In this document: positions 1-64,000 of the stretch, in pieces
How positions within the stretch are numbered: the first letter of the stretch is position 1
Layout: the number at the start of each line of letters is the position of its first letter
Source: Salinigranum halophilum
Lineage (GTDB): Archaea; Halobacteriota; Halobacteria; Halobacteriales; Haloferacaceae
Direction of reading: 5' to 3'
NCBI RefSeq assembly: GCF_007004735.1
Contig: NZ_SSNL01000009.1
Span: 62,001 to 126,000 of the forward strand
DNA: 64,000 nucleotides
Position numbers and translations under genes: made by a program
Notes under the pieces: generated by a model
The model's input: the letters and a program-made list of their open reading frames with translations, nothing else
Told to the model about the DNA's origin: nothing
Databases searched by the model: none

Positions 1-14
1 CGAAGGCGAAGGTC

Positions 15-602
15 ATGAGCGCAACCAAATCACGGTCGACACCATCGTACAGCACAGCAGGAGGTGAATCGGGAGACATCGGGCGCGACGAGCTGTTCCA
101 CATCCTGCGGAACCAGCGCCGTCGGTTCGCGCTCCACCACCTCAAACGCCGCGACGAACCGGTCGACGTCGGCACCCTCGCCACACAGGTGGCCGCCTGG
201 GAGAACGAGATCGCCGTCGAGGAGGTAACGTCCGACCAGCGCCGCCGCGTGTACAACGCCCTGCAGCAGACGCACGTCCCCGGACTCGAGGAGTCCGGGA
301 TCGTCCACGTCGACCGCCGGGAGGTGGCGTTGACCAGTCGCGCCGAGGACCTCGACATCTACCTCGAGGTCGTTCCGGGGCGGGACATCCCGTGGAGCGA
401 GTACTATCTGGCGCTCGGGTCGGCTTCGCTGGCGGCGCTCGTGGCCGTCGGCTTGAACATCGGGCCGTTCGCGGGCGTGCCGGGCATCGCCGTCGGGATG
501 TTCGTCACCGTCGCGTTCCTCGTGAGCGCGTGTGCGAACTACTACCACCAGCACGAGAGCCTCATCGGCGCGAGTGAACGACCACCGGAACTCCGGGAGT
601 GA
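15..602 (+). CDS. DUF7344-type winged-helix membrane protein
   Basis: Predicted 195-residue protein. After a polar tail of about 24 residues comes a helix-rich, Arg-rich domain (residues 25-115, starting DELFHILRNQRRR) that resembles the haloarchaeal DUF7344 winged-helix domain. Two hydrophobic segments follow at about 130-150 and 156-175, and the C-terminus is polar. The arrangement suggests a DNA-binding-like domain tethered to the membrane, probably facing the cytoplasm; no ligand or target can be read from the sequence. It ends 6 nt before the next gene, so the two are probably co-transcribed. The ATG at 15 is the only good start in view; the upstream region lies outside the window. Confidence 0.85.
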   Translation: MSATKSRSTPSYSTAGGESGDIGRDELFHILRNQRRRFALHHLKRRDEPVDVGTLATQVAAWENEIAVEEVTSDQRRRVYNALQQTHVPGLEESGIVHVDRREVALTSRAEDLDIYLEVVPGRDIPWSEYYLALGSASLAALVAVGLNIGPFAGVPGIAVGMFVTVAFLVSACANYYHQHESLIGASERPPELRE

Positions 603-608
603 GAGCGC

Positions 609-1151
609 GTGAACCGACGCACCTGGGCCTTCCTCGCCATCGCCATCGTCGCCGCGGGCTCTCTGACTCTCGGGACCAGCGGCTTCAGCGCGGCGGAGAT
701 CGACCGCGCCGTCTCCGTCTCCGTCGCCGACGACCAGGCGTCGGGGTTCGTCCCGCTGGCCGACCCCGGTGCACAGGGAACCCATCCCGCGCCGGAGTGG
801 GTCACCGACCGGAGTCAGCTGCGCGAGGACCCCGTCACTGTCGAAGACCAGCACGTGCCGCTCTTCGTCGTGCACAACCGGTTCGAGACGCCGATGGACG
901 TCGACGCTCGCGTCGTCCGCGGTGGACTCACCGACGTCTCCGACATCGACTCGCGCTCGCTCGACCCGGGCGAGACGGAGGTGGTGAGCGGAACAGTCGA
1001 CTGTGGCGGCTACGCGGGCCCCGCGACCGTCGACCTGACCGTCACAGCCGCCACGCAGAGCGTGACGGCCCACATCGACTACCAGGTGACCGTCGTCTGT
1101 GCGAGCCAGACGCCGACACCCTCGGCGGACAGAACCTCCGACTCCGTGTGA
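609..1151 (+). CDS. Secreted or membrane-anchored haloarchaeal protein of unknown function
   Basis: 180 residues, starting with GTG 6 nt after the preceding stop. An N-terminal hydrophobic segment (about residues 6-27, preceded by Arg residues) should act as a signal peptide or membrane anchor. The rest is acidic and beta-rich, with two Cys residues in the last third that could form a disulfide outside the cell. I recognise it only as similar in style to small haloarchaeal secreted proteins with immunoglobulin-like folds. Co-transcription with the DUF7344 gene is likely from the spacing. The function is unknown. Confidence 0.75.
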   Translation: MNRRTWAFLAIAIVAAGSLTLGTSGFSAAEIDRAVSVSVADDQASGFVPLADPGAQGTHPAPEWVTDRSQLREDPVTVEDQHVPLFVVHNRFETPMDVDARVVRGGLTDVSDIDSRSLDPGETEVVSGTVDCGGYAGPATVDLTVTAATQSVTAHIDYQVTVVCASQTPTPSADRTSDSV

Positions 1152-1311
1152 CCGTTCGCTCGGCTGTCGTTGCGGCCCAACTGGCTGTGAAGAAGTCGTG
1201 GGCCGGACGCTGACCAGCGGCATGGTCGAACAGCCGTCTAGCGAGAGAGTGCAACACTGCCGACAGTACAGCCACTGAAGGTTTTTCTCGCTCCTCGTCG
1301 TCTGCTCGGCT

Positions 1312-1485
1312 ATGGTCGGTTTAAAACGGTGTTCCATCTGCGGTGAACCCCTCGGGCGGAACGACGACATGGTGAAGTGTGAGCAGTGCCACATCTGGTG
1401 TCATCGAGCATGCTTGCTGGAACGTGCGGAGAGCCACTGTCCGCGCTGTGCTGACGAGGCGTGGATCAGCGTCGTCGAGTTCTGA
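1312..1485 (+). CDS. 57-residue treble-clef / RING-PHD-like zinc protein
   Basis: Short open frame from ATG 1312 to TGA 1485 encoding 57 residues. Its cysteines and histidine follow a zinc-binding pattern: CSIC near residue 7, then CEQC, CH and C in the middle, and CPRC near residue 44. This arrangement resembles RING/PHD or B-box-like treble-clef modules, which bind two zinc ions and mediate protein or nucleic-acid contacts. Such small zinc proteins are common in haloarchaea and often missed. The gene stands alone, about 160 nt after the previous stop. The regular spacing of metal ligands is the main evidence that it is real. Partner and role are unknown. Confidence 0.75.
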   Translation: MVGLKRCSICGEPLGRNDDMVKCEQCHIWCHRACLLERAESHCPRCADEAWISVVEF

Positions 1486-1720
1486 ACACCCTGTGGGGGC
1501 GAGTGAGCCGACCCACCGGGGTCGGGGGTGAAGTCTGACACTCCGCTTCTTCGAGATACCGGTCACCCACTTTGTCCAACACTGCTCCTCTACACGTCGA
1601 AAATATGTATAGCAGCATACGATACATTACTGCGAAGCATAATTCGGGCGTGACGACCGTCGAGTGGACAGACACACGCAGTCAGTCAATAATCGAGTCC
1701 TGAACGTAATCTGAAAGAAA

Positions 1721-2895
1721 ATGTGGAATAACCGAAAACGCTCGATTCAGATTTCGACAGTACTCCGGCCAGCAGTGATCTTGATGCGTTCTATCCGAGA
1801 AAAATTTCCAACATCTGAAATAACGGAAGGTGGCAGTTCTCCGCGTGAGAACTTCAGAGGCTCGTGGGTCGTTAGTCTCTTGTCCTCAAAGGAAAGGGTG
1901 GTGCATCCCTCCGAACCGATGGGGGGGTTCACAACGTCCTTACACGAGCTTTTGATCCAGTCAGCGCGACGTCTCGCCTACGTGAGTGGATTCAGAGACG
2001 AGAGAGTACTCTCCCCCTTTCGACGTGCGTACACCTGTATTCCGCCGTGTACGGGTGTCAAGATGCCCGAATTCGGCCAATGCGAGTTTTCCATCGGTTT
2101 TTTACCGGACATAAAATCCTACAAGTACACCCATACATCTCCGAGGCGCGAACTCAACGAGGCGCTGCTGAACGTGCTCGAGTGGTCGGACATTCCCACG
2201 CGGCCAGACTTGCAGTACTACGTCGCCGACGGTTACTTCGAGGTGACCGAATCCGTACGGTGGCGGAAAATCCGCCGATACCGACTGCCACGAATCGAGC
2301 AGAGACAGGACGACCTCGTATTCGGTGCCGCGAGCCGGATGCATTCGATGGATGCCGACCTCGTCGATACGCTCCTCACTGACGGCGGAGCAACCTCCCC
2401 GAAGAAGCTCGCACGGACCATCGGCGTTCATCTCGACACGGTATACGCCTCAATACATCGACTCTCACCGCTGGTCGAACACACGTACGGCGACGTCCAG
2501 CTCGCCTCGAAATATATCGTCCAGACGGAAAGTGACCGGTACATCGATTCGGTCAAAGAGAGCATCAACAAGGGACTCGAGGGAGCACTCGATGCACTGT
2601 TCCGAGCTGAGACCCACGATGAGCGAGAGGACCCGTGGACGCGCTGGCTCGACCAGTACGGAGGAAGTATCCGTCGAGCCGAGGGTGCGGATCCCGACCG
2701 ATTGGAGGTGGGATTCAGCCCGTCGACTCTCGACGAAGCCAAACGCCTCTTGCGATCGGGAGCGCAGTGGTGGCAGAGGTTACCGGCGAGCCGCTACGCC
2801 GGTTCGGATTCGAGTTTGCACCGGTCGTGAAACTCGTCGACGAGACGAGATACGCCCCCGAGTGCTTCGCTGACGCGCTCGGAAAGCCCGGATAG
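1721..2895 (+). pseudogene. Decayed DUF7845-type winged-helix gene
   Basis: An open frame to 2830 carries, from about residue 110, a region like the C-terminal half of the haloarchaeal DUF7845 family: a segment ending NVLEW, then a winged-helix-like stretch with a DGG-x-SPKKLA motif and recognition helix, then a helical tail. The first 110 residues do not look like the normal N-terminal domain and seem to be fused debris. Near 2770 the natural C-terminus appears to continue in another frame (RRFGFEF..., ending at 2895), implying a frameshift. I therefore call it a relic. It sits beside an origin-like region, where such genes often accompany plasmids or proviruses. Family assignment is from memory of the domain pattern. 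Confidence 0.55.
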
Positions 2896-3117
2896 CGGGA
2901 CGACTGGTGAGAGGCGTCACTGTTTGAAGATGCGAAGGCGGTACAGGTTTTTGAGGTTCTTCCTATCGACGAGACGCACAAACGGTACGGGCAGTAGGAA
3001 GCGAGTACACAGAGAACTGCGTGGCCCAGTGTCGTGAGTTCCTGCATCCCTTCGTAGAGTTGGTTCTTCTCGAGTTCGTCCGGGGCGTGATCCTCAGACA
3101 CGATTTCGGGATCGGCA

Positions 3118-3246
3118 GACACACCACCGTTACGAGTGAACCACACCACCCCTGCAAGTGAACGAGGTCTAAACTGATCACACCACTCTTGCAAGTGAAC
3201 ACGAGAAATTGGGTCACATCGACGCCATCACTTGTAACGGTGGGGT
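3118..3246. repeat. ORB-like repeats, family A, 3' side of orc gene
   Basis: The 353-nt gap between 2896 and 3248 holds at least four copies of a motif with a C-rich half (ACACCAC) followed about 7 nt later by CAAGTGAA: 3118-3142, 3141-3164 and 3177-3202 on the + strand and 3225-3246 inverted. The same motif recurs on the other side of the adjacent orc gene (4538-4564 and inverted at 4747-4777). A conserved motif flanking an Orc1/Cdc6 gene in opposing orientations is the usual sign of origin recognition boxes. Confidence 0.75.
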
Positions 3247-3248
3247 AG

Positions 3249-4475
3249 CTATGCGACGTTGTTCATCGATGCGATTTCCCGAATCGCTTCGAGTTCGTTG
3301 TCCAATAGGAGAACGTCAGACATCGCTTCGATCGCACTCGTGAACGAGACATCCAATTCGTAGCTGTAGTAATTACCACGTGATCCGCTCCGGTTCTCGT
3401 AGGCCGACAGAATTCCGAGCATCCGGAGGTCAGACAAATGATTATGCACGGACCGCTGGGCGAGCGAGTCGGTACCAGAGGAATCGCAGAGGTTGATGTA
3501 TTCTTCGTACACTTCTCGAGTCCGACATGGCGTCTCTTGCTTGGCGGTTTTCGAGATAACCGCCAGCAGGGTGAGTCGTCCGTGCGTGGTCAGTTCGCGC
3601 ATTCCCTCCTCAACTCGCTCCTGGTCGAGTCGCGAACGGGCTGCTTCGACGTGTCCACGTTCGATGAGGTCCGAATCGCGATTTTCAGCGATCTCGCCGG
3701 CCAATCGGAGGAGGTCGAGTGCCTGCCGAGCGCTTCCACTATCGCGAGCAGCAAGTGCGGCACAGAATTTTAACACTCCCTCTTCAACAGCGTCCTCGGC
3801 GATTGCGTTTTCCGCCCGAGATTCGAGGATGTTCTGGAGTTCTGGAGCGTCATACGGTGGGAATTGAAGTTCTCGTTCACAGAGCGTATCTTGAACACGA
3901 GGGTCAAGCTTCTCGCGAAATTTGAAATCGTTGCTGATCCCGATGACCCCGACCTTGGTCGAATCAAGGTTGTTGTTAGCTCGTGCTCGTGGGAGTTCAT
4001 ACAATAACTCGTCACGGCCACCGATCGAGTCGACCTCGTCCAAGACGATCAGAATCGTTCCGCCAATCGTCTCAAGTTCCTTGTACAGCTTTTTGAAAAC
4101 GGTTTGCTGAGGGTACCCGGTCGAGCTGATTTCACCACCAGTCGGTCGGAGTTTGTTCACGAGTTCAACAGCGACCTGATAGGAGGAGTTCAGCGTCTTG
4201 CAATTCAACGAAATAACTGAGAGGTCGACGTCATCATAATCTGCCACGTCGTCTTGGAGTCTATCGAGAAGGTAGTCAGTGACGGCAGTCTTCCCGACAC
4301 CGGTGTTCCCGTAGAGGAAGATATTGTTCGGTTCCCAGCCGTCGACAACCGGTTGGAGCGCGTGCATGTACTGCTCGATCTCTTCGTCCCGCTCCTCAAT
4401 TTGGTCGGGTTGATAAGACTCACCAAGGGCGTCTTTGTTGCGGAAAATGTTTTGCTTCCGCTCGAATCGACGCAT
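3249..4475 (-). CDS. orc: Orc1/Cdc6-family replication initiator (copy 1)
   Basis: 408-residue AAA+ ATPase that binds origin repeats and recruits the MCM helicase. Walker A is GNTGVGKT (residues 56-63), Walker B LDEVD (145-149), a sensor-1-like stretch GVIGISND follows, and a C-terminal winged-helix domain occupies about the last 110 residues. The N-terminus (FRNKDALGESYQPDQI) matches the haloarchaeal accessory-Orc subfamily shared with copies 3 and 4 in this window. The ATG at 4475 lies about 26 nt from a TATA-like box at 4498-4505, so a leaderless transcript is likely. Family-A repeats flank the gene on both sides, and one abuts the TATA box, suggesting autoregulation. Confidence 0.93.
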   Translation of the reverse strand: MRRFERKQNIFRNKDALGESYQPDQIEERDEEIEQYMHALQPVVDGWEPNNIFLYGNTGVGKTAVTDYLLDRLQDDVADYDDVDLSVISLNCKTLNSSYQVAVELVNKLRPTGGEISSTGYPQQTVFKKLYKELETIGGTILIVLDEVDSIGGRDELLYELPRARANNNLDSTKVGVIGISNDFKFREKLDPRVQDTLCERELQFPPYDAPELQNILESRAENAIAEDAVEEGVLKFCAALAARDSGSARQALDLLRLAGEIAENRDSDLIERGHVEAARSRLDQERVEEGMRELTTHGRLTLLAVISKTAKQETPCRTREVYEEYINLCDSSGTDSLAQRSVHNHLSDLRMLGILSAYENRSGSRGNYYSYELDVSFTSAIEAMSDVLLLDNELEAIREIASMNNVA

Positions 4476-4497
4476 GTCACCGCCTTCTCATGTCCCC

Positions 4498-4505
4498 TAT
4501 ATAAA
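4498..4505 (-). promoter_or_regulatory. TATA box of orc copy 1 abutting an ORB-like sequence
   Basis: On the minus strand this reads TTTATATA, centred about 26 nt before the ATG. The adjacent upstream bases (GGGGTGGT) are the C-rich half of an ORB-like repeat placed where the BRE should be. The same juxtaposition occurs at the promoters of copies 3 and 4. Confidence 0.6.
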
Positions 4506-4777
4506 ACCACCCCTACATCTGTTTCAAGTGAAGGGATAGACACACACCACTGTTACAAGTGAAACACTAGACTAGAAGTAGTGACTAGAACAACAGTCCA
4601 CGATTACAACTAAAGATCTGACATTTCTATGTTGGTGCTATTCGTGCTGATTCACGATCTAAAGGCTACTCCACGTCGATTTCAGCGATTCGTTCTCTCG
4701 TGCCTGTTTGCTTTCCGTTCTCTTACCCCCTTCCTCGACCCCCGGCTTCACTTGCAGCAGTGGTGTGTGTCTGTCCC
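4506..4777. repeat. ORB-like repeats, family A, upstream side of orc copy 1
   Basis: The 470-nt gap between 4476 and 4945 contains family-A copies at 4538-4564 (clear) and 4747-4777 (inverted, clear), plus a weaker one near 4505-4532. Between them lies an AT-richer stretch (about 4560-4680) that could be the duplex-unwinding element. No convincing gene is present in the gap; short open frames here lack family resemblance. Confidence 0.7.
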
Positions 4778-4945
4778 TTCACCTATCGTTCTACGAGGAG
4801 AGAATCCCGCCGTTCACGGCAGAGAGGATGTCACCAATAACGTCATCCAACCGGGGTGAAAGTAGTCCGAGAATTGGACGCTCAAATCACGAGTTGGAGA
4901 TTTACAATAGTCACACTGCCCAGTCACACTGGTCAGTATACCCGC

Positions 4946-7189
4946 TCAGTCAGCATCGAGGACCGTCTCGACGCCGTCCGAGTCGAGCCACGAACGGACG
5001 TCCATCCGGAGCTGGTCGAGCACGACGAGCACCGGGGGCAGAGTCGTGATGGCGGCCACCAGCGTGAGGAAGATGACGCCGACCGTCAGATAGCCGAAGT
5101 CCCCGATGATGGGGAACGGGGAGAGCGTCAGCGCCGAGAAGCCGAACACGGTGGTCATCCCGGAGATGGTGATGGCCTTGCCGACGCGGGCCCCGGCGGT
5201 CTCGATGGCGTCGAGGGGGTCGGCACCGCGGCGTTTCTCCTCGAAGTACCGCTCCATCACGATGACGGTGTACTCCGCACCGATTCCCACAGAGAGCGCG
5301 CCCAGCGAGGCACCGAGCGGTGAGACCCGGATGTCGAAGGCGGCCATGTAGATGTTCTGCCAGCCGACGACGAACAGCATGGGAATCAGGGGCGCGAGCG
5401 CCTTCACCGGGTCGCGGTAGTACAGGAGCAAGAGCACGAACACGGCGAGGACGCCGTACCCCGTAATCTGGTCGCGCGACTCGATCTGGTCGATGACCGA
5501 AGGGGTCGAGATGACGGCGGTCCCCGTCAGGTCTGCCTCGACGCCCGCGGGGGGCTGGCTGAGTTCGAGCGCGGACTCGATCGAGCGGATGAGCGAGAGG
5601 GTCTCCCGAGGAGTGATATCCGACTCGGCGATGACGACGATGTGGGCGTAGCCGTCGGTGTAGAACTGCTGACGGCGCTCGGGGGGGACCCGGTCGAGCG
5701 CCCGCTCGACCCCGGCCTCGGTGGCGGGAATCTCGCCACCGTTGGCGCCTGCGACGACCGTCGCCGGCGACTCGACGGCGACGATCTGGCCGCTCCCGGC
5801 GGCCGCTGCGCTGAAGCGTTCCATCCAGCGCAACGTCTCGGGGTCGCGCAGGTCGGTCCCGGAGACGATGATGTCGTAGCGGGCGGCGTCCCCGCCGCCG
5901 GAGACGGCGCGGAACTGCTGGAGATTGACGTACGCCGGGAGGTCCTGTGGAAAGAACTCCTCGAAGTCCGCGAGGGTACCGAGGCTCTCGCCGGCGTAGA
6001 ACCCCCCGACCGTGAGTAAGCCGGCGATGGCGAGGATGAGCGCCGGGTGCGAGGCGAAGAAGCGCGCCCCGCGACCGAGGAAGCGGGCGACGTCGCTCAG
6101 TTCGTCGTCATCGTCCACCGCTGGCCGGGGCGTCGTCGACTCCGCGTCGTAGCGCCAACGGACCCACAGCGTCAGGACGGGGGTGAGCAGGAAGATGCCC
6201 GTCATGAACGAGAGCATCACGCCGAGGATAGAGGTCTGAGCGAACCACTCGAACGCCGGAACGCCCAGGGTCGCGACCCAGGTGGCCCCGAAGCCGAGCG
6301 CCGCCGCGAGCATCGCCACCAGAACGGCGGGTCCGATGCCCGCGAGTGCGGCCGGGAGCGCCTCGGAGGGTGGTGCCCGTTCCAGTTCCTCCTCGTAGCG
6401 CTGGTGGAACTGCACAGAGTAGTCGATGCCGAGGCCGATGAGGATGGGGAACACCGCCGAGGTGAGCGTCGAGTTCGGGATGCCCAGATACCCCATCGCG
6501 CCGAACGTGTAGATGACGCCGACGAAGACGGCGACGATCGGGAGCAGTCGGAGCCGAACGCCGCGGAAGAGGAAGAAGAGCGCGATGACCATGAGGCCGA
6601 CGGCGAGTCCGAGCAGCTGCTGGGTGCTCTGTTGGATCAACACCGAGAGCTGCGCGGAGAACGCCGGCTGACCGGTGATGACGACCTCGGTGCCGGCGGG
6701 GAAGGCGGCCCACGACCGGGCGTCGAGCGCGTCCTCGTACACGGGCCGCTGTTCTTCCTGGGTGAGCCCCGACTCGAGGACCACGGTGACGACAGTCGAC
6801 GAACGGTCGCCGACGACGCGCTCGATCTGTGCCTGCGAGTCGGGGATGCGCCCGTACTCGGCGCGGACCTGGTCGGCGGGTGTCAACACCGACACGACCC
6901 TGTCGGCCGTCTCCATCCGTCTGTCGAACGTGTCGATCGCGCGCATCGTCGCCGGCTCCGTGACGTCGCCGCGGACGAGGACGGCCATCGTCCCGCGGTC
7001 GAAGGTGTCCTCGAAGCGTTCGAGTGTCGGGTTCGAGTCGACGAACGCCTGGTTGCCCGTCACGCTCGTGATCTGGGAGGCACCCGCGCCGGCGACGACG
7101 ATGAGGCTGACGACGACCACGAGCGTCAGGAGCGGTCGCTTCTGGATCCGGTTGCCCACGCGCGCGAAGGCGGAACGGAGGAGGTCCAT
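4946..7189 (-). CDS. RND/MMPL-family membrane transporter
   Basis: 747 residues. Two similar halves each have one hydrophobic segment, a large extracytoplasmic domain (about 40-190 and 420-560), then five membrane segments, the layout of MMPL/HpnN-type RND exporters driven by cation flux. The motif GIDYSVQFHQRYEEE in the first half and GAEYTVIVMERYFEE in the second occupy the conserved TM4 region of this superfamily. It starts 3 nt after the stop of the COG1361 gene, so the two form an operon. In archaea such pairs are thought to move lipids or small hydrophobic molecules, but the substrate cannot be read from sequence. Length is normal for the family. Confidence 0.9.
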   Translation of the reverse strand: MDLLRSAFARVGNRIQKRPLLTLVVVVSLIVVAGAGASQITSVTGNQAFVDSNPTLERFEDTFDRGTMAVLVRGDVTEPATMRAIDTFDRRMETADRVVSVLTPADQVRAEYGRIPDSQAQIERVVGDRSSTVVTVVLESGLTQEEQRPVYEDALDARSWAAFPAGTEVVITGQPAFSAQLSVLIQQSTQQLLGLAVGLMVIALFFLFRGVRLRLLPIVAVFVGVIYTFGAMGYLGIPNSTLTSAVFPILIGLGIDYSVQFHQRYEEELERAPPSEALPAALAGIGPAVLVAMLAAALGFGATWVATLGVPAFEWFAQTSILGVMLSFMTGIFLLTPVLTLWVRWRYDAESTTPRPAVDDDDELSDVARFLGRGARFFASHPALILAIAGLLTVGGFYAGESLGTLADFEEFFPQDLPAYVNLQQFRAVSGGGDAARYDIIVSGTDLRDPETLRWMERFSAAAAGSGQIVAVESPATVVAGANGGEIPATEAGVERALDRVPPERRQQFYTDGYAHIVVIAESDITPRETLSLIRSIESALELSQPPAGVEADLTGTAVISTPSVIDQIESRDQITGYGVLAVFVLLLLYYRDPVKALAPLIPMLFVVGWQNIYMAAFDIRVSPLGASLGALSVGIGAEYTVIVMERYFEEKRRGADPLDAIETAGARVGKAITISGMTTVFGFSALTLSPFPIIGDFGYLTVGVIFLTLVAAITTLPPVLVVLDQLRMDVRSWLDSDGVETVLDAD

Positions 7190-7192
7190 TCG

Positions 7193-8833
7193 TCAGTCTC
7201 GCTGTCGCTGCCAGACGAAGACGCCACCGGCGAGGACGAGGACGCCGACGCCCGCGCCGACGTAGCCGATGGGAAGTCCACCCGACGCGGCGCCGATGGG
7301 GACGCCGAACTGGAGGCCGTCGGCGAGCTTCGAGTTGCCGCTGGCGTCGTCGTAGCGCACCTCGACCGAGGCGGGGTACTGTTTCGCCATCGCGGTGCCC
7401 GACGCGGCGACGGAGAACTCCGCCGTTCGGGTCTCACCCGGCTCGAACGAGCCCAGGAAGGCGCCGTCGTCAGCCGACGAGAGCGGGTCGTTGACGAACA
7501 CCTTCGCGTTGGCGTTCGAGATCGGCTGCTCGCCGTTGTACCGGACGGTCACGGCGAGTGTCCCCTCGCCGCCCGCCGTGACGGACGTGTTGACGTCGAC
7601 GACCTCGAACGTGTCGCGCTCCGGTTCGAGCGTCACGCCGCGGCGGATGGGCTCGTCGAGGCGACGGAGGTCGCCGTCGGCGTTCTCGTACTCGACGGCG
7701 AACGACAGCGAGAGCGACCCCGGTTCGGCGTCGGCGGGGACGGCGAACGTGAACGTCGCATCCGCCGACTCACCGGGCCCGAGGTCGCCGACGGCCGCCT
7801 CTGGGCCCGTCGCCTGCAACGGCTGTGGACCCTGCACGCGGACGACGACGTTCTGTGCCGCCGCCGCTCCCGTGTTCACCACGGTCGCTCGTACGGTGGC
7901 TTCGCCCTCGTCGACGCGGAACGCGCTGGTCGAGAGGTTCCGCACGTCGAAGGTCCGTTCGGACTCGACTCGAACACCGGTAGAGAGCGTCTCGGACTGG
8001 CCGTCGAGGCCGTCTGGTGTCTCGTACGCCACGTCGACGGCGACGGGGTAGCTCCCCGGCGAGAGGCTCGCGCTCGCGCCGACCTGCACGGCGACGGAGT
8101 GGCGCTCGCCCGGCGCGAGTTCCTCGACGAACACCGACTGCGAGCCGCGTGGCTGGCTCGGCTGGCCGAAGAAGAGGTCGTCGCTCTGCGTCGAGAGCGA
8201 GACGGTCGCCTGCCGCGCCGTCTCCGTCCCGACGTTCTCGAGGTCGAACCGGAGCGTCCCGGTGTCGCCAGCGACGACCGGGTCGGTCTCGCCGGGGACC
8301 ACCTCGAACCGGGGTTCGCGCTCGACGACGAGTTCGACGGTCATCGTCTCCCGGCGGAAGGAGTCGGCGTAGTTGACGTCGGAGTAGCCCGGCGGGGAGA
8401 GGCTCTCGGAGTAGTCCGCGCTGCGGGTGTACGAGTAGGCGACTTCGACGGGAATCTCGTAGGTTCCGGGTTCGAGCGACTCACCCGTCTCCAGCCGGAA
8501 GGAGGCCGCCGCGACCGAGCCGTCGGGGAGGCTCCCGAGCGTGACGGTCCCCGACCGCACCTCGATGGGTGCGTTGATCTGTTCGTCGAGCACCGTGACC
8601 GAAACGCCGCGGGCGGTCTTGATGCGCTGTTCGAGCGCCGCGGGGCCCCCGCGGTCGAGCGAGCCATCGTTCGTGACGGCGATGTTCAGCGTACTTCGTT
8701 CACCAGGGGCGATACGGTTGTCCTGTACCGAGAGGCTCAGCTCCGGCTGTCCCGTGACCTGCTCGGCGGCGACCGGCTGTGCGCCGGCGAGGAGGGAGAA
8801 GACGACAAGCACAGCGAGAAGTCGTGCCTTCAT
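7193..8833 (-). CDS. COG1361-type secreted protein with C-terminal anchor
   Basis: 546 residues. A signal peptide at the N-terminus ends near VAAEQ (about residue 25). The body is several CARDB/NEW3-like beta domains with repeated phrases such as LxPGExxT and VxNxG, and the C-terminus has one transmembrane helix (about 518-540) followed by a short basic tail (QRQRD). Proteins of this COG1361 type sit on the outer face of the membrane and are repeatedly encoded next to MMPL-type exporters, as here (3-nt gap). A role as extracytoplasmic partner of the transporter is an inference from that pairing. An array of 13-nt iterons lies 112-189 nt upstream and may control it. Confidence 0.87.
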   Translation of the reverse strand: MKARLLAVLVVFSLLAGAQPVAAEQVTGQPELSLSVQDNRIAPGERSTLNIAVTNDGSLDRGGPAALEQRIKTARGVSVTVLDEQINAPIEVRSGTVTLGSLPDGSVAAASFRLETGESLEPGTYEIPVEVAYSYTRSADYSESLSPPGYSDVNYADSFRRETMTVELVVEREPRFEVVPGETDPVVAGDTGTLRFDLENVGTETARQATVSLSTQSDDLFFGQPSQPRGSQSVFVEELAPGERHSVAVQVGASASLSPGSYPVAVDVAYETPDGLDGQSETLSTGVRVESERTFDVRNLSTSAFRVDEGEATVRATVVNTGAAAAQNVVVRVQGPQPLQATGPEAAVGDLGPGESADATFTFAVPADAEPGSLSLSFAVEYENADGDLRRLDEPIRRGVTLEPERDTFEVVDVNTSVTAGGEGTLAVTVRYNGEQPISNANAKVFVNDPLSSADDGAFLGSFEPGETRTAEFSVAASGTAMAKQYPASVEVRYDDASGNSKLADGLQFGVPIGAASGGLPIGYVGAGVGVLVLAGGVFVWQRQRD

Positions 8834-8944
8834 TGGTTTCGCTCCGAACGCACTGATTGTAAAAGCTACTCAATCCGTTTCAATCGACGAACGGTTTGTT
8901 CGGCAGCGGGGACCGTCAGGCGGGGCGTGTGGATATGACGAAAT

Positions 8945-9022
8945 AGTTTGACTAAACAGTTTGACTAAACAGTTATAATGAATAGTTTGACTAGACAGTA
9001 CAACTAAACAGTCTAATTATAC
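8945..9022. repeat. Array 1: six tandem 13-nt iterons AGTNNNACTNNAC
   Basis: Six head-to-tail units with an exact 13-nt period begin at 8945, 8958, 8971, 8984, 8997 and 9010. The first two are identical (AGTTTGACTAAAC), units 4 and 5 differ at one and three positions, and units 3 and 6 are more diverged. Each unit holds the small dyad AGT-N3-ACT. A second array with the same period and consensus lies at 12994-13058, just upstream of parA. Possible roles are a centromere for the ParA operon or an operator for the RND operon at 8833. It is a clear repeat; the function is inferred. Confidence 0.9.
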
Positions 9023-9086
9023 AGGAGAGTTGAGCAGTGACACTGGACGGGCGGAGCGTCACATTCGGCAGACGGCGGGGACGTGC

Positions 9087-9290
9087 TCACGCGTTTCGGA
9101 GTCGGAGGAGGTCGACGACGGTCAACACGAACCCGATCATCCACACCGAGAAGAGCGACAGGTACGCGGCGTAGCTGAGCGTGCCGTCGGGGAGGGCGAA
9201 GCCGACGAGCGCGAGCGCGACCATCGCGACGGCGGTGAGCGCGTTGCGGCGCGTGAACACGACGCGTCCGAGGTCGTCGACAGCACTCAT
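9087..9290 (-). CDS. Small two-helix membrane protein
   Basis: 67 residues with two hydrophobic helices (about 17-35 and 40-60) and a short charged N-terminus containing RRN. It is probably an integral membrane protein of the haloarchaeal type with no assigned function. An IS608-like element begins 26 nt upstream of its ATG. Removing the element puts this gene about 41 nt downstream of the small membrane protein at 11323-11586, so it is likely the last gene of the ParA operon, now separated. The insertion has probably altered or replaced its promoter. Confidence 0.7.
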   Translation of the reverse strand: MSAVDDLGRVVFTRRNALTAVAMVALALVGFALPDGTLSYAAYLSLFSVWMIGFVLTVVDLLRLRNA

Positions 9291-9354
9291 GCGAGCCGAT
9301 TCGCCCGCCCGTTACAAAAAAATCGAGGCGAAAGCCTCGCCCTTCAGGGCGTCA

Positions 9355-9399
9355 CCAGAACGCTCCGCGTTCTGGTTGCCCGCCAGACGTAGTCTGGCG
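9355..9399. other. Double hairpin in the IS left end (copy 1 of 3)
   Basis: Stem 1 is 9 bp (CCAGAACGC / GCGTTCTGG) with loop TCC; then a 5-nt spacer; stem 2 is 8 bp (CGCCAGAC / GTCTGGCG) with loop GTA. The total is 45 nt. The same 9-3-9-5-8-3-8 layout occurs inside tnpB at 10648-10692 and, partly decayed, inside tnpA at 9565-9609, with different stem sequences. Confidence 0.8.
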
Positions 9400-9498
9400 A
9401 CGGGGATGAAGCCGACCAACAGTATGCAACCGCCGACGATGGCACGGACGGGGTTCCAACGCGATTTTTAACTTGTCCGACCATGATAGTATCCATAG

Positions 9499-9926
9499 AT
9501 GGTGAAGAGTACCCGTCATGCGAAATACGAACTCTATTATCACATAGTACTCGTGCCGAAATCTGGCGGAATCGAAGATTCCGCTGACCTCGCGGAACAG
9601 GGTTCCACTCAGTATCGGCGTTCGCATCTGACGGGGAAAACGAAGGAACGTCTCGAAACCATCTTCGCGGAAATCTGTGAGGACAAGTGCCTCGAACTGG
9701 CCGAGTCCGAGGTCATGCCCGACCACGTACACCTGTTCATCGGGAGTCCACCGAAGAACGGCCCGTCACTCATCGTCAACTGGGTGAAAGGCATCTCCGC
9801 CCGCAAGTACAACCAGCAGTACGACGACCGCGTGAAGTGGACTCGTTCGTACTACGTCGGTACGGCGGGTAGTGCCTCAAAGGGCGCTGTCGAACGCTAC
9901 ATCGCTGAACAGGAGGGTGACGACGA

Positions 9927-9930
<4 letters not shown>
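9499..9930 (+). CDS. tnpA: IS200/IS605 TnpA (Y1 HUH transposase) with in-frame insertion
   Basis: 143 residues. This single-strand DNA transposase cuts and joins the IS ends using one tyrosine. The HUH motif is H76-V-H78 and the nucleophile is Y134 in the ERYIAEQ helix. The N-terminal strand HIVLVPK should run straight into [14 protein letters not shown]; here 17 extra residues (22-38, nucleotides 9562-9612) separate them. The extra DNA is a double hairpin like those at 9355-9399 and 10648-10692. The insertion keeps the frame but falls after the first beta strand and may impair activity. The start is ATG 9499; the stop overlaps the tnpB start. Confidence 0.9.
9565..9609. other. Double hairpin inserted in tnpA (copy 2 of 3)
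   Basis: Stem 1 pairs GCGGAATC (9566-9573) with GATTCCGC (9577-9584) around loop GAA. Stem 2 pairs GGAAC (9594-9598) with GTTCC (9602-9606) around loop AGG; its outer pairs are mismatched, consistent with decay. The segment corresponds to the 17 residues that interrupt TnpA. Confidence 0.75.
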
Positions 9931-11306
<1,376 letters not shown>

Positions 11307-11322
11307 TTACGTGACTCGCAGC

Positions 11323-11586
11323 TCACGCCCCCGCCGCGTCGCCCGCGCGGTCCGTCGGCTCCACGTCGAGCCGCTGTGCCGCCGCTTCGAGCTGGGCGTC
11401 GACGAGGTAGGTGACGCCGCCGGCGAGGCCGAGGCCGACGACACCGAACACGAGCAGCACGAAGAACGAGTCGAGCCCGACGAGCACCGGAATCGCCGTC
11501 GTCGCGGGGACACAGACCCCACAGGCGAGGATGACGGTGTAGATGCGGGCTAGGGTCCGCCACAGCCCGTCGTCGAGCTCTTCCAT
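11323..11586 (-). CDS. Small membrane protein in the ParA operon
   Basis: 87 residues: a short acidic N-terminus (MEELDDGLW), two hydrophobic helices (about 13-33 and 38-58), then a polar, acidic tail. The start ATG at 11586 is 41 nt downstream of the acidic-partner stop at 11628, on the same strand, so it is probably the third gene of the parA operon. The IS608-like element ends 16 nt after its stop and separates it from the second small membrane protein at 9087-9290. A membrane protein in a ParA operon could serve as a membrane landmark for the ATPase; this is inference only. Confidence 0.75.
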   Translation of the reverse strand: MEELDDGLWRTLARIYTVILACGVCVPATTAIPVLVGLDSFFVLLVFGVVGLGLAGGVTYLVDAQLEAAAQRLDVEPTDRAGDAAGA

Positions 11587-11627
11587 ACCCACACATTCAG
11601 GCGATTCGATATATCTCTTCGGGAAGG

Positions 11628-12089
11628 CTAGTCGCGGTAGTCGTAGCCCCACCGCCCGAGCAGCGACGCCACCTCGTCGGGATGTTGCATCGCGACGACG
11701 TACGCCGCCTCGCGGAGGTCGAGCAGGTAGACGTCGGTGTCGAGTCGCTCCTCGACCTCGCCGCGGAAGCGCCGTTCGGCCCGGTCGGTCTCGTCGCGGA
11801 GGAAGAACTGCGTCACGTTGGGGCGGTCGTCCTTGACCGACCGGCGGCGAAGCACCCACGGGATGCCGTCGTCGTCTCCCGCTCCGTCGACGTCCAGAGC
11901 AGAGGTGGTGTCCGTCTCGGTGTCGGCGTCGCCGTCGGTGTCGGTAGCGGCGTCCACAGCCACGTCCGCCGCCGGTTCGTCGTCGGTCGTCTCGGACGTC
12001 GTCTCTGTGGGCGACTCACTCGCCTCCTCGTCGCCTCGTTCCTCCGACACCAGGTCACCGAACGGGTCGTCGCCAGTGCCGCTCTTCAT
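11628..12089 (-). CDS. Acidic ParA-operon partner protein
   Basis: 153 residues from ATG 12089, whose ATGA overlaps the parA stop, so the two are translationally coupled. Residues 1-75 are highly acidic and Thr-rich, without predicted structure. The C-terminal ~75 residues form a compact domain (VLRRRSVKDDRPNVTQFFLR through LLGRWGYDYRD) containing a basic cluster that could contact DNA or ParA. Haloarchaeal ParA/Soj-like genes often have such a small partner in place of ParB. It may be the adaptor that reads the 13-nt iterons upstream of parA; this is not shown by the sequence. An upstream in-frame extension exists but lacks coding character. Confidence 0.8.
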   Translation of the reverse strand: MKSGTGDDPFGDLVSEERGDEEASESPTETTSETTDDEPAADVAVDAATDTDGDADTETDTTSALDVDGAGDDDGIPWVLRRRSVKDDRPNVTQFFLRDETDRAERRFRGEVEERLDTDVYLLDLREAAYVVAMQHPDEVASLLGRWGYDYRD

Positions 12090-12946
12090 GCGGGGACCTC
12101 CAGGTCGACCTGGCGAGTGAGATGTGCGGCGAGCGTCTCGAACTGCTCGAGCGTCTCCACCTCGTAGTCGCGCGTGCGCGAGCGGTGTTCCTCGACGAAG
12201 GTGAACGCCGAGCACTGCGTGCGCCAACACCCCTCGAACATCGAGGTCCGGTCACCGATGACGACGGGGACGTCGTAGCCGAGACCCTCGAGCTTCTCGC
12301 GGTAGGCGCGCTGGTCGGCCGTGTTCTTCACCTCGTTCGGGACCGCGGCGAGGACGCCGATGTTGATGCCGAGTTCCCCTTCGAGCCCCTCGACGAGGTC
12401 CTCGAGCCCGGTGATGGACTGTTGGCCCTTCCCGGAGAGTTCGAGCGGGACGACGAGGTTGCGCGTGGCGTACAACGCGTTGTAGAGTTGCGGCCCGGTC
12501 GTCGCCGGCGGGTCCACGATGAGCACGTCGTATCTGGCGGGAACGTCGGCCTCCTGAAGCACCCGCAGGAGCTGTTCGTACATCGGGTACTCGTAGTCGG
12601 GGTCGGGGTGGGTGTCCTCCTCGAGGTCGGCGGTCTTCAACAGGAGTTCGGTGAGCCGTTCGAGCATGTTGTGCGAGGGGACCACGCTCACCCCGTGTTC
12701 GGTCTCGTGGACGAGGTCGTCGAACGCGCCGCCGGGACGCCCGATGAGGTGCCGGACGAGGTTGTCGACGCCGCTCTGTCCCCGCTCGTCGTCGACGTCA
12801 AGGAGGTACGAGAGGCTCCCGTCTTGGGGGTCCATGTCGATGACCAGGACGTCGTGGCCGGCGCGAGCGTGGGCGACCGCACAGTTGGCCGAGATGGTCG
12901 TCTTCCCCACCCCGCCGGCCTCGGAGTACACCGTGTAGGTGAGCAT
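12086..12946 (-). CDS. parA: ParA/Soj-family partition ATPase
   Basis: 286 residues from ATG 12946 (an upstream in-frame ATG at 12973 would put the ATG inside the TATA region). A deviant Walker A, EAGGVGKTT, starts at residue 9, the A' box is VLVIDMDPQDG (about 35-45) and Walker B is VLIVDPPATTG; these define the ParA/MinD fold that dimerises on ATP and binds DNA or membrane. A TATA-like box at 12971-12977 lies about 28 nt upstream, suggesting a leaderless mRNA. Five 13-nt iterons lie immediately upstream of the promoter. The gene heads an operon with an acidic partner and two small membrane proteins, suggesting DNA partition or positioning. Confidence 0.9.
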   Translation of the reverse strand: MLTYTVYSEAGGVGKTTISANCAVAHARAGHDVLVIDMDPQDGSLSYLLDVDDERGQSGVDNLVRHLIGRPGGAFDDLVHETEHGVSVVPSHNMLERLTELLLKTADLEEDTHPDPDYEYPMYEQLLRVLQEADVPARYDVLIVDPPATTGPQLYNALYATRNLVVPLELSGKGQQSITGLEDLVEGLEGELGINIGVLAAVPNEVKNTADQRAYREKLEGLGYDVPVVIGDRTSMFEGCWRTQCSAFTFVEEHRSRTRDYEVETLEQFETLAAHLTRQVDLEVPA

Positions 12947-12993
12947 GGGTGTGAGACCGGGAGGGAGAGGCATAAATCTCCGTCAGACGATTC

Positions 12994-13058
12994 AGTCGTA
13001 CTAAATAGTTATACTGTTCAGTAAAACTAATCAGTAAAACTGAGCAGTGGTACTGTCT
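12994..13058. repeat. Array 2: five tandem 13-nt iterons upstream of parA
   Basis: Five units with exact 13-nt period start at 12994, 13007, 13020, 13033 and 13046. All five contain AGTNNNACT. The array begins 17 nt upstream of the parA TATA-like box (12971-12977), next to the BRE position. Its period and consensus match array 1 at 8945-9022. It is a plausible parS-like centromere and autoregulatory operator. Confidence 0.9.
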
Positions 13059-13127
13059 TATCATACCGCTTGAGACGGATTCCCCCGGCCCACAAGACGT
13101 ATCAAGCCGCCGGACTGCGTCGACACC

Positions 13128-14012
13128 ATGCCCTCCTTCGGCAGACGGCGGTACCTCCACACCGCCGGCGCTGGCCTCCTCTGGCTGGTAGCCGGGTGTA
13201 CCGGTGGGTCACCGACGGGTTCGTCGTCACCCTCGACACGGACGCCGACGCGAACGAGCGTGCCGGCCACGACGGTCACCGGAACCTACGGCGACTTCGT
13301 CGACGGGCCGCGGTCGTACCCCGACCGTCCCGCTGACCCCTCCCGCGAGGCGGTCCGGGAGTACGTCCGCGACGCCGAGCGCGCCCGAACGTACAACGCG
13401 CTCTTCGAGCCCGACATGACAGACAGCTCCGTGCAGTGTCGGACCACCGACGACCGCGCGGCGCAGGGCGGCCACTACGTGCTCGCGAGCTGTTCCGGCT
13501 ACGCGAACTACCCCGAGGCACACGCCGACTGGGGACAGACACCGGCGCTGTACTTCGTCACCGCCGACCTGACGATTCGCGTCGCCGACTACGACTCACG
13601 GCACATCCACTGTACGGAGGTGTTCGCATCGTCAGACCCGGGCGAGAACTTCGCCGCGGTCTGTGAGGGTGGTGACGCCTCGTACCGCGTGTACAACGTC
13701 CATCCGGAGTCGCACACCGTCGCCGTGACCGTCGAGTTCCTCGGCGAGAACGGCGCAGATGAGACGAGCACGGCGAGCCGGACGGTGCTCGAACGCGACT
13801 ACACCCTGGCCCCCACGGCGGGCGTCAAAGAGGAGAGCGTCACCTACCGGAAAGGGGTCTACCGCGTGCGGGCGACCCTCGACGGGGAGACGGAGGCGAC
13901 GTACCGGTGGGACCTCCAGTTCGCGCCGACGGCCGAGGACCCGCCGCTCGTGGTTCTCGTCACGCCGGCGGGCGGGCTCACGATTCGGCGGGTTCCGTTG
14001 CAGACGGTTTGA
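13128..14012 (+). CDS. Predicted Tat-type lipoprotein, unknown function
   Basis: 294 residues. The N-terminus has a Tat-like motif (GRRRYLHTAG), a hydrophobic stretch and a lipobox (WLVAGC, Cys at about residue 24), so it should be exported folded and lipid-anchored outside the cell. A Ser/Thr/Pro-rich linker (25-50) leads to a beta-rich domain with four spaced Cys residues (in CRTT, SCSG, HCTE and VCEG) that may form two disulfides. No enzyme motif is seen. It is divergently transcribed from parA and ends shortly before a small HTH gene. I do not recognise a named family. Confidence 0.82.
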   Translation: MPSFGRRRYLHTAGAGLLWLVAGCTGGSPTGSSSPSTRTPTRTSVPATTVTGTYGDFVDGPRSYPDRPADPSREAVREYVRDAERARTYNALFEPDMTDSSVQCRTTDDRAAQGGHYVLASCSGYANYPEAHADWGQTPALYFVTADLTIRVADYDSRHIHCTEVFASSDPGENFAAVCEGGDASYRVYNVHPESHTVAVTVEFLGENGADETSTASRTVLERDYTLAPTAGVKEESVTYRKGVYRVRATLDGETEATYRWDLQFAPTAEDPPLVVLVTPAGGLTIRRVPLQTV

Positions 14013-14051
14013 CACCGCGTCCGTCGCGCGGTTCGACCCGGAATATAATAT

Positions 14052-14086
14052 TTACTCATTACGTAGTAACCTTTTACACACATGAC
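14052..14086. promoter_or_regulatory. Promoter region with two small dyads before the HTH gene
   Basis: A TATA-like run (14044-14052) is followed by TTACT-N8-AGTAA (14052-14069) and ACACAC-N8-GTGTGT (within about 14075-14096). These lie 12-60 nt before the ATG at 14108 and could be operators for the encoded winged-helix protein. Confidence 0.4.
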
Positions 14087-14107
14087 AGCGTGTGTAGAGA
14101 TACGACG

Positions 14108-14341
14108 ATGGCCCCTCAGCTCACCCAGACATCCCAGCAGTTCGACGGCATCCCCGCCGAGATCGAGGCCGACGGCTCGAAGCTCGTCTACCTCTTCCTC
14201 GCCGCACACGGCGAGTCGAACGTCTCGGAGCTGTCGGAGTCGCTCGGGATGACGAAACTCTCCCTGTACAGCATCCTCGACACCCTCACCGCCAAGGACC
14301 TGGTCGAGGGCGACGGCTGGACCTTCCAGACGGCGGTCTGA
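14108..14341 (+). CDS. Small winged-helix (TrmB/MarR-like) DNA-binding protein
   Basis: 77 residues from ATG 14108. The core (residues about 20-75) has helix, helix-turn-helix (NVSELSESLGMTKLSLYSIL) and a wing ending EGDGWTFQ, typical of haloarchaeal one-domain TrmB/MarR-like regulators. It lacks a ligand-binding domain, so it probably works as a dimeric repressor or as an HTH partner. Two inverted repeats sit between the TATA-like box and the start and are candidate autoregulatory operators. The convergent neighbour pncB gives no clue to the target. Confidence 0.85.
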   Translation: MAPQLTQTSQQFDGIPAEIEADGSKLVYLFLAAHGESNVSELSESLGMTKLSLYSILDTLTAKDLVEGDGWTFQTAV

Positions 14342-14410
14342 CCACACGCACCGTCGACCCGTGGTCCGGGTGGAATCCCCAGGCTCACCCACTCATCGGG
14401 CCCAGAACCG

Positions 14411-15784
14411 TCACTCCTCGCGCCGCTCGAGTCGCGTCCGCAGCCGCTCCGTCTCGGCGCCGAGCCCGTCACTGACGCGCACCTCGTACGTCCCCGGCTC
14501 CTCGATGTCCCGCACCGCGGGCGGGAGCGACCGGACGTTCCGTCGCGTCGTCTCTCGAATCTCGTCGAGTGTCGGGGACGCTGACACCCGCTCGCCCCCT
14601 CGGACGACGGGTTCGAGCAGGTCACGACCCGGCCCCGCCTCGTCTCGTTTCCCGAGGACGTCGTGGACGTACGTACCGTCCGCCTCGACCCGGCCGACGC
14701 GCTTCTCGCCGGGGTACGTCACCTTCCCCGACGAGAGTTTCATGCTCGGCTGGAGTCCACCCTCACCCACCTGTTCGACCGCGACCAGCTTGTACACCGG
14801 GTCGAGCGAGGGGGCGTCCCGACTCGTCGTGAGCGCCGTCCCGGGGCCGAAGCCGTCGGCCACCCCGTCCGAACGGAGGAACTCGCGGATGGTGTACTCG
14901 TCCATCCCCGAGGAGACGAACACGTCGACGTCGGGCAGACGTTCGTGTACCTCCTTCGAGAGCGCCACGAGGTCGCCCGAGTCGAGGCGCACGCCGCGCA
15001 GGTCGACACCGGCCTCGCGAGCGACCTCGGCCGCGAGTTCCGCACCCGCGACGGTGTCGTAGGTGTCGATGAGGAGCGTGCTCTCGTCGCCGTAGGTGTC
15101 GACGAACGCCCTGAACGACTCGCGCTCCGTCGGGAAGCTCTGGACCCACGAGTGCGCCATCGTCCCGTAGGTCGGGACGCCGAAGGCCTCCCCCGCCGCG
15201 AGCAGCGAAGTGCCGTCGAAGCCGCCGACGTACGCCGCACGGGCGGCTTTCAGCCCGGCGTCGGTCCCGTGAGCACGGCGCGACCCGAAGTCGACGAGGG
15301 TCTGACCGTCGCCCTCGCGCTCGACGACGTCGCGCATCCGGGCGGCCTTCGTCGCGACGAGGCTCTGAAAGCCGACCTGGTTGAGGAAGAGGGTCTCGAG
15401 CAACTGCGCTTCGGGCAGGGGCGCGCGGACCTCGACGAGCGGCTCGTTCGGGAAGACGACGGTCCCCTCGGGGACGGCCCTGACATCACCCGAGAAGGAG
15501 AAGTCCGCGAGCGAGTCGAGGAAGTCGTCGTCGAACCCTTCCTCGGCGAGATACGTGAGGGCGCGCTCGCCGAAGGTGAGCGAGTCCAGGGCGGCGAGCA
15601 CCTGTTCGAGCCCGGCGGCGACGACGTATCCCCGGTGCCGCGGCAGGTCGCGGAAGTAGAGGCTGAACGCCGCCTCCGGGGTGTGCTCGCGAGCGAGGTA
15701 CCCCTGCAGCATCGTGAGTTCGTACCGGTCGGCAAAGAGCGCGAGCGTCTCCGGGGTCAGGTGACCGAACGACGAAGGGGTCAT
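14411..15784 (-). CDS. pncB: Nicotinate phosphoribosyltransferase
   Basis: 457 residues. The enzyme joins nicotinate to PRPP, using ATP, to form nicotinate mononucleotide in the Preiss-Handler NAD salvage pathway. Visible family features: N-terminal ADRYELTMLQGYL, the PRPP-related DFGSRRAHGTDAG, the conserved GTMAHSW with the catalytic-region His, IDTYDT, RLDSGDL and FVSSGMDEY, and a zinc-free C-terminus. Length is somewhat above the usual archaeal 390 because of a C-terminal helical extension. The ATG at 15784 is well placed at the start of the first conserved block. It stands alone on the minus strand. Confidence 0.95.
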   Translation of the reverse strand: MTPSSFGHLTPETLALFADRYELTMLQGYLAREHTPEAAFSLYFRDLPRHRGYVVAAGLEQVLAALDSLTFGERALTYLAEEGFDDDFLDSLADFSFSGDVRAVPEGTVVFPNEPLVEVRAPLPEAQLLETLFLNQVGFQSLVATKAARMRDVVEREGDGQTLVDFGSRRAHGTDAGLKAARAAYVGGFDGTSLLAAGEAFGVPTYGTMAHSWVQSFPTERESFRAFVDTYGDESTLLIDTYDTVAGAELAAEVAREAGVDLRGVRLDSGDLVALSKEVHERLPDVDVFVSSGMDEYTIREFLRSDGVADGFGPGTALTTSRDAPSLDPVYKLVAVEQVGEGGLQPSMKLSSGKVTYPGEKRVGRVEADGTYVHDVLGKRDEAGPGRDLLEPVVRGGERVSASPTLDEIRETTRRNVRSLPPAVRDIEEPGTYEVRVSDGLGAETERLRTRLERREE

Positions 15785-15829
15785 GACGGTGACAACTCAC
15801 GGGACGCACAAACGTGTTTGGCCCCGCGC

Positions 15830-16462
15830 TCAGCAGACGGCGGGCCGCTCTCCGTCGATGGCGGCGCACGCGGTTCGGAGGTCGCGCTCGAGCCGGTCGA
15901 CCGTCGCTTCGAGGCTGCCGACGCGGCTCTCGAGTCGCGTGACGTCGGCGTCGGCGTCGTCGAGCTGTCGTTGCAGGGACGCGCGTTCGTCGGCGAGTTC
16001 CTCGTTGTCGGCTTCGAGGCTGTCGACTCGCGACCGAAGCTCGCGCTCGTTCTCGCGGAGGCTTCGGACCTGTGACTGGAGAGTCGACAGCTCCGAACGG
16101 CTGCGCTGGAGTCGCTCGCGGGTCGTCGACAGTGCCGACGACGTCGACGACAGCTCCGACTGGGTCGCATCGAGTTGGGACTCCGTCTCCTCGAGGTTCG
16201 ACGAGACCTGGCTGACGTCCCCGCGCGTGGTCTCGAGCGCGCTGTCGAGGTCGGCGAGTTCGGCTCTCGTGTTCGAGAGCTCCTGTTCCGTCGCCTGGAG
16301 TTCGCCGCGCAGGGCGGCGTTTCGCTCGCGGAGCTCCGTGTTCTGGGTGTCGAGTTGCTCGACGGAGTGTTGGAAGAACATCGTCGCACCCGCGGTGCCC
16401 GCGGCGAGGACGACCACGAGCACGACGAACACGGCGTTGATGGGGCCACCGATGAATCGCAT
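15830..16462 (-). CDS. Membrane-anchored coiled-coil protein
   Basis: 210 residues from ATG 16462 (a GTG at 16477 is possible). One N-terminal transmembrane helix (about residues 8-30) is followed by about 165 residues of nearly unbroken heptads (LDTQNTELRERN, LESRVGSLEATVDRL), then a short tail with two Cys (TACAAIDGERPAVC). It should form a rod-like dimer anchored to the membrane. Such proteins can be structural or scaffolding. It is near the cell-shape gene rdfA and a Sph3-like SMC gene, which makes a cell-envelope or cytoskeletal role attractive but unproven. Confidence 0.85.
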   Translation of the reverse strand: MRFIGGPINAVFVVLVVVLAAGTAGATMFFQHSVEQLDTQNTELRERNAALRGELQATEQELSNTRAELADLDSALETTRGDVSQVSSNLEETESQLDATQSELSSTSSALSTTRERLQRSRSELSTLQSQVRSLRENERELRSRVDSLEADNEELADERASLQRQLDDADADVTRLESRVGSLEATVDRLERDLRTACAAIDGERPAVC

Positions 16463-16577
16463 GGCAGTGAGAGACACCCAGATGTCTTGAATCCGTCCGC
16501 ACGACGTCGACGCGCCGGGGGCGGAGGCGGGCGGGCGGCGAGCCGGATTTCGAACAGTTCTCGTTGTACTCGTGACG

Positions 16578-16988
16578 TCAGTCGGTGAGTTCCTTGAGGA
16601 GGCGGCGGACGTGTCCCTCGGAGTACGAGACGTCGAACTCGCGGTCGAGGACGTCCCTGAGCGTCGCGGGTGACCACTCCTCGGCGTCGACGTCGTACTC
16701 GCGCGGTCCGGCGGCGACGACGTCCTCGAGGACGGACCGGTCGAGGGCCGTCGGCCGCCCGGGCCGGTCCTCGTCCGTGATGGCCTCGTCGATGGGACGT
16801 TCGTCGAACCGCGAGAGCCAGTAGTAGACGGTCGAGCGCGGGATTCCGTAGCGGTCGCTCAGTTCGTCGACGGCGACGCCGTCGAGGTAGTCGAGCGCGA
16901 CCATGAGTCGTTTGGTCGCCTTCGCGTCGCCCGTGTCGGCGAGTTTCTCTCTGAGTGCCGCCGGGTCGACGTGGTCGAGTTTGCTCAT
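16578..16988 (-). CDS. IS630-type HTH protein, stand-alone
   Basis: 136 residues with two helix-turn-helix segments like the DNA-binding part of IS630-family transposases: residues about 25-70 (DELSDRYGIPRSTVYYWLSRF) and 95-135 (SPATLRDVLDREFD-x-SYSEGHVRRLL). The DDE catalytic domain is absent and no adjacent remnant is seen, so this looks like a transposase-derived regulator and not a truncated transposase. It is divergent from rdfA across about 220 nt, so it could regulate that gene. The start is ATG 16988. Confidence 0.82.
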   Translation of the reverse strand: MSKLDHVDPAALREKLADTGDAKATKRLMVALDYLDGVAVDELSDRYGIPRSTVYYWLSRFDERPIDEAITDEDRPGRPTALDRSVLEDVVAAGPREYDVDAEEWSPATLRDVLDREFDVSYSEGHVRRLLKELTD

Positions 16989-17210
16989 ACCGACCCGAGT
17001 ACCGACACGGGCTTAAATCTAAGGACATATATCAGCGTCGGCAGCAGGGTGGGCGTCGAGGGGTCATATCAGCCACGGTCGCCGGGACGACGAGACCGAC
17101 AGGCTGCACACGCCGTCCTCGCGAACCGACAGCAGGTGCGGAAGCGTCGGGAGCGGCGGGGGTCGGAGAGTCGGTACATCCAAGAGGGACGAGCGGGAGG
17201 ACTGAACGTC

Positions 17211-17837
17211 ATGGGTAGCGCCGACTCCACACCGGGCCCACGGAGCAAGGTCGAACGCGTCATCGAGGAGTACGGCCTCGAGGGACTCGGTGACGAGCTA
17301 GAGCGACGGTGGACGGGCGCGTCGGGCGAGCGCGAGAGCCTGCGGAGCCTCGCCGACCGGTTCAACCGAGCGGTCCTCGAGGCGGCCCTCGACGAGGCGG
17401 GGGCGAGCCCGCTCGACGGCGAGGTGGAGAACACCTATCGCCTGCTCCGCGGGGACGACGTCAGCCCGGGGATGCAGACCGAGGCCCGCCGCCAACTCGA
17501 ACGCGACGGCGTCGACCGCGAGCAGGTCGAGTCCGACTTCGTCTCCCACCAGGCCATCCACACCTACCTCCGCGAGCACCGCGGGGCCGAACTCGAGACC
17601 GAAGAGGAGTCGCGCGTCGAGAAGGAGGCCCAAACCATCCGTCGCCTGCAGGGACGGGTCTCGGTCGTGACCGAGAGCGGCCTCACGCGGCTCGCGAACG
17701 CCGGCGACATCACCGTCGGCGAGTTCGAGGTGCTGACCGACGTCCAGGTGTACTGCGCCGACTGCGGGTCACAGTACGAGGCGGTCGAACTCATCGAGCG
17801 CGGCGGCTGTGACTGTGAATCGGCCGACGCCGAGTGA
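17211..17837 (+). CDS. rdfA: Rod-determining factor RdfA
   Basis: 208 residues from ATG 17211; longer in-frame versions lack conservation-like features. The N-terminus KVERVIEEYGLEGLGDEL, the segment LDGEVENTYRLLRGDDVS and the stretch ESDFVSHQAIHTYLREHR match my recollection of haloarchaeal RdfA, a protein reported to be needed for rod shape in Haloferax volcanii. The C-terminus carries a zinc-ribbon-like CADC and CDC pair. It is cytoplasmic, with no membrane segment. It is followed on the same strand by a Sph3-like SMC protein gene, the arrangement also known in other haloarchaea, which supports the call. Confidence 0.85.
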   Translation: MGSADSTPGPRSKVERVIEEYGLEGLGDELERRWTGASGERESLRSLADRFNRAVLEAALDEAGASPLDGEVENTYRLLRGDDVSPGMQTEARRQLERDGVDREQVESDFVSHQAIHTYLREHRGAELETEEESRVEKEAQTIRRLQGRVSVVTESGLTRLANAGDITVGEFEVLTDVQVYCADCGSQYEAVELIERGGCDCESADAE

Positions 17838-17848
17838 ACTACCCCACC

Positions 17849-17998
17849 CTACTCGCTCACGGCTGACGCCGTTCGCTCCTTGAGGGTGGGGCTTCCTGTT
17901 TCAACGACGCGCTTTGCAGATACCGAGGTATCCACAGGGAGCGCAGTCTCCACAGGCGTCGATTCGGAGCGTCCCGCTCTTATCGCTTTGATACCGCG
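17849..17998 (-). pseudogene. TnpB C-terminal remnant (IS1341-type)
   Basis: On the minus strand one frame reads AGRSESTPVETALPVDT, then KRVVETGSPTLKERTASAVSE and a TAG stop at 17849-17851. This is the typical C-terminal tail of haloarchaeal IS1341-type TnpB proteins. Nothing of the catalytic domains remains. It lies between rdfA and the Sph3-like gene, so an old insertion once separated the pair. Confidence 0.75.
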
Positions 17999-18056
17999 AG
18001 AAAGAATAATTCAGGTAATCGCGGGACCAGCCGACAGTTCTGCCCAGGTCATGAAC

Positions 18057-18080
18057 GTTTATGTACAGTCCGGAGTACAT
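18057..18080 (+). promoter_or_regulatory. TATA box overlapped by a dyad before the Sph3-like gene
   Basis: GTTTATGTA (18057-18065) lies about 27 nt before ATG 18088, fitting a leaderless transcript. It overlaps the inverted repeat ATGTAC-N8-GTACAT (18061-18080), whose centre TCCGGA is also palindromic. A protein bound there would block TBP or the start site, so a repressor site is likely. Confidence 0.55.
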
Positions 18081-18087
18081 CTAACTA

Positions 18088-20043
18088 ATGACCTCAGCAC
18101 AGACGCCGGATACCGACGTGGACACCGCCATCGACGTCCACGTCGAGAACGTCGGTGGCATCTCCGACGCCGACGTCACGCTTCGACCGGGTGTCACAGT
18201 TCTCGCCGGCCGGAACGCGACGAACCGTACCTCGTTCCTTCAGGCACTCATGTCCGCGCTCGGGAGCGAGCACGTCTCGCTCAAGGGCGACGCCGACGAG
18301 GGACGCGTCGACCTGTCAGTCGGCGGCGAGACGTTCACACGGACGCTCGAACGCGCCGGGAGCAGCGTTCGCACGGGCGGGACACCCTACCTGGACAAGC
18401 CCGAACTCGCCGACCTGTTCGCGTTCCTGCTCGAGTCGAACGAGGCGCGCCGGGCCGTCGCCCGCGGTGACGACCTCCGCGAGCTCATCATGCGTCCGGT
18501 CGATACGGCCGCGATCAACGCCGAGATCGACCGGCTCAAAGAGGAGAAGCGCTCGATCGACGACGAACTCGACGAACTCGACAGCCTCTCCGACCGGCTC
18601 CCCGAACTCGAGACGCGGCGAACCCAGCTCGCAGACCGGATCGAGGAGACGGAGGCCGAACTCGAAGCCGCCCGTGAGGAGCTGGAGACGGCCGACGCGA
18701 GCGTCCAGCGCTCGCGAGAGGAGAAGGACAGCCTCGACAACAAGCTCGACGCACTCGGCGACGCGCGCGACGAGCTCGAGTCCATCCGGTACGACCTGGA
18801 GACCGAGCGCGAGAGCCTCGACTCGCTCCGGACCGACCGCGACGAGGTGGAGGCCGAACTCGACGCGGCCGACGGCGAGGAGGAGGTCGACGTCACGAAG
18901 ATCGAGGCCGAACTCGACCGCCTCCGCGACCGCCAGCAGGCGCTCGATTCGACCGTCAAGCAGCTCCAGAGCGTCATCCAGTTCAACGAGGAGATGCTCG
19001 AGGGGACGAACGAGGAGATCGCTCAGGCGCTCCGCGACGACGAGAACGGGTCGGTGACCGACGGCCTGCTCGCCGACAGCGCCGTCGTCTGCTGGACCTG
19101 CGGCTCCGAGGTCGACGAGGGTGACATCGAGGCGACGCTCGACCGCCTGCGGGAGCTGCGTCAGGAGAAGATCGCCGAGCGGCGCTCGCTCAAACAGGAG
19201 GTGTCGGAACAGCAGTCACGCCGTGACGAGGTCCGCAACGCCACCAGGGAGTACGAGCAACTCGAACGCCGACTGACGAGCGTCGAAGACGAGATCGAGC
19301 GACGCGAGGACAAGGTCGAGCAGCTTCAAGAACGCCGCGCGGAGTTGAAAGAGCGCGTCACCGAACTGGAAGACGAAGTCGAGTCGCTCGAAGACGAGAC
19401 CTACAGCGAGGTGCTCGACCGCCACAAGGACGTCAACCGCCGCGAGTTCGAACTCGACCGGCTCAGAGACGAGAAGCGCGAGGTCGAAGCCGAACTGGAG
19501 GAGATCGAACGCCGACTCGACGACCGCGAGGACCTCGAGGCCGAGCGAGAAGAGATCAACGAGGAACTGGAAGAACTCCGGACGCGCATCGACCGCATCG
19601 AGCGCGAGGCTGTCACGGAGTTCAACGAACACATGGACGAGGTGCTCTCGCTCCTCGAGTACCGGAACATCGACCGCATCTGGATCGAACGGACCGAGAA
19701 ACGGGTGCGTGAGGGACGCCGCCGGGTGACGAAGAACTCGTTCGACCTCCACATCATCCGGTCGACCGACGACGGCACCGCCTACGAGGACACGGTCGAC
19801 CACCTCTCCGAGAGCGAACGCGAGGTCACCGGCTTGGTGTTCGCCCTCGCGGGCTATCTCGTCCACGAGGTGTACGAGACCTGTCCCTTCCTCCTCATGG
19901 ACTCGCTGGAGGCGATCGACTCGAACCGAATCGCCGCGCTCGTCGACTACTTCGCCTCCTTCGCCGACAACCTCGTGGTCGCGCTGCTCCCCGAGGACGC
20001 GCAGGCACTCGACGACGACTACCGGCGTGTCACCGACATCTGA
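18088..20043 (+). CDS. Archaea-specific SMC-related protein (Sph3-like)
   Basis: 651 residues. The N-terminal half of an ABC ATPase head comes first (residues 10-60, with the P-loop-like stretch VLAGRNATNRTSFLQAL), followed by a long coiled coil broken by a zinc-hook-like CWTCGSEV (about residue 330), and the C-terminal head with a signature-like HLSESEREVTGLVF and Walker B PFLLMDSLEAID. The Walker A is degenerate (no GKS/T), as in the haloarchaeal Sph group. SMC/Rad50-like proteins tether DNA or act in organisation of the nucleoid. Pairing with rdfA suggests involvement in cell shape or division. A short leaderless promoter with an operator-like dyad precedes it. Confidence 0.85.
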   Translation: MTSAQTPDTDVDTAIDVHVENVGGISDADVTLRPGVTVLAGRNATNRTSFLQALMSALGSEHVSLKGDADEGRVDLSVGGETFTRTLERAGSSVRTGGTPYLDKPELADLFAFLLESNEARRAVARGDDLRELIMRPVDTAAINAEIDRLKEEKRSIDDELDELDSLSDRLPELETRRTQLADRIEETEAELEAAREELETADASVQRSREEKDSLDNKLDALGDARDELESIRYDLETERESLDSLRTDRDEVEAELDAADGEEEVDVTKIEAELDRLRDRQQALDSTVKQLQSVIQFNEEMLEGTNEEIAQALRDDENGSVTDGLLADSAVVCWTCGSEVDEGDIEATLDRLRELRQEKIAERRSLKQEVSEQQSRRDEVRNATREYEQLERRLTSVEDEIERREDKVEQLQERRAELKERVTELEDEVESLEDETYSEVLDRHKDVNRREFELDRLRDEKREVEAELEEIERRLDDREDLEAEREEINEELEELRTRIDRIEREAVTEFNEHMDEVLSLLEYRNIDRIWIERTEKRVREGRRRVTKNSFDLHIIRSTDDGTAYEDTVDHLSESEREVTGLVFALAGYLVHEVYETCPFLLMDSLEAIDSNRIAALVDYFASFADNLVVALLPEDAQALDDDYRRVTDI

Positions 20044-20531
20044 CCGCCGACGGCGGCCGCACTCGGCGACGACCACCGGCGTCCACCCGTCGCTCATCGC
20101 TCCCACCGCACGCCGGGACTCGTCCACGCCGAGGTGACCCTCGAGCGTTACATCGTTATTCGTGTAACGTCGGAACGAGTCGGTGACGCGGCGGGCCGAG
20201 CAGTGACCATGCACTGTCCCGCGGGCGTGTCAGAACTCCTTGCCCGTCCAAAGCGTGAGCACCACCGGCGAGTTCGCTGTCGAGGGGAGCGGTGCGACCA
20301 ACTGCACGGTGGCGGCAGCCGTGTCGAGGGGGCCTGAGTCCGCCGGGGGCGTTCGGCGGGCGGGGCCGACTCCGCACGACCGGTGTCGACGAGCGGACAC
20401 GTGGTCGAGATGGTTCAGCGGCCGGGGCTGGCCGAGGTTCGGGTGGGCTGGGCGGCGGAATCGGTCCGACGAGCGTCCGCGAGCGACTGTGGAGCATAGT
20501 GAGTATCGAGTTCTGACGGGTTCTCAGCCGC
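20044..20531. other. Intergenic region, no gene seen
   Basis: 488 nt between two convergent genes. Contains one inverted repeat, CGTTACA-N10-TGTAACG (20146-20169). Open frames here have no recognisable features and the composition looks non-coding. Confidence 0.5.
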
Positions 20532-22025
20532 TCACGCGGGTGGGTGGTCGTCGGCCGCGTCGGGAGCAGGAGTGCGCACGTCGGTGAACACGAACATCGC
20601 CCCGCCGTCGGGCCGGTCGGTCACGGTGACCGTCCAGCCGTGTGCCTCGGCGACCCGCCGGACGATGGCGAGGCCGAACCCGGTTCTGTCGGGGTCCGAG
20701 GAGACGCCGTAGTCGAGGACCCGCTCGCGGTCGGACGGGGGGATACCGGGGCCGTCGTCGGCGACGGCGAAGCCGCGCGTGGGCTCGTTCTGCTGGCCGG
20801 TCGTCGGCGCGGGGTCGTGGGTCCGGTCGTCGCGGAGGTCGAAGACGCGGACGTGTGCTGTCGGCCCGGCGTACGTGACGGCGTTCGAGAAGAGGTTCTC
20901 GAGCAGTTGCTGGAGTCGTCCAGCGTCCGCGAGGACGACGAGCGGGGTGTCGACGGAGAGCCGAGCCGACTTGGTATCGACGGACTGCCAGGCCGACTCG
21001 GCCACCGCAGAGAGCGAGACCGGGCCGAGCGAGTTGATGTTCTCGCCCTCCCGGGCGAGCGTGAGGAGGTCGTCGATGATCGTTTCCATCCGTTCGAGCG
21101 CGAGTCGAATGTGGGCGGCGTGGGCGGTGTCGCCGGTCTGTTCGAGCAACGAGAGGTTGCCGCCGGCGACGGAGAGGGGGTTGCGGAGGTCGTGGCTGAC
21201 GACGCTCGCGAACTCCGCGAGGCGGTCGCGCTGGCGTTCCAGTTCGGCCACGTGGGCGACCCGCTCGGTGACGTCGTGCGAGTTGATGACGAACCCTTCG
21301 ATGTCGGGGTCGTCGATGAGGTTCCGGCCGGTGTTCTCGAGGACGACCCACCCCTTCTCGGGGTGAGCGAAGCGGAAGGTGATGACCGGGCGGTACGAGG
21401 GGTCGGCGATGGCCTCGAAGAGCGTCTCGACGGCATACTCGACGTCGTCGGGGTGGAGGTAGTCGAAGCCGACCTCCCCGACGAGGTCGTCGGGGTCGTA
21501 GCCGAACACGTTGCTCGCGGCCGGTGAGAGGTACTGGAAGACGCCGTTGGCGTCGACGATGGAGACCACGTCCGAGGAGTACTCGACCAGTTTGCGGAAA
21601 CGCCGCTGCTGAGCGCCCATCGCTCGCGCCGTCCGGTACTGGGTGGCGAAGTTCTGGACCCGATTGGCGAGCAGCGTGTACTGCTCGCGCTTCGTGGACT
21701 TCGGGAAGTAGTCGGTCACCCCGGCGGAGATGGCCTCGGCGGCGAGTTCCTCGCTCCCGGCCGCCGTGTAGAGGACGAACGGCAGGTCTGGGGAGTCGGC
21801 ACGAACGCGTTTGAGGAACGCCAGCCCGTCCATCTCGGGCATCTCGTAGTCCGAGACGATGCAGTCGACGCCGTCGAGCGCGTCGAGTGCCGCCGGCGCC
21901 GACGCGAACGACCGAACCTCGAGTGCCGGTCGCTCGAGCGGGAGGAAGGAGGCGACGAGGTCACGGACGCTTGCGTCGTCGTCGACGTGGAGTACGTGGA
22001 ACGTCTCACTGTCCTCGTCAGTCAT
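20532..22025 (-). CDS. Response regulator-PAS-histidine kinase hybrid
   Basis: 497 residues, soluble. A receiver domain (about 10-125) has the acidic pocket DDD at 15-17, phospho-acceptor D59 in IVSDYEMPEMDG and the conserved Lys near 109. A PAS domain follows (about 143-255). The kinase core has the HisKA H-box with H278 (VVSHDLRNPL), then HATPase with NLFSNAV (usual N-box Asn partly replaced by FSN), DDGPGIP and GFGLAIV motifs. This receiver-first arrangement is the commonest haloarchaeal cytoplasmic sensor kinase. The cue sensed by the PAS domain is unknown and no partner regulator is adjacent. Confidence 0.92.
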   Translation of the reverse strand: MTDEDSETFHVLHVDDDASVRDLVASFLPLERPALEVRSFASAPAALDALDGVDCIVSDYEMPEMDGLAFLKRVRADSPDLPFVLYTAAGSEELAAEAISAGVTDYFPKSTKREQYTLLANRVQNFATQYRTARAMGAQQRRFRKLVEYSSDVVSIVDANGVFQYLSPAASNVFGYDPDDLVGEVGFDYLHPDDVEYAVETLFEAIADPSYRPVITFRFAHPEKGWVVLENTGRNLIDDPDIEGFVINSHDVTERVAHVAELERQRDRLAEFASVVSHDLRNPLSVAGGNLSLLEQTGDTAHAAHIRLALERMETIIDDLLTLAREGENINSLGPVSLSAVAESAWQSVDTKSARLSVDTPLVVLADAGRLQQLLENLFSNAVTYAGPTAHVRVFDLRDDRTHDPAPTTGQQNEPTRGFAVADDGPGIPPSDRERVLDYGVSSDPDRTGFGLAIVRRVAEAHGWTVTVTDRPDGGAMFVFTDVRTPAPDAADDHPPA

Positions 22026-22191
22026 CGATTACTGAACGGGGTAGGCGGCCGGTGCGTATATATTTCACTCCCCCAGTTCGCTGAGTGAAAACAGGGGTAC
22101 GCGTGACGAGCCGACGCCAGCCGCCGACCGTGTGACGGTATCGGTGTCGACAGTAGTCCAGCGTGTCAACACGCGATAACGACAGGGCCGG

Positions 22192-22305
22192 TCAGGCGCT
22201 GCGGTCGCAGTCCGCACAGAGTGTGCTGATCGACATCGACAGCATCCCGGTGTGTTCGCGCGTGAGCGGGCAGCCACAGCGACTGCAGGTTGGCGGGTTG
22301 TCCAT
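22192..22305 (-). CDS. 37-residue zinc-ribbon microprotein
   Basis: ATG 22305 to TGA 22192. The sequence has CSRC at residues 7-10 and CADC at about 30-33, a standard four-Cys zinc ribbon, with a Thr/Met/Ser-rich link between. Tiny zinc-ribbon proteins of this size are frequent in haloarchaea, and deletion of some affects growth or swarming in Haloferax. It is isolated between a kinase gene and a lipid-enzyme paralogue. The paired CxxC motifs are the only, but specific, evidence that it is coding. Confidence 0.65.
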   Translation of the reverse strand: MDNPPTCSRCGCPLTREHTGMLSMSISTLCADCDRSA

Positions 22306-22379
22306 GGTGGTGTCGGCCTGTACGTCGGGTCGGCGGGGATTTGTTATGCGTGAGCTACCACTTCCGATGGCAGGCGTTG

Positions 22380-23642
22380 TCAGGCGTCCGAGGTGCCGCC
22401 GACGTCGTCGCTCGTCGCGGCGACGAACGGGCTTAGCTGCGCCGAGAGTGCCGTCTCACGCCCCTGTGTCGCGTCGAGGGCCGCTCGCGCCCACTGCTCG
22501 TCCCCACCGTCGACCCCGTCGAGGCCGAGACGGGCCACCGAGACGGCGCGCTCCAGCGCGGCACGCGAGGGGTGAGGCGAGAGCGCGCGAAGCCGAGACC
22601 AGACAGCGAGGGTGTCGACGAGCAGTCCCTCGGCGACCCCCACCGGGTCAGAGAGCGCGGGGACCGTCGAGAGGTACGCCGCGGCCGCCGTTCGCTCGGG
22701 GGTGACCTCGGTCGCGAGCCACGCCTCGATGCGCTCGCGCGACGCGGCGGGGGCGAGCACGTCGCGGGCCCGCGAGAAAAGCGCCGCCTCCTCACGCGCG
22801 ACGGCGTGGAAGGCGTTGCCGACGACCACTGCGTCGGCACCCGCGGCGAGCATCGCATCGGCGTCTTCGGCCGCCGCGAGCCCGCCGCCGTACCACACCC
22901 GCGAGTACGAGACCGCGTTCGAGACGGCCGCGAGGACGCGTTCGGCCTCCTGGCCACCGAAGCGGCCGGAGTACTCGACGTAGAGGACGGGGCTGTGCAG
23001 ATAGCGGTCGGCGACCATGGCCCGGCGTGCGGCCTCCGAGGGGCCGAGGACGTCGTCGACACCGACACCTGCCTCCCGAGCGGCGGCACTGTCGGGGTTC
23101 TGGACGAGGTACGCCTCGAACGCGGCCGTCTCGAGGAGCCACGAGGTGGCCGCGTCGGCGAGCACCTCGCGAAGGGCCGCGGGCGTCCACCGCGGGACGT
23201 GGTCGGCGACGATAGCCGGTGCCAGGTCGCCTCTGACCCGTTCGATGCCGGCACCGAGTTCGCCCACGACGGCTTCGACGCTCCCGTTGAGCACCTGCGG
23301 GATGGCGATGAACGCCGCCGCCGCTCGGGTGTCGTCGGTCACGTGTGTCGGGTCGCTCGGTTCGTGGAACACGGGGACGTCGACGGCCGCGAGGAGCGTG
23401 AACGTCGCCTCCGTGTTCGCACCTGTCACCGCCGTCGACCCGCCGACAGCGACGGCGTCGGTGTACGAGAGGTAGCGCGGGGAGAGGAGGGGGAGCCGCC
23501 GCCGCGCCTCGGGGTCGACCTTCGTGAGATGCGTCCACGACGACGGGACCGGGTTGGTGTCGACCGGCAGGACGCGCGCGGCGACGCGACCGATCGCGCC
23601 GAGACGTCCCAGCCGAACGCCGAATCGCTCGCTTGCGGTCAT
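22380..23642 (-). CDS. GGGP-synthase (PcrB) family paralogue with extra C-terminal domain
   Basis: 420 residues. Residues about 30-245 match the TIM barrel of geranylgeranylglyceryl phosphate synthase, which joins a prenyl diphosphate to sn-glycerol-1-phosphate: WTHLTKVDPE, HEPSDP, YLVQNPDSAA, LYVEYSGRFG and the phosphate-binding YGGGL and DAVVVGNAFH are all present. Normal haloarchaeal enzymes are about 230 residues; this one has about 170 additional, mainly helical residues. It is probably a paralogue with a different substrate or an accessory lipid role. It is divergent, across about 190 nt, from a prenyl-synthase-like gene, so they may form one pathway. Confidence 0.82.
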   Translation of the reverse strand: MTASERFGVRLGRLGAIGRVAARVLPVDTNPVPSSWTHLTKVDPEARRRLPLLSPRYLSYTDAVAVGGSTAVTGANTEATFTLLAAVDVPVFHEPSDPTHVTDDTRAAAAFIAIPQVLNGSVEAVVGELGAGIERVRGDLAPAIVADHVPRWTPAALREVLADAATSWLLETAAFEAYLVQNPDSAAAREAGVGVDDVLGPSEAARRAMVADRYLHSPVLYVEYSGRFGGQEAERVLAAVSNAVSYSRVWYGGGLAAAEDADAMLAAGADAVVVGNAFHAVAREEAALFSRARDVLAPAASRERIEAWLATEVTPERTAAAAYLSTVPALSDPVGVAEGLLVDTLAVWSRLRALSPHPSRAALERAVSVARLGLDGVDGGDEQWARAALDATQGRETALSAQLSPFVAATSDDVGGTSDA

Positions 23643-23835
23643 CTGTCACTGTCGCCCCTGTTCATGTCGATGGGGTCGACCGGCGCGATAAAAACGCGTC
23701 CGGTGTCCGGCGGCGCAGAACCGCGCGGCGAACGCCGTGGATGGCAACTTTCAAGCCGGTTCCGCAGGGAGGCGCTCGTATGACAACCGCCAGACCGCGT
23801 CGCGGTCGACGTCGAGCCCGGGTCGGGGGGTCACG

Positions 23836-25083
23836 ATGAGCGGGCCCGGACTGCTCGCGCGGGCCGCCCGGCTGGTCGCCGACTCCGGTCGCGTCCCGAC
23901 CGCCCAGCGTGCCGTCCTCGGATACTACGCGGCGACGGGCACGTTCGACGCCCGGGCGCTCGGGCTCAAGTCGCGCGTCGACGGCGTGATGGACGAGATC
24001 CTCGCCGACCTGTACGGCGCGTGCGAGCGGGCGCTCGCCGAGGAGTTCGGCGTGCACGAACGCGCGGTGTCGTTCACGTACGAGACGAAGCTGACGCTGC
24101 CGGCCGAACTCACGCTCGGGTACCTCTTCCGGCGGGCACGCTCACGGGCGACGAGACAGTACGACCCGCTCGAGGACGACAGTAACGGCGCGGGTGGGGG
24201 ACTGCTCGGGGGCGTTCCGGGGGTGAGCGGGCGTCCGGACGGTATCGCCCACCGACAGCGCGCGAACCGGGCGGCGAGGGCGCTCGTGGGGGACGCACGT
24301 GAGATGACGGCGTTCGTGGTCAGCGCGCTCCTCGACGGCGACATGCGCGACGCCATCAACGACGAGGAGTTCGGCGACTTCCTCGTCACGTTCGAGGCGG
24401 ACGTCGACGCGGACAGCGAACGCGTCGCCGAGGTCGCCCAGTCGTGTCTCCAGTCGCGGGTCGAGACGGGCTTCGCGTCGTACCCGGACGACGTCCGGGC
24501 GGCGTACGACCACGCGGTCGAACTGAGCGAGGCCCATCAAGACCAAGACGAGCGGTTCCGCGAACTGATGGCGCTGGTGAGCGCCGAGTCGAGCGACGGG
24601 GACCTCACGCCCGAAGCGGCGCGCGACGCCATCGAGGCCGAGTACAAACACCGTCCGATGGCGGACGACGACCATCCGTTCACTCGGGAAGAACTCGACC
24701 TGCCGTACCTGACCACACAGTACGACCGGGTCGGCGTCATCTACCACGGCATGCTCGAGATGTACCGTGCCGCGGGGTTCGAAATCGAGCCGGCGTTCGA
24801 ACGTTCCATCGTCTTCGCCATCATCGGCGCGCAGGTGTGGCTCGACGACGTCGACGACTACCGTGCGGACGTCGCGGAGGGCCAGCTCACGCCCGTGACC
24901 GCCGAGTACCTGCTCGCCTCGGCCGACCGCGACGCCTTCGAGGCCGTCGTCGACATCTCCAACGCCTACTTCGACCGCGCTCGGTCGTACGCCGACGAGG
25001 CGGACTCGACGCTGACGGGAATCGCGGTCGAGTACATCCTCTACTCGGGAGACGTCTCTCACCTCCCGGGTGCCGACCGCTGA
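23836..25083 (+). CDS. All-helical isoprenoid-synthase-like protein
   Basis: 415 residues from ATG 23836. Mostly helical, no signal peptide. Near residues 335-370 the segment AQVWLDDVDDYRADVAEGQL followed by TPVTAEYLL resembles the second Asp-rich motif of trans-prenyl synthases (DDxxDY...EGK.T). A clear first DDxxD is not visible; candidate acidic clusters are NDEEFGDF and FEADVDADSE in the middle. It could be a diverged prenyltransferase or a class I terpene synthase, or a non-catalytic relative. Divergent pairing with a GGGP-synthase paralogue strengthens the isoprenoid-lipid idea. The family name is not certain. Confidence 0.6.
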   Translation: MSGPGLLARAARLVADSGRVPTAQRAVLGYYAATGTFDARALGLKSRVDGVMDEILADLYGACERALAEEFGVHERAVSFTYETKLTLPAELTLGYLFRRARSRATRQYDPLEDDSNGAGGGLLGGVPGVSGRPDGIAHRQRANRAARALVGDAREMTAFVVSALLDGDMRDAINDEEFGDFLVTFEADVDADSERVAEVAQSCLQSRVETGFASYPDDVRAAYDHAVELSEAHQDQDERFRELMALVSAESSDGDLTPEAARDAIEAEYKHRPMADDDHPFTREELDLPYLTTQYDRVGVIYHGMLEMYRAAGFEIEPAFERSIVFAIIGAQVWLDDVDDYRADVAEGQLTPVTAEYLLASADRDAFEAVVDISNAYFDRARSYADEADSTLTGIAVEYILYSGDVSHLPGADR

Positions 25084-25412
25084 GACGAGTCGGAGCGAGG
25101 CGTGGGTTCGAACGCGAAGCGGCGCTCGTCGGTGCCAGCGACACCACCGTGTCCGTAGTTAATCATACATATCAATAAGTGGAGTACTTATTACCGTCAG
25201 GAATCAGACCGGACACACCCCACCGTGTCCGCCGTTGTGCTGACACGAAGTCGAACTCGATGTACAACGCTGGCGGTGCGGTGAAAGCGATACGAATATC
25301 GGCAAAGCCGGTTCGGTCTGTTGAGGACGGTGAATCGACGATGTTTGACGCGCTGGTCTGTAGCGACTGGAGAGCGATTTGTAAACCACGAGTATTTTAG
25401 TCAGTCAACTGT
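25084..25412. repeat. Two dispersed family-C ORB-like repeats and a small dyad
   Basis: No gene in this stretch. ACACCACCGTGTCCG at 25141-25155 and CCCCACCGTGTCCGCCGTT at about 25216-25234 match the repeats around the orc gene at 29933-31180, some 4.7 kb away. Between them lies the inverted repeat AATAAGT-N5-ACTTATT (25174-25192) in AT-rich DNA. This may be a remnant or satellite of that origin. Confidence 0.6.
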
Positions 25413-25526
25413 TCACGAAAATAGTGTTTTTATCGCGTATCGAAAACCATTGCTTACATCGCGAACAGTGACTCGGTCGAGAGCTTTGTCGATCACAGCG
25501 GTCAATTCGTCGAGAGAATCCAAGAC
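25413..25526 (-). pseudogene. Possible IS630 transposase C-terminal fragment
   Basis: On the minus strand a 37-codon frame reads LDSLDELTAVIDKALDRV then VRDVSNGF. The end of haloarchaeal IS630-type transposases has a similar pattern (FDSLDELT...AID.AL....VSNYF). The rest of the gene is not recognisable nearby. This is a weak relic call. Confidence 0.4.
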
Positions 25527-25636
25527 TCAGTACCCCCACAAAGCATCCGAAGCTAGTTGTTTCTGAAGCCTGAGTTCCGTGTCGGAGCGGCTGCACTGAC
25601 GGTCTCGACGATATCTAGAGAATCGGGTCGAGAGAG

Positions 25637-25801
25637 ACACCTCTATCGATTTGTTGTGGAAGAGTCCACCAGACACCAGCGGCGCACCTTTATCGATTTG
25701 TTGTGGGAGAGTCCACCAAACACCAGCGACGCACCCCTATCGACTTGTTATCGGTGCCGAGAGAGCTAGACCGCTGCAGCACCCTCCTATCGATTTGTTC
25801 C
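25637..25801 (+). repeat. Family-E origin-like repeats (four copies, 47-nt tandem block)
   Basis: Copies of a motif near CACCCCTATCGATTTGTT start at 25637, 25684, 25731 and 25779. The first three are part of a 47-nt tandem unit that also carries GAGTCCACCA. All have the same orientation. Three more copies lie at 29214-29242 and, inverted, at 29493-29512 and 29698-29719. The layout (C-rich half plus a distinct half) resembles ORBs, yet no orc gene abuts both groups in the usual way. Confidence 0.75.
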
Positions 25802-26045
25802 GATGAGGAGCTACTGATTGATTTGAGCCCGAGCCACCGTCCGCAGTTCGTCCCCGTGGACGTCTTTCAGTCGGGAATCTTCCCGAAGCGTCTCGATAAT
25901 CGTGTTCGGGTCCTCCCCAAATGTGAACTCGAGATAACTCGCTCTTATGTAGAATTGCGGAAACCACCCGATAACGACACAATCAATGGCTGACTCGACA
26001 GATTCACCAGAGAGGGTGAGTGACCGAATGATGCCGAAGGTGTGA

Positions 26046-26079
26046 GCGGCCTGTTCCAAGCCCTGCTTGGACAGGCCGC
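26046..26079. other. Hairpin 1 in the IS1595 transposase gene
   Basis: 15-bp stem with one bulged T: GCGGCCTGT(T)CCAAGC pairs with GCTTGGACAGGCCGC around loop CCT. It encodes part of LSKQGLEQAA on the minus strand. Confidence 0.8.
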
Positions 26080-26226
26080 GGAACTTCCGAAGCCACGGTT
26101 GAACGAGCGAAAACAAGCACTCAGCCTGATTAATGTGGACGCCCCTTGGCGAAACATACCTCTCTTTGTGGACGACCGTTCGGTGGTCAAAATCAATCTG
26201 TCGGTATGCCTGGAGTCCGTCAGTCC

Positions 26227-26255
26227 AGACCTCTCCCAGCGGCTGGGAGAGGTCT
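26227..26255. other. Hairpin 2 in the IS1595 transposase gene
   Basis: Perfect 13-bp stem AGACCTCTCCCAG / CTGGGAGAGGTCT with loop CGG, inside codons for EDLSQPLGEV. Confidence 0.85.
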
Positions 26256-26400
26256 TCAGCCTCCTGAATCACTGGTTCAAGATCGCCTTCGTAGTCGATC
26301 CCACGTTGTCCGCGAATCACACGAAGCGAGTCGCGGCACGCCGCGACGAGCGTCAACTAATCACCGTGGCGGCCTCGCCAGCGTGATCGACCTGTCTGGG

Positions 26401-26439
26401 AAGAGCCGCCGCGGAACAGCCGTTCTCGCGGCGGCTCTT
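26401..26439. other. Hairpin 3 in the IS1595 transposase gene
   Basis: Perfect 13-bp stem AAGAGCCGCCGCG / CGCGGCGGCTCTT enclosing a smaller GAAC-AGCC-GTTC stem, inside codons for EPPRERLFRGGS. Confidence 0.85.
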
Positions 26440-26521
26440 GGCCTTTGTAGCCCGAACAGACTTCGCCAGATTCGTCAACTTGGGTGGGTCCAACGATGGC
26501 CTGATCGAGAAGTTCCCAAAC

Positions 26522-26557
26522 GACGTGGAAGCCGCGGTTCAGCGTGGCTTCCACGTC
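26522..26557. other. Hairpin 4 in the IS1595 transposase gene
   Basis: Perfect 12-bp stem GACGTGGAAGCC / GGCTTCCACGTC with a 12-nt loop, inside codons for EATLNRGFHVV. Confidence 0.8.
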
Positions 26558-26649
26558 TCGAATCGCCGTATAGACGGTTCTGTAGGCTCGCCCGAGAAAC
26601 GGGGCGATCTGGTTGACACTGAGCAACGTATCGGCGTAGAGTGTGAACG

Positions 26650-26684
26650 CGAGAAGCACCTCTCCCGCGGTGAGGTGCTTCTCG
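26650..26684. other. Hairpin 5 in the IS1595 transposase gene
   Basis: Perfect 13-bp stem CGAGAAGCACCTC / GAGGTGCTTCTCG with a 9-nt loop, inside codons for HEKHLTAGEVLLAF. Confidence 0.85.
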
Positions 26685-27027
26685 TGGAACGGCGTGCCGT
26701 AGATAAAAACCGGCTTAAAATTGCAGTCACGGCACCAGATTCGGTCGAGTTCTTCCCACGTGACGATGCTTTGCTGACCGCAGCGTGGACAGGACGTATT
26801 CTCCCAGAATTCCTTGAGTCGCCGCTCGATGCGGGCATCAAGCGGCTCTGTGCTGATCTTGACAACTCCTAGCTCAATCAGCTGCCGAAACATCCCACCG
26901 AACGCTGGCTGAGCAGAAGACATCTTGCCAGATTAGCGCCGGTTCAGTGTAATTATACGGGTTTTCCGCAGCTTTGCATAAGAGCGAAGATTGCGATTCA
27001 CGACTGTAGTCGCGAAGGGGGAGGACG

Positions 27028-27282
27028 CCTCGCTCAGACTGTATTTGATCCTAACGTCTAGGGTTCAAGACTCGGACAGGGACACCCCCCAGTCAGAGTG
27101 AAAAGAACGGGTTGTGAACCAGGGTACAATTTGGCGGAGGGGTCCCCTCGTTCAGAGTGTAAGTCCGTTAGCGTCAATGGCATAGGGCTGAAACGGAGAC
27201 ACCTCCAGTCAGAGTGAAAAGAACCACGAGAGCAGGCTGATATACAGTTTGTTATAGGGGACCCCTCATTCAGACTGAAAGC
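27028..27282. repeat. ORB-like repeats, family B, 3' side of orc copy 2
   Basis: The gap 26924-27287 has no gene. It holds copies of a motif near ACCCCTCATTCAGACTGAAA: 27079-27107, 27138-27162, 27195-27225 and 27256-27282, plus a weaker one near 27028-27050. All are in the same direction. The spacing of the clear copies is about 58 nt, nearly regular. Matching copies lie upstream of the orc gene, with one in the opposite direction. Confidence 0.8.
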
Positions 27283-27287
27283 AGTGA

Positions 27288-28580
27288 TTAGGAACCCAGG
27301 GTGGTCTGCGATGACTGGTCCTGTACTTCGGAGATATCCTCAAGATCCTCAAACGACGGTAACGCATCAAGACTCGCATCGCGATGCACTGCTTTCACGA
27401 TGTGTTCAGGGTTGGTAACCAACCGGTGAAGGAGGTAGCTGCCTTGGGAACGACCGCCGCCGGTCTTGGTCGATTCGATAACACCGAGAAACGCCTGTTC
27501 TTTGAGTTGCTTGTAGAGCCCGTTCTCGGTGACCGAGTCGTACCCCGCTAAGTCGCACATCTGTTCGTACCGTTCGTACACCTCACGTGTCGAGTAACTC
27601 TCTTTCGATCCGGTGATGATGAGACTGGCGAGCGAATAGAGGGCCAGTTTCGCGTGAATGGTTCCTCCACTCGTCAGTTCTTCAATACGGTTGATTTCGG
27701 CGACGTTCTGCGCTTGATTGATGTGATCGTCGGTGATTTTCGAGTCACCGTTTCGTCGGGCGAGCTCGCCTGCTTCTTTCAGGATTTCTATTGCTTTCCG
27801 GGCGTCTCCGTGTTTCTTCGCAGCGAGAGCCGCACAGAGTTCAATCGTTCCAGCACCTAAGACACCGGGTTGGAACGCGTCTGTGCGGTTTCGCATGATT
27901 TCTCGAAGCTGTTCGGCGTCGTACGGGTGGAAAAACAGCTCGCGGTGTCCGAAGCTAGAGTCAATCCGCTCGTCAAGTTGTTCTCTGTATTGGATTTTGT
28001 TACTGATTCCAATGACGCCGATGTAGCAATCGGTTTTGCCGGCCTCACGAGCCCGGGAAAGCTGCATGAGGACGTTAGAGTCGGCGAGTTTGTCGATTTC
28101 GTCAAGGATGAGAAGAACGGAATCGAGATATGTATCGAGAATTCGCCAGATGTGCTGGTAGTATTCCATCGTTCCCACCCCGCGGAGAGGAATGCGCTGC
28201 TCGTACGGAGTCTCTTGTTTGAGTGTTGTCGCAATCTGTCGCGTGACGCGTGTTTCGGTGTCTGCCTCGGAACAGTCGATATACACGACTGTACACTCGA
28301 CACTGTTAGAATGGGCAGCGGTGCGTGCTCGATTGGCAACGTGACGAGAGACGAGACTCTTCCCAGTGCCGGTCTTCCCGTAAATCATCACGTTGTTCGG
28401 AGGGTCGTCTCGAACCACGGCACCGATTTCCTGGGCGACGGATTCGATTTCCGTGTCTCGACCGACGATCCGATTTTCTTCCGGGACGTGGCCCACGTGG
28501 AGGAGCTCTTTTCGGGCGAAGATCGGATCTTGGTCCGCGAAGAGTGGGTCGACCCCTGAATCCGAATCCTCGTTCGACAT
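27288..28580 (-). CDS. orc: Orc1/Cdc6-family replication initiator (copy 2)
   Basis: 430 residues from ATG 28580. Walker A GKTGTGKS (residues 68-75), Walker B LDEID (159-163), sensor-1 region GVIGISNK, C-terminal winged helix from about residue 320. The N-terminus DPIFARKELLHVGHVPEENRIVGRD is characteristic of the other main haloarchaeal Orc type and differs from copies 1, 3 and 4 in this window. It should bind the family-B repeats found on both sides (27028-27282 and 28742-28985). The DNA around it is distinctly AT-richer than neighbouring housekeeping genes. A TATA-like CTTAATAAC lies about 25 nt upstream. Confidence 0.93.
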   Translation of the reverse strand: MSNEDSDSGVDPLFADQDPIFARKELLHVGHVPEENRIVGRDTEIESVAQEIGAVVRDDPPNNVMIYGKTGTGKSLVSRHVANRARTAAHSNSVECTVVYIDCSEADTETRVTRQIATTLKQETPYEQRIPLRGVGTMEYYQHIWRILDTYLDSVLLILDEIDKLADSNVLMQLSRAREAGKTDCYIGVIGISNKIQYREQLDERIDSSFGHRELFFHPYDAEQLREIMRNRTDAFQPGVLGAGTIELCAALAAKKHGDARKAIEILKEAGELARRNGDSKITDDHINQAQNVAEINRIEELTSGGTIHAKLALYSLASLIITGSKESYSTREVYERYEQMCDLAGYDSVTENGLYKQLKEQAFLGVIESTKTGGGRSQGSYLLHRLVTNPEHIVKAVHRDASLDALPSFEDLEDISEVQDQSSQTTLGS

Positions 28581-28741
28581 ACTCGGTATGCTACACGGAC
28601 ACTTAATAACGTTGTGGCACCTGACTCCAACTGATATATCGGCCGTAAGAATGGTGAGAACGCCGGAATCCACCATCTGGTTGTTCTTATCTCATTTACC
28701 TCACTCATACTGAATACTAGTCTAGAATCTAGTACACCCCC

Positions 28742-28985
28742 CCACCCCTCGTTCAGACTGAAAAGGACTCACGACAATACCTAGACTCTCAGTCAGACAC
28801 ACCCCTCATTCAGACTGAAAAACGAGTGAATTCAGACGAGAGAACGCCCGATAAAGCCGAAATTAGATTCTGGACGTTTTAATTCGACGACCTCCATCAC
28901 GGGTTTGAGTTCGTTCTTATTCTGATTAGGTGGTCACTCTCAAATTCATTAGCGGTTTTCAGTCTGAACGAGGGGTGGGGGGGTT
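28742..28985. repeat. ORB-like repeats, family B, upstream side of orc copy 2
   Basis: Copies at 28742-28765 and 28797-28822 point the same way as those beyond the gene's 3' end, and one at 28951-28985 is inverted. The AT-rich interval 28840-28950 between opposing copies is a natural candidate for the duplex-unwinding element. No gene is present from 28581 to 29932. Confidence 0.8.
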
Positions 28986-29071
28986 CACCGTCTCTTTCCG
29001 TTCCGATTGATCGAGAGGGAGAGGCCATTATCTATCTGATCGTTCAAATCTTACAAACAGCTTACTCGTGC

Positions 29072-29191
29072 TCTGTTGAATAGCGGTCTGGCCGGGACGG
29101 TCGGAATTTGATTCGGCTTGTCAGCCGATGACACTAGTGGTCTCAAGATCGGAGTCGCTTTACCGTGGCTCAGAGTCCGCTATTCAACACG
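29072..29191. mobile_element. MITE-like element with 15-bp terminal inverted repeats
   Basis: GTTGAATAGCGGTCT (29075-29089) is matched by the inverse AGTCCGCTATTCAAC (29174-29188), 14 of 15 positions. The ~120-nt element has no coding capacity. Such ends occur in haloarchaeal IS5-like elements, so this is probably a non-autonomous derivative mobilised in trans. Confidence 0.65.
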
Positions 29192-29213
29192 GCAGCACTA
29201 ACCTAGTTTGTGT

Positions 29214-29719
29214 GAACACACCCCTATCGATTTGTTCTAACCAATCGAAGTCGTTCGATTTGCTTCTGTTTACCTACTTAAACGGATGTCTTTAGTGTGG
29301 ACTCGAACGGTCTCGATCTCCTCAACACAAGCCCTTAGACGCTATACTAAATCTGTTCGATATCAACGCAGTCTCCCGGAAATCGCTAAGATAATCGTTT
29401 AAGCAAGGGGAATTACGCCAGAGACCACGAACGGTGAGGCACCCGATTTGTTTCATCGGTCCAACACTCGTCCTGTGGTTCCCCTTCGTACGAGAACAAA
29501 TCGATAGGGGTGAGGGGGTGGTTCCAGAGCCGGTCCCCACAAGGCAGCTCCAGTTGTCACTTGAATCCCTGCGTTCACAGCTTCACGTCGTATTCTGCGT
29601 TCACAGCTTCACGTCGTATTCTGCGTTCACAGCTTCACGTCGTATCTCAGAGGTAATCTTTCGCGTGAGTCAGCATCCCCATTAGACGTATTCGTTAGGA
29701 ACAAGTCGATAGAGGTGAG
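29214..29719. repeat. Family-E origin-like repeats, second group
   Basis: A direct copy at 29214-29242 faces inverted copies at 29493-29512 and 29698-29719 across AT-rich DNA (about 29245-29440), an arrangement expected for an origin core. The motif (CACCCCTATCGATTTGTT) is the same as in the four copies at 25637-25801. No cognate orc gene lies within this group. Confidence 0.7.
29570..29647. repeat. 26-nt tandem repeat, three copies
   Basis: The unit TGCGTTCACAGCTTCACG plus eight more bases (GTCGTATT-like) repeats at 29570, 29596 and 29622; the third copy differs near its end. It lies inside the family-E group. There are no spacers, so it is not a CRISPR. Confidence 0.85.
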
Positions 29720-29821
29720 ATTCTCTGGCCGGTCAGTCGAAATCTACAGATAAGCAACGAGTGTCGCGGGACTTGACCTCGAGACGGTTCACGGTCTGAT
29801 GCGTGCATTCGGAGAACGCGC

Positions 29822-29923
29822 GAACAGCGGACATCGTGGTGTGTTCACCGGTGGGTTTATATACTCACTTGGGGGCCAGGACGGAGGTCGTGCGTCGGGA
29901 ACACCACCGTGTCCGCCGTTCCG
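29822..29923. repeat. ORB-like repeats, family C, 3' side of orc copy 3
   Basis: GAACAGCGGACATCGTGGTG at 29822-29841 faces the inverse GAACACCACCGTGTCCGC at 29899-29916, across a TATA-like GTTTATATACTC. Further copies lie upstream of the gene at 31206-31997. Confidence 0.75.
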
Positions 29924-29932
29924 TGGGGTGGG

Positions 29933-31180
29933 CTACTCGAAGTCGTCGAGCGTCGCTGACACGGGCGGGTCGTCGACGTGTTCCTCGATGGAGTCGTGCA
30001 TGCCGACGAGTTCGACCGTCTCGGCCATCGCCGAGAGGAGGAGTTCGACGTCCATGTCGAGGGCGTACTCGCGGTAGGTCCCCCCGCGACGCCCTTCGTT
30101 ACGCTCGGTGACGCTCACGATGCCGAGCATCGCCAGTTCCGAGAGGTGGTCGCGCATCCGTCGCGGGACGAGCGGGTCGCGGTTGGCGAGTTCGGCAAAG
30201 CGGGTGTACCGAGGGCGCACGTCGCGCGAGCGGATGGGTGCTTCGCCCTCTAAATCGAGCGTCAACAGCGCGTAGAGGACGAGGTGACCGTGCTCGGTGA
30301 GCCCTGTGATGCCTTCCTTGATTCGACCGCGTTCGAGCGCTCGTCTTCCCCGTCGGACGTGTTCGGCCGTGACGCGTTCGGTGTCCTCGTCGCGGGCGAG
30401 GTCGCCCGCCTTCATCAGGAGGTCGATGGACTGTCTCGCGTCCCCCGCGTCCTTCGCGCCGTAGGCGGCACAGAGTGGGATGACCTCGTCGTCGAGGACG
30501 CCGTCGTGGAAGGCGACGTCGGCACGCTGTTGCAGGATAGCACGGAGGTTCGTGGCGTTGTACGCGGGGAAGTGGATCTCCTGTTCACACAGGGAGCTTT
30601 TCACCTTGGGCGAGAGGTCGTCGCGGAACGAGAAGTCGTTCGAGATGCCGATGAGACCGATCTTGGCCTCCGCGACCTTGTCGTTCGCACGAGCGCGCGG
30701 GAGCTGGTAGAGGATGCTGTCGTCGTCGATGTGGTCGATCTCGTCGAGCACGACGAGAACGGTCCCGCCGCAGTCGTCGAGTTCGTCCCAGAGCATCTCG
30801 TAGACGGCACCGAGGGGGTACCCCGTGGTCGAGATCTGGTTCGTCTCCGAGCGGAACTCGTTCACCAGGCGCGTCGCGACCTGGTACGACGAGGTGAGCC
30901 CGTCGCAGTTCGAGAACACGACCGTGAGGTCGATGTCGTCGTACTCCGCGACGTCGAGTTTCAGATGCTCGAGCAGGTACCGGGTCGCCGCCGTCTTCCC
31001 GACGCCCGTCTTGCCGTAGAGGAAGACGTTGTTCGGCTGTTCGCCGTTGATCACGGGCTGGAGCGCGCCCTGGTACGTTCGCAGTTCCTCGTCCCTCCCG
31101 ACCAGCTCCTCGGGCTGGTAGTCCTCCCGAAGTGCGTCGCGGTCACGATAGATGTCGTGGTCCCGCTCGAAGAGGGCCAT
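29933..31180 (-). CDS. orc: Orc1/Cdc6-family replication initiator (copy 3)
   Basis: 415 residues from ATG 31180; longer in-frame versions read through promoter and repeats and are rejected. Walker A GKTGVGKT (56-63), Walker B LDEIDHIDD (about 145-153), sensor-1 GLIGISND, and a C-terminal winged helix with ELAMLGIVSVTER. It is clearly paralogous to copy 1 (ERDHDIYRDRDALREDYQPEELVGRD versus the similar start of copy 1). Codon use is GC-rich like the host genes, unlike copies 1, 2 and 4, suggesting longer residence in this genome. Family-C repeats lie on both sides; one abuts the TATA box (31202-31209), so autoregulation is likely. Confidence 0.93.
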   Translation of the reverse strand: MALFERDHDIYRDRDALREDYQPEELVGRDEELRTYQGALQPVINGEQPNNVFLYGKTGVGKTAATRYLLEHLKLDVAEYDDIDLTVVFSNCDGLTSSYQVATRLVNEFRSETNQISTTGYPLGAVYEMLWDELDDCGGTVLVVLDEIDHIDDDSILYQLPRARANDKVAEAKIGLIGISNDFSFRDDLSPKVKSSLCEQEIHFPAYNATNLRAILQQRADVAFHDGVLDDEVIPLCAAYGAKDAGDARQSIDLLMKAGDLARDEDTERVTAEHVRRGRRALERGRIKEGITGLTEHGHLVLYALLTLDLEGEAPIRSRDVRPRYTRFAELANRDPLVPRRMRDHLSELAMLGIVSVTERNEGRRGGTYREYALDMDVELLLSAMAETVELVGMHDSIEEHVDDPPVSATLDDFE

Positions 31181-31201
31181 GAGTGACACTTTCGCGGTTT
31201 C

Positions 31202-31209
31202 TTTATAAA
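31202..31209 (-). promoter_or_regulatory. TATA box of orc copy 3 abutting an ORB-like repeat
   Basis: TTTATAAA on either strand, centred about 26 nt before the ATG. Immediately upstream on the minus strand is GCGGACACGGTGG, the family-C motif, covering the BRE position. Confidence 0.65.
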
Positions 31210-31997
31210 ACCACCGTGTCCGCAGTGTCCGCTGTTCTTCGAGTATATAAAGAACGGGCGGGACACACCCCCTCCACTTTGTCCGCAGTAACGTCACGAG
31301 CGAGGGGGTGGGGGTGTGCGGAGACCTTGTCATGACACAAATGTTTAGTACCCCTCGCGTTGATGTGGTCCGTAGCCTCGACAAAGTAGTTTGTACGTAC
31401 ATCATTTTAGTTAAATTAATGACGGTGAGTAGTGAGTTCGGCACCCCCCACCCACCGTCGTGGAGCAAGAACAGCGGACATAGTGGTGTGAGTGTACCCT
31501 CCCCCATCTTCGGGACGCCGTCCCGACTCGACGGATGAGGTCCCGCTGCGTCCACCTCCCACGACCTGCCCGTCCCGTCTCCACCACCTCGCCGATTCGT
31601 CTCCACCCCTCCCAATTCGTCCCGCAGCACTCGTCCACCACCGACTCACTCACACGACCGGCCGTGACCACCGACAGTCGACCCTCAGACGCCGAAGAAC
31701 AGCGGACATCGTGGGGTCCCAGGGCACCGAATCCAGTCGGGGACGCCGCGACTGCGGCCCGGGTAGCATCACCGACTCAAGAATCACCCACCCGAGGTGT
31801 CACCGCCCTGAGACGCGAGCGGCCGCTCGGCGGAGAGTGGGCAGACCGCGTGACGAACACGTGGGCGGAACGGCGGACACGGTGGTGTCCGTCCGACGTG
31901 CCAGCGCCACCGATACCCCGAACGGTAATCGTCCACGAGTCCTCGTCGTGAGAGCGACAGGCGAGCCGTGCGCGGAACAGCGGACACGGTGGTGTTC
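31206..31997. repeat. ORB-like repeats, family C, upstream side of orc copy 3
   Basis: Region 31181-32061 has no convincing gene. Repeats in the CACCGTGTCCGC direction: 31208-31235 (with an extra half) and 31261-31290 (diverged). In the opposite direction (GAACAGCGGACACGGTGGTG): 31469-31492, 31697-31719, 31867-31890 and 31974-31997. The AT-rich stretch at about 31383-31430 lies between the two groups and is a candidate unwinding element. Confidence 0.8.
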
Positions 31998-32061
31998 GCG
32001 ATACCTGTCTCCGGTCGCGGTCGACAGTCGACGACGCCAGTGGTTGTCGGCGCGGGCGGAG

Positions 32062-33405
32062 TCACCTGTTGGTTGTGCCCAACTCCGAGCGGCTCACCCG
32101 CTCGATGAACGCCTCGTACTCCGAGAGCACTGCGTCGAGAGAGAAGTCTTCCGCCCGCGTTCCCAACGCCGCAGCCGGAACGGGTGCGTCGAGCGTCCCG
32201 AGGATGGCTTCGGCGAAGGCGGCGTCGTCGCCGACGGGCGTGAGCCGGCCGTACCGTCCGTCGGCGAGGATCTCGCGTGGTCCCGACGGGCAGTCTGTCG
32301 AGACGATCGGCGTCTCACACGCGAGCGCCTCGAGGAGCACCGTGGGGAGCCCCTCGTGTTTCGACGAGAGGGCGAACACGGATGCGGCGGCCATGTAGGC
32401 GTAGGCGTTGTCGACGTAGCCGACAAACGTGACGGCGTCGTCGAGACCGAACTCCGTCGCCAGCGACTCCAGTTCCTCACGATTCGACCCGGAGCCTCCG
32501 ACGACGAGTTTGACCCAGGGCCGTTCCTCGCGGACGCGCCGGAACGCCCGGAGGAGCATCGCGTGGTCCTTCGCGTCCTCGAGCCGCCCGACGGTGAATA
32601 TCACGTCGCCCTCCATGAGCTCACGCGCTTCGTCGTCGAGACCCTCGCCCGCCGCGGCTCTGATCGCCTCGACGTCGATGGGGTTGTACAGCACCGACAC
32701 CTGGTCGTCTGCGACTCCGGTTCCGTCGACAACACTGTCGACGACGCCTCGCGAGACGCCGACGACGTGGTCGGCCTGTGGGTAGAGCACCGAGGCGAGC
32801 CTGGCGGTCACGCGGTCGCGCAACCCCGGACGGACCCCGAAGGTGTTGTGCTCGGTGAGGACGAGGCGTGTGCCGACCCCGGCGACGGCGTCGGCGAGGA
32901 CACCGACGACGTTCGCGTTCATCATCGCCGCGAACAGGACGTCGGGGCGCTCGCGGCGGAGGTACGCGCGCAGCGCCGGAATCGCGGCGAGCACGCCGAC
33001 CCCCGGCACCACCGGCGTCTCCAGGTCGACGACGCTGACCGCGCTGTCGACGCGGGCGAGCAACGGGCCGGTGCCACGTGCGAGGACGAGGTCGACGCTG
33101 TACCCGCGCGCGGCGAGGCCGTTCGCGATGGTGACGGTCACTTGCTGTGCGCCCCCGAGGTTCATCGTCGGGATGAAGAAGGCGAGCCGTGGCGTCGCTC
33201 GCATCGTGGCGCTCGCAGCGCTCACCACGCCTTCGGTCTCGTGTTCGCCGTTCGTGGCGGTCGACCCGTTGGTGGCCGGTCCGCCGGTAGCCGGTCCGCT
33301 GACCGTCGCTCTGTTCGCCGTCGACCCGTCGGCTCCCTGCCGGCGCGTCGGGTCCGGACTCGCCCAGTTCGTGACGGGGCGACCGCTGGGGCCGGCGTCG
33401 CTCAC
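32062..33405 (-). CDS. GT4-family glycosyltransferase
   Basis: 447 residues if GTG 33405 is used (it overlaps the stop of the upstream GT2 gene by 4 nt); an ATG at 33204 would remove a low-complexity Ala/Thr/Gly-rich leader of 67 residues. From there the fold is GT-B: MNLGGAQQVTVTIANGLAARG near the start, VLTEHNTFG, and the nucleotide-sugar-binding C-terminal half with FTVGRLEDAKDH and the E-x7-E pattern in SKHEGLPTVLLEALACETPIV. It transfers an activated sugar to a lipid or glycan acceptor, probably in surface glycan assembly, with the GT2 enzyme encoded just upstream. Confidence 0.9.
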   Translation of the reverse strand: MSDAGPSGRPVTNWASPDPTRRQGADGSTANRATVSGPATGGPATNGSTATNGEHETEGVVSAASATMRATPRLAFFIPTMNLGGAQQVTVTIANGLAARGYSVDLVLARGTGPLLARVDSAVSVVDLETPVVPGVGVLAAIPALRAYLRRERPDVLFAAMMNANVVGVLADAVAGVGTRLVLTEHNTFGVRPGLRDRVTARLASVLYPQADHVVGVSRGVVDSVVDGTGVADDQVSVLYNPIDVEAIRAAAGEGLDDEARELMEGDVIFTVGRLEDAKDHAMLLRAFRRVREERPWVKLVVGGSGSNREELESLATEFGLDDAVTFVGYVDNAYAYMAAASVFALSSKHEGLPTVLLEALACETPIVSTDCPSGPREILADGRYGRLTPVGDDAAFAEAILGTLDAPVPAAALGTRAEDFSLDAVLSEYEAFIERVSRSELGTTNR

Positions 33406-34346
33406 AGCCCCACCACCCGGTGGAGGAGCTGTCGCCCGCGCCGTGCCGGCGCGTAGGTGTATCGCCCGCCCAACGCGGTCGCGAGGAACAGATACGCCTC
33501 GAGGTCGGTCGGGTCGAGGCGGAGCGACCGGAGGAGGAACCGTCGCGCGTCGGCGTAGTGGCCGTGCTGGACGGCGGTCCGGCCCATCTTCCCGGCCATC
33601 GCTGCCTCGAACGCTCGCCCCATCCCTCGTTCGGCGGCCAGTGGACGGAACGTCTCCATGAACAGCGGGTACGTCACGTCGCGCTTCGTCACGTAGTTCT
33701 TGGTCACCCGGTCGTCGCCTTCGAGGTGGCGCACGACGAGGGGTTCCTCGCAGGCCTCGAAGGCACACCCCAGCGACAGCCGCACGAACCACTCGCGGTC
33801 CGACCAGCTGGGGAACCGCTCGTCGGGGGACGCCACGGTGTCGAAGACGTCGGCGCGCACCATCACGCCGGAGTACTCCGAGATGGACTCACCCCGGAGA
33901 AGCGCGTCCGTCACCCAGCCGCGGAGCGTGTGGACGACTGTGTTCACCGGCCGTCCGTTCTGGCGGAGTTCGGTGCCGACGTAGACGAGACCGACGTCGT
34001 CGTCGCTCGCCTCGAAGGTGGCCACCTGGCGGGCGAGCTTCGACGGTTTCCACTCGTCGTCGTCGTCGAGGAAGGCGACGTACTCGCCCGTACAGGCGTT
34101 GATCCCGCGGTTCCGTGTCGCGTTCCCGCCCCGATTCTCCTCGTTACGGAGGTAGACGACGCGCCGGAGGCTCCGCAGGTCGACACCCTCGACGACCGGC
34201 TCTAGCGGCGTCGGCGAGCAGTCGTCGACGACGACGAGTTCGATGCTCGGGTACGTCTGTGCGGCGACGCTCTCGAGCGCTCGGCGGAGGCGGTCGGGCC
34301 GGTCGTACGTCGGGAGGACGACGCTGACGAGCGGCACGCTGGTCAC
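33402..34346 (-). CDS. GT2-family glycosyltransferase
   Basis: 314 residues, GTG start at 34346. The GT-A fold is evident: VSVVLPTYDRPDRLRRALES, VDDCS, the acceptor-side NRGGNATRNRGI and the metal-binding DXD block FLDDDDEW (about 93-100); a W-S-D-R-E-W catalytic-region motif follows near residue 180. The C-terminal ~90 residues are helical. The protein is soluble and probably acts at the inner face of the membrane on a lipid-linked sugar. Its stop overlaps the GTG of the GT4 gene, so the two are translationally coupled. Confidence 0.92.
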   Translation of the reverse strand: MTSVPLVSVVLPTYDRPDRLRRALESVAAQTYPSIELVVVDDCSPTPLEPVVEGVDLRSLRRVVYLRNEENRGGNATRNRGINACTGEYVAFLDDDDEWKPSKLARQVATFEASDDDVGLVYVGTELRQNGRPVNTVVHTLRGWVTDALLRGESISEYSGVMVRADVFDTVASPDERFPSWSDREWFVRLSLGCAFEACEEPLVVRHLEGDDRVTKNYVTKRDVTYPLFMETFRPLAAERGMGRAFEAAMAGKMGRTAVQHGHYADARRFLLRSLRLDPTDLEAYLFLATALGGRYTYAPARRGRQLLHRVVGL

Positions 34347-34602
34347 GGTCGGGCCTCACGCGGGGCAGTCCGGCAGGTCGAGGGAGAATCGTGCTCGGTC
34401 ATTGCGCGTTCTGAGGTGTGTGACTCAGATAGTTACCCACCCTCTACCGGCCGAATTCTGGATGTACGCCGCCCCTACCGCCGTGTTCACTCCGTACCCA
34501 CGCATCAGTAGCCCACGCGCTCACGTCTCGACCGCCGGCGCGCCCGCACGGTTCCGTCGCGCTCCGAGCCACCTATACGCCTCCCGCGGCGAAGACGACG
34601 GT

Positions 34603-35340
34603 ATGCGCCTCGCCGAACGCTCGTGGACGGACGTCGACACTGTCGAGACCGACCTGGCCGTCGTCCCCGTCGGCAGCACCGAACAGCACGGCCCGCACGG
34701 CCCGCTCGGAACCGACACGCTGACCGCCCGTGCCGTCGCCGACGCCGGTGTCGAGCGGTGTGACCGCGACGTGGTCGTCACGCCTGCCATCCCGGTCGGC
34801 GTCGCCGAGGAACACCGCCAGTTCACCGGAACGCTCTGGGTCGCTCCCGACACCTTCCGCGCGTACGTCCGCGACGTCGTCGCCAGCCTCGCCCACCACG
34901 GCTTCGACCGCGTCGTCCTCGTGAACGGCCACGGCGGCAACGTCGACGCGCTCCGAGAGGTCGCGGGGGAGATCACCCGCCACGACGAGGCGTACGCCGT
35001 CCCGTTCACGTGGTTCGACGCCGTCGGTGACGACGCCGCGGAGATGGGCCACGGCGGCCCGCTGGAGACGTCGCTCCTCCTCGCGACCCACCCCGACCTC
35101 CTGGACGAGGAGCGGTTCGCGGAGGCCCGCGACGGCGGGAGTGCGGGGTGGGGCGAGTGGGTAGAGAAAGTAAACCTCGCGTTCGACAGCGCGGAGTTCA
35201 CCGACAACGGCACCGTCGGCGACCCGACCAGGGCCTCCGAGGAGTGGGGCGAGGAACTCCTCGACCGCGCCGCGACAGCACTGGCTGCGGTGCTCGACGC
35301 CGTCGCCGACCGCGAGACGAACCGGCCCGAACACAAGTGA
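34603..35340 (+). CDS. Creatininase-family amidohydrolase
   Basis: 245 residues from ATG 34603. Metal-binding motifs of the family are present: GSTEQHGPHGPLGTDT (Glu, His and Asp ligands near 30-42), VNGHGGN (about 107-113) and GHGGPLETS (about 149-157, catalytic Glu). Archaeal members include ArfB, the FAPy deformylase in riboflavin and F420 precursor synthesis, as well as creatininases; sequence reading alone does not separate these. The length fits. The nearest same-strand neighbour is an orc gene, so context does not help. Confidence 0.88.
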   Translation: MRLAERSWTDVDTVETDLAVVPVGSTEQHGPHGPLGTDTLTARAVADAGVERCDRDVVVTPAIPVGVAEEHRQFTGTLWVAPDTFRAYVRDVVASLAHHGFDRVVLVNGHGGNVDALREVAGEITRHDEAYAVPFTWFDAVGDDAAEMGHGGPLETSLLLATHPDLLDEERFAEARDGGSAGWGEWVEKVNLAFDSAEFTDNGTVGDPTRASEEWGEELLDRAATALAAVLDAVADRETNRPEHK

Positions 35341-35370
35341 TTATCATGTCACAAGAAGTCTCCCCGTTCC

Positions 35371-35677
35371 CCCCACCGTGTCCTCATAAATTAGTTGGAT
35401 AATGCTCCCTCCCCCCACGTGTCCTCATAAGTTAGGTGAGAGGTTCGGGGGGATTGGACGCGCGCTGGTTTTCACTCACGAATACCATCTCAAATTAATT
35501 CGCTGGATGTCACGCGCCACCCGTATTCATATTATTTAAATCTTTGCTTACACTCACTTATTACTAGTTCTCTACGAACTATTGGTTCCTTTCGGAGACA
35601 TTATGCGGACATGGTGGGGGGTGAGGATATAAATAAGAACTACTATGCAGACACACTGGACGCTCCGGACACGGGGG
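35371..35677. repeat. ORB-like repeats, family D, upstream of orc copy 4
   Basis: CCCCACCGTGTCCTCATAA at 35371-35389 and CCCCCACGTGTCCTCATAA at about 35412-35430 are direct; the inverse TTATGCGGACATGGTGGGG lies at about 35601-35619, and GGACACGGGGG (35667-35677) abuts the TATA box of the orc gene. The AT-rich interval 35480-35595 is the likely unwinding element. The core CACCGTGTCC is shared with family C; the outer half (CTCATAA) differs. Confidence 0.8.
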
Positions 35678-35678
35678 T

Positions 35679-35686
35679 TTTATTAA
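35679..35686 (+). promoter_or_regulatory. TATA box of orc copy 4 abutting an ORB-like half site
   Basis: TTTATTAA is directly preceded by GGACACGGGGG. It is about 19 nt before ATG 35701 but about 30 nt before a second in-frame ATG at 35713, so the second may be the true start of a leaderless mRNA. Confidence 0.6.
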
Positions 35687-35700
35687 TCATCATCTTATTG

Positions 35701-36984
35701 ATGTCAGATAATATGGACGGTGACGAACCGAGCTCGGAGAATCCTTACGGCACACTTGAAGGGAATCCGTATGAGACGTCTGTTGACATCTTCGCCGACG
35801 AACGCGTATTAAAAGAAGACTGGCAACCCGAGCAACTCCCCGAACGGAAACCAGAACTCGAGGAAATCAGGAACGCTCTCGCGCCTGCAACAAGAGGAGT
35901 TAACGCGCACAACCTCTTTCTGTACGGAAAAACTGGCCAAGGGAAAACCGTCGCAATCGACCACGAAATTGAGCTGCTCCAAGAATACGCCGATAGTCGC
36001 GACGATCTCAATCTGAGTGTCGTCAAGACGAGTGCGAACAATCAAACAACCAGCTATCAGCTCTGCGCACACCTCATCAAGGAGATTCGTGATGGGACGA
36101 AGAAACCGAGTGGAATCGATCAGCAGTCGATGTTCGATCTCCTATATCAGGAAATTAGTCGTCTTGATGACACGGTCATTATCGTCATCGACGAGATCGA
36201 CGCGATTGGAAGTAACGACGAACTTCTGTATGAGCTTCCGAGAGCACGGAAAAACGGTTATATCGACGACCAATGGGTGAGTGTGATCGGGATTAGTAAT
36301 AACCTTCAATTCCGTGACAATCTTTCGCCCAAAGTCAAAGATTCGCTCTACGATTCGGAGATCGAGTTCGCACCGTACAACGCAAATCAGTTGACAACAA
36401 TCCTGGAGCGACGTGCAGAACGCGCATTCGTTGCCGGTGCCCTTGATACCGAGGTGATTCCACTCTGTTCAGCGTTCGCTGCCCAAGACGAAGGCAGCGC
36501 CCGTCAGGCTATCCGTCTCTTGTATAAAGCAGGTGAGTTGGCACTCAATCGTGACGATGAGCTCGTGATTGAACAACACGTACGTGAGGCTCGTGACATC
36601 CTCGAACGAAAACGGATCGAAGAAGGGATGCGAAGTCTGACAACTCAGGATCAGTTCGCACTTCTATCCGTCGTGGCACTCGAAATCGACGCAGAAACGC
36701 CAGCTCGAACGCGGCAAGTGTACCAGAAGTACAAATCAATCGTCAATCGTCTCGATGGGAACCGACTCGTTGAGCGTCGTGTCCGAGACCATCTCCAGAG
36801 TCTCGGGATGCAGGGATTCTTGTTTGCAGAAACCCGAAACACGGGGATTCAGGGTGGAGCGCACTATCGCTTCGAGTTGAAAACCGATCTCGAGGCTACA
36901 CTCGACATTCTCGAGGAAGACGGTCGAATCGATGACGTCGTCGAGGATTTAATCAACATTGCGAATATGAAGAATCTGGTGTAG
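35701..36984 (+). CDS. orc: Orc1/Cdc6-family replication initiator (copy 4)
   Basis: 427 residues (423 from ATG 35713). Walker A GKTGQGKT (76-83, with Gln where copies 1 and 3 have Val), Walker B VIDEIDAIG, sensor-1 SVIGISNN, and a C-terminal winged helix with SLGMQGFLFAETRN. It belongs to the same paralogue group as copies 1 and 3 but has an N-terminal extension of about 28 residues and is AT-richer, pointing to recent transfer. Family-D repeats lie only on the upstream side. It is the only orc in the window on the plus strand. The convergent phosphodiesterase gene begins 33 nt after its stop. Confidence 0.93.
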   Translation: MSDNMDGDEPSSENPYGTLEGNPYETSVDIFADERVLKEDWQPEQLPERKPELEEIRNALAPATRGVNAHNLFLYGKTGQGKTVAIDHEIELLQEYADSRDDLNLSVVKTSANNQTTSYQLCAHLIKEIRDGTKKPSGIDQQSMFDLLYQEISRLDDTVIIVIDEIDAIGSNDELLYELPRARKNGYIDDQWVSVIGISNNLQFRDNLSPKVKDSLYDSEIEFAPYNANQLTTILERRAERAFVAGALDTEVIPLCSAFAAQDEGSARQAIRLLYKAGELALNRDDELVIEQHVREARDILERKRIEEGMRSLTTQDQFALLSVVALEIDAETPARTRQVYQKYKSIVNRLDGNRLVERRVRDHLQSLGMQGFLFAETRNTGIQGGAHYRFELKTDLEATLDILEEDGRIDDVVEDLINIANMKNLV

Positions 36985-37016
36985 TTCTCTCGAATTTACA
37001 AACTGACTGATACGAC

Positions 37017-38675
37017 TCAGTCGAGGTAGCCCATCTGCTTGAGTCGGTCGGCGACGACGTCGAAGTCCTTGCCGTCGGCTTCGTCGTCGGCGGTGAGGAA
37101 CCGACGCTCGCCGGTTTCGAGAGCCGGCTCGAGGGGGACGCCGTCGTCGACCAGCGAACGTCCGTCGAGGCCGCTCGGGTCGATTCCGAGTAACGTGAGG
37201 ACCGTCGGCGCGATGTCGACGACCGAGGGCGTAGAGGCGCCGAAGCCGGTCTCGGGGTCGATTTTCGGCCCCGCGGCGACGACGAGACCGGTCCAGGTGT
37301 GGCTGAACTCGTCGGTCTCGCCGAAGACACGCTCACGGACCACGTCCGACACCTTCCAGCGCATCCCCGCGGGACGGAGCAGGATGTCGGGCGCGCTCGC
37401 TTCGTTCTGGACGTCGTCGACGAGCGCGTGGCGGTCTTCGACGGCCTCGAAGACGAGCGAGCCGTCGGGCGCACGCAGCGCACGCAGGTCCGCGACCAGT
37501 TCGGCCCGGAACGCGTCGAACTCCGCCGCGGGGACGACGCCGCCGTCGTCGCGTCCGGCGACGTTACAGCGGATGCCGAGCGAGGAGAGCGAGCGGCAGT
37601 ACGCCGCAGAGCCCTCGACGTCGACGTACTCGCCGGCGTCGACCACCTCGAGGAGGAGCGACTCGGGGAGCACTCGAGCGACGGCCTCGTCGAGGCCGAC
37701 GCGTGCGAGGAGGCGTTCGACGCGCGTCGGAGTCAGTCCGACCCGGGAGAGCCCACCGAGGACCCCACCGACGGCACGCTCTCGGAGTGACGTCCCGTGG
37801 TCGTCCCCGTCCGCGTCGTCGTTACCGCGCATCGCGTGCTTCTCGCCCTCGTTCCAGACGTGGCGTTCTGCCGTCTCGGAGGTGACGAGGTCGCCGCGCT
37901 CGCGGAGCCAGGCGTTGAGGTAGACGACGCGGTCGTACTGGTGGATGCCGTGGTCCGAGACGAGGACGACGTGGTCGTCCGCGCCGACGAGGTCACACAG
38001 GCGCTTCACGCCGGCGTCGACGCGGCGGTAGACACGGGCGATAGCCTCCAGGTCGGTGCCGTCGGTGTGGAAGACGGCGTCGGGGGCCTGGAACTGCACC
38101 ATCATGAACGACCAGTCGCGCTCGTCCGCGAGGCGTTCGGCGACGGCGACCCGGGAGTCGATGAGGCGCTCGTACTCCGCGATTCGTCCCGCCTTCGAGC
38201 CCGCGTCGCGGCCGTAGACGGTGTAGTCGTCGAGGCCGAGGTCGGCCAGCGAACGCTCCTCCCCGTCGACCATCACCGGTGCACCCTCCGGTGCGAGATA
38301 GCCAGGGACGAGCGCGCCGTCGAACGCGTGGAGTGGGTGCGTCACAGGCACGTTCACGACGACGGACGACAGCCCGTGCGCCGACAGCGTCTCCCAGAGG
38401 AACGGCGCCCGGACGTCGGCGGCGCTCACCAGTCGGGGGGCACCGTCGTCGTACGAGTGGAAGTCGTAGACGCCGTGGCGCCACGGCTCGACGCCCGTGA
38501 CGACGGAGGGCCACGCCGACGGGGTCCACGGTGGGAACGTCGTGTCGAGGTCGCGGGCCACGCCCTCGTCGATGAGCGCCCGGATGGCCGGCAGCTCACC
38601 CCGGTCGAACAGCGGGTCGAGCTGCTCGAAGCACGCGGCGTCGATCCCGATGAGAAGAACCTTGCCCTGAGTCAT
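37017..38675 (-). CDS. Alkaline-phosphatase-fold phosphodiesterase/nucleotide pyrophosphatase
   Basis: 552 residues from ATG 38675. N-terminal KVLLIGIDAACFEQLDP with the first metal-binding Asp, FPPWTPSAWPSVVTG with a likely Thr/Ser nucleophile, PDAVFHTDGTD and LVSDHGIHQYD with further metal ligands, and SHTWTGLVVAAGP with the last His: the order found in the type I phosphodiesterase branch of the alkaline phosphatase superfamily. No signal peptide, so it acts in the cytoplasm. Haloarchaeal members often sit in glycosylation or sulfation clusters, which would fit the glycosyltransferases nearby; the substrate is unknown. Confidence 0.88.
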   Translation of the reverse strand: MTQGKVLLIGIDAACFEQLDPLFDRGELPAIRALIDEGVARDLDTTFPPWTPSAWPSVVTGVEPWRHGVYDFHSYDDGAPRLVSAADVRAPFLWETLSAHGLSSVVVNVPVTHPLHAFDGALVPGYLAPEGAPVMVDGEERSLADLGLDDYTVYGRDAGSKAGRIAEYERLIDSRVAVAERLADERDWSFMMVQFQAPDAVFHTDGTDLEAIARVYRRVDAGVKRLCDLVGADDHVVLVSDHGIHQYDRVVYLNAWLRERGDLVTSETAERHVWNEGEKHAMRGNDDADGDDHGTSLRERAVGGVLGGLSRVGLTPTRVERLLARVGLDEAVARVLPESLLLEVVDAGEYVDVEGSAAYCRSLSSLGIRCNVAGRDDGGVVPAAEFDAFRAELVADLRALRAPDGSLVFEAVEDRHALVDDVQNEASAPDILLRPAGMRWKVSDVVRERVFGETDEFSHTWTGLVVAAGPKIDPETGFGASTPSVVDIAPTVLTLLGIDPSGLDGRSLVDDGVPLEPALETGERRFLTADDEADGKDFDVVADRLKQMGYLD

Positions 38676-38789
38676 TACCCCTCGAACGACCGATTCCGGC
38701 ATTAACATGGGCCGCCTAAACCGCCTCTCGTCGCTCGCGTGTCGGGTAGGCGAGCCCTACTCCCTCCTCCGAACTGACTTCGCCCCGCC

Positions 38790-39911
38790 TCACGCCGTGA
38801 GGCCCGCGCCCTCGACGAAGCGGTCGAGGTCGGCGCGGGTGTTGAACGCGTGGACCGAGACACGGACGCAGTCGATACTCGGGATGACGCGAACCTTCAC
38901 ACCCTGCTCGTCGAGACGCTCGACGGTCCCCTCGGGGTCGTCCACTTCGACGGTCACCAGCCCGGAGTGGAACGACGGGGGGCTCAACAGCTTCTCGTCG
39001 GGGATGCGAGACTTGAGGTAGCCGGTGAGCGCCGCGATGCGCTCCATTCGGACGTCGACGCCGTCCGCCTGCGCGCGCTCGATGGCCTCGACCAGTCCCG
39101 CGTAGGGGGCCGGGTTCGTCGTCGCGACTTCGAGTCGCTGGGCACCGGGTTTGTACTCGTAGTCCGCGGTGTTGGCGTCCTCGACGCTCCGGTAGCCGAT
39201 CTGCCGGGGGGTGAGCCAGTCTTCGGCCCCCTCGCGGACGTAGAGGAAGCCGGCCCCCCACGGGCCCAGAAGCCACTTGTGACCCGCGGCCGCGACGAAG
39301 TCCGCTCCCCACGACTCGACGTCGACAGGCCGCGCCCCGACGGCCTGGACCGCGTCGACGAGGACGCGCGCCCCGACGTCGTGCGCCAGTTCGGTCACCG
39401 CCTCGACGGGGAGCCGACAGCCGTACGCCCACTCCGTCGCCGACAGCGAGACGAGGCGGACGTCCTCGTCTACGACGTCGGCCACGTCGTCGGGGTCCAG
39501 TCGCCCCCTGTCGGTCTCGACGATGCGGACCTCGACCCCGTGGAGGTCCGCCAGCCGACGCCACGGCAACTCGCCCGCGCTGTGTTCGACGTCGGTCGTG
39601 ACGATGACGTCGCCGGCCTCCCACTCGCTGGCGCAGGCGATGCGGTTGATGCCGTCCGTGGTCGACTGCGTGAGGGCGACCTCGGACTCGTCCGCCCCGA
39701 GGAGGCCGGCCGCGGCCCTCCGCGCCTCGTCGTACACCTCGAACGCGTACGTGTACATCCCCTCCTCGGTGGGGGCGCGATACCCCTGCTCTGTGACGCA
39801 CGACTGGACGGCCTCGGCTACTGGCCGGGGCAGCGGGGCGCTCGCTCCAGTGTTCAGGTAGACGACCTCTTCGAGCGCGGGAATCGACGCGCGGAGTTCG
39901 TTCGGGTTCAT
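38790..39911 (-). CDS. Class V aminotransferase (cysteine desulfurase-like)
   Basis: 373 residues from ATG 39911. PLP-dependent fold type I: YLNTGASAPLP at the N-terminus, TQSTTDGINRIA cofactor loop, LVDAVQAVGA with the Asp that contacts the pyridine nitrogen, and AAAGHKWLLGPWG with the Schiff-base Lys (about residue 218). There is no Cys in a SufS-like mobile loop near the C-terminus, so desulfurase activity is not assured; other activities such as kynureninase-like or isopenicillin-epimerase-like reactions are possible. A stand-alone gene. Confidence 0.9.
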   Translation of the reverse strand: MNPNELRASIPALEEVVYLNTGASAPLPRPVAEAVQSCVTEQGYRAPTEEGMYTYAFEVYDEARRAAAGLLGADESEVALTQSTTDGINRIACASEWEAGDVIVTTDVEHSAGELPWRRLADLHGVEVRIVETDRGRLDPDDVADVVDEDVRLVSLSATEWAYGCRLPVEAVTELAHDVGARVLVDAVQAVGARPVDVESWGADFVAAAGHKWLLGPWGAGFLYVREGAEDWLTPRQIGYRSVEDANTADYEYKPGAQRLEVATTNPAPYAGLVEAIERAQADGVDVRMERIAALTGYLKSRIPDEKLLSPPSFHSGLVTVEVDDPEGTVERLDEQGVKVRVIPSIDCVRVSVHAFNTRADLDRFVEGAGLTA

Positions 39912-40620
39912 CTGCCTCACCGTTGTGTCCGGGGGGTGTTCGTCGTTGTGCCTCCGGCACGCACTGACGCGTCGTCGTCGCCCGACCGCGCGACGGCGCT
40001 GTCGCTCTCGGGGACGGTCCTGCGGAAAAACGGGTGTCTCTGTGCGGCTCGTGTCGTCGAACGCGTCGACCGGTGTGTTATGCGATGGTGACCGCCGCCG
40101 CCACGAAGGACCAGCGAGTCCCCGTCCGGGGCTCGTGCTTCTTGGATTCGGCCGTCGACCGGTCGCGCTTGTGTTTCCAGTTCATTGCATGCTGACTAAA
40201 GATTTACTCGGATATAAGTTTTCTACTTTTCTGACAATTCTGTCACGGTCGTTCACAACGATTCGCGTGAAAAAAATGCCTGTTCGTTGTGAATATCGTG
40301 GCAGCCCGGGTTTTTCGTTCACATTTCTGCTGTCGGTTCCCGGCGGTCGGTGGTCTCGTCCGGACACCACGTGCGCTCGTCCGCCCATCGATGCACGGTC
40401 GCGTCCATCGCGCGGGCGGACCACCTCTCGCTTGGCTGGACGTCTCGCGCTGGCCGGTCGTGGCGGCCCGCGCTCGGACCCGTCCGGCCGGCCTCCCGCC
40501 CCGGTGACCGGACGAAATCGGCGGTTTCGACGGTTATCGGCGTCATTACAATGCCGGTTTCACCCCTCCTCTGAGCGTGACTCTCTACGCTCTGTGCCGG
40601 TCCAGTGGAGGTGATTCGCC
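39912..40620. other. Long intergenic region, no gene seen
   Basis: 709 nt between divergent genes. The centre (about 40195-40300) is AT-rich with TATA-like GGATATAAG at about 40210. The 3' part is GC-rich without coding features. It probably holds promoters for both flanking genes. Confidence 0.5.
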
Positions 40621-42606
40621 GTGGCGCCCGACCTCGTGAACTCGACGCGCCGACAGGTCACCCTCACGCCGACGTCCGTCTCGTTCCTGTACGGCGTCAC
40701 CGCCCAGCGTGTGGCCGTCCTCGTGGCCGCCGCCGCCATCGCCGTCCTCTCGGCCTACATCGTCGCCACGCCGCCGGCGACGGCGTACGAGCCGTCGCTC
40801 ATCGAGGCGTTCCCCCTCCCCTTCTGGGTCGCCTTCGGCGTCGGACTCGCCGCCCTCCTCGTCACGTTCGTCGGCGCTGGAGCGACGGGCAGCAGTTACT
40901 GGAAACACGGGTTCGTCCTCCTCGCGACGCAGTACGGGCTGTTCTTCTCGCTCCCGCTCGTCCGCGGCTACTTCCTCTACGGCCGCGGCCACTCCGACTC
41001 GCTCTTTCACCTCACGGCGGTGAAAGAGCTCGTCTACAGCGGTCTGCTCTCGGGGCGCGTGTTCTACCCCCACGAACACTTCCTCTTCAGCGAACTCGTG
41101 CTCGTGGGTGTCCCCGTCGAGTCGCTCGTGAGCCTCGTCCCGTTCGTCTTCGCGCTCGCGTTCATCGGCGGCATCGGCCTGTTCGTCCGCGAACTCACGG
41201 GGTCGCCCGCCGGCCTCCCGCTGGGCATCGCCGCGGGGATGCCGCTGGTCTTCTCGAAGTTCTACACCCAGCTTCACCCCTCGGTCCTCTCGTTTTTCCT
41301 CTTCCCGCTCGTGCTTCTCATGCTCGAACGCGGCCGTCGGACGAACGCGCAGCGGTACGTCGCGCTCGCGACGGTGTACGGCCTCGCGATGGTGTTCTTC
41401 CACCCCATCACGGCCCTCCTGCTCGTCGTCCTCATCACGAGCACGTTCGTCTTCGGCCACGTCTACCGGTTCGTGACCAAGACGCCCGTCCGGACGCTCC
41501 GCGCCCGACTCGCGTTCGCCATCCTCCCGGCGACGTTCATCTGGTACATCGGCTTCCCGCGCACCCAGGAGAACATCCGCGAGATCGTCGCCGCCCAGGG
41601 TGAGAGCGCCGCTGACAAGCAGGCCGACCTCCTCGCCGGCTCCGTCCTCAACACCGAGGAGCTCGTCATGCGGTTCGTCGAGCTGTACGGTGCCGTCTTC
41701 ATCCTCTTCGCGCTCGCCGGCGTCGTCTGTCTCGTCGTGCTCGCGGACCTCCTCCGCCGTCGCTCCGACTACGCCGAGAGCTACCTCGCCACCGAATTCG
41801 TCATCGGCGCGGGCATCGCCGCCACGTTCATCGCCGTCTCGCTCGTCGCGAACGGCCCCATCCGGGTCTCGCGGTACATGATCTTGATGGCGATGGTGCT
41901 GACCGCTCTGCTGTTCGTCCGGGTGCTCTCGTGGCCCCGCGGCGTCACCCGGACCGTGGGTGCCGTCGTGCTCACCCTGCTGGTGCTCTCGTCGGCGCTC
42001 CTCGGGAGCTTCACCGTGTACGACCCGAACAAGCACATGACCCAGAGCGAACACGAGGGGGCCTTCTTCCTCCTCGAACACTCGACCGGCGACCACCTGA
42101 TCCGCTCGCACTCGCTCACCCAGAAGACGCAGTACTTCACCACCGCGGGGACGGACGTCAAACACGACCGGACGCTGATGCGCGTGAGCGGGACGGGCAA
42201 GCAGTACCCGAAGTTCGCGCTCGCCCCACAGTTCGGATACGACGAGTACGACCGGGCGTCGGTCGGCATCGGTGCTGGCTACGTCGCCACCCACGAGTAC
42301 GACCGGGCGTATCTGGAGACGTCGTACTTCACCGACGCACAGCGTGAGGCGCTGTTCCTCCACGACGAGACGACCCTCGAACGGATGAGCCGCGACCGCA
42401 CCGTCCAGAAGGTCTACTCGAACGGCGGCTTCGAGGGCTGGCTCGTCCGCTGGACCGACGAGAAACCGGCTGCCGCGGCTGCCTCCGGGGCCGACGCGGG
42501 TGCGCAGGCCACCACCGCGTCCGGTTCCGGCGGTGCCCCCGTGACCGACGCCGACACCGGGGCCGACGTCCGACCGGTGACGGCTCCCGTTGTCGCCCCG
42601 GCGTGA
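40621..42606 (+). CDS. Polytopic GT-C-like membrane protein
   Basis: 661 residues, GTG start. About twelve hydrophobic segments occupy residues 30-465; a soluble C-terminal domain follows and ends in an Ala/Thr-rich tail. After the third membrane segment comes GRGHSDSLFHLTAVKEL (D126, H130), placed like the acidic first external loop motif of GT-C glycosyltransferases that use lipid-phosphate sugars. I therefore suggest a membrane glycosyltransferase adding sugars outside the cell, but no family name is certain. It lies upstream of the surface-protein and glycosyltransferase genes at 43-50 kb. Confidence 0.75.
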   Translation: MAPDLVNSTRRQVTLTPTSVSFLYGVTAQRVAVLVAAAAIAVLSAYIVATPPATAYEPSLIEAFPLPFWVAFGVGLAALLVTFVGAGATGSSYWKHGFVLLATQYGLFFSLPLVRGYFLYGRGHSDSLFHLTAVKELVYSGLLSGRVFYPHEHFLFSELVLVGVPVESLVSLVPFVFALAFIGGIGLFVRELTGSPAGLPLGIAAGMPLVFSKFYTQLHPSVLSFFLFPLVLLMLERGRRTNAQRYVALATVYGLAMVFFHPITALLLVVLITSTFVFGHVYRFVTKTPVRTLRARLAFAILPATFIWYIGFPRTQENIREIVAAQGESAADKQADLLAGSVLNTEELVMRFVELYGAVFILFALAGVVCLVVLADLLRRRSDYAESYLATEFVIGAGIAATFIAVSLVANGPIRVSRYMILMAMVLTALLFVRVLSWPRGVTRTVGAVVLTLLVLSSALLGSFTVYDPNKHMTQSEHEGAFFLLEHSTGDHLIRSHSLTQKTQYFTTAGTDVKHDRTLMRVSGTGKQYPKFALAPQFGYDEYDRASVGIGAGYVATHEYDRAYLETSYFTDAQREALFLHDETTLERMSRDRTVQKVYSNGGFEGWLVRWTDEKPAAAAASGADAGAQATTASGSGGAPVTDADTGADVRPVTAPVVAPA

Positions 42607-43083
42607 CTGGCGGACCCGTCGCTTGTACCTGCGGTCACTTCAGGTGACTCCTGTTCGGCTTTCACTCGCGACCCGGTCGGAACGCGGCACGCGTGACTCG
42701 CGCTCGCCTCGACTGTCCGCCGTCGGTCGAGACAGAGGCCGATACGCATCCGACTGCGAGAAACTGCTACATTCGACTCTCGTTCGCGCGTTGTGTGCGG
42801 GCGCGAGGTCGTCGCGCCCGCCCTGGCACCGCAACCGTGCCGCAAGAGTCGACAGCCGAGACAGACGAGACCAGGGCAGCGGGGACGGACACCCCCGTCT
42901 CCGCCGCCTGACCGGCCCGTCGTCCCGTCCCCGTCTCCGTCTCTGTCGGCGGTGCAGTGGGGTCGCCGCTCGGGGTCGGCTATCGATTCACGCCGCTCGC
43001 CGGCGGCTGTCGGTTCGGTCGCGGTGTGCGTCGCGCGCGGCGGGACTACGAGGGCGGGCCGTCCCGCACTCGCGGTCCACCGT
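42607..43083. other. Intergenic region, no gene seen
   Basis: 477 nt between convergent genes. Pyrimidine-rich runs follow the stop at 42606. No recognisable coding or RNA feature. Confidence 0.5.
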
Positions 43084-45018
43084 TCAGCGTTTTCTCAGGT
43101 CGTCGAACGAGACCGACGTGTTGTCGGCACCGAACCCGAGCGCCCCGCTCGTGTACGCCGTGTCCGTCGCCGAGACCGTCGCGAACTCCGTGCCGTCTTC
43201 GGTGGACGCGCTCGCGGCGATGTTCCCGTCGCCGTCGAGGGAGAACTCGACGCGGTTCCACGACTCGGGGTACTGCTCGCAGGACTGGCTCGCCAGTGTC
43301 GTCGTGGCCCCGTCGTCGTACCGGACGATGGAGAGCTCCTTGCTCCAGCCGAAGTCGACCTCGATTCCGTAGCCGGAGAGGTCGTCCTTCCCGGTCGAAG
43401 CCTCGTCGACGCAGCAGAGCACCTGCGCGAACGTCCCGCCGTACTGCCAGACGCGGACGTCGTAGGTCGCGCCGATTTCGGTGTCGAGGCCGGTGTGCCA
43501 GATGCCCCCGTTGCTCGACGACTCGAGGTGGCCGTCGCCCGCGTAGGGGCGGCTCGACGAGCGCGAGAACGCGCCGGTGTCGCCGGCGTACGCCGAGAGG
43601 TCGCCCTCGAAGTCTTCGAGGACACCGCTCGGGGTCGTCGACCCCGAATCCGACTCGGAACCGTCCGAGCCCGAATCGGGCGAGTCCGAGTCCGCCGAGC
43701 CGTCGTAGGGGACGCTCCCCATCGCCTCGACGAACCCGCCGTCCTGTGCGACGCTGAGCGCGGCGCTCTGCCACGCACTCCCGTCGAAGTACCGGACGCC
43801 GACGGGTTCGACGTAGGTCCCGCCGTCGCCGATCATGAGCGACGCCGTCGGGGTCGGCTCCGTCGTGACGTCCCCGGCGGGGACGGCACCGATGTCGGGC
43901 GCCTCGCCCGAGTAGTCCATGCCGACGTCGGTGCCGGCGTCGACCAGCGGGCTGTCGGCCGTCGGCTGGACGAAGTCCGGGGAGGTGGGGTCCGTCGAGA
44001 CGAACGAGGGGCGCTCGATACCGAGGTCCCAGGTGTTCGACCCCGAGTTGACGTTCCAGAGCGAGCCGACCTCCTGGTTACCGTTGTCGAACGACGCACA
44101 GTTGCGCGCGTAGTGGTCGGGGTCCGTGTCACCGGTGAAGTGGAAGCCGTACGTGCCGTTGTTCCACGCGGTGCAGTGGTAGAACTCGTTCGTCACCGAC
44201 GAGCCGTTGGTGTCGAACCCGCGTGCGGTGTTGTCCCAGGCGATACAGCGCCTGAGGACGTTCCCGCCCGTCCCCCAGCCGCCACCGACCTTGAAACCGT
44301 TGCCGTCGCCGACCGCGCCGTCACCGTCCGTGCCGTTCTCGTAGGCGAGACAGTCGACCATCACCGAGGGGCGCTCGGGGTCGTTGTCGAAGAAGTCGAA
44401 CCCGTCGTCGGCGTTGCGGTACGCCTCACACCGGATGAAGGTGTGGCCGCCGCTTCGCCCCGCCGAGTTCGACCCGCCGATGTAGAAGCCGTCGGAGTCG
44501 CCGTCGTCCGCGCCGTGGTGGCAGACGACGTCGCGAATCGTGTGGTCGAACGACCGCCCGTAGAAGATGAGGCCGTTGCCGTTCCACTGGGAGGTGTTCC
44601 CGTAGTGGTGGATCTCCATGTCCTCGAACAGGCAGTTCCGCGAGGCCTGCCCGTCGGTGCCGTTACACCGGATGGCGTTCTTGCCGACGTTGCGGACCTC
44701 GATGCCTCGCCACGTCATGTGCTGGACGCCCCAGAGGTCGATGCCGTGGCCGTCGTAGTTCGAGCAGTCGATGACCGGGCGCTCGTCCTCGTACGCCTCG
44801 ATGACGATGCGCTCGGAGGCCGTCCCTTTTGTCTGCCACCAGACGGGCTTCGACGGCGGATAGAGGACCCCAGTGTCGCGGAGCTTGACCGTGTCTCCCG
44901 GACCGAGGGCGTTCTCGCCGTCGCTCTCGACGGGTCCGAACGTCGCGAACGCGTCGGTGGGGGACGTCCCCGCGTTCGCGTCGCTGCCGTTGGCCGGGTC
45001 GATGTAGTAGGTCGTCAT
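43084..45018 (-). CDS. Right-handed parallel beta-helix protein with C-terminal jelly-roll-like domain
   Basis: 644 residues. Residues about 1-370 consist of repeating turns rich in Asn, Gly and Asp (NVGKNAIRCNGTDG, YRNADDGFDFFDND, NNGTYGFHFTGDT), typical of pectate-lyase/PL9-like beta helices with Asn ladders. Then a Ser/Asp-rich linker (about 455-490) and a beta-sandwich-like C-terminal domain with a Cys-Cys pair (VLCCVDEA). There is no signal peptide; the N-terminus MTTYYIDPANGSDANAGT starts directly in the helix cap. It is followed on the minus-strand genome map by a fibre-like small gene whose product resembles tail-fibre adaptors, so a tail-spike-like or surface-appendage role is possible. 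Confidence 0.85.
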   Translation of the reverse strand: MTTYYIDPANGSDANAGTSPTDAFATFGPVESDGENALGPGDTVKLRDTGVLYPPSKPVWWQTKGTASERIVIEAYEDERPVIDCSNYDGHGIDLWGVQHMTWRGIEVRNVGKNAIRCNGTDGQASRNCLFEDMEIHHYGNTSQWNGNGLIFYGRSFDHTIRDVVCHHGADDGDSDGFYIGGSNSAGRSGGHTFIRCEAYRNADDGFDFFDNDPERPSVMVDCLAYENGTDGDGAVGDGNGFKVGGGWGTGGNVLRRCIAWDNTARGFDTNGSSVTNEFYHCTAWNNGTYGFHFTGDTDPDHYARNCASFDNGNQEVGSLWNVNSGSNTWDLGIERPSFVSTDPTSPDFVQPTADSPLVDAGTDVGMDYSGEAPDIGAVPAGDVTTEPTPTASLMIGDGGTYVEPVGVRYFDGSAWQSAALSVAQDGGFVEAMGSVPYDGSADSDSPDSGSDGSESDSGSTTPSGVLEDFEGDLSAYAGDTGAFSRSSSRPYAGDGHLESSSNGGIWHTGLDTEIGATYDVRVWQYGGTFAQVLCCVDEASTGKDDLSGYGIEVDFGWSKELSIVRYDDGATTTLASQSCEQYPESWNRVEFSLDGDGNIAASASTEDGTEFATVSATDTAYTSGALGFGADNTSVSFDDLRKR

Positions 45019-45027
45019 GGCGCTGGC

Positions 45028-45333
45028 TCAGTTCGTCTGGATCCAGATGTCCCCGTCGGAGGGGTCTGCCGGCTCCGCCGACTGGACGTAGACGTCGCCG
45101 GGTAACTTCGCGACGTCGCCGACGTGGGCCCACGCGGAGCCGTCGCCGACGTACACCTTCTGGGTGTCCGTCGCGAAGAACTTCGCGCCGGCTTTCGCCT
45201 CGTAGTTCGCTCTGTTCGCGTCGACGTCGCGAATCTCGACGTCCGTGTCGAGCTTCTCGAAGTTGTCGTTCAGGGGGATGTGCCAGTCGAGCGTGCCGGG
45301 CTCGGGGGTGTCGTACTCGTGGTTACTCGTCAT
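45028..45333 (-). CDS. Small tail-fibre-like protein
   Basis: 101 residues. The N-terminus (TLDWHIPLNDNFEKLDTDVEIRD) resembles the start of phage tail or baseplate fibre proteins in which an N-terminal peptide docks to the particle. The C-terminal half has short Trp/Gly-containing repeats (KVYVGDGSAWAHVG and GDIWIQTN) typical of trimeric fibre beta structures. The stop is 10 nt upstream of the beta-helix gene start, so the two form an operon. No signal peptide. It may be part of a domesticated phage-tail-like structure or a cell-surface fibre; no other tail genes are seen in the window. Confidence 0.75.
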   Translation of the reverse strand: MTSNHEYDTPEPGTLDWHIPLNDNFEKLDTDVEIRDVDANRANYEAKAGAKFFATDTQKVYVGDGSAWAHVGDVAKLPGDVYVQSAEPADPSDGDIWIQTN

Positions 45334-45439
45334 GGTCTCGTGCTGTGTCGTGGGTGTCGTCTGTGGTTCGCGTGCCGTGTGGGTGTCTGGTTCGCGTGCC
45401 GTTGTCGTCGTGTGCCGTGTCGTTCGCCGCTCGGTGCGG

Positions 45440-46171
45440 CTACGACGAGATACCGCCGTAGCCGTACTTGCCGTACCCCTGCTTCCCGAAGGTGTCGTCC
45501 ACCGGGGTCGGCGTCGGGGTCTCGGTCGGCGTCGGTGTGGGCGTCGGCGTCGGGGTCTCGGTCGGCGTCACCGCGTCGCCGTCCATCACGTCGAGCGTGT
45601 AGTCGCCGCTCCCCTCCTGGATGTCGACGACCTGCGCGTAGTAGGTCGCCGACGTCGGCGCGCTGTCGAGGTCGACCCGTGCCGGGACGTCGCTGCCCGT
45701 GTAGCGCAGGTTGAGGTAGTCGCCATCGGGCCCGTAGAGGATGAGCGCCGTGATGCCATCCGCCGCCGCGCGGTCGAGTTCGAGGACGACGTGCGCGCCC
45801 CGTGCCGCCTCGAAGGCGTACCAGTCGACCTCGGCAGGGGTGAGCGTCGCCTCGAGCGAGGTGCCGACCCCCACCCGTTGTGCCGTCGCCTTGGTGTCGT
45901 TCGGTTCGGTCTCGGTCGCCACGCTGAGCTGTGCCAGCGAACCGCCCGAGACGGCGTTGACCGTCTGTGACCCGTGCTGTTGGACGACCGGTCGGCCCCC
46001 GTACCCGTGGACCGTGACGGCCGCCTGCTTCGGAACGGACGTCACCTGCTCGTGGCCGACGAACGCCGCCGCCGCGGCGACGGCCGTCGCGCTCATCTTG
46101 AGATACGAGCGGCGGCCGAGCCGGATTCCGTCCGTAGATTGATCGGAGTCTCGTTGCTTGTCGCGTGCCAT
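45440..46171 (-). CDS. Tat-exported beta-domain protein with Pro-Thr linker and Gly/Tyr tail
   Basis: 243 residues. Twin-arginine signal RLGRRSYLKMSATAVAAAAAF (motif at about 18-24). The central domain (about 80-195) resembles bacterial pre-peptidase C-terminal domains (ATETEPNDTKATAQ start, DVDWYAFEAARG-type strand). Then a run of PTPTPT-type repeats and a 20-residue C-terminal tail rich in Gly and Tyr (GKQGYGKYGYGG). It is likely a secreted surface protein. The upstream AT-rich region (46172-46250) contains the promoter. The Gly/Tyr tail is unusual and may be adhesive or a recognition tag. Confidence 0.82.
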   Translation of the reverse strand: MARDKQRDSDQSTDGIRLGRRSYLKMSATAVAAAAAFVGHEQVTSVPKQAAVTVHGYGGRPVVQQHGSQTVNAVSGGSLAQLSVATETEPNDTKATAQRVGVGTSLEATLTPAEVDWYAFEAARGAHVVLELDRAAADGITALILYGPDGDYLNLRYTGSDVPARVDLDSAPTSATYYAQVVDIQEGSGDYTLDVMDGDAVTPTETPTPTPTPTPTETPTPTPVDDTFGKQGYGKYGYGGISS

Positions 46172-46503
46172 CCACTCGGTTATGAGAAGGTTAATTACAT
46201 AAGCTTATTGTTTGAAAAATATTCTGAAAAATCTGACTATCATGCAATTCTGATTATCAGGCGCGTCTTATTTAGCTCGGCTGACATCGGCGCTGTCTTG
46301 CGGTTTTTCGAGACGAATCGCTGAGATAATAGGCTATTAATCAACTCTGGTGACGCCAAAGGTCATTTTTTCCGAACTGTACTTGCCGAAACCGAACTAA
46401 TTTGATATCAGATTTGAGAGCCACAGCAGCGATACGTCGAGCCACTCGGCACCCCGACGATTCCGTCGTCGTCCGGGGGAACCTCGGGGTGTGTTCGGCA
46501 CGC
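46172..46503. other. AT-rich intergenic region
   Basis: 332 nt. The part next to the Tat-protein start has TATA-like TTAATTACATAAG near 46190. The rest, up to the GT4 gene stop, holds no gene. The base composition is well below that of flanking genes. Confidence 0.5.
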
Positions 46504-47700
46504 TCAGTCGGTCAGTACCGACTCGTAGAACGCCTCGAAGTTCTCGACCATCCGCTCGAGGGAGAAGCGCTCGACCGCCTCGGCCTGTGCGGCCCGTCCC
46601 AGCGCGGCCGCCCGTCCGGGGTCGGCGAGGAGGGCGACGACCGCCCGTGCAACCGCGTCGGGCGCGTGGGTCGGCACGAGTGTCGCCGTCTCGCCGTCGG
46701 TGACCAGTTCGCGGTTCTCGACGATACCCGTCGCGACGATGGGTTTGCCGGCCGCCATCGCCTCCAAGAGCGCCCCCGAGAGCCCCTCGCTGTACGACGT
46801 GAAGACGAAGACGTCCAGGGCGGCGAGCACCTGCGGGACGTCGTCGCGGTTCCCGGTGAAGTGGACGCTGTCCGCGACGCCGAGCGACGCGGCCCGCGCC
46901 GCCAGCGCCCCCCGTTCGGCACCGTCGCCGACGAGAACGAGGTGGGCGTCCGGGTGTGACTCCCGCACTCGGGGCCACGCGTCGACGAGGTCGACCTGAC
47001 CCTTCTTCGGGACGAGACGGCTCACCATGCCGACGAGCGGCGCGTCGGCGGGGATCGACAGCTCCTCGCGCAGGGGCGCGGGCGACGCGTCGACGAACGC
47101 GTCGAGGTTCCGCCCGTTGTGGACGACGTCGACGCGGTCGGCTTTCGCCCCGCGTCGCACGTACGTGCGCGCGCCCGAGACAGAGTTCGAGACGATGTAG
47201 TCCGACAGCGGGATGAGGAGGCGGTCGACCGCCTTCACCACGGGGTTCGTCCGGTTCTGGAGCCCGCGCGCGCCTGTGACCACGAGGGTCTCCGGCGAGG
47301 CGAGGCCGGCGATGCGGGCGACGGTGTTGTCCAAGAAGAGGAACGACTGGACGATGTCCGGGCGCTCGCGGCGGACCGCGCGGACGAACCGCAGTGGGAC
47401 GCGGACGTAGTCGAGCGGGTTCGTGGCTCCGCCGACGAACGTGTCGCCGTCGCGCGCGTTCTTCATCCCCAGCGTCCGAATCGGAATCGCGGGGTCGACG
47501 TCGGGCGCGAGGCGGTTGTCGTCGAACATCGTCCAGATGGTCACGTCGTACCGGTCGCGGTCGACGTTGTTGACGAGGTCGACGAGCGTCCGCTCCGCTC
47601 CGCCCACCGCGAGCGCGCCGATGAAGTACCAGAGGGTGACCCGCTCGTCGCCCTCGACGCGCTGTTCCGCCCGCTCGACGTGGTGTGTCTGCTGTCCCAT
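46504..47700 (-). CDS. GT4-family glycosyltransferase
   Basis: 398 residues from ATG 47700. GT-B fold: residues about 22-60 WYFIGALAVGGAERTLVDLV at the acceptor side; C-terminal half with GMVSRLVPKKGQVDLVDAWP, FTGNRDDVPQVLAALDVFVF and the E-x7-E region SYSEGLSGALLEAMAAGKPIV. It uses a nucleotide sugar to extend a glycan or lipid-linked sugar. It is divergent from another GT4 gene across about 140 nt, and with the GT2 gene at 49.4 kb it forms a glycan-assembly cluster. Confidence 0.92.
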   Translation of the reverse strand: MGQQTHHVERAEQRVEGDERVTLWYFIGALAVGGAERTLVDLVNNVDRDRYDVTIWTMFDDNRLAPDVDPAIPIRTLGMKNARDGDTFVGGATNPLDYVRVPLRFVRAVRRERPDIVQSFLFLDNTVARIAGLASPETLVVTGARGLQNRTNPVVKAVDRLLIPLSDYIVSNSVSGARTYVRRGAKADRVDVVHNGRNLDAFVDASPAPLREELSIPADAPLVGMVSRLVPKKGQVDLVDAWPRVRESHPDAHLVLVGDGAERGALAARAASLGVADSVHFTGNRDDVPQVLAALDVFVFTSYSEGLSGALLEAMAAGKPIVATGIVENRELVTDGETATLVPTHAPDAVARAVVALLADPGRAAALGRAAQAEAVERFSLERMVENFEAFYESVLTD

Positions 47701-47841
47701 TTACTGGCCTTCAGGTCGGGCGTTCGGGGGTTAGTTATTCGACCCGTACCGACCCGCATTCGAAGCGCTCCGCGCGGTAGCAGCCCGCTAACGGCCGCTA
47801 CGAACGGCCTTACAATGTGGGTGCTCTCCCTCCTATGGTCG

Positions 47842-49050
47842 ATGAACGTCACGCACGTGAACCACCACTATCTCCCGATGTACGGCGGGCTGGAGTACTA
47901 CACCTCCCGTCTCTGTGAGTCGCTCACACAGGGTGGGCACCGGACCCACGTCGTGACGACCGACGAGAGCCTCCGCGGCGCGGCCGTCCCCACCGAACTC
48001 GACGGGGTGACCTACTGCCGGACCGACGCGTCCGTCCTGCGAAACCCGTTCTCGCTCGAACTGTTCCGCCGCCTCCGTGCGAGCGACGCCGACGTCTACC
48101 ACCTCCACAGCCCGTGGACGCTCTCGTCGCTCGAAGCCGTCTTCGCGCTCCCCCCCGAGGTGCCCGTCGTCGTCACCGTCCACGGCTTCCAACCCTTCAC
48201 CAGCCTCTTCGCCCGACTCGTCTCGCGCGCGTACCGCCCGTTCGCCCAGCGGGTCTTCGACCGCTGTGACGCGATCATCGTCCTCGGCGAGACCGAGGCC
48301 GCCCGCCTCCACCGCGAGTTCGACGTGCCGAGCGAGAAGGTCGCGGTCATCCCCAACGGCATCGACCTCAACGAGGTGAACGTCGCGCCCGACGTCGTCG
48401 ACGCGTTCCGCGCGAAGTACGACCTCGACCCGACGAAGCCCACGGTGCTGTTCGTCGGCCGGCTCGTCCCCGAGAAGAACCCCGAACTGCTCGTCGAGAC
48501 GCTCGTCGGGCCCCTCGCCGACGTCGACTGCCAGGCGCTCGTCATCGGTGCCGGTGACGAGGCGTACGCCGAACGACTCCACGCCCTCGCCGACGACCGC
48601 GTCCGCTTCGCCTCCGGCCTCCCCCGCGAGGAACTCCTCGCCGCGTACCAGGTGTCGGACCTGTTCGTCCTGCTGTCGGTCTCGGAGGGCCTCCCGACCG
48701 TCGTCCTGGAGGCGATGCACGCAGAGCTCCCGGTCGTCACCACGCCCGTCGGCGCGCTCCCGGACTTCGTCACCGACGACCACGGCGCTATCGTCCCCGT
48801 CGCGGCGACGCCCGACGACCTCGCCGTCGCCATCCGCCCGTTCCTGACCGACGCCGATTTCCGGACAGTCGTCGGCGCGCGGAACCGCGAACTCGTCCAC
48901 GAACGCTTCGACTGGGACCGCATCGCGGGCGATATCGAGGCGCTGTACGCCGACCTCGTCGCCGCCCGTGTCAGCGAGGACGCGCCCGACGACCCGACAC
49001 CGACCTCGCCGACGGAGGCGGAGCTGTCGACTCCGACCTCCGCGCTCTGA
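47842..49050 (+). CDS. GT4-family glycosyltransferase
   Basis: 402 residues from ATG 47842. N-terminal YLPMYGGLEYYTSRLCESL matches the glycine-rich acceptor-side loop of GT4 enzymes; VTVHGFQ and IPNGIDLNEV lie in the linker zone; the C-terminal half has LFVGRLVPEKNPELLVE and the E-x7-E region SVSEGLPTVVLEAMHAELPVV. The last 30 residues are a Thr/Pro/Asp-rich tail. A leader read in frame upstream of 47842 is not convincing. Transcribed away from the GT4 at 46504-47700. Confidence 0.92.
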   Translation: MNVTHVNHHYLPMYGGLEYYTSRLCESLTQGGHRTHVVTTDESLRGAAVPTELDGVTYCRTDASVLRNPFSLELFRRLRASDADVYHLHSPWTLSSLEAVFALPPEVPVVVTVHGFQPFTSLFARLVSRAYRPFAQRVFDRCDAIIVLGETEAARLHREFDVPSEKVAVIPNGIDLNEVNVAPDVVDAFRAKYDLDPTKPTVLFVGRLVPEKNPELLVETLVGPLADVDCQALVIGAGDEAYAERLHALADDRVRFASGLPREELLAAYQVSDLFVLLSVSEGLPTVVLEAMHAELPVVTTPVGALPDFVTDDHGAIVPVAATPDDLAVAIRPFLTDADFRTVVGARNRELVHERFDWDRIAGDIEALYADLVAARVSEDAPDDPTPTSPTEAELSTPTSAL

Positions 49051-49421
49051 TCGCTTCTCGCACCGTCTCTCGTTCCTGTCTCGTCTCCCGTCTTCTGCAC
49101 TACTTCTCGTTCCTGTCTCGTCTCTCGTTCCCGGCCACCGTTGCTTCCTCGTCTCCGCGCCGCTCCCCCGCCCGGCGTCGTCGCCCGTCTCGCCGCCGTC
49201 CCCTCGCTCCGGACAGACAGCCGCGCCGCGCTCTCGCCGCCGGTGCGTCCCGGTGGCATCCGGTGCAGGAACGACCTAACCCCTGGTGCGCCGGCGAGTG
49301 CGAAATATTGACCTTCACTAACCGACTGGTCGGATAGCGCTAACAAAGGGTCCGCTCGACGTTGTCCCGGTCGAGAACATCATGACCACTGTCGCGCTCC
49401 CGACTCTCACAGAGGCCCTCC
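49051..49421. other. Intergenic pyrimidine-rich region with a 20-bp direct repeat
   Basis: TCTCGTTCCTGTCTCGTCTC occurs at 49068-49087 and 49105-49124. The T/C-rich tracts just after the stop codon are typical of haloarchaeal 3' ends and may terminate transcription. No gene seen. Confidence 0.55.
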
Positions 49422-50336
49422 ATGTTAGGCAGTAAGACCATCGCTGTCGTCGTCCCCGCGTACAACGAGGCCAGGTTCGTCGGCCGCGTCATCGACAGCT
49501 TCCCCGCGTTCGTCGACCGTGCGTACATCGTCGACGACTGCTCGTCGGACGAGACGTGGACCGAGATGCTCGCGCACGCCGAGACGGCCAACGCCGCCGC
49601 GGCGGACGCCGAGCCTCTCCTCGCCGGCGTCGTCGGCGACGGCGGCTACAGCTACGACCCACGCGTCGTCACCATCCACCACGAGGTGAACCAGGGCCGC
49701 GGTGCCGCCGTCAAGAACGGCTACCGCCGGGCGCTCGAAGACGGTATCGACGTCGTCGCCGTGATGGACGCCGACGGCCAGATGGACCCCGACATCCTCC
49801 ACGAGATCGTCGGGCCCGTCGTCCGCGGAGAGGCCGACTACACCGTCGGCAACCGTCTCTCCAGTCTCGACTCGTGGACCGGCATGCCGCCGTTCCGCCT
49901 GTTCGGCAACGTCGTCCTCACGCTGTTGACCCGTGCGGCCAGCGGCTACTGGTCGCTCTCGGACCCACAGAACGGCTACACCGCCATCTCGCGGCAGGCG
50001 CTCGAGACCATCGACGTCGACGACCTGTACGACGGCTACGGGTTCCTCAACGACCTGCTGATGCATCTGAACGTCTACGACCTCCGCGTCCGCAACGTGC
50101 CGATGCACGCGCGCTACGGCGACGAGGAGTCCGGCATCCGCTACTCGTCGTTCATCCCGAAGCTCTCGAAGCTGTTGCTGGGTGGCTCGTGTGAACGGCT
50201 CTCCACGAAGTACCTCCGCCGGCGCGCCGTGACGCTCGCCGGAGCGACGCTGGCCAGCCGGACCCAGACGACGGGCCCGACGACGACTGACCTCACCGAG
50301 ACGGGCGTCGACGCCGCCGGCGACGACGCTCGCTGA
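49422..50336 (+). CDS. GT2-family glycosyltransferase (dolichyl-phosphate sugar synthase-like)
   Basis: 304 residues. GT-A fold of the DPM/DPG-synthase group: TIAVVVPAYNEARFVGRVIDS, IVDDCSSDET, NQGRGAAVKNGYRRAL and VMDADGQMDP (the DXD motif, about residue 110), then GNRLSS and SDPQNGYTAIS. There are no strong membrane segments, unlike some relatives. It probably loads a sugar onto dolichol phosphate for use by the GT-C-like protein encoded at 40.6 kb or another transferase. The acidic Thr-rich C-terminus is variable. The next gene starts about 100 nt downstream. Confidence 0.9.
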   Translation: MLGSKTIAVVVPAYNEARFVGRVIDSFPAFVDRAYIVDDCSSDETWTEMLAHAETANAAAADAEPLLAGVVGDGGYSYDPRVVTIHHEVNQGRGAAVKNGYRRALEDGIDVVAVMDADGQMDPDILHEIVGPVVRGEADYTVGNRLSSLDSWTGMPPFRLFGNVVLTLLTRAASGYWSLSDPQNGYTAISRQALETIDVDDLYDGYGFLNDLLMHLNVYDLRVRNVPMHARYGDEESGIRYSSFIPKLSKLLLGGSCERLSTKYLRRRAVTLAGATLASRTQTTGPTTTDLTETGVDAAGDDAR

Positions 50337-50438
50337 CCGGGCCATGCTCGTCCTCGCCCCCACGTCCCGACGCTGCCCGTGCGACGTGCCGACACCCGTC
50401 CGGAAAGATACAAGCTATCGGCTGCCGTGAACGTTGGT

Positions 50439-50708
50439 ATGCTCTCTGCGCGTCTCCGCTTCCTCTACCTGCTCGTGGGGTGGCTCGTCGTCTCCCTCGT
50501 CCTCCTGTCGGCGTTCGGCTCGCTGAACTTCGACCTGTTCTACGTGGCGTCGCTCATCGGCTTCCTCGTCGTCACGGAGCTGACAGCGCCGCTGAACCGC
50601 ATCCAGCAGTGGCGGTCGGGGCTCGGCGTCATCGCCCTCTTGGGCTTCGTCGGCTTCGGGTACCTGGTGGTCACGCGGCTCCAGGCCATCCTGGCGGTGC
50701 CGACATGA
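50439..50708 (+). CDS. Small three-helix membrane protein
   Basis: 89 residues from ATG 50439. Three hydrophobic segments (about 8-28, 33-48 and 62-82) with few charged residues between. Its TGA overlaps the ATG of the next gene (ATGA), so it belongs to the DUF4350-MoxR operon. Family unknown to me; its position suggests a membrane partner for that system. Confidence 0.8.
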   Translation: MLSARLRFLYLLVGWLVVSLVLLSAFGSLNFDLFYVASLIGFLVVTELTAPLNRIQQWRSGLGVIALLGFVGFGYLVVTRLQAILAVPT

Positions 50709-51799
50709 ACCGGGAGGCGCTGCTCCCCCGCGCCGCGCTCGCGGCCTTCTTCGTCGTCCTCCTCGTGGCCACCGCCGCCGGCGCGACCACGTCGCCGACG
50801 ACGTACAGTGCCTACAACAGCGACTGGGACGGCACTTCGGCTCTCCGTGAGCGCGCCGAGACCGCGACGGGTGCTGAACCCGTCGCCGTCAGCACGCGTG
50901 CGTACGACCGGGCCGACGCCCCGTCGACCCTCGCGGTCGTCGTCGCGCCGTCGTCGTCGTACACCACGGCGGAACTCGCGACCGTCCGGTCGTTCGTCGA
51001 GGGCGGTGGCGTGCTCGTCGTCGCCGCGGACGTCGACCCGACGGCGGCGAACGACCTCCTCGCCGGCGTCGGCGCGGGCGCGCGTCTCGACGGCCGCCCC
51101 CTGCGCGACGAGCGTTCGTTCTTCCGGACGGCGGCACTCCCCGTCGTCCGCGACGTCCGCGACGACCCGCTCACCCGCGGTGTCGACGAACTCACGCTCA
51201 ACCACCCGACCGCCGTCGAACCCAACGGCGCACAGGTGCTCGTGGCCACCTCCGGCTTCGCGTACCTCGACGACGAACGCAACGCACTGCTCGACCTCGA
51301 GGAGGACATGCGGTCGTACCCCGTCGCGACGACCGAACGAATCGGTGACGGACAGGTGGTGACGCTCGCGGACCCGAGCCTCTTCCTCAACGGGATGGCC
51401 GACCGCTCGGACAACGCGCAGTTCCTCGACAACCTCGTGACGGCTCGTGAGACGACCATCCTCGACTTCACCCACGGGGCGACGGTCCCGCCGTTCGTCG
51501 TCGCCCTCGGCATCGTCCAGCGGACACCGCTGCTTCAGGCGCTCCTCGTCGGGGCTGCGGTGGTCGCCGTCTCCGTCTGGGCGTTCGCCCCGGACCTCGG
51601 CGCTCGACTGCGCGGTCGTGGCCTCGGCAGCACCCGCGGCCGTCGCCCGCATCGACGCTCGACTGTCGGGGCGGACGCGGCATCGCTCCGCGCCTCACTC
51701 CGACGCGCTCATCCCGACTGGGACGACGCGAGTGTCGAACGGGTCGCGGCCGTCGTCGCCCAGCGACTCACCGACGCCCGCCGTGACCGCGGTGACTGA
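50705..51799 (+). CDS. DUF4350-domain membrane protein
   Basis: 364 residues. N-terminal signal anchor (about 8-28), an extracytoplasmic DUF4350 domain (about 35-240) with the glutamine-amidotransferase-like run VRSFVEGGGVLVVAADVD, then a membrane segment near 275-300 and a cytoplasmic Arg-rich tail with a small helical domain (ASLRASLRRAHPDWDD). DUF4350 proteins accompany MoxR/DUF58/DUF4129 systems, as here. The start overlaps the preceding stop; moxR begins 124 nt after its end. The biochemical role is not known. Confidence 0.88.
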   Translation: MNREALLPRAALAAFFVVLLVATAAGATTSPTTYSAYNSDWDGTSALRERAETATGAEPVAVSTRAYDRADAPSTLAVVVAPSSSYTTAELATVRSFVEGGGVLVVAADVDPTAANDLLAGVGAGARLDGRPLRDERSFFRTAALPVVRDVRDDPLTRGVDELTLNHPTAVEPNGAQVLVATSGFAYLDDERNALLDLEEDMRSYPVATTERIGDGQVVTLADPSLFLNGMADRSDNAQFLDNLVTARETTILDFTHGATVPPFVVALGIVQRTPLLQALLVGAAVVAVSVWAFAPDLGARLRGRGLGSTRGRRPHRRSTVGADAASLRASLRRAHPDWDDASVERVAAVVAQRLTDARRDRGD

Positions 51800-51922
51800 G
51801 TGGGCCGCGGTGTGGCCGGGTCGACCGCGACGACGGCTCACGCGACCGCGCGGACTCCCCCACATCTCACCGGCGAGAACGTGTCGAAAACGCTTATCTT
51901 CCGGTGTGGCGAACCGTAGCCA

Positions 51923-52891
51923 ATGACCGTCGCATCCGCACTCTACGAGCGCCTCGTCGACGAGGTCGGCGTCGTGCTCGTCGGGCGCGAGGAGGTCGTC
52001 AAGGGCCTCACTGTCGCGCTTCTCACCCGCCGGCACGTCCTGCTCGAGGGGGTCCCCGGCGTCGCGAAGACGACGCTCGCGAACCTCTTCGCCCGCGCCT
52101 CCGGCCTCGACTACCGACGAATCCAGATGACGCCGGACGTCCTTCCCGCCGACATCACCGGGACGAAGGTGTACCGCCAGTCCACGGGCGAGTTCGAGGT
52201 GACGAAGGGCCCCATCTTCTCGAACGTCGTCGTCACCGACGAGATCAACCGCGCGACCCCCAAGACCCAGTCCGCCCTCTTAGAGGCGATGGAAGAGGAG
52301 ACCGTCACCATCGAGGGGGAGACGTTCCAGCTTCCGTCGCCGTTCATCGTCGTCGCGACGCAGAACCCCATCGAGATCGAGGGGACGTTCGAGCTCCCGA
52401 AGGCTCAGCGCGACCGCTTCATGCTGAAGTACACCCTCGACCTCCCGAGCGAGGACGAGGAGCTCAGGATGCTCGACCGCTTCGACGCCGACCCCGAACT
52501 GGACGAACGCGTCGTCGAACAGGTCGTCACGCCGACCGAGATCGCTGACGCTCGCGCGGCGGTCGCCGACGTCTACGTCGACCGGAAGGTCAAGCGGTAC
52601 ATCCTCGAACTGGTCGGTGAGACGCGCCGACACCCCGACGTCGCCTACGGCGTCTCCCCGCGCGGGTCGCTCGCCCTCCTGCATGGCTCGAAGGCCGTCG
52701 CCGCCATCGCGGGCCGCGACTACGTCATCCCCGACGACGTGAAAGAACTCGCCCCGGAAGTGCTCGCACACCGCCTCGGGCTCACCCCCGACGCGATGCT
52801 CAGCGAACGCGGGGAACGGGAGATCGTCGCCGAAATCGTCGACAGCGTGGCCCCGCCGAGCGTCGACGAGGTCGTCCCTGCGTCAGACTGA
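51923..52891 (+). CDS. moxR: MoxR-family AAA+ ATPase
   Basis: 322 residues. Walker A GVPGVAKTT (43-51), Walker B FSNVVVTDEINRATPKTQSALLEAMEE (with TDEIN), sensor-1 VVATQNPIE, arginine finger region PKAQRDRFMLK, and a C-terminal lid with VSPRGSLALLHGSKAVAAI. MoxR proteins act as chaperones for VWA/DUF58-containing partners and metal insertion. The DUF58 partner is encoded at 54457-55905 on the other strand. A TATA-like CTTATCTTCC lies about 25-30 nt before the ATG. Confidence 0.95.
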   Translation: MTVASALYERLVDEVGVVLVGREEVVKGLTVALLTRRHVLLEGVPGVAKTTLANLFARASGLDYRRIQMTPDVLPADITGTKVYRQSTGEFEVTKGPIFSNVVVTDEINRATPKTQSALLEAMEEETVTIEGETFQLPSPFIVVATQNPIEIEGTFELPKAQRDRFMLKYTLDLPSEDEELRMLDRFDADPELDERVVEQVVTPTEIADARAAVADVYVDRKVKRYILELVGETRRHPDVAYGVSPRGSLALLHGSKAVAAIAGRDYVIPDDVKELAPEVLAHRLGLTPDAMLSERGEREIVAEIVDSVAPPSVDEVVPASD

Positions 52892-53010
52892 GCGGTCGTC
52901 AGGTCCCTCGTCAGCCACAGACGGTACACTGGTGGGCTCGTCTAGCGTCGGTGAACCGTGTGCCGAGCGTTTCTCTCGCGTCTCGAGAATCTCACGGCAG
53001 AAGAGGAGTC

Positions 53011-53048
53011 CACTGACAAGCCCACGACTTCAGTCGTGGGTTACTGAC
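53011..53048. mobile_element. Solitary IS200/IS605-type end hairpin
   Basis: CCCACGACTTCAGTCGTGGG (53021-53040), flanked by ACTGACAAG and TTACTGAC, looks like the right end of haloarchaeal IS200/IS605 elements (stem with a TTCA loop). No transposase gene is near, so it is an orphan end or PATE-like element. Lying between the convergent moxR and minus-strand cluster, it may also serve as a terminator. Confidence 0.6.
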
Positions 53049-53079
53049 TCTCGACCGGTGCACACTGTCGGCTCCCAGC

Positions 53080-53967
53080 CTACTCACCGACCTCACCCCA
53101 CCGACAGTCGACGACGAACTCCGACCGCCGGTCGTCAGCCGCCCGCGTCTCCATCCGCACGGGCGTGTCGAGTTCGGCCGCGAGCGCCGCGGCGACGAAC
53201 GACCCGACCGGGTGGTCGAAGCGGTCGACTGCACCGAAGGAACTCCCGCGGATGCCGATGGTGATGGCCCCGCCGTCGGGGTCGACGGTCGCCGTCGCGC
53301 CGTCGACGAGTTCGAACCCCTCGACGAGCGCGTCCGCGAGTTGGCTCGCGAACTCCTCGACGGTGCTCGCGGGGTCGCCGCGGCCCTCCTCGAACGCCGC
53401 GAGCAGCGCCGCGCCCGTCGGGACGAGCGAGACGCCGCGGGCGCGGTCGTCGCCGCCCACGACGAGGAGCGACTCGAGTTCGCTCGCCTTCGGCACGACG
53501 AAGCGGCGAGCCTGAGGGACGAAGAGCCGCACGTCGGCCGCCTCCGCCGTGTGTGTCGGCGCGGGGACGTACACGCCGGTCTCCTGCAGGTCGAGGTCGG
53601 TGACGAGTCCCCGCCCCGTCGCGGCGTAGGCGCTGTACACCCGGTCGCCGACGGGGGCGGAGATGACCTGCGAGGGGGTCAGCCAGAAGGTGAGCACGCC
53701 GACGAACAGGCCCACGCCGGCCAGCGAGAACAGCACCGTCTGCGACTCGGGGACGGCGAGCGCGGCGACGGCCGCGAGCACCCCGAGAACGAAGAAGCCG
53801 GCCGCGGCTCGCCGGTACGACCGGCGGACGCGGCTCTCACGCTGTGCGCGCAGGCGGGCGTTCTCGGCGGCGAGCAGCTGGACCTCGCCGAGGAGCTCCT
53901 CGCGGGTGAGCCCCGACTCGGTCACGCGCTGGTCCTCGCCGTCGCGGACGGTCGACGCCTCGCTCAT
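53080..53967 (-). CDS. Membrane protein of the DUF58/MoxR cluster
   Basis: 295 residues from ATG 53967, 1 nt after the preceding stop. An N-terminal coiled-coil-like stretch (about 18-50) is followed by two membrane segments (about 55-75 and 78-98), then a mixed alpha/beta cytoplasmic domain (about 110-290) with acidic character. I do not recognise a characterised family; such proteins are conserved next to DUF58 genes in haloarchaea. Co-transcribed with the two genes upstream. Confidence 0.8.
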   Translation of the reverse strand: MSEASTVRDGEDQRVTESGLTREELLGEVQLLAAENARLRAQRESRVRRSYRRAAAGFFVLGVLAAVAALAVPESQTVLFSLAGVGLFVGVLTFWLTPSQVISAPVGDRVYSAYAATGRGLVTDLDLQETGVYVPAPTHTAEAADVRLFVPQARRFVVPKASELESLLVVGGDDRARGVSLVPTGAALLAAFEEGRGDPASTVEEFASQLADALVEGFELVDGATATVDPDGGAITIGIRGSSFGAVDRFDHPVGSFVAAALAAELDTPVRMETRAADDRRSEFVVDCRWGEVGE

Positions 53968-53968
53968 G

Positions 53969-54460
53969 TCATGCGCCCTCCACGGTGGTGCTCTGTGGCT
54001 CGTACCAGCGGAACAAAGCCGTTGCGACAGCCCCCACGAACACGAGCAGCAGGCTCGTCTGCCAGAGCGAGGCGACCGAGCCCAGCGAGACGACGAGCAG
54101 CGCCCCGACGACGACGAGGCTGCCGAGGGCGACGCCGACCGTCTCGACGACCCGGGCCGTCGCGAGCAGGCGACCGAAGCAGACGAGCACGAGCGCGCCC
54201 TGGACGGGCACGAACACGGGATCGTCCAGCGGCACGGGGAAGACCGCCGCGACGACCACCTGTCCGACGGCGTACCCGTACGGGCCGCCGAGGACGGCGA
54301 AGACGAGGGCGACGACGGCGGCTCCGGCGACGCCGGCCACGCCGAACGACGGGGCCAACAGCGCCGCGAGCGCGACGCTTCCCACGACGCCGAGCACCAC
54401 CGCACGCAGTCGGTCTCGGGCTCCTCGCCCCCGCCCGTCGGCGAGTGCCGGCACGCTCAT
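53969..54460 (-). CDS. DUF7519-like small polytopic membrane protein
   Basis: 163 residues with about five hydrophobic segments from residue 18 to 155 and no soluble domain. Haloarchaeal DUF58 clusters regularly include such a protein (DUF7519 type by recollection). Its start overlaps the stop of the DUF58 gene by 4 nt, and its stop is 1 nt before the next start, so all three are one operon. It could be the membrane platform of the complex. Confidence 0.8.
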   Translation of the reverse strand: MSVPALADGRGRGARDRLRAVVLGVVGSVALAALLAPSFGVAGVAGAAVVALVFAVLGGPYGYAVGQVVVAAVFPVPLDDPVFVPVQGALVLVCFGRLLATARVVETVGVALGSLVVVGALLVVSLGSVASLWQTSLLLVFVGAVATALFRWYEPQSTTVEGA

Positions 54461-55905
54461 GGGCGCGCCTCCACGCGCTGTCGGCGCGCTTCGGCCTCGC
54501 GGAGGACGCGTTCGAGGCGCGAGCCGGGGCCGACCTCGAACGCCGAGACACCGGCCATGCCGGACAGTTCGCGGCGGAACGTGTCGAACTCGCGGAGACG
54601 ACCGTACGTCGCGCGCGCGTCGGCCGCGTCGTCGGCGTCGGCGTCGAACAGCGCCGACGGGGTGAGGAACACCACGACGTGACCGTCCCGGCGCTGGGCG
54701 AGGCGGACGCTCTCTCTGAGCGCCGCGCGGTTCGCGTCGTCGGTGAGGACGACCGTGAGAACGGTCCCCCCGCCGGCGAGCGTCGTCCGGGCCCGCCCGC
54801 TCCGCAGGAGGCGGTAGAGTCGGTCGGACTCGACGCTCGCGCTCGCGTCGTCGGCGAGGAACGGGCGGAGTCGCCGGGCGAACGCGGTCTCGTCACCCTC
54901 GAGCGACCGCGCGGCTCGCCGGGTCCGCTGTCGGCTGCGGCGGTGGAGACGCGTGCTGTCCGACCCTGCGCCCTCGACGGTCTCGATGGCGTACAGGCGT
55001 CTGCGGAGCCGTTCGTACTGCTCGCCCGTCGCGCGCGCCGGGAGACCCGAGACGCCCTCGTCGTCGAGGACGTACAGGCCGATGGGCTCGCCGGAGTTGC
55101 GCGACTCGCCGACGAGCGCCAGCGCCACCTGCCGGAGGTAGTCGAACTTCGTCGCCCCCGGCGGGCCGGCGTGGAGCCCCGCCCGCGCGTCGAGAATCAT
55201 CGTGGTGACGACGGCCGTCTCTGACTCGAACTCACGGACGTGGAGGTCGTCGAGCCGCGCCGTCGCCTTCCAGTCGATGCGGGTGATGGCGTCGCCGGGG
55301 ACGTACTCGCGCACCTCCCCGAGGTCGAAGCCGTTCCCCCGGAGGACCGTCTGCTGCCGGCCGAGCGTCGACAGCAGGCTCGCACCCCCCTCGGCGATGT
55401 AGGTGTCGCGTGGTCGTGGGGGGTCGATTCGCGCCGTCGGTGTCTCCCCGGCGCGGAACGTCGCCGAGAACAGGCCCCAGCGGTCGGCGACCCGGACCGA
55501 CGCCGGCTCTAAGCGATACTCGCCCGCGACCCGCCACGTGAGCGTCCCCGTCAACTCGGCGGCGGTCTCGCCGGGTGCGAGCTCGACGGGTTCGATGGTC
55601 GGGTCGCCCGCGACGGGGACGCGTGGTTCGACGCGCAGGCGGAGGTCGACGGGGCGGGGAAGCGACACCCGGACGGTGAACGGGCGTGCCTCGTCGACGA
55701 ACGCGGGCGTGGTGGGCGTCTGTTCGACGACGAGTTCACCCTCGAGCCAGCGGGCGGCCGCGACGAACTGGTAGCCGTGGGCGAGCACCCACGCCAACAG
55801 CCCTGCGGCGGCGAAGAGGAAGACGGGCTGTTCGAGGAGGGGCGCGCCGACAGCGAACAGGACGAGCAACGCGACCACCCCCCAGAGACGTCGGCTGTAG
55901 TTCAT
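54457..55905 (-). CDS. DUF58-domain protein (VWA-like)
   Basis: 482 residues. Two hydrophobic segments near the N-terminus (about 8-45), an immunoglobulin-like middle part (about 60-160), then DUF58 with the hallmark EVREYVPGDAITRIDWKATAR (about 198-218) and a VWA-like region with LDARAGLHAG and LTDDANRAAL. DUF58 proteins are partners of MoxR AAA+ ATPases and resemble VWA domains. It heads the minus-strand operon of three. The C-terminus has a helical Arg-rich tail. Confidence 0.93.
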   Translation of the reverse strand: MNYSRRLWGVVALLVLFAVGAPLLEQPVFLFAAAGLLAWVLAHGYQFVAAARWLEGELVVEQTPTTPAFVDEARPFTVRVSLPRPVDLRLRVEPRVPVAGDPTIEPVELAPGETAAELTGTLTWRVAGEYRLEPASVRVADRWGLFSATFRAGETPTARIDPPRPRDTYIAEGGASLLSTLGRQQTVLRGNGFDLGEVREYVPGDAITRIDWKATARLDDLHVREFESETAVVTTMILDARAGLHAGPPGATKFDYLRQVALALVGESRNSGEPIGLYVLDDEGVSGLPARATGEQYERLRRRLYAIETVEGAGSDSTRLHRRSRQRTRRAARSLEGDETAFARRLRPFLADDASASVESDRLYRLLRSGRARTTLAGGGTVLTVVLTDDANRAALRESVRLAQRRDGHVVVFLTPSALFDADADDAADARATYGRLREFDTFRRELSGMAGVSAFEVGPGSRLERVLREAEARRQRVEARP

Positions 55906-56053
55906 TCGTAGACAGGACGCCGTGCGGGTAATTCAACCTATCCATGAGAATCAGGCTCGGATTAGGGTTTTCGCGGTCGTTAACAACGTCCTACCGCCCC
56001 ACACCGGCGGTAGCCGAGCCATACTTTTGCCCCCTCGTCGTGTCCCTCACACA

Positions 56054-57274
56054 ATGTCTTCTGACCGCCGCTTCCTCTCTGCTGTGACCCGCGAGGCCCC
56101 GCCGGACCTCCTCGTCCTCGCGGGCGTCGTCGTCGCCACGTGGGTGACGCTCGCCGTTGCACTTCCCCAGGGGAACCCGCTCGTCGTCCCGCTCGCGGTC
56201 CTGTTCGTCCTCGTCGCTCCGGGCTACGCCCTCGTGTCGGCGCTCTTTCCCGCCCGGCGGGCCGCACAGACGCGCGACGGCCACCACCTCGACGTCCGCG
56301 GGCTCGACTTCCCCGAACGGCTCGCCCTCGGCGTCGGGACGAGCATCGTCGTCGCGCCGTTCGTCGCGTTCGTCCTCCAGGCGACCGTCGCCGGCATCGC
56401 GCGCACCCCCGTTCTCCTCCTTTTGGGTGCCGTGACGCTGTTCGTCATCGCGCTCGCGATCGTGCGCTGGCGGGCGCTCCCACCCGAACTCCGCTACCAC
56501 GTGGGGCTGCGCACCGACAGACTCCGGGCTGCACCCGTCGCCGACCGCCTGCTCGTCGTCGTGGTCGCGGTCGTGGTCGTGGTCGCGGTCAGCAGCGTCG
56601 GCTACGCGACGACGACCGCCCGCGGCGGCGAGGACCTCACCGAACTGTACGTCCTCGCCGTCCAAGACGACGGGAGCCTCCTCGCCGAGAACTACCCGAG
56701 CGCGGTCGAGGTCGGCGAGTCCGCCGAACTGTACGTCGGCCTCGACAACCACCGCGGCGCCGAGACCACCTACACCGTCGTCGGCGTCGTCCAGGAGGTC
56801 GACCTCGACACCGGCGCGGTCGTCCGACAGGACGAGTTCCAGCGGTACACCGCGACCGTCGCGGACGAGGGTTCGTGGGGCGTCCGCCACGAGGTCACAC
56901 CCCTGTGGGCTGGGGTCAACATCCGCGTCGTCTACCTGCTCTACCTCGACAGCGCCCCGGGTGTCGTCTCCCGCGAGTCCGCCGTCGACTCCGTCCACCT
57001 CTGGATGGACGTCACCGACCCCTTCGGTCTCGATGCGGACGCAGGGTCCGCGCCTGCTGCGGGTGCCGGTGTGGGTGTCGGTGACGGCGTCGACGCAGAC
57101 GCCGGCGGCACCGACGCGCCGACGGGCACCGGCGCGGGACCACTGAACACGACCGTGACGACGGGCGGGAACACGACCACGGCGACGAACGCGACCGCTT
57201 CGGGGACGACCGCGGCCGCGAACGCGTCGGGCTCGTCGGGTGCGACGACGGCCGGAGCGGCCGCGTCGGAGTAG
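56054..57274 (+). CDS. DUF1616-domain membrane protein
   Basis: 406 residues from ATG 56054. Four membrane segments (about 20-40, 43-63, 95-120, 122-142), a fifth near 183-203, then an extracytoplasmic beta domain (about 215-345) with the DUF1616-type phrase ELYVLAVQDDGSLLAENYP, and a Gly/Ala/Thr-rich low-complexity tail. DUF1616 proteins recur in the haloarchaeal MoxR/DUF58 clusters, and some are near glycosylation genes. The next gene starts 3 nt after its stop, so they are co-transcribed. Confidence 0.88.
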   Translation: MSSDRRFLSAVTREAPPDLLVLAGVVVATWVTLAVALPQGNPLVVPLAVLFVLVAPGYALVSALFPARRAAQTRDGHHLDVRGLDFPERLALGVGTSIVVAPFVAFVLQATVAGIARTPVLLLLGAVTLFVIALAIVRWRALPPELRYHVGLRTDRLRAAPVADRLLVVVVAVVVVVAVSSVGYATTTARGGEDLTELYVLAVQDDGSLLAENYPSAVEVGESAELYVGLDNHRGAETTYTVVGVVQEVDLDTGAVVRQDEFQRYTATVADEGSWGVRHEVTPLWAGVNIRVVYLLYLDSAPGVVSRESAVDSVHLWMDVTDPFGLDADAGSAPAAGAGVGVGDGVDADAGGTDAPTGTGAGPLNTTVTTGGNTTTATNATASGTTAAANASGSSGATTAGAAASE

Positions 57275-57277
57275 GCG

Positions 57278-59887
57278 ATGGGTCGACCCAGCCGCCGGAG
57301 CCTCAAGCGTTTTGCCGTCACCGGGCGTCGACAGGGTGTGCTCGCCCGTCTCCCCGCGGTGGTGACAAGCGTCCTCGTCTGCCTCCTCCTGATCAGCGCC
57401 AGTGTCGGCGCCGTCGTCGACCCGGTGAGCGACTCCGACGCGTCCGGCCCCGACGCACAGTCCCCGATTCAAACGCAGGTGGCGGCGCCCGAGAACGCGA
57501 ACGAGAGTGGGGCGAACGCGACGAACGAGAGCGACCCGGACGGCCAGTTCGAACCGGTCCCCGTCGTCGACCACGAGGACCCGCGGACGGCGCTCGGCCG
57601 CGGCAACGCTCGGGCCGTCGAGTCGTACCTCGTCGGGTCGATGTCGAACCGGCTCACGCGGAGCGCCCGTCTCCTCGCCGCCGACGAGTATCCCGAGGCG
57701 CGCGCGCTGCTCGGCCCCGAGTACGACAGCCTCTACGGTCGCTACGACGACGTCCGCGGTGACGTCGGCGTCAGCCAGGAGGCGGCCGAGCGCTACGCCG
57801 TCGTCCGGGACGAGCAGGTCGCGTACATCACGGCCGTCCAGAACTACACGCTCGTCCGCGAGGACTACAGCGAGGCGCGCCGGTCGGCCGACTCCTTCCG
57901 GTCGCGCCGACTCGCCCGCGAGATGGACCTGCAGGCCGAGGCGGTGGTCGAACACCGTGACAACCTCGTCGCCAACTACACGCTCATGCCCGAGATGGGC
58001 AGCGACCGCCAGAACGAGACCATCCGCCTCGTCTCGCTGCAGGCCATCGAGGTGACGGCACTGCAGGCGACCGTCCGCGACGAGCAGTTCGTCGACACCC
58101 GGCTCCGGCTCCGCGTCCCCAACACGACCGGGTCGTTCGCCGCGCCCTACGAACTCCAGGGGACGGTCACCACCGCCGACGGCATCCCCCTGGCGAACGA
58201 GTCCGGCCAGCTCATCGTCGGTACCCAGCGTACCCCCGTCCAGACGGACGCGAACGGCTCGTTCTCTGTCGTGTACCGCCCCACGACCGTCCCCGACGGC
58301 GCGGCGACGGTCGAGGCGCGCTTCTTCGTCGACGAGCAGTCGGCGTACCTCGGCGACCGGACGACGGTCGACCTCTTCGTCAGACAGGAGACACCCACCG
58401 TCTCCGTCGACGCGCGCCCGACCACCGTCGCGTTCGGCGACGAGTTCGTGGTCGCCGGCCGCGTCGGCGCGACGGTCCCGACCGCCGCGAGCTACGTGGC
58501 GCGGACGGCCGACGTCAACGCCTTCCGGGACAGATTGACTGCCGCCGTCGCCGCCGAGGCGCGCGCGGCGTACGCGGCGAACCGCACGCCGCCCGTGACG
58601 TCGACGGTCCGGGTGGCTATCGGCGACCTCCAGACCGTCTCACGGCCCGAGACCGTCGCGCTCACGCTCGACGTGACGAACCTCACGACGGTGCGCGGCT
58701 CGCCCGCCGACCCCGCGAACCTCTCCGTTTCGGTCGACGAGACGGCGATTCGGGCGCTCCCGCTCCCGGCGTCGCTCACCTCGCCCCTGCCGACGGAGTA
58801 CGTCGGCGCGGGCAACGTGACGCTGGTCGTCGCCATCGGGGACCTCCGGCTCGGCACCACGCAGACGGCGGCCGACGGGCGATACACCCTCGCCGCGCCG
58901 TTGCCGCAGGACGCCCGCGGCGGAACCCAACCGGTCCGGGTCGCCCTCGTCGCCACCGACCGCGCGCTCGCGCCGGCCGTCGCCACCACGAACGTCTCCG
59001 TCCAGACGACGCCGACGCGGGTCCGCCTCGACGAGGTGACTACCCGCGGGCGAGAGCTACTCCTCGCCGGAACGCTCTCGACGGCGAACGACGAACCACT
59101 CGGCGACCAGCAGGTCCAGATCCGCGTCGACGGGACCGTCGTCGAGACCGTCCGAACCGCGGCCGACGGCACGTTCGAGACGTCGCTCACCCTCCCCGAC
59201 CGCGACGAGTCGCGGTCGACGGTCAGTGTCGTCGTCGGGTTCGACGACCCGACCAGCAACCTCGCTCCCTCCCAGAGCACCGCCTCCGTCGTCACCCTCC
59301 CCGAACCCCGCACGGAGGCCGCGACGGAGGTGCCGGTCATCACCCAACTCCGCGAGGCGCTCGGCATCAGCGAGGTGCTGGTCGTCCTCCCCGTCGTCGA
59401 CGTCGGCCTCTCCCCGGGACTCATCGCCGGTGCCGTCGGCGTCCTCGTTGCCGTGGCCGGGCTCGTCTTCGTCGCCCGGCGGCGCCGGGCCGGCCCGGTC
59501 ACCGCCGCCGGCCGCCGCCACCTCGACGACCTCTCCTCGGAGGCGTTTCTCGATGCGGGCCGCCCGGACCCGACCGACGCCGCGGACACGACGCCCCCGG
59601 CGGTCTACCTCCGGGCGGCACACGAGGCGCTCGCGGCCTCGAACCCGCGGCTCGCCACCGAGTACGCGTACGTCGCCGTTCGGCGTCACCTCGCCGCGGA
59701 CAGCGCTCTCCCGGTTCGCGTCACCCACCGCGAGTTCCTCCGCGCCGTCCGCGACGGCGGGTACGACATCGCCGACGTCGTCGACACGCTGACGACGGCC
59801 TACGAGCGGGCGGCGTTCAGCCCCCGGGGCGTCTCGCCGGACGACGCCGAGCAGGCCGTGTCGGCGGCCGAGCGCGTGGTCGGGTGA
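57278..59887 (+). CDS. Large membrane-anchored DUF4129 protein with carboxypeptidase-regulatory-like domains
   Basis: 869 residues. N-terminal signal anchor (about 22-48), an acidic/Asn-rich linker, a helical extracytoplasmic domain (about 100-260), several beta-sandwich repeats, each introduced by phrases like TADGxxxLANES or TADGRYTLAAP (about 265-700), a membrane segment (about 710-735), and a cytoplasmic C-terminal DUF4129 domain (about 765-869) with LRAAHEALAASNPRLATEYAYVAVRRHL. In bacteria DUF4129 is fused to transglutaminase-like proteins in MoxR clusters. The architecture suggests signalling or assembly across the membrane with MoxR and DUF58. Confidence 0.88.
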   Translation: MGRPSRRSLKRFAVTGRRQGVLARLPAVVTSVLVCLLLISASVGAVVDPVSDSDASGPDAQSPIQTQVAAPENANESGANATNESDPDGQFEPVPVVDHEDPRTALGRGNARAVESYLVGSMSNRLTRSARLLAADEYPEARALLGPEYDSLYGRYDDVRGDVGVSQEAAERYAVVRDEQVAYITAVQNYTLVREDYSEARRSADSFRSRRLAREMDLQAEAVVEHRDNLVANYTLMPEMGSDRQNETIRLVSLQAIEVTALQATVRDEQFVDTRLRLRVPNTTGSFAAPYELQGTVTTADGIPLANESGQLIVGTQRTPVQTDANGSFSVVYRPTTVPDGAATVEARFFVDEQSAYLGDRTTVDLFVRQETPTVSVDARPTTVAFGDEFVVAGRVGATVPTAASYVARTADVNAFRDRLTAAVAAEARAAYAANRTPPVTSTVRVAIGDLQTVSRPETVALTLDVTNLTTVRGSPADPANLSVSVDETAIRALPLPASLTSPLPTEYVGAGNVTLVVAIGDLRLGTTQTAADGRYTLAAPLPQDARGGTQPVRVALVATDRALAPAVATTNVSVQTTPTRVRLDEVTTRGRELLLAGTLSTANDEPLGDQQVQIRVDGTVVETVRTAADGTFETSLTLPDRDESRSTVSVVVGFDDPTSNLAPSQSTASVVTLPEPRTEAATEVPVITQLREALGISEVLVVLPVVDVGLSPGLIAGAVGVLVAVAGLVFVARRRRAGPVTAAGRRHLDDLSSEAFLDAGRPDPTDAADTTPPAVYLRAAHEALAASNPRLATEYAYVAVRRHLAADSALPVRVTHREFLRAVRDGGYDIADVVDTLTTAYERAAFSPRGVSPDDAEQAVSAAERVVG

Positions 59888-60083
59888 CGCCTCCGCGGCG
59901 GTTCGTCTCTCCGCACCGGGTCGTCCTGTCTCCGTGCCGAACCCCGACTATTTACTGAATGTATGCAAAAAATATGCGTCAAAAACTAGACGAACCCGGA
60001 CATCTTCGGAAGAAATAACACCCGATGCTCGATACTCCTCGACGACCGACTCCCGCGTCCCAGTTCACCCACCACTCCCTGAT

Positions 60084-60419
60084 ATGCCTCTCGCCGATCA
60101 CCCTGCGCCGTCCGAGACAGCACTGACCACCACGTGGCGCGAGGAGCGCCTCGAGGTCGACCCCGCGACGACCACCTATCGCGCCCGCTGTCGCGCCGAC
60201 GAGGCCGTGAGCACGGCCGTCGTGTTGACGGTCGCCGCGCTCCGTGATTGCGCCCCGACCGACCTCCCGCCGCTCCTGACCGCCGTCGACCCCGACGCGC
60301 TCGCCGGCCTCGTCACCCACGAGTCGACGACGGCGATGACGACGTTCGTCTACGCCGACTGCACCGTCACGGTCCGCTCGACGGGCGACATCAGCGTCAC
60401 CCCCGCCCGGCGACCCTGA
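60084..60419 (+). CDS. HalOD1 output-domain protein
   Basis: 111 residues from ATG 60084. A single HalOD1-type domain (about 30-105) with the pattern VSTAVVLTVAALRDCAPTDLPPL, then LTAVDPDALAGLV and TFVYADCTVTVRSTGDISV. HalOD1 domains are haloarchaeal output modules of two-component or stress signalling; stand-alone copies like this are common. No adjacent kinase; the phosphohexomutase follows after 73 nt. Confidence 0.85.
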   Translation: MPLADHPAPSETALTTTWREERLEVDPATTTYRARCRADEAVSTAVVLTVAALRDCAPTDLPPLLTAVDPDALAGLVTHESTTAMTTFVYADCTVTVRSTGDISVTPARRP

Positions 60420-60492
60420 CCGCGTCACCGTCGCTCGCCGTCGCGGCGTCGACCGCCCGGGTTCTTATACCGTCACGGGAGTTGTTCCCGAT

Positions 60493-61815
60493 ATGTTCGG
60501 AACGAGCGGCGTGCGGGGCACTGTCGGCGACGAGATCACGGCCGAGACGGCACTCGCCGTCGGCCGTGCGGTCGGTTCCGACGCGGAACGGGTACTCGTC
60601 GGGCGCGACGTCCGTGACAGCGGCGCGCTCTTGGCGGACGCCGCGAGCGCCGGGCTTCGAGAGTGTGGGGCGGACGTCGTCCGTCTGGGGGTGGTGTCGA
60701 CGCCGACGCTCGCACGACACGTCGCGTGGCTCGACGCCGACGCGGCCGTCGGCATGACCGCCTCGCACAACCCCGCGCCAGACAACGGGCTCAAGCTGTG
60801 GTCACGGAGCGGCCAGGCGTTCGACGCCGCGGCCATCGACCGGGTCGAGCGCCGAATCGACGACGGCGACTACGACCTCCAGGGGTACGCGTCGCTCGGG
60901 ACGGAGACGACACACGACGGCGCGACTGCGAGGGTCGTCGACCACCTCGTCGGACGGTTCCCCGCGTTCGAGGACCTTTCGGTCGTCGTCGACCTCGGTA
61001 ACGGGACGGGACGACCGACCGTCGAGGCGCTCGTCGCGCTCGGAGCGAGCGTGACGACGCTCAACGCCCAGGAGGACGGTCGCTTCCCGACGCGGAAGTC
61101 CGAGCCGACCGCCGACTCCCTCGACGGCCTCTGTCGGACCGTCGAGGCGCTCGATGCCGACCTCGGTATCGCCCACGACGGCGATGCCGACCGCATGATG
61201 GCGGTCACCGACGCGGGCGCGTTCGTCCCTGGCGACGTCCTCCTGGCGCTCTTCTCGCGGGAGGCCGTCCGTTCGACCCCCAGCTCTCGGGTGGCCGTCC
61301 CCGTCGACACGAGCCTGCTCGTGAGCGACGTGGTTCGCGAGGCCGGCGGCGAGGTGTCGTACACGCGCGTCGGCGACGTTCACGTGGCCGAGGAGGCCGC
61401 AAAAGCGGGGTACGGCTTCGGCGGGGAGCCGAGTGGGGCGTGGATCTGGCCCGCAGAGACGCTCTGTCCGGATGCGCACCTCGCCGCCCTCCGACTCGCC
61501 GCGCTGGTCACCGAGTCGGGGCCGCTCTCGACGCTGGTCGAGGCGGTGCCGACGTACGAGACGCGCCGGGAGAACGTCCCCGTCGCGGACAAGACGAGGG
61601 TGATGCAGCGGGTCACCGAGCGACTCACCGCGCAGTTCGACGAGACGCTGACGCTCGACGGCGTCCGTGTCGACGCCGAGGACGGCTGGTTCCTCGTGCG
61701 CGCCAGCGGGACCGAACCGCTCGTGCGCGTGACGGCCGAAGCGCGCGACGTCGCAGCCGCCGAGCGGCTCCAGTCGACGGCCCGGCGTGTCCTCGACGAG
61801 GCGCTCGACGACTGA
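60493..61815 (+). CDS. glmM: Phosphoglucosamine/phosphohexose mutase
   Basis: 440 residues. Catalytic phosphoserine loop TASHNPAPDNG (S91), metal-binding DGDADR (229-234), sugar-binding GEPSGAW (about 316) and phosphate-binding RASGTEPLVRV near the C-terminus: all four alpha-D-phosphohexomutase motifs. The loop GEPSG and sequence style match archaeal GlmM-type phosphoglucosamine mutases, but phosphomannomutase activity cannot be excluded. A TATA-like TCTTATAC at about 60463-60470 gives a leaderless start. With the nucleotidyltransferase downstream it would feed UDP-sugars to the glycosyltransferases in this window. Confidence 0.9.
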   Translation: MFGTSGVRGTVGDEITAETALAVGRAVGSDAERVLVGRDVRDSGALLADAASAGLRECGADVVRLGVVSTPTLARHVAWLDADAAVGMTASHNPAPDNGLKLWSRSGQAFDAAAIDRVERRIDDGDYDLQGYASLGTETTHDGATARVVDHLVGRFPAFEDLSVVVDLGNGTGRPTVEALVALGASVTTLNAQEDGRFPTRKSEPTADSLDGLCRTVEALDADLGIAHDGDADRMMAVTDAGAFVPGDVLLALFSREAVRSTPSSRVAVPVDTSLLVSDVVREAGGEVSYTRVGDVHVAEEAAKAGYGFGGEPSGAWIWPAETLCPDAHLAALRLAALVTESGPLSTLVEAVPTYETRRENVPVADKTRVMQRVTERLTAQFDETLTLDGVRVDAEDGWFLVRASGTEPLVRVTAEARDVAAAERLQSTARRVLDEALDD

Positions 61816-62100
61816 CCGCGCGGACTGCGACCTCGCCCCCCGACGCGCTGTGCAGGTCGGTGCCGTCGGGGCGCTCCCGTGCGGTCTCACGTCAGCTCGC
61901 ACAACATTTATATCCGTATGTGTCGTTAGTCAAGATGTTCCGGGTCTCGTGCGCTGGTTCGCGTGCCAACGAATTGCGCTTCTCCCCGGAACACTTACTC
62001 ACACCCCCGAGCGACGGCACCGCCCGTCCGACGGTCGTAGTCACGTCCTACCGCGAGTACCACTCTCATAACAATGCCGTCTCCGCTCCTGTAGCGGGGT
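61816..62100. other. Intergenic region with a strong TATA-like box far from the start
   Basis: ACAACATTTATATCC (61903-61917) is nearly 185 nt before ATG 62101, so the mRNA would have a long 5' leader, or a missed small RNA or peptide lies here. No convincing ORF was seen. Confidence 0.4.
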
Positions 62101-62865
62101 ATGAAAGCCGTTGTACTCGCTGCCGGTGAAGGGACCCGACTCCGCCCGCTCACCGAGACCCGCCCGAAGGCGCTCGTGGAGGTCGACGGAAAGCCAATCC
62201 TCGTCCGCTGCCTCGAACAGCTCGCCGACCTCGGTGCCGATGGGTTCGTCATCGTCGTCGGCTACCGCGCCGAACAGGTCATCGACGCCGTCGGTGACGA
62301 GTTCCAGGGTCTCCCCGTGACCTACACCTACCAGCGCGAGCGCCTCGGGCTCGCCCACGCGCTCCTCACCGTCGAACCTCACGTCGACGGCGAGTTCATG
62401 CTGATGCTCGGCGACAACGTCTTCCAGGCCAACCTGGCGGACGTCGTCGCCCGCCAGCGCTCGGGCGAGACGGACGCCGCCTTCCTCGTCGAGGAGGTAC
62501 CGTGGGAGGAGGCGTCGCGCTACGGCGTCTGCGTCACCGACGCGAACGACGCCATCGTCGAGGTCGTCGAGAAGCCCGCCGAACCCACCTCGAACCTGGT
62601 GATGACGGGCTTTTACACGTTCTCGCCCGCGATCTTCCACGCCTGCCACCTCGTCCAGCCCTCCGCGCGCGGCGAGTACGAACTGCCGGACGCCATCGAC
62701 CTCCTCATCGGGTCGGGGCGGACGATCGACGCGATCCGGATGGACGGATGGCGGACCGACATCGGCTACCCCGCCGACCGCGAGGCGGCCGAGCGTCGAC
62801 TCCGTGGGCTCGATGTCGACGGTGTCGAGGCCGACCGCGTCGGCGTCGAAGCCGCCGACGAGTGA
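62101..62865 (+). CDS. Sugar nucleotidyltransferase
   Basis: 254 residues. Nucleotide-binding LAAGEGTRLRPLTETRPKALV at the N-terminus (signature GxGTRLRPLT and the catalytic-region Lys), MLMLGDNVF (Asp for metal), VEKPAEPTSNLVMTGFYTF and WRTDIGYPADREAA at the C-terminus. The protein matches the RmlA/GlmU-like nucleotidyltransferase group (AglF-like in haloarchaea) that makes UDP- or dTDP-sugars from sugar-1-phosphates. No C-terminal left-handed beta-helix, so no acetyltransferase. It follows glmM after a 285-nt gap containing TTTATATCC (61908-61916). Confidence 0.9.
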   Translation: MKAVVLAAGEGTRLRPLTETRPKALVEVDGKPILVRCLEQLADLGADGFVIVVGYRAEQVIDAVGDEFQGLPVTYTYQRERLGLAHALLTVEPHVDGEFMLMLGDNVFQANLADVVARQRSGETDAAFLVEEVPWEEASRYGVCVTDANDAIVEVVEKPAEPTSNLVMTGFYTFSPAIFHACHLVQPSARGEYELPDAIDLLIGSGRTIDAIRMDGWRTDIGYPADREAAERRLRGLDVDGVEADRVGVEAADE

Positions 62866-63136
62866 GGTAACGTGAACTAACGCCGGTGTTTCGCGCCCGC
62901 GACGCGGCTCGCTCTGTCGCTCCCGGCCGTTTTCTGTTCTCACTGTCGTCTCGCTGTGGTGCCGCAGGGGTTCTGTCGTCCCCGCTCGTCTGTTCGTGTT
63001 TTCTTCACTACACGAGGACCCGCTCTCGTTCGTCGCTCCCGCCGCACAATGCCGTCCCCACGCGTCGCTCTGCATCTTGGGTGTCGACACCACCACGACC
63101 GTGGCGGTGTGAGGCTGTTCTGTGTTCGTTCGTCGG

Positions 63137-63520
63137 TTACCGCGTCGCGGTGGAGTCGATGGCGACGCCGTTGACGAACGCCGTCGCGCCGTCCCCGACG
63201 CTGAGGTGGGTTATCTCGCCTTCGAAGCGGTAGCGGCGGACGCCGTTACCGACCGCGTCCTCCGCGCTCCGTCCAGTCGTCCCGAGGACGCTCAGCGCGT
63301 CCGTTCCGCGACCGGGAGTGATTTCGTCCGTCACGGTCACCTCGTAGGTGGTCGGTTCGGCGGTCGTCCCGACGATCGAGATGACGTTCTCGGATGTGTT
63401 CGATGCGCTGGCTGCTGCGGCAGTCGCGCCGACAGCGACGGCGCCGCTCAGTCGGAGGTACGTCCGACGGTTGACTGCGTCGTCACTGCTCGGCTGGTTC
63501 CGCTCCTGTTCGCGTGCCAT
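63137..63520 (-). CDS. Small Tat-signal secreted protein
   Basis: 127 residues from ATG 63520. The N-terminus has a Tat motif (VNRRTYLRLSG) followed by an Ala-rich hydrophobic run and then a small beta-rich domain (about 45-127) with TTYEVTVTDEITPG and RYRFEGEITHLSVGDG. The same Tat-plus-beta design is used by many haloarchaeal surface proteins of unknown function; the C-terminal half resembles a class of short repeats often found in families. The upstream 265 nt (63521-63785) is AT-rich and contains no gene. Confidence 0.78.
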   Translation of the reverse strand: MAREQERNQPSSDDAVNRRTYLRLSGAVAVGATAAAASASNTSENVISIVGTTAEPTTYEVTVTDEITPGRGTDALSVLGTTGRSAEDAVGNGVRRYRFEGEITHLSVGDGATAFVNGVAIDSTATR

Positions 63521-63785
63521 ACCTGTATAATGAGTAATTAACGAGATAAGTGTTCCGGTGGTTACACTAGTTAGAACGGGTGACTGTACGGAAGAAAAAC
63601 CAAATTCAAAATGAGATACTCGGCGCACAGTAACTGTCTCTCGCGGGAATTATGACACACAGAGCCCCCTCGACCCGGAATTAAGCTAACAATAATACCC
63701 TCGTTTCACCCGCTGATATCAGCCGCGATACACTGCTGCCCCGGGGTCACCGTCCGCGCGGGGTTCGACCTGGCAGCTGCACCGG

Positions 63786-64000
63786 CTACGCCTCGAACGG
63801 TGCGTACTGGTTCTCCCACTCGCGTCGCGCTCTGATCGCCTCCCGGCCCTGGTCGGATATCTGGTAGAAGTTCGTCCGACGGTCGTGCTGGCCCTTCACG
63901 ACCAACCCCTTCTCGACGAGCGTGTCGAGATTCGGGTAGAGGCGGCCGTGATTGACCTCGCCGACGTCGTCGCTGATCGATTCTTTGATCTGCTGTCCGG
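63786..64000 (-). CDS. PadR-family transcriptional regulator, C-terminal part
   Basis: The frame runs from beyond the window edge to TAG at 63786-63788; 70 codons are visible. It shows the PadR winged helix: HGRLYPNLDTLVEKGLVVKG with the recognition helix and wing, then RTNFYQISDQGREAIRARREWE. PadR proteins repress stress or efflux genes as dimers; haloarchaea have many. The N-terminal start is outside the window. Confidence 0.85.
   Translation of the reverse strand, partial: GQQIKESISDDVGEVNHGRLYPNLDTLVEKGLVVKGQHDRRTNFYQISDQGREAIRARREWENQYAPFEA

Follow-up and report, generated by a model that had tools for sequence, protein, structure and literature searches.

Introduction

Template switching between inverted repeats leaves a recognizable mark in yeast genes. 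It consists of the inversion of the spacer together with the homogenization of the arms, and inverted spacers were observed only where the arms exceeded 9 bp (PMC8604942). In RNA genes, template-switch mutations both create and maintain hairpins (PMC8794818). In chloroplast DNA, the small hairpin loops between short inverted repeats flip repeatedly, as in the genes described here. However, these small inversions are chiefly non-coding, and they are not known to occur several per protein gene, as is the case here.

We analysed a stretch of 64,000 nucleotides of Salinigranum halophilum DNA (hereafter, the window). It contains a degenerate insertion sequence (IS) whose transposase gene carries an array of long hairpins (Table 1). 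No earlier report of such arrays in haloarchaeal transposase genes was found in the open-access literature searched; subscription papers were outside this search.

Table 1. Position of the element, its hairpins and the stems observed in Deinococcus radiodurans (window coordinates unless a locus is named).
Feature	Position	Strand	Remarks
IS1595-family insertion sequence (ISHsi3-like)	25940-26986	-	about 1047 bp, degenerate; delimited by the terminal inverted repeats and by aligning it with L002, a copy in the same genome at 85% identity
Inverted repeat, side of the transposase 3' end	25940-25963	.	CGCTCTTATGTAGAATTGCGGAAA; identical to the opposite end at 20 of 24 positions
Inverted repeat, side of the transposase 5' end	26963-26986	.	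counterpart of the repeat at 25940-25963
Transposase pseudogene (DDE_Tnp_IS1595)	25941-26923	-	interrupted by an in-frame TAG (26357-26359) and shifted by one additional base near the 3' end
Hairpin H5	26046-26079	.	15 pairs, one bulged base
Hairpin H2	26227-26255	.	14 bp, perfect; 1-nt loop, C on the coding strand here and G in other relatives
Imperfect palindrome	26323-26354	.	site of a perfect 12-bp seventh hairpin in relatives L039/L040
Hairpin H4	26401-26439	.	perfect stem of 13 bp; loop of 13 nt, exactly reverse-complementary to that of the paralog; right-arm extension unique to the window copy
Hairpin H3	26522-26557	.	perfect stem of 12 bp; inverted loop and a right-arm extension unique to the window copy
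Hairpin H1	26650-26684	.	perfect stem of 13 bp; loop of 9 nt, in the opposite orientation to that of the paralog
Hairpin H6	26821-26846	.	stem of 12 bp, interrupted by one T.G mismatch here and perfect over 12 bp in most relatives; CC/GG loop flips
D. radiodurans MP1 stems	L234: 7065, 19699, 22064; L236: 14416, 15861, 16848, 18265		

Results

The insertion sequence and its transposase

The window element has the features expected of an IS1595 member: the transposase domain, the terminal inverted repeats and a length of about 1 kb. Its transposase matches Pfam PF12762 above the cut-off (E = 6e-7). Both halves of the protein also match NCBIfam NF033547, each half alone remaining below the cut-off of that model. 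An earlier note, made without database searches, had assigned positions 25811-26923 to an IS1595-type coding region and considered the encoded protein normal. The assignment holds only in part. Positions 25811-25939 fall outside the IS, which proper spans 25940-26986. The protein is not normal in this copy, given the in-frame TAG and the extra base near the 3' end, which makes the reading frame overrun the end of the IS. The window copy is a pseudogene, a relic.

No 8-bp target site duplication is visible at the ends of the window element. Such duplications were found at intact close relatives, for example L042 (ATTACTCA). It is therefore most probable that the window copy lost its duplication, and not that the group lacks one. 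An intact paralog (L002, 325 aa) lies elsewhere on the same contig, with 85% nucleotide identity to the window IS. Its protein is 88% identical to that of ISHsi3. A further piece of this IS, 102 bp long and including hairpin H5, lies near the paralog (G000:C8:29146-29247).

The window IS is flanked by TATCGAYTTGTT repeats and by CAGTCAGAGTG-like repeats, beside an orc1/cdc6 gene (window positions 25644-25800, 27033-27280 and 29225). These repeats and the gene probably mark a replication origin. An orc1/cdc6 gene is also present within about 2.5 kb at the paralog (L002, 82-1461) and at 16 of 80 related loci (e.g. L110, L111 and L112). This proximity suggests an insertion preference.

Hairpins inside the window gene

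The ISHsi3-like gene of the window contains six hairpins, four with perfect stems of 12-14 bp and two near-perfect. The earlier note had listed five, with stems of 12-15 bp. All five are present where it placed them. The stem near 26241 is 14 bp long instead of the 13 bp reported, and the hairpin at 26821-26846 had been overlooked.

This single gene holds four of the five perfect stems of at least 11 bp (loop up to 20 nt) in the entire 64-kb window. As a control, synonymous codons were permuted inside the gene, keeping the protein and the codon usage. In 1000 of these shuffles, stems of at least 11 bp averaged 0.038 and never exceeded 1, against 4 in the gene. For stems of at least 12 bp, the mean was 0.012, also against 4. 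The folding energies of the six hairpins range from -14 to -32 kcal/mol, and the whole gene has a folding z of -6.9. The hairpins are real and far above chance expectation. The earlier note had stated what would refute it: similar hairpin numbers in codon-preserving shuffles, or palindromes imposed on the homologues by conserved amino acids. Neither is the case.

Two clades of relatives have hairpins of their own. In L039/L040, the seventh hairpin, near gene position 573, is perfect; the sequence at the same site in the window is imperfect, as if a two-base change had perfected the stem. In L062/L065, an extra hairpin of 13-14 bp (GACTGTCTGGGAG) appears near gene position 390-400, and the other relatives lack it.

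Conservation and covariation of the arms

Hairpins are found at the same six positions in relatives as distant as 58% protein identity. Among 52 distinct sequences, 96.5% of the arm cells are Watson-Crick paired, compared with 23-35% when the partners are slid. Likewise, compensatory cells number 77 in these sequences, against 4-16 with slid partners. The mean entropy at 4-fold degenerate sites is 0.24 bits in the arms and 1.17 bits outside them (p = 8e-11). This p value is only a guide, since the sites have a common ancestry.

A structured sense RNA should present covariation of paired bases and a tolerance of G.U above A.C. The first feature is met, and the second is not. Mismatches in the IS1595 set amount to 31 G.T and 35 A.C distinct cells. 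G.U is not favoured over A.C, which places the constraint on the DNA or on both RNA strands. Wobble-to-wobble pairs are likewise conserved, at 7 sites.

In 55 transposase genes less than 80% identical to each other, 141 perfect stems were found versus 17 helices with one mismatch. Stem lengths in these genes peak at 12 bp (48 observed, 0.27 expected). Loops of 5-7 nt accompany 47% of the stems, compared with 20% in shuffles. The hairpins are distributed along the gene, without concentration at the 5' end. An excess of A.C over G.T in the divergent genes (9 versus 1) was considered as a sign of selection on antisense RNA. It was dropped in view of the nearly equal counts in the IS1595 set.

Loop inversion

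The arms of the window copy and of the paralog are nearly identical, and three loops (H1, H3 and H4) are inverted between them. On the coding strand, the H4 loop is AGAACGGCTGTTC in the window and GAACAGCCGTTCT in the paralog, which are exact reverse complements. The H1 loop is ACCGCGGGA in the window and TCCTGCGGT in the paralog; the H3 loop is ACGCTGAACCGC and GCGGTTCAGCGC, respectively.

Relatives in other genomes present both loop orientations at five sites. These include a 1-nt loop (C/G) and a 2-nt loop (CC/GG). The family tree, built without the hairpin columns, requires a minimum of 11 orientation changes for H1, 8 for H2, 6 for H6, 3 for H3 and 2 for H4, about 30 flips. Some of the H2 and H6 flips rest on only one or two bases, and ordinary substitutions (transversions) might account for them. 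The H4 loop of L066, on the other hand, is exactly inverted with respect to L039/L040. Among eight copies in Natrinema gelatinilyticum, the H1 loop flipped once, and otherwise about 14 changes separate the copies. The loop flips of the IS1595 group thus include recent events.

Two of the flips in the window come with changes in the right arm. After the flipped H4, the window reads CTCTTCC, and nearly all other rows read CTC followed by G or A. The flipped H3 ends in CCACGTC, and that A is absent from the other rows. In both cases, the right-arm change reverse-complements the left flank and lengthens the stem. The resulting pairs are unique to the window: T-A at alignment positions 371-398 and A-T at 486-522. 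The coincidence of each flip with a unique right-arm extension is the footprint expected of a single template switch. One backward copying of left arm and loop would account for both the inversion and the extension; we consider this probable, although it is inferred from sequence alone. The pattern agrees with the template-switch marks known from yeast genes (PMC8604942) and RNA genes (PMC8794818).

Distribution over transposase families

Perfect stems are frequent in the haloarchaeal double-strand DNA transposase families IS4/ISH8, IS5, IS630, ISH3, IS110 and IS1595, with about 2-4 stems per kb versus 0.1 elsewhere. Clusters of long stems in the flanking DNA of the relatives lie mostly within other transposase genes. 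Four annotated stretches of haloarchaeal plasmids, 200 kb in total, have 49 stems in their 21.3 kb of annotated transposase and TnpB genes and 18 in the remaining 178.7 kb. The families affected there are IS630, IS4, ISH3, IS5, IS110 and IS1595; the two annotated TnpB genes of these stretches have no stems. A set of 34 haloarchaeal IS4/IS5 and IS1595 genes has 117 stems versus 1.7 expected, and haloarchaeal IS630-type genes have 32 in 17.2 kb versus 0.15 expected. IS4/ISH8 genes also have covarying arms, as does a distant IS1595 group in which one loop occurs in both orientations.

Thirty IS200/IS605 TnpA genes gave only three stems, near the edges of cut stretches. Other archaea of this phylum provided 25 transposase genes belonging to the Pfam families of the IS4/IS5 and IS1595 set. 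None of these genes has a stem; many of them are less GC-rich, and a few are fragmentary. The bacterial controls gave three stems in 17.4 kb of transposase genes, all from Deinococcus radiodurans. This bacterial sampling is small; the Salinibacter stretch contains no transposase, and the pSymA stretch has no annotation.

In D. radiodurans MP1, the transposase genes (one of unspecified family) carry about one perfect stem of 11-13 bp each, above the local background (Table 1). Polyploidy alone was considered as the cause of the hairpins and is doubtful: the few transposase genes seen in Thermus and Synechocystis lack stems, although those of D. radiodurans have about one per gene.

Discussion

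Template switching as the most probable mechanism

The best-supported mechanism is template switching in the course of DNA synthesis, which would both keep and reshape the hairpins in the DNA itself. We consider it likely, with its enzymatic steps being inferred. The growing strand would jump onto the complementary arm, copy back over the loop and then return to the original template. The outcome would be exactly complementary arms, an inverted loop and, at times, a longer arm. Three observations support this reading: the loops are inverted between close relatives, the arms change together, and two window flips come with one-sided extensions. The features of quasipalindrome correction are met, that is, perfectly complementary arms with multi-base or compensatory changes, and loop inversion. 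The earlier note proposed three explanations; the evidence supports the first, in which template switching repeatedly corrects the palindromes.

Template switching alone does not explain the distribution of the hairpins. It leaves unexplained that host genes, TnpB and IS200/IS605 TnpA of the same organisms have none. The wobble-to-wobble pairs would be free to drift if correction were neutral, yet they are conserved. The peak of stems at 12 bp and the bias of the loops also hint at selection on the hairpin itself.

Why these transposase genes are the ones affected remains unproven, and two candidates can be offered. Repeated repair synthesis through the element may concentrate the hairpins in these genes; one instance would be the repair of excision gaps in polyploid cells, with sister chromosomes as template. 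Double-strand DNA transposition would leave gaps, and polyploid haloarchaea would refill them from a sister copy; the element would then often be re-synthesized. Single-strand transposition of the IS200/IS605 type would not cause such re-synthesis. Both statements are our inference from known pathways. Selection for hairpins that damp transposase synthesis may be an added or an alternative cause of the concentration. The two accounts could well be compatible with each other.

Other explanations

The main rival is selection on RNA. Stable hairpins in the transposase mRNA, or in mRNA and antisense RNA, would restrain translation, and the loop flips would be tolerated by-products. The folding energies of the hairpins and of the whole gene agree with this, as does the preference for loops of 5-7 nt and stems of 12-13 bp. 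Halobacterium salinarum has transposase mRNAs in abundance; of its 33 mobilome proteins, however, just 4 were detected, and three of these were TnpB (PMC10134880), the type without hairpins in the present analysis. In addition, transposition of IS4 and ISH3 fell when the RNA chaperone SmAP1, to which the melting of hairpins is attributed, was lost (PMC10134880), and antisense RNAs to transposases are common in this species (PMC6523106). Nevertheless, G.U is not preferred over A.C, either in the IS1595 cells or in the one-mismatch helices (1 versus 9), unlike in ordinary sense-RNA structure. The hairpins spread along the gene instead of lying at its 5' end. IS200/IS605 TnpA lack them despite being transposases too, and the link from the literature is a correlation. 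On balance, we lean against this rival. The limitation of transposase synthesis by mRNA structure, second proposal of the earlier note, is not shown, although it is not ruled out either as a consequence of the hairpins or as the reason for their selection.

Conserved amino acids and GC-rich codon usage could also be thought to impose the palindromes. Codon usage does set the sites where palindromes are possible, and 60% of the stems are in codon-to-codon register. This value equals that of the shuffles (59%), and the register was dismissed as a special feature. The stems vanish in shuffles that keep protein and codon usage, which rules out this explanation as a sufficient cause. Moreover, non-haloarchaeal members of the same families have no stems, and the synonymous sites in the arms are frozen. 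Practically nothing is left of this alternative. It is also very improbable that the hairpins are DNA sites for the transposase or for a site-specific recombinase. Conserved arms with inverting loops do resemble an invertible site. However, the six hairpins have no arm sequence in common, and the same feature occurs in unrelated transposase families of different sequence. The IS is already bounded by terminal repeats, and its intact relatives have 8-bp target duplications. A use of the hairpins in transposition, the third proposal, gains no support: the arms differ between hairpins and families, and the single-strand IS200/IS605 TnpA lack them.

Implications

Under template switching, a mutation process usually seen as rare, isolated events is here frequent enough to shape the whole coding sequence of one gene class. 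The frequency of flips in multi-copy IS elements offers a natural read-out of archaeal template switching. Trees and selection tests should take into account that the loops of homologues differ by inversion and not by a series of substitutions. If the hairpins do throttle translation, this could help to explain why haloarchaeal transposase mRNAs are abundant and their proteins hardly seen. A bolder reading is that unrelated haloarchaeal double-strand DNA transposase families convergently gained perfect intragenic hairpin arrays, which would add an undescribed level of control, or of evolution driven by repair, specific to this lineage. It could equally prove right or wrong.

Comparison with known systems

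The window element shares with ISHsi3 and ISHla12 the DDE_Tnp_IS1595 domain, the length of about 1.05 kb, the terminal repeats and, in intact relatives, the 8-bp target duplication. It differs from them as a pseudogene without the duplication, and the non-haloarchaeal IS1595 members tested have no hairpins. The families affected by SmAP1 in H. salinarum, IS4 and ISH3, are among those with hairpins here. In their sections bearing on the topic, those studies (PMC10134880, PMC6523106) do not mention hairpins inside transposase reading frames.

The hairpins of RNA genes likewise show perfect stems, one-step compensatory changes and loop inversion (PMC8794818). That work concerns RNA genes, whereas the genes described here are protein-coding, belong to mobile elements and show no G.U preference. 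Finally, template switching at yeast inverted repeats likewise homogenizes arms and inverts spacers inside coding DNA (PMC8604942). There, 50 strains yielded 10 spacer inversions in their coding genes. The present transposase family alone has about 30, the hairpins number several in each gene, and one gene class is favoured.
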